Shown piece by piece: positions 1 through 34,340 of a stretch of 34,340 nucleotides of DNA (positions within the stretch are counted from its first letter, which is position 1; each line of letters starts with the position of its first letter). Source of the DNA: Gammaproteobacteria bacterium (GTDB taxonomy: Bacteria > Pseudomonadota > Gammaproteobacteria > Xanthomonadales > Xanthomonadaceae); the NCBI GenBank assembly GCA_025352045.1, contig JANXUD010000015.1, positions 1-34,340 of the forward strand, given 5' to 3'. The notes beneath the pieces are model-generated. The model was not told the DNA's origin, searched no databases, and saw nothing but the letters and a program-made list of their open reading frames with translations. The translations under genes and the position numbers were made by a program.

Positions 1-663
1 GCGCCGGACCTCGAGGCCGCCGCGCGCGCGGCGGCGGGGGGCATCTTCTACAACCAGGGCGAAGTCTGCACGGCTGCTTCGAGATTGCTGGTCGAGCGCT
101 CGATCCACCCCGAGTTCGTCGAGCGCGTGGTCGCCGCCGGCCGCGGCATGCAGCCGCGCCATCCCTTCGAGCCCGGCGCGCCGATGGGCGCCATGGTGGA
201 CCAGGGACAGATGGAGCGCGTGCTCGACTACATCGCCGCAGGACAGGCCGAGGGTGCGCGACTGGCGCTCGGCGGCAGGCGCGCGCTGTCGGACAGCGGC
301 GGGTTCTACATCGAGCCGACCGTGTTCGACCATGTTGAGCCGCAGATGCGCATCTCGCGCGAGGAAATCTTCGGGCCGGTGCTGGCGGCCATCCCGTTCG
401 ACAGCGAGGACGAGGCGCTGCGCATCGCCAATGACTCGACCTACGGCCTCGCCGCGGGCCTGTGGACGCGAGACCTGTCGCGCGCCCATCGTGTCGCGCG
501 CAGGCTGCGCGCCGGCTCCATCTGGGTCAACCAGTGGGACGGCGGCGACATGACCGCGCCCTTCGGCGGTTACAAGCAGTCGGGCAATGGACGGGACAAG
601 AGCCTGCATGCCTTTGACAAATACACCGAGACCAAGGCGACCTGGATCAAGCTCGATTTGTAG
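1..663 (+). CDS. PuuC-like NAD(P)+-dependent aldehyde dehydrogenase, 3' part
   Basis: The reading frame is open from base 1 and ends at a TAG, giving 220 residues of a family that is normally about 490-500 long, so the NAD-binding N-terminal half lies outside the window. The catalytic cysteine is visible at codon 23 in NQGEVCTAASR. Further on are the conserved EEIFGPVL segment and the C-terminal APFGGYKQSGNGRDKS block. The tail resembles gamma-glutamyl-gamma-aminobutyraldehyde dehydrogenase (PuuC of the putrescine pathway) more than other aldehyde dehydrogenases. That substrate is an inference, because no other polyamine gene is in view. The last 17 bases overlap the end of the convergent sufE gene. 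Confidence 0.9.
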   Translation, partial: APDLEAAARAAAGGIFYNQGEVCTAASRLLVERSIHPEFVERVVAAGRGMQPRHPFEPGAPMGAMVDQGQMERVLDYIAAGQAEGARLALGGRRALSDSGGFYIEPTVFDHVEPQMRISREEIFGPVLAAIPFDSEDEALRIANDSTYGLAAGLWTRDLSRAHRVARRLRAGSIWVNQWDGGDMTAPFGGYKQSGNGRDKSLHAFDKYTETKATWIKLDL

Positions 664-1087
664 CCTGCGCCACCGCGGCGGCCGCCCGGATGTAGTCGAG
701 GACGGACGACAGCCCATTGCTGCGCGTCGGCGACAGGTGTTTGGACAGGCCGATGCGTTCGATGTAGTCCGGCTGCGTGGCGAGGATGTCGGCCGCACTG
801 CGGCCCGAATACACGCGCAGCGCGAGGTAGACCAGGCCGGCGACGATGCTGGAATCGCTCGCCGCGTCGAAGTCCAGCCGGGACGCGTCGCCGCGGACGG
901 TGATCCAGACCTTCGACTGGCAGCCCTGCACGCGATTGGCCTCGGTCCTGGCGTCGTCGGGCAGTGGCGGCAGGCGCCGGCCCAGGTCGATCAGGTACTG
1001 ATAGCGCTCGGACCAGTCGCCAAAGAACGCGAATTCGTCGGCAATGGCCTGCTGCGCGTCGGCGGTGCTGGACTCGGGCGGCTGCAT
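647..1087 (-). CDS. sufE: SufE-type cysteine desulfuration protein
   Basis: A 146-residue SufE-family protein. SufE takes persulfide sulfur from a cysteine desulfurase (SufS) and passes it on for Fe-S cluster assembly in the cytoplasm. The acceptor cysteine is Cys56 in VQGCQSKVW, the family's signature. The length is typical (about 140). The ATG at 1087 lies one base after the cysS stop (TGA-G-ATG), so the two genes are co-transcribed and probably translationally coupled, joining cysteinyl-tRNA charging with cysteine sulfur transfer. The end overlaps the convergent aldehyde dehydrogenase gene by 17 bases. No sufS or sufBCD is present here. Confidence 0.93.
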   Translation of the reverse strand: MQPPESSTADAQQAIADEFAFFGDWSERYQYLIDLGRRLPPLPDDARTEANRVQGCQSKVWITVRGDASRLDFDAASDSSIVAGLVYLALRVYSGRSAADILATQPDYIERIGLSKHLSPTRSNGLSSVLDYIRAAAAVAQATNRA

Positions 1088-1088
1088 C

Positions 1089-2462
1089 TCAGCCGCGCCG
1101 CCAACGCACGCCGGCGGCGGTGTCCTCGAGCAGGACGCCATCGCGGGCCAGCGCATCGCGCAGGCGGTCCGCGGTGGCGAAATCGCGGGCCTTCTTCGCC
1201 TCGTTGCGCGCGTCCACCATGGCCTGGATCCTGCTGTCCTCGTCGGCGCTTCCGCCGCGCGAGAACCAGGCGGCCGGGTCGCTCTGCAGCAGGCCGAGGT
1301 TGGCCGCGCCGGCAAGAAGCTCCGATTTCAGGCGGGCCCGTTCGCCGGGATCGGTCGCCTTGCGCGCCTGCGCCGCCAGGCCCGACAGTTCGGCCAGCAC
1401 CGATGGCGTGTTGAGGTCGTCGCAAAGGGCGGTCTCGATCGCCAGCGGCAGCGTCTCCAGCGGCGGCGCATCGACGTCGGCAAGCTCGCGCAGCGTGCCG
1501 TACAGGCGATCGAGGGTGCGCACACTCTGTTCGATCAGGCCGTCGGACCAGTCCAGCGGCTGCCGGTAGTGCGCCGACAGCAGGGCGTAGCGCAGGGCCT
1601 CGGGCGGATGGGCGTCCAGCAATTCGTGCAGCAGGCTGACATTGCCCACCGACTTGGACATCTTGGCGCCGGCCATGTTGAGCATGCCGTTGTGCACCCA
1701 GAAACGCGCGAACACCTTGCCGCCGTGCGCGCAGGTGCTCTGGGCCAGCTCGTTCTCGTGGTGCGGGAACTGCAGGTCCAGGCCGCCGCCGTGGATGTCG
1801 ATCGTCTCGCCCAGGTGGGCCTCGGCCATCGCCGAGCATTCAATGTGCCAGCCCGGCCGCCCCACGCCCCAGGGCGAATCCCAGCCCGGCAGTTCGGGCG
1901 GCGACGGCTTCCACAGCACGAAATCGCCGGGATCGCGCTTGTACGGCGCCACCTCGACCCGAGCGCCGGCCAGCATCTCGTCCGGGGGGCGGCGCGAGAG
2001 CATGCCGTAGTCCGGGAAGCTGGCGACGGAGAACAGCACGTGGCCGTCCGCCGCATAGGCGTGGCCGCTGGCGATGAGCTTCTGGATCATCGCGGTGATC
2101 TGCGGGATGTGCGCGGTGGCACGCGGCTCCACGTCCTGCGGCAGCACGCCGAGCCGCGCCATGTCGTCGCGATAGACGGCAGTGAACTTGTCGGTGATGG
2201 TCGAGATCGGCACGCCCTGCGCCTGGGCGGCGGCATTGATCTTGTCGTCCACGTCGGTGATGTTGCGGGCATAGACCAGGTGGGCGTAACGGCGGCGCAG
2301 CATCCGCGCAAGCACGTCGAACACCACCGGCCCGCGCGCATTGCCGATATGGACGTAGTTGTAGACCGTCGGACCGCACAGGTACATGGTCACGCGGGCC
2401 GGATCGAGCGGGACGAAGGCCTCGAGGCGGCGGTGCAGGTTGTTGTAGAGGCGCAGTTCCAT
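1089..2462 (-). CDS. cysS: Cysteinyl-tRNA synthetase
   Basis: A 457-residue class I aminoacyl-tRNA synthetase that charges tRNA-Cys. The HIGH motif is HIGN at 38-41 and the KMSKS loop is at 267-271. The zinc ligands used for cysteine selectivity are in place: Cys29, Cys209, His234 and Glu238. Length matches the E. coli enzyme (461). The ATG at 2462 has no Shine-Dalgarno sequence in front of it. Instead a TAAACT box lies six bases upstream, which suggests a transcript starting at the start codon. sufE follows in the same operon. Confidence 0.98.
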
Positions 2463-2468
2463 GCGACA

Positions 2469-2474
2469 AGTTTA
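2469..2474 (-). promoter_or_regulatory. Candidate -10 box of cysS, placed for a leaderless transcript
   Basis: Read on the minus strand, TAAACT (4 of 6 matches to TATAAT) is followed by six bases and then the cysS ATG. Transcription usually begins about seven bases after a -10 box, so the first transcribed base would be the A of the ATG. No convincing -35 hexamer is visible 16-18 bases upstream, so this rests on position and the missing ribosome binding site. Confidence 0.4.
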
Positions 2475-2618
2475 GCAAGCCGGCCAAGCCTGAACGGATT
2501 GCTTGGGGCCGGATTCAGCGGCGGAATGGTTGAATCGGGGGCAGGAAATGGATGATTGGGCAGGAAGGCCGGTCGTGACAGCTTGCGCCGTTAGCGCACC
2601 AAGACACCGGAGAACCAG

Positions 2619-3131
2619 ATGCCGCACAGGATCGCCCAGGGAATTGCCATCGCCGTCCAGGTCGGCATGCTTGCCATCGTGCTGGGTTTGGGCGCTGGCG
2701 CCGCGCTTGCCGCGCCGCCGGGCGAAAACGTGACCTGGGGCTATGCGCAGGTGCTGCGGGCCGCGCCCGTGTACGAAACGCAACAGGTCCGCGTCCCCGA
2801 GGAGCGCTGCGATGGCAGTCGCGGCGTGGGCGGGACGGTGGCTGGCGCGGTGGTCGGCGGTGCGCTCGGCAACCAAGTGGGTAGGGGCGACGGCCGCAAG
2901 GCCGCGACCGTGGCCGGGGCCGTGCTGGGCGGTGTGATCGGGCGGCGCGTGGATCGCAGTGGCGCGCACTGCCGCACGGTCGAGGTCGAGCACGAGGAAC
3001 GCCGGCTGGTGGGCTACGACGTGGAATACCAGTACAAGGGCCAGGCCTACATGTCCCGGATGGCAACCGACCCCGGCAACCGGTTGCGGGTGCGAGTGTC
3101 GGTGCAGCCTGACGATCCGGCTGCGCACTAG
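2619..3131 (+). CDS. Secreted glycine-zipper (17 kDa antigen-like) envelope protein
   Basis: A 170-residue protein with a long hydrophobic N-terminal signal (about residues 8-31, cleavage probably after ALA). Its centre (about residues 68-108) alternates Gly/Ala with small residues (GGTVAGAVVGGALGNQVG, then VAGAVLGGVIG), the glycine-zipper pattern of the Rickettsia 17 kDa surface antigen family. Two cysteines flank this segment and could form a disulfide. There is no lipobox, so it is probably periplasmic or outer-membrane associated but not a lipoprotein. The start is supported by GGAG at 2609-2612. The precise function is unknown. It is divergent from cysS, with 156 bases between them. Confidence 0.85.
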   Translation: MPHRIAQGIAIAVQVGMLAIVLGLGAGAALAAPPGENVTWGYAQVLRAAPVYETQQVRVPEERCDGSRGVGGTVAGAVVGGALGNQVGRGDGRKAATVAGAVLGGVIGRRVDRSGAHCRTVEVEHEERRLVGYDVEYQYKGQAYMSRMATDPGNRLRVRVSVQPDDPAAH

Positions 3132-3134
3132 GCT

Positions 3135-3163
3135 CCCCAACCGGGGGCATGCCGGTTGCGGGG
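3135..3163 (+). terminator. GC-rich hairpin directly after the glycine-zipper gene
   Basis: CCCCAACCGG at 3135-3144 can pair with CCGGTT (3152-3157) and, past a two-base bulge, GGGG (3160-3163), over a seven-base loop. It begins three bases after the stop codon. There is no T tract, so it is not a classic intrinsic terminator. It may protect the 3' end or help termination, and it covers the proposed -35 box of the next transcript. Confidence 0.35.
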
Positions 3164-3185
3164 CTGGCCCATGGGCTGACATACT
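3156..3185 (+). promoter_or_regulatory. Candidate promoter of the arginine operon leader
   Basis: TTGCGG (3156-3161) and CATACT (3180-3185) are separated by 18 bases. Start of transcription would be expected around 3192-3194, where an ATG begins the small leader ORF at 3194. The 13-base string GACATACTGCCGG (3178-3190) occurs again at 12339-12351, just upstream of the lipoprotein gene, which supports a promoter core. No AT-rich ARG box (ArgR site) is visible. Confidence 0.4.
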
Positions 3186-3193
3186 GCCGGCCC

Positions 3194-3298
3194 ATGCTGC
3201 CCACGCCCGCCAACGCCGAGATCCTGACGTCCGCCCGGATGGCTTCGGGCATGACCTCGCGCGCGCGCCGGCCGGGACCCCGACAAGCCGCTGGGTAG
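3194..3298 (+). CDS. Candidate 34-residue leader peptide with clustered Arg codons
   Basis: An ATG-to-TAG frame of 34 codons lies between the candidate promoter and a strong intrinsic terminator, upstream of the arginine operon. Arg codons are 15, 23, 25, 26 and 30, three of them within four codons (CGC-GCG-CGC-CGG), and codon 30 is CGA, which is uncommon in such GC-rich genomes. There is no Shine-Dalgarno sequence; the ATG sits where transcription would begin. The last sense codons (GCT GGG) contain the sequence that can compete with the terminator. I read it as a possible arginine attenuation leader. Arg codons are common by chance at this GC content, so this is a hypothesis that needs comparative support. 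Confidence 0.35.
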   Translation: MLPTPANAEILTSARMASGMTSRARRPGPRQAAG

Positions 3299-3333
3299 CC
3301 TGGACGCGTCACGGTTCCAAGCCAAAGCCCAGC
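3290..3333 (+). promoter_or_regulatory. Possible antiterminator stem of the arginine leader
   Basis: GCTGGG at 3290-3295 is an exact copy of the start of the terminator's 3' arm (3339-3344) and can pair with CCCAGC at 3328-3333, the terminator's 5' arm. The two pairings exclude each other. A ribosome stalled on the Arg codons at 3260-3271 would leave 3290-3295 free; one that reaches the stop at 3296-3298 would cover it. The helix is only 6-7 bp, against 10 bp for the terminator. Confidence 0.3.
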
Positions 3334-3350
3334 CCCGCGCTGGGCTTTTT
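3324..3350 (+). terminator. Intrinsic terminator ahead of argF' (attenuator candidate)
   Basis: A perfect 10-bp stem, AAAGCCCAGC (3324-3333) with GCTGGGCTTT (3339-3348), a five-base loop and a T run ending at 3350. It is the strongest rho-independent terminator in the window. It ends 68 bases before the argF' start codon and 26 bases after the small leader ORF, with no ordinary gene before it on this transcript except the glycine-zipper gene nearly 200 bases upstream. It can be the terminator of that gene or an attenuator of the arginine operon. Confidence 0.8.
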
Positions 3351-3392
3351 CGTTTCCGATTTCCCCGTTTCCATCGACCCCACCCGGCAGCC

Positions 3393-3422
3393 ATGAACCA
3401 CCCTTCACGGACGAACCAATGA
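3393..3422 (+). other. Nine-codon upstream ORF overlapping the argF' start
   Basis: ATG at 3393 opens a frame of nine codons (MNHPSRTNQ, one Arg codon CGG) whose TGA overlaps the argF' ATG in the ATGA arrangement used between the genes of this operon. argF' itself has no good Shine-Dalgarno sequence, so this mini-ORF could deliver ribosomes to it. It is very short and may be chance. Confidence 0.25.
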
Positions 3423-4423
3423 AACACTTCCTCAACACCCAGGACTGGGCCCGCCCCGACCTCGACGCCCTGCTCGAGCAGGCGGCGCGCTTCAAGCGCG
3501 ACAAGCTGGGCGACCAGCTGCGCGGCAAGTCCATCGCGCTGCTGTTCTTCAATCCCTCGCTGCGCACCCGCACCAGCTTCGAACTGGGCGCCTTCCAGCT
3601 GGGCGGGCACGCGGTGGTGCTGGCGCCGGGCAAGGACGCCTGGCCGATCGAGTTCGAGTCCGGCGTGGTGATGGACGGCGAGGCCGAGGAGCACATCGCC
3701 GAGGTCGCGCGGGTGCTGTCGCGCTATGCCGACCTGATCGCCGTCCGCGCATTCCCAAAGTTCCAGGACTGGTCCGTGGACCGCCAGGACCGGGTGCTGC
3801 GCGGTTTCGCCAGGCATGCCACGGTTCCGGTGATCAACATGGAGACGATCACCCATCCCTGCCAGGAACTGGCCCACATCCAGGCATTGCAGGAACATTT
3901 CGGCAGCACCGACCTGCGCGGCCGCAAGTACGTGCTCACCTGGACATACCACCCGAAGGCGCTCAATACCGCCGTCGCCAATTCCGCGCTGACCATCGCC
4001 ACCCGCTATGGCGCCGACGTCACCTTGCTGTGCCCGACCCCGGACTACGTGCTCGACGAACGCTACATGGAATTCGGCGCCCGCAACGCCGCCGACAACG
4101 GCGGCTCGCTCACCGTCAGCCACGACATCGCCAGCGCCTATGACGGGGCCGACGTGGTCTATGCCAAGAGCTGGGGCGCCCTGCCGTATTTCGGCCGCTG
4201 GGACGAGGAGAAGCCGATCCGGGACCAGTTCCGGCACTTCATCGTCGACTCGGGGAAGATGGCGCGCACCCGCGACGCCGTCTTCAGCCATTGCCTCCCG
4301 CTGCGTCGCAACATCAAGGCCACCGACGCGGTGATGGACTCCGCCGCCTGCATCGCGATCGACGAGGCCGAGAACCGCCTGCACGTGCAGAAGGCGATCA
4401 TGGCCGCGCTGGTCGGGCAGTAG
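3419..4423 (+). CDS. argF': N-acetylornithine carbamoyltransferase (AOTCase)
   Basis: A 334-residue transcarbamylase that carbamoylates N-acetyl-L-ornithine to N-acetyl-L-citrulline, a step that replaces ornithine carbamoyltransferase in Xanthomonas-type arginine synthesis. The carbamoyl-phosphate loop is SLRTRTSF (47-54), with HPCQE and HCLPLRRN further on. Comparison with the Xanthomonas campestris enzyme as I know it (offset of two residues) puts Glu90 at the position of its Glu92, which selects acetyl- over succinyl-ornithine, Trp75 in KDAWPIE, and Lys300 at its carboxylated Lys302. This identifies an AOTCase, not ArgF/OTCase. It is the first gene of the arginine operon and lies 68 bases behind a terminator. 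Confidence 0.96.
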
Positions 4424-4446
4424 CCCGGGACCCGGCATTGGGGATT

Positions 4447-4463
4447 CGTGGCCATGCGCCACG
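4447..4463 (+). other. Hairpin between argF' and argG
   Basis: CGTGGC (4447-4452) and GCCACG (4458-4463) form a perfect 6-bp stem with loop CATGC. This 77-base gap is the largest in the otherwise overlapping arginine operon. There is no T run, so it is more likely an mRNA-processing or stability element than a terminator. Confidence 0.4.
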
Positions 4464-4500
4464 CGAACATCACTTACCTGACTCTTGCAGAGAACACGAA

Positions 4501-5733
4501 ATGTCCAGCAGCACCAATCCCCAATCCCGCGACCCGAACAGCCAGGGCCAGGACGTCGTCCTCGCCTTCAGCGGCGGCCTCGACACCAGTTTCTGCGTGC
4601 CCTACCTGCAGGAGCGCGGTTACCGCGTGCACACCGTATTCGCCGACACCGGCGGCGTGGACGACGACGAGCGTGCCTTCATCGAGGCACGCGCGGCCGA
4701 GCTCGGCGTGGCCTCGCATGTCACCGTCGATGGGGGGCCGGCGATCTGGAGCGGCTTCGTGCGGCCCTTCGTCTGGGCGGGCGAGGGCTACCAGGGCCAG
4801 TATCCCCTGCTGGTTTCGGACCGTTACCTGATCGTCGAGGCAGCCCTGGCGCGTTGCGCCGAGCTGGGAACGAAGCTCGTCGCGCATGGCTGCACCGGCA
4901 TGGGCAACGACCAGGTCCGTTTCGACCTGGCGGTGAAGGCCCTGGGCGACTACACGATCGTCGCGCCCATCCGCGAGATCCAGAAGGAACACACGCAGAC
5001 CCGCGCCTACGAGCAGGCCTACCTGGAACAGCGCGGCTTCCGCGTGCGCGCCAAGCAGAAGGCCTACACCATCAACGAGAACCTGCTCGGCCTGACCATG
5101 TCGGGTGGCGAGATCGATCGCTGGGAAGCCCCGGGCGAAGGCGCGCGCGGCTGGTGCGCCTCGCGCGCCGGCTGGCCGGCCGCGCCCCTGCGCGTGACGG
5201 TTGGCTTCAGGAACGGCGAGGCGCTGTCCCTGGATGGTGAACCGATCGCCGGCCATACGCTGTTGGCGAAGCTCAATGCGCTGTTCGCGGCGTACGGCGT
5301 GGGCCGCGGGCTGTATACGGGCGACACGACCATTGGGCTGAAGGGCCGGATCATCTTCGAGGCGCCGGGCCTGACCGCCCTGCTCGCCGCGCATCGCGCG
5401 CTGGAGGAGGCCGTGCTGACCAAGGCCCAAAACCGCTTCAAGCCCGAGGTAGCGCGCAAGTGGGTGGAACTGGTCTATGAAGGCTTCTTCCACGACCCGC
5501 TTAAGACCGACATCGAAGCTTTCCTGGCCTCGAGCCAGCGCTGCGTCAATGGCGAAGTGGTGCTGGAGACGCAGGGCGGTACCGTGGCTGCCGTCGCGGT
5601 GCGATCCCCGCACATCCTCAACGCCAAGGGCGCGACCTATGCGCAGTCCGCGGACTGGGGCGTGGAGGAGGCGGAAGGTTTCATCCGCCTCTATGGAATG
5701 AGCAGCACGCTGTGGGCCGAGGTCAACCGCTGA
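4501..5733 (+). CDS. argG: Argininosuccinate synthase
   Basis: A 410-residue enzyme joining citrulline and aspartate with ATP. The pyrophosphatase-type P-loop is [10 protein letters not shown] (about residues 21-30), preceded by a polar, poorly conserved N-terminal extension. I chose the ATG at 4501 because the upstream part of the open frame overlaps argF' and is not argG-like; the site before it (GCAGAGAAC) is only a weak ribosome binding site. The TGA overlaps the next ATG (TGATG at 5731-5735). In the acetylated route, citrulline is made by the ArgE' enzyme encoded next. Confidence 0.97.
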
Positions 5734-6824
5734 TGCGCCAACGCATCCTCCGCCACCTCGAGGCCCTGGTCGCGTACGATACCCGCAATCCGCCGCGGGC
5801 GATCGGCCCCGACGGGATCTTCGACTACCTGCGCGCGCACCTGCCGGGCTTCGAGTTCACGCTCACCGACCATGGCGCGGGCGCGGTGTCGCTGCTGGCC
5901 CGGCGCGGCAGCACCGACCGCCTGGTCAACGTGCACCTCGACACCGTGCCGTCCTCGCCTGCATGGACGGGGGATCCGCTGCGCTTGCGCGTGACGGACG
6001 ATCGCGCGATCGGCCTCGGCGCCTGCGACATAAAGGGCGCGGCGGCCTGCCTGGTCGCCGCGGCGGAATCGAGCACCGGCCCGGTGGCGATGCTGTTCAG
6101 CACGGACGAGGAAGCCAACGACGCGCGCTGCATCGCCGGTTTCCTGGCCACCGACCACGGCTTTCGCAACGTCATCGTGTGCGAACCGACCCAGTCCCAG
6201 GCCGTGCTCGCGCACCGGGGCATCGCCTCGGTGCGGATCGCCTTCCGGGGCGAGGCCGGGCATGCCTCGGCGGAGAACGCCGCCTCGCTCAGCGCCGTGC
6301 ACCAGGCCATGCGCTGGGGCGTGAAGGCGCTGGACGCGGCAGCGGGCATGGCGCATGCACGCTTCGGCGGGCTGACCGGCCTGCGCTTCAACATCGGCCG
6401 CATCGAGGGCGGCATCAAGGGCAACGTCATCGCTCCGTCCTGCGAGGCGCGCTTCAATTTCCGCCCGCTGCCGTCCCAGTCCATGGCCGACCTGCACGCC
6501 CTGTTCCGCGGCCTGGCCGACGCCGACGTGCTCGCCGATTACGAGGAAACGTTCCAGGGCCCCAGCCTCCCGGCGGGCAACGTCGCGGCGGCGGAACAGC
6601 GTCGCCTGGAAGCGCGCGACCTGGCCGATGCGCTGGAACTGTCCATCGGCAACGCGGTGGATTTCTGGACCGAGGCCGCGCTGTTCTCGGCCGCCGGCCT
6701 GACCGCGCTCGTGTACGGTCCGGGCGACATCGCCCAGGCCCACTCCGCCGACGAGTGGGTCGCGCTGGAGCAGTTGGACACGGTGGGCGCGGCCTTCCTG
6801 CGCATCATGGGTGGGTCGCGATGA
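5733..6824 (+). CDS. argE': N-acetyl-L-citrulline deacetylase (M20 family)
   Basis: A 363-residue M20-family metallohydrolase. In Xanthomonas its counterpart removes acetate from N-acetylcitrulline, giving citrulline for ArgG, and the match to that protein is close over the full length (TRNPPRAI near the N-terminus, VHLDTVP at 67-73, CDIKGAAA around 98, STDEEAND at 123-130, [10 protein letters not shown] and [15 protein letters not shown] near the end). His68 and Asp99 are likely metal ligands, Asp70 and Glu126 the usual catalytic partners. Its place beside the AOTCase gene supports acetylcitrulline as substrate. It starts inside the argG stop and overlaps argB by ATGA. Confidence 0.94.
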
Positions 6825-8128
6825 ACGACGTGCGTCCCACCATCGTCCGCCTGCTGTCCAACATGGGCAGCGCCAAGGAGATCCAGCAGTACCTGCGCCG
6901 GTTCTCGCAACTGGACGCGGCGCGCTTCGCCGTGGTCAAGGTTGGCGGCGCGATCCTGCGCGACGAACTCGAGGCCCTGGTGTCGTCGCTGGCCTTCCTG
7001 CAGCAGGTCGGCCTGACCCCGATCGTCATCCACGGCGCTGGTCCGCAGCTGGACGAGGCGGTCGCCGCGGCCGGGATCGAAAAGCGCAGCGTGGATGGAT
7101 TGCGCTTCACCGATCCCGCCACCCTGGCTGTCGTGCGCCGGGTGTCGCAGCAGGAGAACCGCCGCCTGGTCGAAGCCTTGCAGGCCCAGGGCGTGCGCGC
7201 GACCTCGATCACCGCGGGCGTGTTCGAGTCCGAGCCGCTGGATGCCGGGCGCTATGGCCTGGTCGGCAAGGTGGTCGGCGTGCACACCGACGCGGTGCTG
7301 GCCGCCGTGCGCGCGCGTTCGATCCCGGTCATCGCCTCGCTGGGCGAAACGGCGGGCGGGCAGATCCTCAACGTCAACGCCGATTGGGCGGCGAACGAGC
7401 TGGTCAAGGTCCTGCAGCCCTACAAGATCGTCTTCCTGACCGGCACCGGCGGCCTTCTCGATGCCGACGGCGACCTCATCGATTCCATCAACCTGTCCAC
7501 CGAGTACGACGCGCTGATGGCCCAGCCCTGGGTGCATTCGGGCATGCGCATCAAGATGGAACAGATCCACGACCTGCTGATGCAGCTACCGCCATCCTCG
7601 TCGGTGTCCATCACGCGGCCGGACGAGCTGGCCAAGGAACTGTTCACCCACCGCGGCTCCGGCACGCTGGTGCGGCGCGGCGAGAGAGTGCTGGTCGTCG
7701 AGGGCTGGGGCGATCTGGACCTGGACCGCCTGCGCGAGCTGATCGAAAGCGGCTTCGGACGCAAGCTGGCGCCGGACTACTTCGCCACCATCACCCCACA
7801 TCGCGTGTTCGTCAGCGAGCACTACCGGGCCGCCCTGGTGTTGACGCTGGAGGAGGGCATCCCGCACCTGGACAAATTTGCAGTCTCCGAGGATGCGCAG
7901 GGCGAGGGCCTGGGCCGCGCCGCCTGGCAGGTGATGCGCGATGCCACCCCGCGCCTGTTCTGGCGCTCGCGCGCGGACAATCCCGTCAACGATTTCTACT
8001 TCGACGAATCCGATGGTTGCCTGAAGGGACCGAAGTGGAACGTGTTCTGGTACGGGCTGGAATCCTGGGACGACATCCGGTTCGCCGTGGACCACTGCCG
8101 CGCGCGCCCCGCGTCGCTGAAGGACTGA
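6821..8128 (+). CDS. argB: Bifunctional acetylglutamate kinase / N-acetylglutamate synthase
   Basis: A 435-residue fusion. The N-terminal amino-acid-kinase domain (about 1-285) has VVKVGGAIL at 38-46 and the HGAGPQLD glutamate-binding loop at 71-78. The C-terminal part (about 290-435) is the NAT/GNAT domain, with the acetyl-CoA stretch [11 protein letters not shown] and the NPVNDFYF segment typical of the vertebrate-like NAGS group. It therefore carries out the first two steps of arginine synthesis, as described for the Xanthomonas NAGS-K enzyme, which is feedback-inhibited by arginine. Ordinary ArgB is about 260-300 residues. The start at 6821 gives an ATGA overlap with argE'. Confidence 0.95.
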
Positions 8129-8129
8129 G

Positions 8130-8744
8130 ATGCCCGATTCCGCCAGCTTCTGGACCCAGCCGGTCTCGCTCGCCGGGCGCCACGTGCGCCTCGAGCCGCT
8201 CGCCATGGAGCATGCGGCGGGCCTGCGCGCCGCCGTCGCCGACGGCGAGCTGTGGCGGCGCTGGTACACCGCCGTGCCGCAGCCCGATGGCGTCGAGGCC
8301 TACATCCGCACCGCGCTGGACGGCCAGGCCGCGGGCACGGACCTTCCGTTCGCGGTGTTCGACGCCGACGGCGCCCTGGTCGGCAGCACCCGTTATTGCC
8401 GCATCGAGCAAGCCAACCACCGGCTCGAGATCGGCTACACCTGGTATGCCGAACGCGTGCAGCGCACCGCGCTGAACACCGAGGCCAAGCGCCTGCTGCT
8501 GGCGCACGCGTTCGAGGACCTGGGCGCGATCGCGGTGGAGTTCCGCACCGCCTGGTTCAACCACCGCTCGCGCGCCGCCATCGCGCGGCTGGGCGCCAGG
8601 CAGGATGGCGTCCTGCGCAATGCCACGCGCAATCCCGGCGGGGGCTACCGCGATACCGTCGTCTTCTCGATCATCGACTCGGAGTGGCCGGTGGTGCGCT
8701 GCAACCTCGACCAGGTCCTCGCCAACGGAGGCCGCCGGCCATGA
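8130..8744 (+). CDS. GNAT-family (RimJ/RimL-type) N-acetyltransferase
   Basis: A 204-residue protein of the RimJ/RimL-like acetyltransferase group: [12 protein letters not shown] at the N-terminus, a central [18 protein letters not shown] acetyl-CoA region, and the [29 protein letters not shown] stretch (shown here as family landmarks 127-157) that forms the conserved C-terminal fold. Its substrate is unknown. It lies between argB (one-base gap) and argC (ATGA overlap), so it is a stable member of the arginine operon and may act on an arginine-pathway amine or on a protein. It is separate from the NAGS domain of ArgB. Confidence 0.85.
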
Positions 8745-9682
8745 GCCTGAAGATCGGACTGGTTGGCGCGCGCGGGCATGTCGGAAGCGAGTTGATCCGG
8801 CTGCTCACGGCGCATCCGGACTTCGAGCTGGCCTTCGTCGCTTCGCGTGGCCGCGACGGCAGGGCATTGTCGGAGTTCGAGGCTAGCGCGCCCGACCTGC
8901 GCTACAGCAACCCCACGCCCGTGGAGGCCGCGGCCTCCGGCGTCGATGCGCTGGTGCTGGCCCTGCCCAACGGCGCGGCCAGCGAGTACGTCACCGCCGT
9001 GGATGCGGCTGCGCCAGGCACCGTGTTGCTCGACCTGTCTGCCGACTATCGTTTCGACGACAACTGGTACTACGGGCTGCCCGAACTCACCCGGGCCCAC
9101 GCGGCCGGCAAGACGCGCATCTCCAATCCGGGCTGCTACGCAACGGCCATGCAACTGGCCCTGGCGCCGCTTTGCGACCTCCAGTCCGCGCCCGCGCAGT
9201 GCTTCGGCGTGTCGGGTTACTCGGGCGCCGGCACCTCGCCCTCGGACAGGAACGATCCCGACAAGCTGCGTGACAACCTCATGCCGTACTCGCTCGTCGG
9301 TCATATCCACGAGCGCGAGGTCGCGCGGCAGCTCGGCACGCCGGTCGAGTTCATGCCGGTGGTCGCAGCGCATTTCCGCGGCATCACGATGACCGTCAAC
9401 GCCCATCTTCTCCGGCCCCTGGCACCCGGGCAGGTACGCGGGCTGTTCGAAGACCACTACCGCGGCGAGCCGCTGGTCCAGGTGATCGATGCAGTGCCCT
9501 GGGTCAGCGCCATCGCCGGCAAGCCGGGGGCGCAGGTCGGCGGGTTTACCATGTCCTCCGACGGGCGCCGGCTGGTGCTGGTTTGCACCCTGGACAACCT
9601 GCTGAAGGGCGCGGCGACGCAGGCCCTGCAGAACCTCAATCTTGCATTCGGCTTCGAGGAAACCATGGGGATGTTGTTATGA
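8741..9682 (+). CDS. argC: N-acetyl-gamma-glutamyl-phosphate reductase
   Basis: A 313-residue NADPH-dependent reductase for the third step of arginine synthesis. The Rossmann motif [17 protein letters not shown] starts at residue 5, the catalytic cysteine is in [10 protein letters not shown], and GYSGAG follows. The length is in the normal range of the type-1 enzyme. The ATG at 8741 overlaps the GNAT gene's stop by ATGA, and the gene's own TGA overlaps argH the same way. Confidence 0.97.
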
Positions 9683-10959
9683 GCGAGTTGCTATGGCAGA
9701 AACCCGGTACCCGCGTGGACGAACGCATCCAGCGTTTCCTCGCCGGCCGCGATGTCCTGCTCGACCGCGAGCTGTTCGTCTTCGACATCGAAGCGAGCGC
9801 CGCACATGCGGAGGGGCTGGCAAAGATCGGCATCCTCACCGGCGAAGAACTCGACGCGATCAAGCGCGAGCTGGGGGCGCTGTCGATGGACTTCGTCAGC
9901 GGCGCCTTCGTGCTGGACGAACGCTATGAGGACGGGCACTCGGCGATCGAGTCGCGGCTGGTGGAGCGGCTCGGCGAAACGGGCCGCAAGATCCACACCG
10001 GGCGCAGCCGCAACGACCAGGTGCTGGTCGCCACGCGCTTGCACCTGCGCGCGGCCCTCGGCCGCCTGCGCGGGCATTCGGTGGCGATCGCGCGCGTGGC
10101 CCTGGACCGGGCCGGCGCCGACGCGGCCCTGCCGATGCCTGGCTACACCCACCTGCAACGGGCCATGGTCTCGTCCGCGGGGCTGTGGTGGGCGGGCTGG
10201 GCGGAGGCCTTCATCGACGACGCGCAGCTGGCCCGCGACACCGCCGCATGGGTCGATGCCAATCCGCTTGGCTCCGCATCGGGCTATGGCGTCAACCTGC
10301 CCCTGGACCGCGGCTACACCACGCGCGCGCTCGGCTTCTCGCGCATGCAGGTCGCGGCCACGTACGCGCAGCTTTCGCGAGGCAAATTCGAGCTGCAGGC
10401 ACTGACGGCGCTGGGACAGGCGCTGCTGGACGTGCGCCGCCTGGCCTGGGACCTGAGCCTGTTCGCCAGCGCCGAGTTCGATTTCATCTCCTTGCCGGCG
10501 GAGTACACCACCGGCTCGTCGCTGATGCCGAACAAGCGCAACCCGGACCTGATCGAGCTGCTGCGCGCCAGCTATGTCGTGGTCGCCGGCGCACGCACCG
10601 AGATCGAGCAGTTGCTCTCGCTGCCCTCGGGCTATCACCGCGACCTGCAGTTCAGCAAGGAGCCCCTGCTGCGCGCCTTCGCGCATGGCCTTGACGCGCT
10701 GGCCCTGGTGCCCGACCTGCTGGCGCGGATGGAATGGAAGCCGGCGGTGATGCGCGCCGCCATCGACGACGGAATGTTCGCCACCGACAAGGCGCTTGAG
10801 TTGGCAAAGGACGGCGTGCCGTTCCGCGATGCCTATCGCCAGGCGGCGGAATCGCCATTGCCGCGTGCCGGCAACGACCCGGATGCCAGCCTGCGTGCCC
10901 GCCGCGAGGCCGGCTTCGGCGCCCTCGATGCCCTGCACGCGCGACTCGATGCACTCTGA
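9679..10959 (+). CDS. argH: Argininosuccinate lyase
   Basis: A 426-residue member of the fumarase/aspartase superfamily that splits argininosuccinate to arginine and fumarate. The family signature [12 protein letters not shown] contains the catalytic serine; [10 protein letters not shown] and TPLQ-like GYTHLQRA are the other substrate-binding blocks. It is somewhat shorter than the E. coli enzyme (457). It is the last recognisable arginine gene of the operon. The following reading frame starts 11 bases before its stop. Confidence 0.96.
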
Positions 10960-11620
10960 TGACGCGCCGATCTTGCCGCGGGTAATCGCCAGCAGCTTCT
11001 CCCTGTCGGCCGACGGCTTCGGCGCCGGCCCGGGCCAGGATCTCGCCAATCCGATGGGCGTCGGCGGCATGCAGCTGCATGCATGGGTCTTGGCCACCCG
11101 CACCTTCCAGGCATCGCACGGCGGGGAGGGCGGCGAGACGGGCACGGTGGACGACGGCTATGCGGCGCGCGGCATGGCCGGCATGGGAGCCTGGATCCTG
11201 GGCCGGAACATGTTCGGGCCAATGCGGGGCGCGTGGCAGGACAGCGCGTGGCGCGGCTGGTGGGGCGACGATCCGCCCTATCACTGTCCCGTCTTCGTGC
11301 TGACGCATTTCCCGCGTCAATCCATCGAAATGTCCGGTGGCACCACCTTCCACTTCGTCGCCGACGGCAGCCGCGTCGCGCTGGAACGCGCGCGCGCCGC
11401 CGCCGGCGACCGCGACATCCGCATCGGCGGCGGCGTCGCCACCTTGCGCGGGTACCTGCGCGACGGCAGCATCGACGAGATGCATCTCGCGGTCGCGCCC
11501 GTCTTGCTCGGGCGGGGCGAATCGCTGTGGGACGGGCTGGACTTGCCTGCGCTCGGTTATGGTGTGGATTCCAGCGAGCAGGGGGAGCGCGCGACCCATC
11601 TCATGATCCGGAGGCGTTGA
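10949..11620 (+). CDS. RibD C-terminal / dihydrofolate reductase-like protein
   Basis: A 223-residue protein of the RibD-C/DHFR-like reductase family. Landmarks are the opening [16 protein letters not shown], the NPMG and [11 protein letters not shown] blocks, [11 protein letters not shown] around residue 160, and [15 protein letters not shown] near the end. Such proteins bind NADPH, but the substrate of this branch is unsettled, and it should not be called a true dihydrofolate reductase or riboflavin enzyme on this evidence. I chose the ATG at 10949, inside argH (11-base overlap), because the homology begins soon after it. It is coupled to the next gene by TGATG. Confidence 0.82.
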
Positions 11621-12309
11621 TGCGGCACATCGAGCGGCACAAGATGCACCGGATCGGCTGGCTGCGCGCCTCGGTGCTCGGTGCGAACGACGGCATCGTT
11701 TCCACCGCCAGCCTGGTGCTGGGCGTGGCGGCGGCGGGGGCGACGTCCTCGGCGGTGCTGGTGGCCGGTGTCGCGGGCCTGGTTGCCGGCGCGATGTCGA
11801 TGGCGTCGGGCGAGTACGTCTCGGTCAGTTCGCAGCGCGATGCCGAGCAGGCCGACCTGGAGCGCGAGCGGCGCGAGCTGGAGACCGATCCAATCCACGA
11901 GCATGCGGAAATGGCGGCGATCTATCGCGGGCGCGGCCTTGACCCGGACCTGGCCAAGGAAGTGGCGACGCAGCTCATGGCCCACGATGCGCTCGGCGCG
12001 CACGCGCGCGATGAACTCGGCATGGTCGGCGAACTGGCGGCGAACCCGGTGCAGGCCGCCCTGGCCTCGGCGGCGAGTTTTGCCGTGGGCGCCGCCCTGT
12101 CCCTGCTGGCGGCCTGGCTGTCGCCGGATGCCACCCGCCTATGGATCGTCTCCCTGGCCTCGCTCGCCTGCCTGGCGGTGCTCGGCGTGGTGTCGGCGCG
12201 GACCGGCGGCTCGTCGGCCTGGACCGGGATGTGGCGCGTTCTGTTCTGGGGCGCCGGGGCGATGGCGATCACGACCGGGGTGGGAGCCCTGTTTGGCGTG
12301 GCCGCCTGA
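11620..12309 (+). CDS. VIT1/CCC1-family transporter
   Basis: A 229-residue integral membrane protein. The first hydrophobic helix carries the family signature GANDGIVSTASLVLG (about 19-33), followed by AGLVAGAMSMASGEYVSVSSQRDAE, then an acidic cytoplasmic segment rich in Glu and His (about 75-130), as in VIT1 proteins where it binds metal. Three more hydrophobic helices fill the C-terminal half. Members move Fe2+ or Mn2+ out of the cytoplasm. It starts within the previous stop codon, so it is co-transcribed with the end of the arginine operon, with no obvious functional link. Confidence 0.9.
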   Translation: MRHIERHKMHRIGWLRASVLGANDGIVSTASLVLGVAAAGATSSAVLVAGVAGLVAGAMSMASGEYVSVSSQRDAEQADLERERRELETDPIHEHAEMAAIYRGRGLDPDLAKEVATQLMAHDALGAHARDELGMVGELAANPVQAALASAASFAVGAALSLLAAWLSPDATRLWIVSLASLACLAVLGVVSARTGGSSAWTGMWRVLFWGAGAMAITTGVGALFGVAA

Positions 12310-12338
12310 TCACTGCTGGCTGGGTGCGGGGGGGGTGC

Positions 12339-12351
12339 GACATACTGCCGG
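12339..12351 (+). promoter_or_regulatory. Candidate -10 region of the lipoprotein gene
   Basis: GACATACTGCCGG repeats exactly the 13 bases found at 3178-3190 in front of the arginine leader. CATACT (12341-12346) would be the -10 box and transcription would start about 25 bases before the GTG. No clear -35 hexamer is visible in the G-rich stretch upstream. Confidence 0.35.
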
Positions 12352-12376
12352 TTCCCCAAACCGGAAGGCCCTCACC

Positions 12377-12799
12377 GTGCAAGCCAATGTGCCCAAGATC
12401 GCCGCGGTGCTGTCCGCGCTCGCCCTGCTCGCCGGTTGCCAGGCAGACAAGACCACCGTGCAGCTCCGGAACATGAGCGGTTCGCCTGCGGTCATGGTCC
12501 TCAAGCAGTCTCGCCTGCGACTGGCCAATGGACAGGTGTTCGAGCTCACGCCGCAGGCGCAGGGCCAGCTGGCCGCGACGCCCGCAGGCGAAGCCATCAT
12601 CCGCCTCGCGCCCGCAAGTGGACCGGAGCAGTGTTTCGCACTCCATCTGGCCGACGTGCCGGCGGACTATTACCTCGGCGGATCGCCGAGGCGGCTGGGC
12701 GTCGAGTTGGGCCAGGACGGCAGCGTGTCGGCGTTTCCAAAGACCGGCAAGACGCCGAGGGTGGGCGTGAAGTTGCCGACGGTGGCCTGCGCGGGCTGA
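12377..12799 (+). CDS. Small predicted lipoprotein of unknown function
   Basis: A 140-residue protein starting at GTG, chosen because GGAAGG (12363-12368) stands eight bases before it and the frame then opens with a 20-residue signal ending in the lipobox LLAG-Cys21. It should be lipidated and exported. Asp at +4 would be neutral, Gln-Ala at +2/+3 favours outer-membrane sorting by the usual rule, though that rule is less certain outside enterics. The rest is a compact, beta-looking domain with two further cysteines. I do not recognise a named family. Confidence 0.72.
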   Translation: MQANVPKIAAVLSALALLAGCQADKTTVQLRNMSGSPAVMVLKQSRLRLANGQVFELTPQAQGQLAATPAGEAIIRLAPASGPEQCFALHLADVPADYYLGGSPRRLGVELGQDGSVSAFPKTGKTPRVGVKLPTVACAG

Positions 12800-12905
12800 T
12801 CCTGCCGCTGGGCTTGCGTTCCGCCAGCGGGTGCGACACTTCCTTCGCTTCGGCGCGGGCCACGCGCCGGGACGCACACAACTGGTTCCACGCAAGGAGA
12901 GCAAC

Positions 12906-13088
12906 ATGGGTAAACCGACTGGACGTCATCCGACACAGGGCACCGCTCCGCGGCCGGCTCGCGAGATCGAGGGGGAAGAAAACGATTTCGATCGCTCGCA
13001 ACACGACATCCCGATCGACGACCCGGGCGACGCGCAGCGGGCGTCGAAATCGGATGAAGAGGGGGATGGGGAGGAGGAGCTGCGGTAA
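12906..13088 (+). CDS. Small acidic, probably disordered protein
   Basis: A 60-residue frame with a strong ribosome binding site (AAGGAG at 12894-12899, six bases before the ATG). The product is very polar: a Pro/Thr/Arg N-terminus, then many Asp and Glu residues, ending in EEGDGEEELR. It has no cysteine, no hydrophobic segment and no recognised domain. The good start signal and separate position argue for a real gene. Function unknown. It converges on the membrane-protein gene ending at 13095. Confidence 0.6.
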   Translation: MGKPTGRHPTQGTAPRPAREIEGEENDFDRSQHDIPIDDPGDAQRASKSDEEGDGEEELR

Positions 13089-13094
13089 CCGTCG

Positions 13095-13970
13095 TCAGTA
13101 GCCCCGGGTAATCCTGGCGTAGGCAAACAGGCGGGCGCTGCGCATCCAGCCAATCGCCAGCGCGATCGATTGGGTCAGCAGCAGCGCCAGCAGGAAGCCG
13201 GGCAAGCTGGCGTGGGCCAGGCCGACGCGCCAGGCGCCCAGCACGGCGGCGATACCCAGGCCAACGATGGCCAGGATCAGGTAGGCGCCGAGCATCGCCA
13301 ACGGTCGGCGCAGCACCAGCTTGAATCCGCGCCACCAGGCCCTGATCGCCGAGCGCAGCGAGGCGTCCACGGCGAACTGGGCGCGCGCCGCTTCCACCGT
13401 GGCATGGGCGAAGACAAACAGCGCCGCGGCGATGAGCAGTGCGATGTTGGACGCGTGCTTGACCTGGCTTTCGAGGATGGCGTCGCCGGCCTTGAGTTCG
13501 GCCAGGTGCATCACGCCCACGCCGAGGCCGAGCGCCAGGCCGAGCGGCACGGGCGCCCACAACAGCAAGCGCAGCAACCGCCAGTACTCGGAAAGTCCGC
13601 CATGGATCAGGTCGCCGAAGCCGAGCGTCCGACCGGCGCGAATGCTGGCGATCGACATGCCGGTCAGGAGCGGCGACAGCAGCAGCGCGAGCATGGTGGC
13701 GAGCAAGCCGCTGGCACCGAGCGCGCTTGAACTCTTGCCCAGCATGGAGATCAGGTCGCCAACCGCCAGGGGATTGAACTGCCGCGCCCACTCGGCAGCA
13801 TGCAGGGTGTTGTCGAGTTGGCCGGCGAGCGCGCGCCACAGCGGAAACGCGACCAACGTGGTCGGCAGCAGCAGGCCGGCCAACCACAGCAGCAGCAGGC
13901 GCCACTGCCATGCCGACCAGGCGGCGCCGCCGATGGCGCCGAGTCCGATGCGATTGCCAGGACGGTTCAT
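13095..13970 (-). CDS. Polytopic membrane protein coupled to the M1 peptidase
   Basis: A 291-residue very hydrophobic protein with about six membrane-spanning segments (near residues 20-42, 82-104, 128-150, 168-190, 214-236, 250-272 by inspection). I recognise no family with certainty; the shape resembles small DUF-type inner-membrane proteins. Its ATG overlaps the peptidase stop (ATGA), so the two are made together and may work together at the membrane. No transport motif (ABC, MFS) is seen. Confidence 0.75.
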   Translation of the reverse strand: MNRPGNRIGLGAIGGAAWSAWQWRLLLLWLAGLLLPTTLVAFPLWRALAGQLDNTLHAAEWARQFNPLAVGDLISMLGKSSSALGASGLLATMLALLLSPLLTGMSIASIRAGRTLGFGDLIHGGLSEYWRLLRLLLWAPVPLGLALGLGVGVMHLAELKAGDAILESQVKHASNIALLIAAALFVFAHATVEAARAQFAVDASLRSAIRAWWRGFKLVLRRPLAMLGAYLILAIVGLGIAAVLGAWRVGLAHASLPGFLLALLLTQSIALAIGWMRSARLFAYARITRGY

Positions 13971-16174
13971 AGGGTCACCAGCAGCGAGAAGAGGGTTTGC
14001 AGGAGGGCGGCGGCATCCGAAGTCCAGCGCCGGCTGGCCGAGCCGTCCGCGCGCAGGCTGCGGCTGTCGTCCAGCTTGTTGTTGTCGAGCAGGTTCATGC
14101 GTTGTGGATCCAGTTCGGCCGACACTGCCTTGCTCGCCTTGAGCCAGGTGAAGCGCGCCCAGCGACGGGAGTCGTTCCATCGCACGGTCTCGCGCGAGCC
14201 GTCGGCGAACTTCACCTGCAGCACCTGCGGCACGGTCGCGCCGGCGCGGCGCAGGGTCACCGTGGTCAGGTAGGGGAACGGGCCTTCGCCGCCACGGGCC
14301 TTCGGATGCAGCTTCTTCCACGCCGCGCGCTGTTTGTCCGCCAGCTGGCTGGCCTGCTTGTCGCTGGTCTCCACCCAGCGGCCATTGCGTTGCGCGGTAC
14401 CGGGCAACGGCTTCTGTTCGATGCTGGTCAACGCATCGATGCGATCATCGACTTTGCCGGTGCTGTAGACCTGCTGGTTGAAGTAGCTCTCCACCAGTGC
14501 GCGTCGGCCGGACACCTCGGCCAGGGTCTCGCGCAGGTCGGCCGTGCCCGGGTGGCGGAAGCGCCAGCGCCGGTAGTATTCCTTGAAGGCGGCCTCGGTC
14601 ACGGCCCTACCCAGATGAGCCTCGAGGTCGTGCATGGTCATTGCCGTGCGGCTATAGACGGTGCCGTAGCTGGCGCTGGAAAGGCGATCCCAGGAATTAA
14701 AGCCGAGCGGGTCGGCCGGTTCGTTGGTGGACGCGCTGGCACGTTCTCCCTCGAAGGCGTCCATCGCCGGGTCGAAGCCGAGCCGGCGCAGCAAGGGCGA
14801 GGTGAGGTGCATGCGCTCCCCGCGCTCGCGGATCATGCGCAGGTCCCAGTACTCGTTCAGGCCCTCGTCGAGCATCGGCTCCTCGAATTCGTTGGAGCCG
14901 ATCAGGCCATAGAAATAGCCGTGGCCGAATTCGTGGATGGTGACGAAATCGAGCAGGTACGAGGCCAGGGTGTCCGGCGCCACCGTGGCGTAACCTTCGG
15001 CGGTGAAGAAGGTGGGGTATTCCATGCCGCCGGCTTCTTCGGCGTTGTACGGCGGGATCACCACGGTGACCGTCTTGTACGGATAGGGACCCAGGGTGTC
15101 GGAAAAATACTTCAGCGAATCGATGGTCGCCTTCAGCGCCGGCGCCGCGCTGGCGGCGTACTCGGGCGGGTACAGCACGCGCACCTTGACCGGCGGGCTG
15201 CCGGGGCCGGTGTAGATGCCCTCGAGCGGCTTGGCGGTGCGCTTGTCGGCAGTCCAGGCGAAGTCGTGCACGTCGCCCTGGACGAACCGGTGGGTCAGCA
15301 GATCGCCGTGCCGTTGGGGTGCGCCAACTTCCTCGCCGGTGGCGCCGACCGTGTAGTCGTGCGGAACAGTCAGGCTGACGTCATACGCGCCGTAGTCGGC
15401 GTAGAACTCGCTGTGCAGGTGCATCTCGTGCACGTTCCAGCGCGGCGCGGTGGCGCCGCGTTCGCCGGCCAGCTCGAGCACACCGATCTTCGGGAACCAC
15501 TGGCCGACCAAGTGGAAGCTGCCGAAGTAGCCGGTACGCGCGACCACGCGCGGCAACTGGTCCTGGAAGCCGATCTCCAGCGCGGTGGTGGCGCCTGCGG
15601 CGACCGGCGCCGGCAGATCCAGCCGCACAACGGTGTGATCGCTGGCCGGGCCGCCGTCGGGATGCACGAAGGTCCACGCCACCGGCTTGCCGTCCTGCAG
15701 GATCGACTTCAGCTCGACATGGCCCCAGCCGCCGTCCTTCACCGCGACCTCTGTGCGGAAGCCGGAACCGAGATTGCGCTGTTCGGTGTAGTACGTGCTG
15801 CCCTGGCCTTCGAAGGCGTTGAGATACAAGTGCAGGTAAACCGCGCGGACCGGACGATCGCTGCGATTGCGCCAACCCAGTCGCTCCTGCCCGTCGATGC
15901 GATGCTTGACCGGGTCGAGCGTGGCGCGGATGCGATAGTCAACGACCCGATCGGACAGTGTGGCTTCCGCGCCGGTGCGGGCGCCGCCCCAGGCATTGGC
16001 GGCGCTGGGGACGGTAACCGCCGCGGCGTCTGCCCCGGCCAAGGGGATATCCGCTCCGTCGGCGGGCTTGCCGGTGGCCGGCAGCGCGGCCGGGATTGCG
16101 GCCTGCGTCGACAGTGCGACCAGCAGCAGGGCGGCAGCAAGCGCTCGGGAAATGTTCGTCGTCATGTCGGACAT
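13967..16174 (-). CDS. M1-family zinc metallopeptidase, exported
   Basis: A 735-residue protein with an N-terminal signal peptide (about residues 4-27) and the full M1 active site: HEFGH at 414-418, the third zinc ligand Glu437 exactly 18 residues later, and the exopeptidase motif GGMEY at 382-386 (the GAMEN equivalent). It is therefore likely an aminopeptidase acting outside the cytoplasm. The N-terminal beta domain carries the usual YRIRATLDPVKHRIDG opening. The ATG at 16174 is preferred because GAGGG precedes it at proper spacing; another ATG lies at 16165. A coupled membrane protein follows. Confidence 0.92.
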   Translation of the reverse strand: MSDMTTNISRALAAALLLVALSTQAAIPAALPATGKPADGADIPLAGADAAAVTVPSAANAWGGARTGAEATLSDRVVDYRIRATLDPVKHRIDGQERLGWRNRSDRPVRAVYLHLYLNAFEGQGSTYYTEQRNLGSGFRTEVAVKDGGWGHVELKSILQDGKPVAWTFVHPDGGPASDHTVVRLDLPAPVAAGATTALEIGFQDQLPRVVARTGYFGSFHLVGQWFPKIGVLELAGERGATAPRWNVHEMHLHSEFYADYGAYDVSLTVPHDYTVGATGEEVGAPQRHGDLLTHRFVQGDVHDFAWTADKRTAKPLEGIYTGPGSPPVKVRVLYPPEYAASAAPALKATIDSLKYFSDTLGPYPYKTVTVVIPPYNAEEAGGMEYPTFFTAEGYATVAPDTLASYLLDFVTIHEFGHGYFYGLIGSNEFEEPMLDEGLNEYWDLRMIRERGERMHLTSPLLRRLGFDPAMDAFEGERASASTNEPADPLGFNSWDRLSSASYGTVYSRTAMTMHDLEAHLGRAVTEAAFKEYYRRWRFRHPGTADLRETLAEVSGRRALVESYFNQQVYSTGKVDDRIDALTSIEQKPLPGTAQRNGRWVETSDKQASQLADKQRAAWKKLHPKARGGEGPFPYLTTVTLRRAGATVPQVLQVKFADGSRETVRWNDSRRWARFTWLKASKAVSAELDPQRMNLLDNNKLDDSRSLRADGSASRRWTSDAAALLQTLFSLLVTL

Positions 16175-16344
16175 CTGCACCCTCGGGCCTTGGCGAAGCC
16201 TCGAGACTACTTGCCCGGACGGTGTCGGGGAAGCGTGCCGGATGGCAGGGGGGCTTGGAAAAAAGAAGCCGTCCAGGAGCGGTTTGCGGAACTGGTAATA
16301 GGGCTGCGCGGAGTGTGGACTGGCAAGTCTGCTGCGCATGGTAT

Positions 16345-16370
16345 GGAAAAGCCGCCTTTCGGCGGCTTCT
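16345..16370 (-). terminator. Intrinsic terminator of tRNA-Pro
   Basis: Minus-strand stem AAGCCGCC / GGCGGCTT with a GAAA tetraloop and a short T run (TTTT at 16347-16350), 16 bases past the tRNA end. The 170 bases from here to the peptidase start hold no gene; a weak TAGTCT box (16203-16208, minus) could be part of the peptidase promoter. Confidence 0.8.
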
Positions 16371-16385
16371 TCATCCAACATGCTT

Positions 16386-16462
<77 letters not shown>

Positions 16463-16474
16463 AGGGAGCCCAAG

Positions 16475-16504
16475 ATTGTACTTGGCCGCGGGCGGCTGAG
16501 GCAA
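16475..16504 (-). promoter_or_regulatory. tRNA-Pro promoter
   Basis: On the minus strand TTGCCT (16499-16504) and TACAAT (16475-16480) are 18 bases apart, and the tRNA begins 12 bases after the -10 box. Both boxes match the sigma-70 consensus well. It is back to back with the hisS promoter. Confidence 0.65.
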
Positions 16505-16539
16505 GGCCGGACTCGGGACGGCAAGCGTTCCCGGGCCGC

Positions 16540-16557
16540 CCCCGCTAGAATGCGGGG
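16540..16557 (+). promoter_or_regulatory. hisS -10 box inside a perfect inverted repeat
   Basis: TAGAAT (16546-16551), five of six matches to the -10 consensus, is flanked exactly by CCCCGC (16540-16545) and GCGGGG (16552-16557). The GTG start codon of hisS is 27 bases downstream, with TGGAG as ribosome binding site at about 16564-16568. No good -35 box is evident. Confidence 0.55.
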
Positions 16558-16578
16558 TCTGCCTGGAGCCCCTGCCTC

Positions 16579-17955
16579 GTGATCAAGCCCCGCACCCCGC
16601 CCGGCGTCATGGAACTGCTGCCGCGCGACCAGATCGCCTTCCAGCGCATGCTGGACGTGATCCGGCGCAATTTCGAGCGCTACGGCTTCCTGCCGGTCGA
16701 GACCCCGGTGTTCGAGCTCAGCGACGTCCTGCTGACCAAGACCGGCGGCGAAACCGAGCGCCAGGTCTACTTCGTCCAGTCGACGGGGGCGCTGGAGCAG
16801 GGCACCCAGCCCGACCTGGCCCTGCGCTTCGACCTGACCGTGCCCCTGGCCCGCTACGTCGCCGAGCACGAGCACGAACTGGCGTTTCCCTTCCGGCGCT
16901 ACCAGATGCAGCGCGTCTATCGCGGCGAGCGCGCCCAGCGTGGCCGCTTCCGCGAGTTCTACCAGTGCGATATCGACGTGATCGGCAAGGACGCGCTGTC
17001 GGTGCGCTACGACGCCGAGATGCCGGCGGTGATCCACTCGGTGTTCTCGCAGCTGGGCATCGGCCCGTTCACGGTGCAGTTCAACAACCGCAAGCTGCTG
17101 CGCGGCTTCTTCGAGCAGCTGGGCATCGCCGAGGGCGAGCGCCAGGCCCTGGTATTGCGCGAGATCGACAAGATCGACAAGCGCGGCGCCGATGCCGTGC
17201 GCGCCACCCTGGTCGGCGAGGCGTTCGGCCTGGCCGACGACGCGGTCGCGAGGATCATGGCCTTCGTGCAAACGCGCTCTACCGGCCATGCCGACGCGAT
17301 CGCCAAGCTCGCCGCGCTGGATGCGTCGGCCAACGCGACCCTCGCCGAGGGTGTGGCCGAACTGCGCGAAGTGCTCACCGTGCTGCAGGCGCTAGGCGTG
17401 CCTGAGAAGAACTACGCAGTGAATTTCTCCATCGCCCGCGGCCTGGATTACTACACCGGCACCGTCTACGAAACCACGCTCGACGATTTCCCGCAGATCG
17501 GCTCGATCTGCTCGGGCGGCCGTTACGAGAACCTGGCCGGCCACTACACCAAGTCGAAGTTGCCGGGCGTCGGCATCTCGATCGGCCTGACCAGGCTTTT
17601 CTTCCAGTTGCGCGAGGCCGGCATCGTTTCGACCGCGGACAGTTCGGTGGACGCGCTGGTCGGCCTGATGGACGAGGCCCGGCTGCCCGATTCGCTGGCC
17701 CTGGCCCAGCTGTTGCGTGCCGGCGGCATCAACACCGAGGTCCAGCTGGAACCGAAGAAGCTGGCCAAACAATTCCAGTACGCCGACAAGGCAGGCATCC
17801 GCTTCATGGTCCTGCTGGGCGAGGACGAAGCCGCGCGTGGCGTGGTCACAGTGAAAGACCTGCGCCGGCAGGAGCAGTTCGAGGTGACCCGCGAAGACCT
17901 GGCGGCTACGCTCAAGACCGAACTCGAGCAGCAGCGCGCGATGCAGGCCAACTGA
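16579..17955 (+). CDS. hisS: Histidyl-tRNA synthetase
   Basis: A 458-residue class II aminoacyl-tRNA synthetase. Motif 2 is seen in the [18 protein letters not shown] region, the histidine-specific loops are [13 protein letters not shown] and GGRYENLAG, and motif 3 is [11 protein letters not shown]. The C-terminal anticodon-binding domain covers about the last 100 residues. The start is GTG at 16579, matched by the family's usual IKPRTPPG opening. The next gene starts one base after its stop, so the ammonia-lyase-like gene is co-transcribed with it. Confidence 0.97.
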
Positions 17956-17956
17956 C

Positions 17957-19852
17957 ATGGCCACGGACGCGGGGTCCATCCGCCTCGATGGTCAGTCGCT
18001 CACGCGCGCGCAGGTGCTCGCGGTCGCACGGGGCGCCGCTGTGGAACTGGACGAAGCGCAACTCTCGAAGGTCCAGCGCGCCGCCGATTTCCTGCGCGAC
18101 ATGGTCGCCAGGCAGGAACCGATCTATGGCGTGTCCACCGGCTTCGGCAGCAACGCCGACAAGCTGCTTGGCGCGCACCGGATCCGCCCCGGCGGCGATC
18201 CGCACGAGAGCGTGCTGGAGGAATTGCAGCGCAACCTGATCGTCACCCACGCGGTCTGCGTCGGCGAGCCCTTCGCCGCCGACGTGGTGCGCGCGATGCT
18301 GGTGATCCGGATCAATACCCTGATGCGCGGGCATTCCGGCATCCGCGTCGAGACCCTGCGTGCGCAGGCCGATCTGCTCAATGCAGGCATCGTTCCAGTC
18401 GTGCCGCAGAAGGGCTCGGTGGGCGCCAGTGGCGACTTGGCGCCGCTGTCGCACCTGGCCATCGTCCTGCTGGGCGGTGGCGAGGCCTTCTACCAGGGCG
18501 TGCGGATGCCCGGCGGCGAGGCGCTGCGGCGTGCCGGCCTGCAACCGGTCACGCTCTCGCACAAGGAAGGCCTGGCGCTGAACAACGGCACCGCGCAGAT
18601 GCTCGCCACTGGTGTGCTCGCCGCGGCGAAGCTCGAGACCCTGCTCGACACCGCCGACCTTGCCGGGGCGACCACGCTGGATGCCTTCGCCGGCCGCATG
18701 CGCGCCTTCGACGAGCACGTGCATGCGCTGCGTCCGCATCCGGGCCAGGTCGAATCCGCGGGCAACTTGCGCCGCCTGCTGGGTGGTTCGACCCTGGTCG
18801 ACATCGCCTACCACCTGGTGCCGCGCTTCAAGTCCTGGACGCCCGCCAGCTGGTCCACGCCGGCGCAGCAGGCGCTGGGCTTCGACATCGGCTGGGATTG
18901 GGTGCCGCTGGACCAGCGCCACGGGCGCGAACGCTTCTACGCGCGCTTCCGCCCGTTCCGCGGTGGCAAGAAGCACCAGCCGCAGGACAGTTACTCGCTG
19001 CGCTGCATCCCGCAGGTGCACGGTGCCGTGCGCGATGCGCTGGCGCAGGCGCAGCGCGTGCTCGACATCGAGCTCAATGCCGTCACCGACAATCCGCTGC
19101 TGTTCCCGGATCTGGCGGGCGCCCGCGAGATCGAGGACCAGGTCGTCTCCGCGGGCCATTTCCACGGCATGCCGCTGGCCCTGGCGATGAGTTACCTGAA
19201 GGCCGCCATCCCGGTGCTTGCGTCCATCTCGGAACGACGCACCAACAAGCTCGTCGACCCGGCCACCAGCGACGGCCTGCCGGCCTTCCTGATCGGCAAC
19301 GAGGACGGCACCGAGAGCGGCTTCATGATCGTGCAGTACACCGCCGCGGCCCTGGTCAACGACCTGTGCAGCCGCGCCCACCCGGCGTCGGTGTATTCCA
19401 TCCCGACCAGCGCCAATGCCGAGGACCATGTGTCGATGGGCGCGAACGAAGGTCGGCACGTGCTGGACATGTGCGAAGACATGGGCCGCGTGCTGGCGCT
19501 CGAGCTGTACACCGCGGCGCAGGCGCTGGACTACCGCCGCGACATGATCAACGCCGCGCGCAACCTGGCCCGCGCCGGCGATGTCGAGGCGCTCGCGGCG
19601 AAAGTGCAGGGCGCGCCGCTTCCCGGCTCGCCCGACCGCGCCGCGTTCCTGGGGGAGGTCGAACTGCTGCGCGCGGAACTGGCTGCGGCGGATGAATTCC
19701 AGCCTGGCGCGCCGGTCGCCGCCGTGCTGCGCCGGCTGCGCGAGGAGATTCCGTTCATGGCGCGCGACCGCGCGATGGATGGGGAAGTTGGGCGGGTGTG
19801 CGAGCTGGTGCTTTCCGGAGCGTTGCTCGAGGCTTCGAAAGTCAAACCCTGA
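17957..19852 (+). CDS. HAL/PAL-family aromatic amino acid ammonia-lyase (probably histidine), with insertion
   Basis: A 631-residue enzyme of the histidine/phenylalanine ammonia-lyase family. The triad Ala157-Ser158-Gly159 in GSVGASGDLAPLSHLA forms the MIO electrophile; YGVSTGFGSNAD (57-68) supplies the catalytic tyrosine loop and ELNAVTDNPLLFPD (372-385) a further active-site strand. NLIVTHA at 93-99 has a histidine at the substrate-selectivity position, which fits HAL or TAL and not PAL. It is about 120 residues longer than usual HutH (near 510), mainly by an insertion at about 286-340 (Trp- and Arg-rich) just before QDSYSLRC. No hutU, hutI or hutG is nearby; instead it follows hisS by one base. 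Histidine as substrate is therefore an inference. Confidence 0.85.
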   Translation: MATDAGSIRLDGQSLTRAQVLAVARGAAVELDEAQLSKVQRAADFLRDMVARQEPIYGVSTGFGSNADKLLGAHRIRPGGDPHESVLEELQRNLIVTHAVCVGEPFAADVVRAMLVIRINTLMRGHSGIRVETLRAQADLLNAGIVPVVPQKGSVGASGDLAPLSHLAIVLLGGGEAFYQGVRMPGGEALRRAGLQPVTLSHKEGLALNNGTAQMLATGVLAAAKLETLLDTADLAGATTLDAFAGRMRAFDEHVHALRPHPGQVESAGNLRRLLGGSTLVDIAYHLVPRFKSWTPASWSTPAQQALGFDIGWDWVPLDQRHGRERFYARFRPFRGGKKHQPQDSYSLRCIPQVHGAVRDALAQAQRVLDIELNAVTDNPLLFPDLAGAREIEDQVVSAGHFHGMPLALAMSYLKAAIPVLASISERRTNKLVDPATSDGLPAFLIGNEDGTESGFMIVQYTAAALVNDLCSRAHPASVYSIPTSANAEDHVSMGANEGRHVLDMCEDMGRVLALELYTAAQALDYRRDMINAARNLARAGDVEALAAKVQGAPLPGSPDRAAFLGEVELLRAELAAADEFQPGAPVAAVLRRLREEIPFMARDRAMDGEVGRVCELVLSGALLEASKVKP

Positions 19853-19870
19853 CCCCGTGCCGCGGCGACG

Positions 19871-21688
19871 TCAGACGACGTGGACGCGGTTGCGGCCTGC
19901 GTTCTTGGCGGCGTAGAGCGCGTCGTCGGCCTGGTGCAGCAGCTCGTCCGCGGTGGCGGTATTGCCCGCGACCAGGCAGCAGATGCCGATGCTCGCGGTC
20001 ATCCCGATATCCTTGCCCGCGTAGCGCACCGGTGAGTCGGCGACCCGTTGCCGGATTCGCTCGGCCACGTCGCGCGCCTTGGCCGCGGCCGCGCCCGGCA
20101 GCAGGATCACGAACTCCTCGCCGCCGAATCGCCCCGTGAGCGCGACTTCCGGCCGCAGGCAGTCGTCGAGGTTGCGCGCCAGCGTGCGCAGGCACTCGTC
20201 GCCGGCCAGGTGCCCGAATTCGTCGTTGACGCCCTTGAAGTGGTCCAGGTCCATCAGCAGCAGGCTGATCGGCTGTCGGGTCTCGATCGCATGGTGCAGC
20301 ATCTGCTCGAACACTTCGCGGAAGTGCCGGCGGTTGAACATGCCGGTCAGGACGTCGCGCCGGTTGGACTCGCGCAGCCGTGAATTCGCGTCCGCCAGCT
20401 GTTCCAGCGCCGTGCTCAGCTCCGCCGTGCGCCGGGACACGTTGCGCTCGAGTTGTTCGTTGGCGTCGCGCACCACGCTCTCGTTCTCGGTGCGCAGGTT
20501 GGCATAGCGGTAGGCGAGGGCGAAGCTGAGCAGGATCATCTCCATCGCCGAGCCGATCTGGATCCCGTACTCGGTGACGAAATTCTTCGGCAGCAGGCCA
20601 AACGACACCGAGGCATACATGGCGGTGCCGAACAAGAGCATCGCCCAGGCGGCAAGGAACAGCCGGGCCGGTGCGTAGCCGCGCTTGATCGCCTCCAGGG
20701 CCTGGTAGACCAGCAGCATCACGCCGGGGAACACGCTGTAGGTGCCCAACTGGACCGACGTGCGGTAGGGCAGCCAGAACGATGCGATGGCGAGCAGCGC
20801 ATAGAAGGAGATGAAGGCCAGCGACAGCCTGTCGCCGAAGCGCCAGCGCTCGCGCAGCTCCAGGAACAGGCGCGCGAACTGGTGCATCGCCATCTGCACC
20901 AGGCACATGCTCAGCGGGATCGCCAGGTTGGCCAGCCATGGCGAGGACGGCCACAGGTATTCGAAAGCCAGCCCATTGAGGCAGAACATCACCAGGCCAA
21001 ACCCGGCCAGGTGGCACATGTACCAGAAGTGGCTGCTGTCGCGCAGCGACAGCCACAGCACCATGTTGTAGAAGAACAGGGCCAGCAGGATGCCGTCGTA
21101 GATGCCGATGCCAAGCTGCGCGTCGCGTTCCATCTCGGCGAAGGCGCCGAACGAATAGATCCGCAACGGCGCCTGCATCGAGCTCTCGCTCTTGGCCCGA
21201 ACCAGCAGCTCGACCTCGGTGCTCTGCGGCAGGTTGAGCCAGAAATTCGGATGCCGGTAGCGGATCGCCCGCGCGGAGAACGGCAGCTCGTCGCCGGAGG
21301 CCAGGTGGTCGACGCGCCCGTCCGGATAGCGCATGTACACGTCCACGTAGTCCAGCAGGGAGTACTGCAGCACCAGAAGCCAGCGCTCCTCGGTGTTGCC
21401 CTGGTTGTACAGGGTGGCGTGGAACCAGTACGCGCCATTGCCGAACCCGAACGTGGCATTGCCGCCGGGCAGGGGCTTGAACTTGCCCTGTGCCGCGGCC
21501 TGGAACATGGCCGATGCATCCGCGTGCCCGTCCGGGTCCACGAGGAAGGACACATGCGGCGAGAGGTCGAGGTTGCTGAGGCCGGGGCCGACCAGGATCC
21601 GGTCGTCCGCCCACGCCGCGCCACTGGCCCCGGCGAAGCCGCAGGCGGCCAGGACCAGCCAGCAGGCGAGGCGCGCGATCGACTTCAA
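19871..21688 (-). CDS. 7TM-DISM sensor diguanylate cyclase
   Basis: A 605-residue membrane sensor. Order: signal peptide (1-27), an extracytoplasmic 7TMR-DISM sensing domain (about 34-170), seven transmembrane helices (about 194-394), a short coiled coil (about 395-442) and a GGDEF domain (about 450-605). The active site is GGEEF at 522-526 with the upstream DLDHFKGVNDEFGH metal site, so c-di-GMP synthesis is expected. The product-inhibition I-site (RxxD five residues before GGEEF) reads otherwise and looks lost. I chose the TTG at 21688 since GGGGAG precedes it at good spacing and the signal peptide starts there; a longer frame reaches to 21871. A weak -10 (TATAGG, 21764-21769 minus) lies upstream. 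Confidence 0.88.
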   Translation of the reverse strand: MKSIARLACWLVLAACGFAGASGAAWADDRILVGPGLSNLDLSPHVSFLVDPDGHADASAMFQAAAQGKFKPLPGGNATFGFGNGAYWFHATLYNQGNTEERWLLVLQYSLLDYVDVYMRYPDGRVDHLASGDELPFSARAIRYRHPNFWLNLPQSTEVELLVRAKSESSMQAPLRIYSFGAFAEMERDAQLGIGIYDGILLALFFYNMVLWLSLRDSSHFWYMCHLAGFGLVMFCLNGLAFEYLWPSSPWLANLAIPLSMCLVQMAMHQFARLFLELRERWRFGDRLSLAFISFYALLAIASFWLPYRTSVQLGTYSVFPGVMLLVYQALEAIKRGYAPARLFLAAWAMLLFGTAMYASVSFGLLPKNFVTEYGIQIGSAMEMILLSFALAYRYANLRTENESVVRDANEQLERNVSRRTAELSTALEQLADANSRLRESNRRDVLTGMFNRRHFREVFEQMLHHAIETRQPISLLLMDLDHFKGVNDEFGHLAGDECLRTLARNLDDCLRPEVALTGRFGGEEFVILLPGAAAAKARDVAERIRQRVADSPVRYAGKDIGMTASIGICCLVAGNTATADELLHQADDALYAAKNAGRNRVHVV

Positions 21689-21863
21689 GCAGTACTCCCC
21701 CCGGATGGACCCAGACGCCCACGCATGTCCAACCTCCGGTACGGCGAGCGGGGCCGACAGTTGCCTATACATTAACCGAGCAACGGTCTCGTGCCCCCGG
21801 GCCGGCCGGGTACCGGGTAAGGATTGGCAACCGTGAATCCTGAATCGTAACGAGGGACACAGC

Positions 21864-21892
21864 TTGACCAATGTAATAGCGCGCTGTTACAT
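21864..21892 (+). promoter_or_regulatory. Promoter of the TrpR-like regulator and his operon
   Basis: TTGACC (21864-21869) and TTACAT (21887-21892) are separated by 17 bases. Seven bases separate the -10 box from the ATG at 21900, so the transcript should begin at or within a base of the start codon. GGAG at 21894-21897 is only two bases from the ATG, too close for a normal ribosome binding site. Confidence 0.65.
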
Positions 21893-21895
21893 TGG
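21868..21895. promoter_or_regulatory. 28-bp palindromic operator (HisR-type)
   Basis: The half-sites CCAATGTAA (21868-21876) and TTACATTGG (21887-21895) are exact reverse complements, and the centre AGCGCGCT is also self-complementary; only the pair 21877/21886 (T against G) fails. The site fills the space between the -35 and -10 boxes and covers the -10, the ideal place for a repressor. It stands directly ahead of the TrpR-like gene that leads into hisG, so autoregulated control of histidine synthesis is the natural reading. From memory, TrpR-family HisR regulators with palindromes of this kind have been predicted in Xanthomonadales. Confidence 0.85.
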
Positions 21896-21899
21896 AGCT

Positions 21900-22262
21900 A
21901 TGAAGAGACGGGACGCCAAGGCAACGCCACCGAGACGGGATAGCGCCAGCTCGCTGGCACCCCTGGTCGACGCCCTGCTGGCCATGCGCTCGGCGCCGGA
22001 GCTGCGCGCCTTCCTGGCCGACCTGTGCACGCCGGCCGAACTCGAGGCGATCGCCGACCGCTGGCGGGTCGTGCCCCTGCTGATCGACGGGCTGGCGTAT
22101 CGCGAGATCCATGACCGGACCGGGGTGAGCGTGACCACGGTCGGCCGGATCGCGCGCTGCCTCGACCTGGGGTCGGGTGGCTACCGCCTCGCCGCGGACC
22201 GCCTGCTGGGCGACCGCGGCGGGACCTCCGGCCCCGCCGGGCATCGCGCGCCAATGCCCTGA
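21900..22262 (+). CDS. TrpR-family repressor, probable histidine regulator (HisR)
   Basis: A 120-residue protein of the TrpR/YerC-YecD group. The core runs from about residue 20 to 103: helices [13 protein letters not shown] and [17 protein letters not shown], then the helix-turn-helix [15 protein letters not shown] (74-88) and the characteristic [12 protein letters not shown]. It most likely binds the palindrome in its own promoter and uses histidine or a pathway signal as corepressor, repressing itself and hisG onward. The start at ATG 21900 is chosen over an upstream TTG (21864), which is the -35 box. 59 bases without terminator separate it from hisG. Confidence 0.85.
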
Positions 22263-22321
22263 ATCGTTCCACACCTTTTCACCCTTTTTGTACTTGCCAC
22301 CACCTCAAGGAATCCCGCGTC

Positions 22322-23221
22322 ATGCGGACGCACGACCGATTGCGCATTGCCATCCAGAAATCCGGCCGCCTCAGCGACCCGGCGCGCGAGTTGCTTGCGC
22401 GCGCGGGCTTCGCTTTCCGCGAGAGCCGCGACCGCCTGTTCTGCTTCGGCGAGACCCAGCCCGTGGACCTGCTGCTGGTCCGCGACGATGACATCCCCGG
22501 CCTGATCGCCGAGGGCGTCTGCGACATGGGCATCGTCGGCCGCAACCTGCTGGAAGAGCAGGGCGCCGAGCGCGAAGCGGCCGGCGACGTGCCCGCGGTG
22601 GCCACGCTGCGAACGCTTGGTTTCGGGCGCTGCCGCCTGTCCATCGCCGTGCCCAACGACTGGGATTATTCCGGTCCCGCGCGCCTTGCCGGCACCCGCA
22701 TCGCCACCAGTTACCCGCACCTGCTGGCGCGCTGGCTGCGTGGCCACGCCGTGGATGCCGAGCCGGTGGTGCTATCGGGTTCGGTCGAGATCGCGCCGCG
22801 CCTGGGCAAGGCCGAAAGCATCTGCGACCTGGTCTCCACCGGCGGCACCCTGCTGGCCAACCAGTTGAAGGAAGTCGCGGTGGTGCTGGAGAGCGAGGCC
22901 GTGCTGGCCGGCCCCGCCACCCCGTTCACCGATGCGCGCGCCGACCTGGCGGCGATGCTGTTGCGCCGGCTCGACGGCGTGATGCAGTTGCGCGCGAGCA
23001 AGCTGCTGCTGTTCCAGGCGCCGCGCAGCGCGCTGCCCGCCATCCTCAAGCTGCTCGACGATGCCGAGCCGCCGACCGTGACCCGGATCGACGGCCGCGA
23101 CGACGAAGTCAGCCTGCAGGCCCTTTGCCGGCGTGCCATGACCTGGCAACGCCTGGAGGACATGAAGCGCGCCGGCGCGTCCGGCCTGCTGGTGCTCCCT
23201 GTGGAGCAGATGCTGGCATGA
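22322..23221 (+). CDS. hisG: ATP phosphoribosyltransferase, long form
   Basis: A 299-residue enzyme for the committed step of histidine synthesis (ATP + PRPP). The length, equal to the E. coli enzyme, shows the long form with a C-terminal regulatory ACT-like domain (about 225-299) that mediates feedback inhibition by histidine, so no HisZ partner is needed. Visible blocks are [32 protein letters not shown] and the PRPP loop [21 protein letters not shown] at 22307-22311 is its ribosome binding site. No His-rich leader peptide or attenuator is present upstream, in keeping with repressor control. It overlaps hisD by ATGA. Confidence 0.97.
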
Positions 23222-24579
23222 GCCCCGCCGATTCCAGCCTGGTTGAACCCGGCGCGACCGCGCCACTGGCCCTGCGCGTCATTGACTGGCAGGCGCAGGA
23301 TGCCGCTGCACGCGACGCCGCGCTGCGCCGGCCGACCCGCGACACCGATGGCGACGTGCAGGACCGGGTCGCGCGCATCGTCGACCAGGTGCGCGCCGAT
23401 GGCGATGGCGCCTTGCGTGCCCTGACCCGGCGTTTTGACGGCGCGGAGCTGGCGGCCTTCGAGGTTGGCGAGCCTGAATTCGATGCCGCGCGCGCCGCCG
23501 TGCCGGCCGCCTTGTTCGACGCGATGGTCGAAGCCCGCGGCCGCCTGCTGGCCTGGCACCGGGCCGGCATGGCCGTCGAATTCGAGGTCGAGACCGCGCC
23601 CGGCGTGCGCTGCGGCCGCGTGCTGCGCGGACTGGACCGCGTGGGACTTTACGTGCCCGCCGGCTCGGCGCCGCTGCCGTCCACCGCGATGATGCTCGGC
23701 GTCCCGGCTGCGCTCGCCGGCTGCGGCGAAACCATCCTGTGCACGCCGCCCCGGTCCGATGGCAGCGCCGATCCGGTGGTCCTGACCGCCGCGCGCCTGT
23801 GCGGCGTGACGCGCGTGTTCAAGCTGGGCGGCGCGCAGGCGATTGCCGCGATGGCGCTGGGCACCGACAGCGTGCCGCGCTGCGACAAGCTGTTCGGGCC
23901 CGGCAACGCCTATGTCACCGCGGCCAAGCAGCAAGTCGCGGCGCTGGCCGGCGGCCCGGCCATCGACATGCCGGCCGGCCCCTCCGAAGTGCTGGTGATC
24001 GCCGACGCGGGCGCCTCGCCGGCGCGCGTCGCCGCCGATCTGCTCTCGCAGGCCGAGCATGGTCCGGATTCGCAGGTGCTGGCCATCTCCGACTCGGCGG
24101 CCTTGCTCGATGCGGTGCGTGCGCAACTCGCCGGGCAACTGGTCGACCTGCCGCGCGCCGACATCGCCCGCGCGTCGCTTGCGCACGCGCGCTTGCTGCT
24201 GGTCGGCGATCTGGCGGCCGCGGTGGCGATCAGCAATGCCTACGCACCGGAGCACCTGATCCTCGCCGTGGCGGACCCCGCGGCCCTGCTGCCCGCCGTG
24301 CGCCGCGCGGGCTCGATCTTCCTGGGCGACGATGCCGCGGAAGCGCTCGGCGATTATTGTTCGGGCACCAACCACGTGCTGCCCACCGACGGCGCGGCGC
24401 GGGCCTGGAGCGGCTTGAGCGTGACCAGTTTCCAGACCGCGATCAGCGTGCAGTCGCTCGATCGCGGCGGCCTGCTGGCGATCGGCGCCTGCGCCGTAAC
24501 GCTGGCGCGGGCGGAAGGACTGGAAGCGCATGCGCGCGCGGTGCAGCTGCGGATGGAGCAAGCCCATGACCGTGCTTGA
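23218..24579 (+). CDS. hisD: Histidinol dehydrogenase
   Basis: A 453-residue zinc enzyme that oxidises histidinol to histidine in two NAD-dependent steps. Landmarks: [64 protein letters not shown], the catalytic [11 protein letters not shown] block with Glu-His, and SGTNHVLPT. About 20 residues longer than most family members, the excess being at the N-terminus (the start at 23218 is fixed by the ATGA overlap with hisG). Confidence 0.97.
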
Positions 24580-25636
24580 CCTGGTGCGGCCGGACCTGCG
24601 CGACTTTGGTGGCTATGCCTCGGCCCGGCGCACCCAAATGCAGGGCGCGATCTGGCTCAATGCCAACGAGTCGCCCCTGCCGTCTCCCGCCGATCCGGGC
24701 GGAACCCTCAATCGCTATCCCGAACCGCAGCCGGCACGGCTGCGCGCGCGCCTTGCGCAGTTGTACGGCGTCGCGCCGGAGTGCCTGATGGTCACCCGGG
24801 GCAGTGACGAGGGCATCGACCTGCTGGTGCGCGCGTTCTGCCGGGCCGGCCAGGACGCGGTCGCCATCGCGACGCCGTGCTTCGGCATGTACGCGGTCAG
24901 CGCCCGGATCCAGGGCGCGCCCCTGGTCGAGGTGCCGCTGCTCGACGCGCCTGCGGGCTGGCAGTTTGACCTGCCGGGCCTGGTGGACGCCGTCGCCACG
25001 CGCGGCGCGCGCATCGTCTTCCTGTGTTCGCCAGCCAATCCCACAGGGCAGAGCTTGACCCTGGACGCGATCAGCGATTTGGCGCAGGCGATCGGCGGCC
25101 GCGCGATCCTGGTCCTGGACGAAGCCTATGTCGAGTACGCCGACAGCGGCAGCGCCTCGACCCTGCTCGCTGCGTTTCCGGGCCTGGTGGTGTTGCGCAC
25201 GCTGTCCAAGGCGCATGCGCTCGCCGGCGCGCGGATCGGCGCGCTGCTGGCCGCGCCGGAGATCGTATCCCTGCTGCGCAACCTGTCGGCGCCGTATCCC
25301 ATCGCCGCGACCTCCGCTGCGCTGGCCCTCGATGCCTTGTCCGACGCAACCCTGGCGGAGACCAAAGCGCGCGTCACGCAAGCAATCTCCGAACGCCGCC
25401 GTGTCCAGGACGCGCTCGACGCAGCCCCGGCGATCAGCCGCGTCCATCCTTCCCAGGCCAACTTCCTCCTCCTGAGCTGTGCTGACACCCAGGCCAGCTT
25501 CGACGCCCTGCTCGCCGCCGGCGTGGTCGTGCGTGACATGCGCGCCATGCCCGGCCTTGGCGATGCCCTGCGTGTATCCATCGGCACGCCGACGGAGAAT
25601 GACGCCCTGCTGCGCGCCCTCGGAGCCATGCCGTGA
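24566..25636 (+). CDS. hisC: Histidinol-phosphate aminotransferase
   Basis: A 356-residue class I/II PLP-dependent aminotransferase. The Schiff-base lysine is Lys215 in [22 protein letters not shown] near the N-terminus, [23 protein letters not shown] and [10 protein letters not shown] are the other cofactor-binding blocks. The ATG at 24566 overlaps the end of hisD by 14 bases. It converts imidazole-acetol phosphate to histidinol phosphate. Confidence 0.97.
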
Positions 25637-26709
25637 CCAAGATCCTGTTCATCGACCGCGATGGCGTCCTGATCGAGGAACCGGACAACGAGCAGGTGGA
25701 CTGCTTCTCCAAGTTCCGCATGATCCCCGGCTGCATCCCGGCCCTGCTGCGCCTGCGCGACGCCGGTTTCGAGTTCGTGATGGTGACCAACCAGGACGGG
25801 CTGGGCACGGCCTCCTTCCCCATGGCCGACTTCCTCGGCCCGCAAAACCTGCTGCTGCAGGTGCTGGCCTCGCAGGGCATTGCCTTCCGCGAAGTGCTGG
25901 TCGACGAACACCTTCCCGCCGACAACCACCCCAACCGCAAGCCCGGCATCGGCATGGTCATGCATTACCTGCGCGACCGCAGCATCGACCTGGCGCGCAG
26001 CGCGATGGTTGGCGACCGTGAGACGGACATGCAGTTCGCGGACAACCTGGGCGTGCGCGGCTTCCGCCTGCGCAATGCCAGCCAGTCCGGGGGTGACTAC
26101 GACTGGGCCGGCATCGCGCATGCGCTGGTGGATGCGCCGCGCACTGCCTTCGTCGAGCGCGTGACCAAGGAGACGCGGATCCGCGTGCGCGTGGACCTCG
26201 ACCGGCGCGCGGAACCGGTGGTCGCGACCGGACAGGGCTTCTTCGACCACATGCTCGAGCAACTGGGCAAGCACGGCGGTTTCGCGCTGGACCTGCAATG
26301 CGCGGGCGACCTGCACATCGACGAGCACCACACGGTCGAGGACAGCGCCCTGGCCCTGGGCGAGGCGCTGCGCCAGGCGCTGGGCGACAAGCGCGGCATC
26401 GGCCGCTACGGCTTCGAGCTGCCGATGGACGAGGCCAGTGCCGGCGCGCGCCTGGACCTGTCCGGCCGCGCGCACTTCACGTTCGAGGGCGAATTCCCGC
26501 GCAGCGAGGTTGGCGGCCTGCCGACCGAACTGGTGCCGCATTTCTTCCGCTCGCTCTGCGATGCCGGCGGCATCAACCTGCAACTGTGGGTGCGCGGCGA
26601 CAATACCCATCACATGGTCGAGGCCTGCTTCAAGGCGGTGGCGAGGGCACTGCGCCAGGCCATCGTGCGCGAGGGCAGCGAGCTGCCCAGCACCAAGGGT
26701 GCGCTGTGA
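25633..26709 (+). CDS. hisB: Bifunctional histidinol-phosphatase / imidazoleglycerol-phosphate dehydratase
   Basis: A 358-residue fusion as in E. coli. The N-terminal HAD-type phosphatase (about 1-165) shows the nucleophile motif DRDGV with Asp8 and Asp10, and [15 protein letters not shown] as the later magnesium motif. The C-terminal dehydratase (about 168-358) has [23 protein letters not shown] around residue 232 and [10 protein letters not shown], the metal-binding histidine motifs. It starts at GTG, overlapping the hisC stop (GTGA). The two activities are steps seven and nine of the pathway. Confidence 0.97.
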
Positions 26710-27314
26710 ACAACGCGGCCCTGCGCGTGGTCCTGCTGGATTCCGGCGGCGCCAACCTGGGTTCCGTGCAGGCGGCGTTCGCGCGCCTGGGCATGGCCGC
26801 GCCGGTCAGCAGCGATCCCGCCGTGATATCCAACGCCACCCATCTGGTCCTGCCGGGCGTGGGCGCGGCCGGCGCGGCGATGGCGCGGCTGCGCGGCAAT
26901 GGCCTGGACCGGTTGATCCCGGCCACCACCCAACCGCTGCTGGGCATCTGCATCGGCATGCAACTGCTGTTCGAGAGCTCGGAGGAGGGCGACACCACCT
27001 GCCTCGGCCTGCTGCCGGGCCGGGTGCGCAAGTTGCCCGCGTCGCCCGGCGTGCGGGTGCCGCACATGGGCTGGAACCAGCTGCGCACGCGACGGCCCGC
27101 GCCCCTGGTCGCCGGCCTTGATGGCGAGAACGTCTATTTCGTCCACAGCTATGCTGCGCCGGTGGACGAGAACACTCTGTGCGAGTGCACCCAAGGCGAA
27201 CCGTTTGCTGCGGTCGTGTCGCGCGGCCGCGTGTCCGGCGCGCAGTTCCACCCGGAGCGCTCGTCACTGGCGGGCGCCCGCCTGCTGACCAATTTCCTCG
27301 GGATCGCCGTATGA
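26706..27314 (+). CDS. hisH: Imidazole glycerol phosphate synthase, glutaminase subunit
   Basis: A 202-residue class I glutamine amidotransferase. It supplies ammonia to HisF. The triad is visible: Cys82 in [11 protein letters not shown], His182 and Glu184 in QFHPERS. Start is GTG at 26706 in a GTGA overlap with hisB. Confidence 0.97.
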
Positions 27315-28078
27315 GCCTTGCACCCGTTCCGGTCCAGGCGAGGCCGTTTTCCGTCATGCCGGCGATCGACCTGCGCGAGGGCAAGGTCGTGCGGCTGGCG
27401 CAGGGCGACTACGACCGGCAGACCACCTACCCGGTGGATCCGCTGGAGCTTGCCCAGGAATGGGAAGCCAAGGGCGCGCGCTGGCTGCACGTCGTGGACC
27501 TGGATGCCGCGCGCACCGGTGGCTACGGCCTGCAGCCCCTGATGCGGCGCCTGCGCGCGCAGACCAGCTTGCAGGTCCAGACCGGCGGCGGCGTTCGCAA
27601 CGAGGAAAGCCTGGCCGAATTGCTGCACCTTGGCGTGGCCCGCGTGGTGATAGGCACGCTCGCCGTCCGCGAACCCGAACGCGTGGCCGGTTGGCTGGGC
27701 CGTCATGGCGCGGACCGGATCACGCTCGCACTCGACGCACGCCAGGACGAGGCGGGGGCGTGGCGCCTTCCCATCTCCGGCTGGACCTACGGCAGCGGGG
27801 CGATCCTGTCGGAACTGCTGTCGACGCACTATGCCGACGCGGGCCTGCGCCACCTGCTGTGCACCGACATTGCGCGGGACGGCATGCTGGCTGGCTTCAA
27901 CTTCGACTTGTACCGCGACATCGCCCGCGACTGGCCGCAGTTGCAATTGCAGGCGTCGGGCGGCGTCCGCGACGCGGCGGATGTCGCGGCGGCGCGGGCA
28001 GCCGGCGCCTCCAGCGCCATCCTCGGCCGCGCCCTGCTCGAGGGCCGGCTCGACCTTGGCGAGGCGCTGGCATGCTGA
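27311..28078 (+). CDS. hisA: ProFAR isomerase
   Basis: A 255-residue (beta-alpha)8 barrel that isomerises ProFAR to PRFAR. The half-barrel phosphate motifs are QTGGGVRN and [10 protein letters not shown]; catalytic aspartates lie in [14 protein letters not shown] and [12 protein letters not shown]. The start at 27311 is chosen for the ATGA overlap with hisH, although homology begins 15 codons later at a second ATG (27356), so the first residues may be an annotation choice. It overlaps hisF by seven bases. Confidence 0.96.
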
Positions 28079-28839
28079 CGCGCCGCATCATCCCCTGCCT
28101 GGACGTGCGCGATGGCCAGGTGGTCAAGGGCGTGCGCTTCCGCGACCATGTCGTGGTCGGGGCGATCGAGCAACTCGCGCTGCGCTATCGCGACGAAGGC
28201 GCCGACGAACTGGTGTTCTACGACATCGGCGCCAGTCCGGAAGGGCGTGGCGTGGACACCGCCTGGGTCGAACGCGTCGCGCGGCTGATCGACATTCCCT
28301 TCTGCGTCGCCGGCGGCATCCGCTCGGTCGAACAGGCGCGCCGCGTGCTCGGCGCCGGCGCGGACAAGATTTCCGTCAACACCCCGGCGCTGGAGCGTCC
28401 CGCGCTGGTCGCCGAACTCGCGGAGGCCTTCGGCGTGCAATGCGTGGTGGTCGGCGTGGACAGCCTACGCGAGGCCGACGGCGAATGGCGCGTGCGCCGC
28501 AATGCCGGCGATCCCGCGCGCAGCGAGGCGCTGGCCACGCGCACGCTCGACTGGATCCAGGACGCGCAGCGCCTGGGCGCCGGCGAGATCGTGATCAACT
28601 GCATGGGCTCGGACGGCGTGCGCGGCGGCTATGACATCGCCCAGTTGCGCGCCGCGCGCGCCATTTGCGCCGTGCCCCTGGTCGCTTCTGGTGGCGCCGG
28701 CGAATCGGCGCATTTCGCGGCCGCGTTCCGCGAGGCCGACGTGGACGCGGCGCTGGCCGCCAGCGTCTTCCACGAAGGCATCCTGCCCATTCCCCGGCTC
28801 AAGGCCGACCTGCGCGCGCAGGGCATCGAGGTTCGCTGA
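28072..28839 (+). CDS. hisF: Imidazole glycerol phosphate synthase, cyclase subunit
   Basis: A 255-residue (beta-alpha)8 barrel that uses ammonia from HisH to form imidazole glycerol phosphate and [25 protein letters not shown] opens the protein with the catalytic Asp11; [28 protein letters not shown] (second catalytic Asp) and [14 protein letters not shown] follow. Its paralogy with hisA is evident. One base separates its stop from the hisIE ATG. Confidence 0.97.
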
Positions 28840-28840
28840 T

Positions 28841-29455
28841 ATGGACAAGGACAAGGCCGCGGCGTTGGCGGAAAGCATCGACTGGGCCAAGGGCGATGGC
28901 CTGGTTCCCGCCGTCGTGCAGGACGCCGGCAATGGCCGCGTGCTGATGCTCGCCTACATGGATCGCGAAGCATTGGCGGCGACCTTGTCCGGTGGCCGCG
29001 TGAGCTTCCACAGCCGCAGCCGCGGCCGCCTGTGGACCAAGGGAGAAACCAGCGGGCACTGGCTCGACCTGGTGGACATCGTCGCCGACTGCGATGCCGA
29101 CACGCTGCTGGTGCAGGCCGTCCCGCGCGGCCCGACCTGCCATCTCGGCCGCGCCAGTTGCTTTCCGGATGCGCCCGGCGACTTCATCGCCGAGCTCGAT
29201 GCCCTGGTGGCCGACCGGGCGCGCGAGCGGCCGCCCGGCAGCTACACCACCATGCTGCTCGATGCCGGCCCGAAGCGGATCGCGCAGAAGGTGGGCGAGG
29301 AGGGCGTCGAGACCGCGCTGGCCGCGGTCGTGGAAGACGACGCCGCCCTGCTGGGTGAATCGGCCGACCTGGTCTTCCACCTGCTGGTCCTGCTGCGCTC
29401 GCGCGGGCTTGGCCTGCGCGAACTGGCGGCGACCCTGCGCAAGCGGCATCGTTGA
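28841..29455 (+). CDS. hisI: Bifunctional PR-AMP cyclohydrolase / PR-ATP pyrophosphatase
   Basis: A 204-residue HisIE fusion carrying steps two and three. The N-terminal cyclohydrolase domain (about 1-110) has SFHSRSRGRLWTKGETSGH, the metal motif DCDADTLL and PTCHLGRASCF with the catalytic cysteines. The C-terminal pyrophosphatase domain (about 120-204) shows the all-alpha MazG-like helix with KVGEEGVETALAAV. It closes the his operon. No terminator is visible in the 38 bases to the next gene. Confidence 0.97.
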   Translation: MDKDKAAALAESIDWAKGDGLVPAVVQDAGNGRVLMLAYMDREALAATLSGGRVSFHSRSRGRLWTKGETSGHWLDLVDIVADCDADTLLVQAVPRGPTCHLGRASCFPDAPGDFIAELDALVADRARERPPGSYTTMLLDAGPKRIAQKVGEEGVETALAAVVEDDAALLGESADLVFHLLVLLRSRGLGLRELAATLRKRHR

Positions 29456-29458
29456 CGC

Positions 29459-29464
29459 GATAAT
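29459..29464 (+). promoter_or_regulatory. Candidate -10 box of the phosphoesterase gene
   Basis: GATAAT (five of six consensus matches) lies just behind the hisIE stop, 29 bases before the phosphoesterase ATG. No -35 hexamer is clear. Confidence 0.35.
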
Positions 29465-29493
29465 CGGCGCAGCCTTCGCCACGCGATCCGACC

Positions 29494-31131
29494 ATGCGCG
29501 CAATTGTCCTCCTGTCCGTCCTGTGCGCCTTGCTGTGCGGGGTGATTGCCGCAACGCCGCCTGCCGCCGCCTCGTCCGTCGCGTCGGAGTCCGCCTCTCC
29601 GCAGTCCGTTCTGCCGCAGTCCGGCGCGGCAGGCGACGCGCCGCGCTGCGAGTCTGGCCAGGTCTTCGTCGACGGCAACGGCAACGGCCGACGCGATCGC
29701 GGTGAAGCGCCCGTGGTCGGGGCGCGCGTGTCCGACGGCGAGCACATCGTGGCGACCGACGCCGCCGGCCGCTATCGCCTGGCGGCACCGGCAGGCGGGC
29801 GCCTGTTCCTGGTCAAGCCCGCGGGCTATCGCGCCGCCAGCCGCGTCGATGGCCTGCCCGATACCTGGCGCGACGCCGCGTCCGCCGGCTGCCGCGACTT
29901 CGCGTTGCGCCGGGATGTGCGCGCGCCGGGCGAGCCGCTCGACGTGCTGCTGTTCGGCGATCCGCAACCCAAGTCGCCGGCGGATGTCGACTACTACGAG
30001 CGGGACATCGTCGCCCCGCTGCGCAGCCGGGTCGGGGCCACGATGGCCCTGAGCCTGGGCGACATCGTCAGCGACAACGCGTCCCTGTATCCCGTGCTCA
30101 AGCGCGTGGATGCCAGCCTGGGCGTGCCCTGGCTGCACGTCGCCGGCAACCACGACGTCGATCCGGGCGCGGTCGACGACCAGCATTCGCTGGCTGCCTT
30201 CCACGAAGCCTTCGGCGCCGACACGATGGCCTGGGAAGAAGAGCGCGCGAACTTCGTGCTGCTCGACGATGTGGTGGTCAATCCTGGCAATGGCGGCCCA
30301 GGCGCCGGCAAGCCCTACATCGGCGGCCTGCGCGAGGATCAATTCAGGTTCCTCGAGGCCTACCTCGCCGGCGCCGACAGGTCCCGCCTGCTCGTGATTG
30401 CCTTGCACATTCCCCTGTTCGACGTCGCGGGTGTGGAGATCTTCCGCCACGCCGACCGCGCGCGGCTGTTCGCCCTGCTGTCGCCGTTCCCGCACGTGCT
30501 GCTGCTCAGCGCGCACACGCACGCGCAGCAGCATGTCTTCCACGGCGCGGACGAAGGCTGGATCGGCGCCAACCCCCTGCACGAGTACAACGTCGGCGCC
30601 AGTTGCGGCGCATTCTGGACCGGGGTCAGGGACGCCGACGGCATCCCCGACACCACCATGGCCGACGGCACGCCGAACGGCTACGCACGCATGCGCGTGG
30701 CCGCCGACAGCAGCGTGGCGCTGCGCTGGTTCGCCGCGCGGGCGCCCGCGGACGCGCAGATCGGCCTGCACTCGCCCGGCGTGATCCGGCGCGGCGCCTA
30801 TCCGGGCTATGCCGTCTACGCCAATGTCTGGATGGGCCAGGCGGATACCGTCGCCGAGTATCGCGTCGACGGCGGCGCGTGGAAGCCCATGGCGCGCGTG
30901 CTCCAGCCGGATCCCGCCTACGTCGCCGAAGTCGTGCGCGATGATGCGGCGGACGCGCTGCGTGGCTTCGACCGCGTCCCCGAGGCGGTGCCCTCGGCAC
31001 ACCTGTGGCGCGGCGCCCTGCCCACCGACGTGGCCCTCGGCAAGCATCGTGTCGAGGTGCGCGCGCAGGTGGATGGCTTCGGCCTGGCCACCGCCGAAAC
31101 GCAGTACCGCCTTGCCGACCCCGTGCCCTGA
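29494..31131 (+). CDS. Secreted calcineurin-like metallophosphoesterase
   Basis: A 545-residue exported protein. After a signal peptide (1-20 or so) and a low-complexity Ser/Ala linker comes a small beta domain (about 52-110) with an EF-hand-like loop DGNGNGRRDRGE (60-71), as in SdrD-type or dockerin-like calcium sites. The phosphoesterase domain follows with the metal motifs in order: FGDPQ (154-158), GDIVSD (189-194), GNHDVD (218-223) and, further on, SAHTHAQQ. The C-terminal 150 residues form the extra domain common in this subgroup. The substrate (phosphodiester, nucleotide or phosphoprotein) is not determinable here. Confidence 0.88.
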   Translation: MRAIVLLSVLCALLCGVIAATPPAAASSVASESASPQSVLPQSGAAGDAPRCESGQVFVDGNGNGRRDRGEAPVVGARVSDGEHIVATDAAGRYRLAAPAGGRLFLVKPAGYRAASRVDGLPDTWRDAASAGCRDFALRRDVRAPGEPLDVLLFGDPQPKSPADVDYYERDIVAPLRSRVGATMALSLGDIVSDNASLYPVLKRVDASLGVPWLHVAGNHDVDPGAVDDQHSLAAFHEAFGADTMAWEEERANFVLLDDVVVNPGNGGPGAGKPYIGGLREDQFRFLEAYLAGADRSRLLVIALHIPLFDVAGVEIFRHADRARLFALLSPFPHVLLLSAHTHAQQHVFHGADEGWIGANPLHEYNVGASCGAFWTGVRDADGIPDTTMADGTPNGYARMRVAADSSVALRWFAARAPADAQIGLHSPGVIRRGAYPGYAVYANVWMGQADTVAEYRVDGGAWKPMARVLQPDPAYVAEVVRDDAADALRGFDRVPEAVPSAHLWRGALPTDVALGKHRVEVRAQVDGFGLATAETQYRLADPVP

Positions 31132-31132
31132 C

Positions 31133-31185
31133 GCGGGAGCGGCTTTAGCCGCGATTGCAGGCATCGCGGCTGAAGCCGCTGCCAC
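31133..31185. repeat. REP-type inverted repeat between convergent genes
   Basis: Arm 31133-31155 (GCGGGAGCGGCTTTAGCCGC...) and arm 31163-31185 (...GCGGCTGAAGCCGCTGCCAC) pair almost completely around a seven-base loop, and each arm holds its own GCGGC-TTNA-GCCGC palindrome. The GGGAGCGGCTTYAGCCGCGA core is, from memory, a widespread xanthomonad repetitive extragenic palindrome. It sits one base after the phosphoesterase stop and one base before the end of the convergent peptidase gene, so it can end both transcripts. Confidence 0.85.
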
Positions 31186-31186
31186 A

Positions 31187-32635
31187 TCAGGGGGCGAAGG
31201 GGATGGGTGGCGCGTCGGGCAGCGACTTGCGCCAGTCGGCCAGGTGCTTGCGGATCGCCCAGCCCTCGGCGATCTGAGGGACCGACGGCGTTTCACCATC
31301 GCGCAGTTCCCACTCGCGGATCTGGTGGTTGGCCAACTGGAAGCCCTGCTCGAAGTCGGTGGTCTGGTTCAAGGCCTGGGCCAGAAAGGCCTTGCCGAAC
31401 CAGGTGATGCTGGAATCGCTGCCGCAGCCGAACGAGGTGCGGTCGGCGCGCGCGGCCGTGATGACCAGCGTGTGCTCGTCGCGCAGCGCATCCACGAAGC
31501 CGCCGGAATAGCAGGCGGACACCACCACCACGCGCCAGCCGATATGCGCCGCGTCGAGCGCGCCACGCAGGTCCTCGGGGCTGATCTGGTGCAGGGGCAG
31601 GGGATCGAGGCCGACGTAGAGGCGGTGGTCCTGGCTGCCATGGCTGGTGAGGAAGAGCAGCAGCACGTCCTCGTCCGGATCCATGCGCGCGCCGATGCCG
31701 GCCAGGGCTTCGCGCAGGTTGCGCATCGTCGCCAGGGGCAGGCTGTCGACCGTGTCGGGCGAATTGACCAGGCTCAGCGTCCGCCGTCCCGCGTCGAAGC
31801 GGCCGGCCATCAGGCGATCGAAGTATTCGACTTCGTTGCGGAATACCCGCTCCTTGCCGTCGCCCGCGAAGCCGATGGTGAACAGGTCGATGTGGCCTGG
31901 CGTCTGTGCGCGCACCGCGGCGACGGCAGCGCGCACGCGCCCCGGCTGCTCGCCCAGCAACTGCTCGACGTCCACGTCCGCGGGCAGCGTGGCGCCGGGC
32001 GCGGGCGCCGGCGCCGCTGCGTCCGCTGCATCAGGCGCACCGGTTGCATCGCTTGCGTCGGCGACATCCGTGGACTCCTCGTCCGGCGGATACCAGAACC
32101 AGGCTTCCTGCTGCCAGTACCAGGGCCCGGCCAGCACCAGCGCAAAGACCAGGGTCGCGGCGATCCGCCGCGGCACCGGGGATGCCCGCGACAGGAAGCC
32201 GATGGTGCGATACAGGGCGATGCCCCCGCCCAGTGCAAGCAGCAGGTGCCAGGCGCCGCGTTGCACGTCCTGCGCGGCCACCAACCAGCCGGCCAGAATC
32301 CACAGCGAGATCGCATTCCAGACCGTGCCCACCAGCACCGCCAGCGTGGCCAGCGGCAACCACAGGGCGGGCCGCTGCAGGACCCGCGCCGCCAGCCAGG
32401 CGGCCAGCAGCAGGGCCAGGAAATAACTTGCATGCAGGTGGAAGTTGTTGCCGAACAAGGTGGCCGGCGGGTCGGTCAGGCTGCGGTCCTGCACGAAGAA
32501 CAGGGCCAGCGACAGCGCACAGGCCAGCAGGTAGGCGCCAAAGCCGGACAGGGTCGGCTGCGAGCGCGGCAGGCGCCAGGCGGACAGGGCGAGGCCCTGC
32601 CGGAGCGCGATGAAAAGATCGCGCGCGCCGCTCAC
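31187..32635 (-). CDS. Membrane-anchored C13-family (legumain-like) cysteine peptidase
   Basis: A 482-residue protein. The N-terminal third is hydrophobic, with about five membrane segments (near 32-48, 68-86, 91-119, 128-147, 158-175). A Pro/Ala/Asp-rich linker (about 184-222) leads to a C13-type domain with the clan-CD dyad His332 in [10 protein letters not shown] and Cys375 in [11 protein letters not shown]13 includes legumain and the GPI transamidase catalytic subunit; the bacterial members' substrates are unknown. It starts at GTG 32635, overlapping the mtnC stop (GTGA), so it is translationally coupled to methionine salvage. It ends against the REP hairpin. Confidence 0.88.
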
Positions 32636-33339
32636 GGCTGGATGTCGGCGAAGCTTTCGACGCGACGGTGGCCATGGCAGGCCTCGCCACGTCGGGGCGC
32701 GGGGTAATCGGCGCGACGGTCCAGCAGGACGGTGTCCATGCCCGCCTCGCGGGCCGCGTCGAGTTCTTCCACCACATCGGAGAGGAACAGCAGCCGCGCG
32801 GGCTCGAGGTCGAGCTCGGCGGCGATCGCGCGATAGCTTGCGGGCTCGCGCTTGCCGCCCACGGCAGTGTCGAACCAGCCCGAGAACAGCGGCCGCAGGT
32901 CGCCGGCATCGCTGTGCCCGAAAAGCAGCTTCTGCGCCGACACCGAGCCAGAGGAGTACACGTACAAGCTGTGACCTTCGCCATGCCAGCGATTCAGGGC
33001 TGTAATTGCATCCTCGTACACATGCGCCGTGAACTCCCCATCCGCATAGCCGGCCTTCCAGATCATGCCCTGCAGCGCCTTGAGCGCCGGATGCTTGCTG
33101 TCCACGTCGATCCAGCCCTGCAGCACCTCGACCACCATGGCGTCGTCGCACATGCCGCCGGCGTCGGTCGCCACCCGGTCCAGCCAGCCGCGCACGGCGG
33201 GATCGTGGCCATGCGCGTGCACGAAGCCGGGCAGGGCGCGGCGCGCATACGGGAACAAGACGTCCTTGACGAAGGAAATCGAGCTGGTGGTGCCTTCGAT
33301 GTCGGTGAGGACGGAACGTCCGGGCGTCGTCTGGGGCAT
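32632..33339 (-). CDS. mtnC: Enolase-phosphatase E1
   Basis: A 235-residue HAD-superfamily enzyme that enolises and dephosphorylates 2,3-diketo-5-methylthiopentyl-1-phosphate in methionine salvage. [25 protein letters not shown] is the opening, with the Asp nucleophile modified in the typical DIEGT form; [14 protein letters not shown] and [16 protein letters not shown] are the later HAD motifs. The ATG at 33339 is one base after the mtnD stop. Confidence 0.96.
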
Positions 33340-33340
33340 G

Positions 33341-33898
33341 TCAGTCGGCCGCCGGATCGTCAAGGCGCGGGAAGCGTTGCGCCAGGTCCGTGCCCGTGAA
33401 ATGCCCGACCCAGCCATCCGGCTCGGTGAAGAAGCGGATCGCGATGAAGTGCGGCGCCGGGCCCATGTCGAACCAGTGCCGGGTGCTGTCCGGCACCGCG
33501 ATCAGGTCGTCCTTCTCGCACAGGATCTCGTACACGCGGTCGTCCACGTGCAGGGTGAACAGGCCCGATCCGGCGACGAAGAAGCGCACCTCGTCTTCCT
33601 TGTGGAAATGCTCGTCGAGGAACTTGCTGCGCATCGTTTCCCGGTCGGGATGCTCGGGATGGATGCTGACGACATCGACGGTCTTGAAGCCCTTCTCGGC
33701 GACGATCCGGTCGATGTCGGCGCGATAGGCCGACATCACCGCGTCCGGATGCGCGCCCGGCGGCAATTCCTCGCCCGCTGCCCACTGCTCGAAGCGCACC
33801 CCGATCGGCGCCAGCTCCGCCGCGATCACGGCGCGGTCGCGCGTGCTCAGCAATGGCGCGGACGGCTCGCCCTCGTGGAAGATCCGCAGGCGGCTCAT
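33341..33898 (-). CDS. mtnD: Acireductone dioxygenase
   Basis: A 185-residue cupin. With iron it converts acireductone to the 2-keto precursor of methionine. The metal ligands are in [13 protein letters not shown] (two His and a Glu), and a later His in [10 protein letters not shown] completes the set. The length matches the family (about 180). ATGA overlap with mtnB. Confidence 0.96.
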
Positions 33899-34340
33899 GG
33901 GCGCAGCTTCCGCATTTCCAGCTCCACGTTGATCAGGAATTCGAAGGCCTCCAGGTGCCGCCGCGCCTCCGCCATGTCGCGGCCCCAGGCATACATGCCG
34001 TGGCCATCGATCAGGTAGCCCCACATCGGCCCGCGATCCATCAGGCAGTCGGCCTGCGCGGCGAGCGTGGGGATGTGCTGGTTGTTCGGCAGCACGCAAA
34101 GGTCGAGCGTGGCGTCGTGCGTGTCCTGGCCGGGGAAGGCCTTGATCAGCTCGTAATCCTCGAAGCGGATGTGCCCGGCGCCGCCATACAGCCGCGACGC
34201 CAGGGTCTGGGCCAGGGAGTGGGTGTGCAGCACGGCACCGATCTCCGGCGAGCGCCTGTACAACTGCGTGTGCAGCACGGTCTCGGCCGAAGGACGGCGA
34301 TTGCTCCCGACCGCGTGGCCGTCGAAGTCCACCACCATGA
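33895..34340 (-). CDS. mtnB: Methylthioribulose-1-phosphate dehydratase, partial
   Basis: The C-terminal 148 residues or so of a class II aldolase-fold enzyme (normally about 200-210) that runs off the window, so the true start is missing. The zinc ligands HTHS (in [13 protein letters not shown]) and the later histidine in [10 protein letters not shown] are visible, and [11 protein letters not shown] is typical of MtnB. It begins the mtnB-mtnD-mtnC operon. Confidence 0.93.

Follow-up and report, generated by a model that had tools for sequence, protein, structure and literature searches.

The window, meaning the whole 34,340-nucleotide stretch of DNA that was analysed (contig JANXUD010000015.1 of assembly GCA_025352045.1, from a member of the Xanthomonadaceae), carries on its plus strand argF', argG, argE', argB, a GNAT-like open reading frame (ORF), argC, and argH in a row, and we infer that the six arg genes are co-transcribed (Table 1). 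The GNAT-like ORF lies at 8130-8744 between argB and argC; its sole NCBIfam match is far below the cut-off, and it is possibly an acetyltransferase of the arginine pathway. Ahead of argF' stand, in this order, a promoter-like pair, a 34-codon ORF with Arg at codons 15, 23, 25, 26, and 30, and an intrinsic terminator whose hairpin has ten pairs and a loop of five, and the last codons of the ORF contain GCTGGG, a copy of the 3' arm of the terminator. An earlier sequence-only reading of the same DNA had picked out these parts and taken them for an arginine attenuator, and all of them, including the T-rich tail of the terminator, are present as it described them. Upstream, a glycine-zipper-like gene at 2619-3131 was matched in 105 of the 116 argF' loci described below and cysS in 109. 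Elsewhere, the window contains a tRNA gene at 16389-16462 on the minus strand (64.3 bits), and tRNA is the only Rfam family found in the window at the gathering threshold. Four leader peptides searched against NCBIfam and Pfam gave no family at E values up to 1.

Table 1. Features of the leader and of the arginine operon behind it, in window coordinates.
Feature	Position	Strand	Evidence
Predicted promoter: TTGCGG 3156-3161, 18-nt spacer, CATACT 3180-3185	3156..3185	+	sequence
Predicted transcription start, about 2 nt 5' of the leader ATG	3192..3192	+	-10 position and Xoo5 homology
Leader peptide ORF MLPTPANAEILTSARMASGMTSRARRPGPRQAAG, 34 codons and TAG	ATG 3194, TAG 3296-3298	+	open frame, conservation
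Conserved peptide block SARMASGMTSRARRP, codons 13-27 (strict part: 16-26)	3230..3274	+	pN/pS, residue counts
Predicted regulatory Arg codons, CGC-(GCG)-CGC-CGG = RARR	3260..3271	+	conservation
Segment 1, pairs with segment 2	3272..3282	+	predicted fold, flank covariation
Segment 2: GCTGGG 3290-3295 and stop codon; pairs with segment 1 or 3	3289..3303	+	folds, covariation
Segment 3, GCCCAGC, part of the terminator 5' arm	3327..3333	+	folds, covariation
Intrinsic terminator: 3:4 hairpin 3324-3348 and T-rich tail	3324..3352	+	terminator prediction, conservation
argF', N-acetylornithine carbamoyltransferase	3419..4423	+	NF003384, 600 bits
argG, argininosuccinate synthase	4501..5733	+	NF003385
argE', acetylornithine deacetylase, start codon unsettled	5712..6824	+	NF006439
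argB, acetylglutamate kinase	6821..8128	+	NF003386, residues 287-719 of ORF 5963-8128; start inferred from match
argC	8750..9682	+	TIGR01850, residues 167-474 of ORF 8252-9682; start inferred from match
argH	9733..10959	+	TIGR00838, 274.7 bits, just under the 279.5-bit cut-off; start inferred from match

The argF' loci used for comparison came from the best 80 of at least 572 relatives and from further genomes of the genus and the family. There were 137 such loci, 132 of which matched at 1e-60, and these gave 117 upstream regions distinct by their last 200 nt. One of them (L068) is cut off 93 nt upstream of argF' and was left out, so that 116 testable regions remain, 63 of which make up a non-redundant set, with the hexamer present in 59. 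An alignment was built from 45 of the 63, and at least four loci in which the hexamer is misaligned (L026, L035, L043, and L111) were retained in it. One argF' (G003:C1:2427635-2428635) appears as two matches that overlap, owing to a frameshift or a sequencing error. A degenerate leader pattern, in which little but positions one and two of the T, S, R, A, and R codons is fixed, was matched by 115 of the 117 distinct regions, the other two being a variant with SRAH (L061) and the truncated L068, and leader peptide and terminator occur together in all 116 testable regions. The third positions of the leader codons are variable while the first and second are nearly constant, and in the 54 nt before the core the leader frame has no stop in any of the 116 loci, whereas stops interrupt the two alternative frames in 70 and in 6 loci. 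Among the 63 non-redundant loci, pN/pS from the M to the last R (codons 20-26) is 0.037 in the leader frame, as against 5.5 and 2.2 when read in the two others; upstream of the core it is 0.22 for codons 16-19 and 0.98 for codons 12-15, and for the five tail codons after RRP (28-32) it is 0.935. These values show strong selection on the peptide MASGMTSRARR but not on the tail. Residue counts in 115 loci agree in detail, with A at -6 and at -3 in 115, G at -1 in 109, and M in 114. The substitution pattern together with the open frame in 116/116 thus marks the leader ORF as a translated one, as far as comparison of sequences can tell.

It had been cautioned that Arg codons are frequent by chance at this G+C content. 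Conservation and the coding signature lead us to reject chance, although not every Arg codon named by the sequence-only reading shares in the conservation: codons 23, 25, and 26 (RARR) are kept, codon 15 is variable (R 79, Y 23, W 9, and A 4 in 115 loci), and codon 30 falls in the unconserved tail. Judged by conservation, then, it appears that only the three codons of RARR matter. The last of them is CGA in 112 of the 116 loci, the window being the sole locus with CGG, and CGA is otherwise rare in the operon's first gene, where it accounts for 22 of 2178 Arg codons (1.0%) in 116 argF' genes. CGA is a slow codon, and it may have been chosen here for waiting; alternatively, the choice may reflect a constraint on the RNA. 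Two loci (L111 and L133) have Thr in place of the final Arg (RART) and an earlier stop codon, and both keep GMTSRAR and the terminator. Translation need not begin internally, at the invariant MTSRAR ATG (3251), as codons 16-19 are already constrained and the upstream ATG is set by its distance from the promoter; given the value of 0.98 at codons 12-15, both starts may nevertheless be used.

The RNA elements were compared in the same loci. Nine terminator pairs were counted, of which 99% are formed, with 31 cells changed on both sides, a number that 0 of 500 shuffles reach. In 97 of the 116 regions the stop codon directly follows GC(T/C)GGG, and this hexamer can pair with the 5' arm of the terminator. 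The sequence-only reading had staked itself on a competing pairing conserved in relatives along with the Arg codons. Such a pairing is found there: in the 63 non-redundant loci the variable base of the hexamer and its partner in the terminator arm are T-A in 40, C-G in 10, T-G in 6, and C-A in 3, and the hexamer was not found in 4 (Fisher p 2.5e-5 on 59 loci, uncorrected for relatedness). The four loci without a hexamer by the pattern used and the three C-A mispairs are counted against an attenuator. Because the terminator already forces segment 4 to match segment 3, it is the covariation of segment 2 with both that is informative. Of the 2:3 pairs 93.9% are formed, against 46-56% when the pairing is slid by one column; 8 cells are changed on both sides (1/500 shuffles), and the covariation score is reached by 7/500. 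The antiterminator is thus exclusive with the terminator and covaries with it, although shuffles often do as well on two of five measures (number of pairs with both sides changed, 383/500; number of pair types, 369/500). The sequence-only reading gave it six or seven pairs, but it is longer, with a predicted energy in the window of -18.9 kcal/mol versus -15.5 for the terminator; over 59 loci the means are -19.8 and -16.1 kcal/mol, so that the 2:3 hairpin can compete. Its interior has a mean z of -0.73 relative to mononucleotide shuffles, with 44 of 59 loci below zero.

One more element, which goes beyond the first reading, is a predicted 1:2 hairpin located between the Arg codons and GCTGGG, with a mean of -11.1 kcal/mol and, relative to mononucleotide shuffles of segment 1, a mean z of -0.87 (38 of 59 below zero, p 6e-5). 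On its flank, core codons 7-8 and the bases following GGG form four or more Watson-Crick pairs in 34 of the 59 loci, a count that 0 of 1000 re-pairings among loci reach (mean 21.2, maximum 30), and the four inner pairs show no covariation beyond shuffles (73/500). The ORF, the Arg block, the position of the stop codon, the terminator, and the alternative 2:3 pairing are documented by these comparisons, and the 1:2 hairpin is supported less firmly than they are. To be counted against an attenuator are the fold of the whole leader in the window, which is like that of its shuffles (z 0.03), the inner 1:2 pairs without covariation, the 1:2 fold that betters the shuffle mean in no more than 38 of 59 loci, and the two 2:3 measures on which shuffles often do as well. 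RNAalifold, run on the alignment from the core to the terminator, returned, besides the terminator, just one small helix, which does not covary.

Where transcription begins can be judged from the promoter and from a published RNA. A sigma-70 consensus scan of the window called no promoter at 3156-3185. In the relatives, the 8-nt bin 34-41 nt ahead of the leader ATG contains 101 starts of TTG[CT], versus 2-11 in each of ten other bins, and TTG-N16-18-NANNNT ending 6-10 nt before the ATG is present in 99 of 115 loci and in 48 of the 63 non-redundant ones, the spacer being 17 in 97 loci with the promoter pair. Since the pair ends 6-10 nt before the ATG, the start should lie within a few nucleotides of it. 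Sequence homology further identifies the leader with Xoo5 (Rfam RF02242), an sRNA of the Xanthomonadaceae. In the window the full-length alignment (3201-3317 over model positions 1-124) falls at the syntenic site before argF' with 47.1 bits (E 6.8e-9), under the 50-bit gathering cut-off, and a Xanthomonas locus (L018; 150.7 bits) and a Stenotrophomonas locus (L054; 103.6 bits) likewise align over the full model and score above it. The gathering score is passed by 16 of 20 loci and by 1 of 8 in a set chosen for diversity. The structure line of the Rfam model draws seven pairs of the 1:2 hairpin, and the model, which is 124 nt long, begins cuAUG and ends before the terminator.

The published Xoo5 was found to be 124 nt by RACE and cloning, and Northern blots gave about 130 and about 100 nt, varying with growth phase (PMC3039613). 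It was sited between PXO_00354 and PXO_00353, the latter being N-acetylornithine carbamoyltransferase and PXO_00352 argininosuccinate synthase in the protein table of that paper (PMC3039613). The retrieved text describes the RNA as non-coding and names no ORF, attenuation, or link to arginine (PMC3039613). By homology and synteny it is the same element as the leader, and it differs in being described as non-coding and in a model that stops before the terminator. The equal lengths of 124 nt suggest that the start of the model is the RACE 5' end. This mapped end, from a relative, is then read as lying 2 nt ahead of the leader ATG, which makes a nearly leaderless mRNA probable. A start mapped beyond the terminator had been named as fatal to the attenuator; the published 5' end of the homologue lies upstream of the leader ATG instead, in a relative of the host species. 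Counted against an attenuator is the distance from start to terminator in the Xanthomonas locus L018, which at 156-162 nt is longer than the published sizes. The cloned 3' end precedes the terminator hairpin, and trimming would have to explain the short RNAs.

The distribution of the leader was followed with a covariance model built from the 45 aligned loci, which leans on the terminator. In the host genome it scores the leader at 92.3 bits and the next best match at 24.9, and it matches 288 of 297 genomes of the family. Nine family genomes have no match. One of these (G081) has no argF' match and six (G025, G033, G074, G137, G154, and G255) have weak ones (E 2e-12 or worse), so argF' itself appears to be absent or not found in those seven assemblies; in G133 just 93 nt precede argF' and the terminator is present. 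The ninth, G060 (L276, 140-360), has ...VLTSAYMAAGMTSRARR... in an open frame that extends 17 codons past RARR, and its terminator seems the weaker one; this attenuator may be decaying while its peptide remains conserved. We count G060 against an attenuator, but neither it nor G133 nor G372, which is considered below, alters the overall case. Across 152 genomes of the order, the matches above 52 bits number 62 and fall in families f1, f2, f3, and f12 and in one genome (G421) of f7. Of these, 61 stand on the strand of argF' and 24-155 nt ahead of it, and the 62nd adjoins an argF' match at a contig end. Matches below about 42 bits are a mixture of leaders adjacent to argF' (f4, f6, and f7) and apparently ordinary terminators, and a class-wide search of 274 genomes gave outside the order only three matches (37-39 bits), which we read as chance terminators. 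The 17-base core pattern occurs once in the host genome and in 75 of 151 genomes of the order, versus 14 for the reversed control.

In the more distant families f4-f10 we sampled 40 argF' upstream regions, and a terminator precedes argF' in 37 of them (doubtful in L268), being missing in the single f5 locus and in two f9 loci; six of the seven families thus keep it. In the sampled loci of f4 and f6-f10 GMTSRAR is absent and the peptide is a different one, mostly with Arg runs. At least four Arg in seven codons are found in 28 of the 37 loci with a terminator, whereas of seven other amino acids none exceeds 7 loci, proline having 7 and alanine 5. Taken singly, the Arg run reaches p < 0.05 in just 16 of the 37, which we count against an attenuator. 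By eye, GCTGGGT stands before a CCCAGC...GCTGGG terminator in many of these loci. Clustered codons for the product of the argF'GE'BCH operon are therefore found both in the crown families, as RARR, and in the distant ones, as Arg runs. Among loci with a visible leader, argF' is at least 69% identical to that of the window where GMTSRAR is present and at most 69% where it is not; G354 and G372 (80% and 70% argF' identity) were excluded, as their argF' is cut off or at a contig end. From this distribution the GMTSRAR peptide looks like a later addition to an older form with Arg codons. That distant families keep Arg codons and terminator while the remainder varies fits codon counting. In three f7 loci (L245, L259, and L261) the terminator is 130-193 nt from argF', farther than in the other sampled f7 loci, and an insertion is possible.

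Ribosome-mediated attenuators control amino-acid operons in Proteobacteria through the trp, his, leu, thr, ilv, and phe leaders. Their scheme combines a small reading frame, rich in codons of the amino acid made, with overlapping 1:2, 2:3, and 3:4 hairpins, an intrinsic terminator, and a stop codon on segment 2. We consider it highly probable that the leader described here is a ribosome-mediated transcription attenuator of argF'-argG-argE'-argB-argC-argH that responds to charged tRNA-Arg. It has the classic geometry, with the stop directly after the hexamer in 97/116 and RARR directly before segment 1, and it is from this arrangement that we infer the response to arginine and the positions of the ribosome. 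Specifically, transcription would begin about 2 nt before the leader ATG and translation at once. When charged tRNA-Arg is plentiful, the ribosome would reach the stop codon on segment 2, allowing the 3:4 terminator to form, and transcription would end before argF'. When it is scarce, the ribosome would wait in RARR and mask segment 1, segments 2 and 3 would pair, and the operon would be read. Without translation, the 1:2 hairpin would form and the terminator with it. The comparisons thus favor the interpretation given by the sequence-only reading, to which they add the predicted 1:2 hairpin, the Arg codons that appear relevant, the probable near-leaderless start, and the conserved residues other than Arg.

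It is these other residues that give weight to the alternative that survives best, in which the peptide itself is the sensor, either because ..MASGMTSRAR, while still in the exit tunnel, halts the ribosome or slows it down at RARR, or because the free peptide acts in trans. It would use the same alternative hairpins and be more than a counter of charged tRNA-Arg, and we regard it as possible but doubtful. The residues other than Arg are constrained like Arg, with T, S, and A inside the pattern matched by 115 of the 116 testable regions; pN/pS rises steeply right after the block; G060 retains GMTSRARR in spite of a drifted tail and terminator; and a trans action has been reported for peTrpL, the peptide encoded by a leaderless attenuator of Sinorhizobium meliloti (PMC7298713). 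Some of the constraint may, however, sit in the RNA, and sampled distant loci without GMTSRAR keep the terminator and often the hexamer. Since in those families the terminator is kept without GMTSRAR, mostly together with Arg runs, Arg codons seem sufficient there. We suggest, as a tentative extension of the attenuator, that the nearly invariant chain A..MA.GMTSRARR and the fixed rare CGA could form a ribosome-pausing sensor laid over an older Arg-codon attenuator, with the tunnel-borne peptide conferring hypersensitivity to a small drop in charged tRNA-Arg, the near-leaderless start providing early loading of the ribosome, and the accumulated Xoo5 RNA being the peptide's terminated messenger; the peptide may also act in trans.

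Two further alternatives appear very improbable. The first is that the leader reads a signal other than Arg-tRNA, such as translation slowing down in general or an RNA fold that binds arginine. Any stall at RARR would antiterminate, and the nearly fixed CGA would respond to general slowing; yet the identity of the codons follows the product of the operon, Arg runs recur in a different peptide context in distant families, and the consensus fold between core and terminator offers little besides the terminator itself. The second, equally remote, is that Xoo5 is a trans-acting non-coding sRNA that merely overlaps the 5' region of argF'. It is filed as an sRNA in Rfam and was seen on Northern blots in two sizes that depend on growth phase, but deletion mutants of seven of the eight sRNAs, of which Xoo5 may be one, are reported to have no obvious phenotypes (PMC3039613). 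The RNA contains an ORF with a coding substitution pattern, and all but one of the strong matches lie just upstream of argF' on its strand, on which grounds we reject a purely non-coding sRNA; a role in trans may exist as a by-product. That the terminator merely ends the glycine-zipper gene, on the same strand and about 190 nt before it, with the ORF there by chance, had been raised in the first reading and is rejected as next to impossible, as 11 of 116 loci without a tblastn match to that gene retain leader and terminator and as the coding signature, the covariation of the hexamer, and the published start of the homologue all speak against it.

With the classic attenuators the leader shares end-product codons, the 2:3 and 3:4 hairpins, an intrinsic terminator, and a stop codon on segment 2, and it may share the predicted 1:2 hairpin; it differs from them in its Arg codons, in the nearly invariant part of the peptide that is not Arg, and in a probably nearly leaderless mRNA. 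The fungal arginine attenuator peptide, SpeFL, and other arrest peptides arrest the ribosome at or near the stop codon on free amino acid. Like the leader peptide, they are conserved upstream peptides tied to the supply of arginine or ornithine; here, however, conservation stops at RARR, before a variable tail. The attenuator RNA of S. meliloti trpL (rnTrpL / peTrpL) has its 5' end at the leader ATG, and the same source restates the two mutually exclusive structures of the trp attenuator (PMC7298713). A start at or near the leader ATG would be the point of likeness, resting here on the promoter spacing and on the RACE end of one relative read off the start of the model; the amino acid there is Trp and the peptide has 14 residues. 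The carAB operon of Pseudomonas aeruginosa is likewise related to arginine and has a leader peptide and an attenuation mechanism, but its stem-loop is there for the control by pyrimidines, and the operon still responds to arginine when the stem-loop is absent (PMC4997734). The sequence-only reading knew of no arginine attenuator in this group, and in the open-access PMC literature we found none ahead of argF'; a prior mention is possible. What appears new, within a known kind of attenuator, is Arg as the amino acid, the probably nearly leaderless start, and the conserved peptide.

If the mechanism is correct, arginine joins the amino acids read by ribosome-mediated attenuators, the orphan sRNA Xoo5 acquires a concrete role, and a control is found for the arginine operon in an order of which 144 of 152 searched genomes gave no ArgR match. 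It also poses the question of why the peptide of a counting device should keep residues other than Arg (GMTS and A) across families while the next residues drift freely. The search for ArgR used one model only, TIGR01529, and gave no match in the host genome, with the control responding in 9 of 14 genomes, and nothing above the cut-off in the 152 genomes of the order. Weak ArgR-like matches below the cut-off were seen in eight of the 152, all of family f11 (G316, G325, G333, G340, G346, G352, G364, and G370), and a search for argF' at 1e-100 gave no match in any of nine f11 genomes. From these distributions the repressor ArgR and the attenuator look mutually exclusive.
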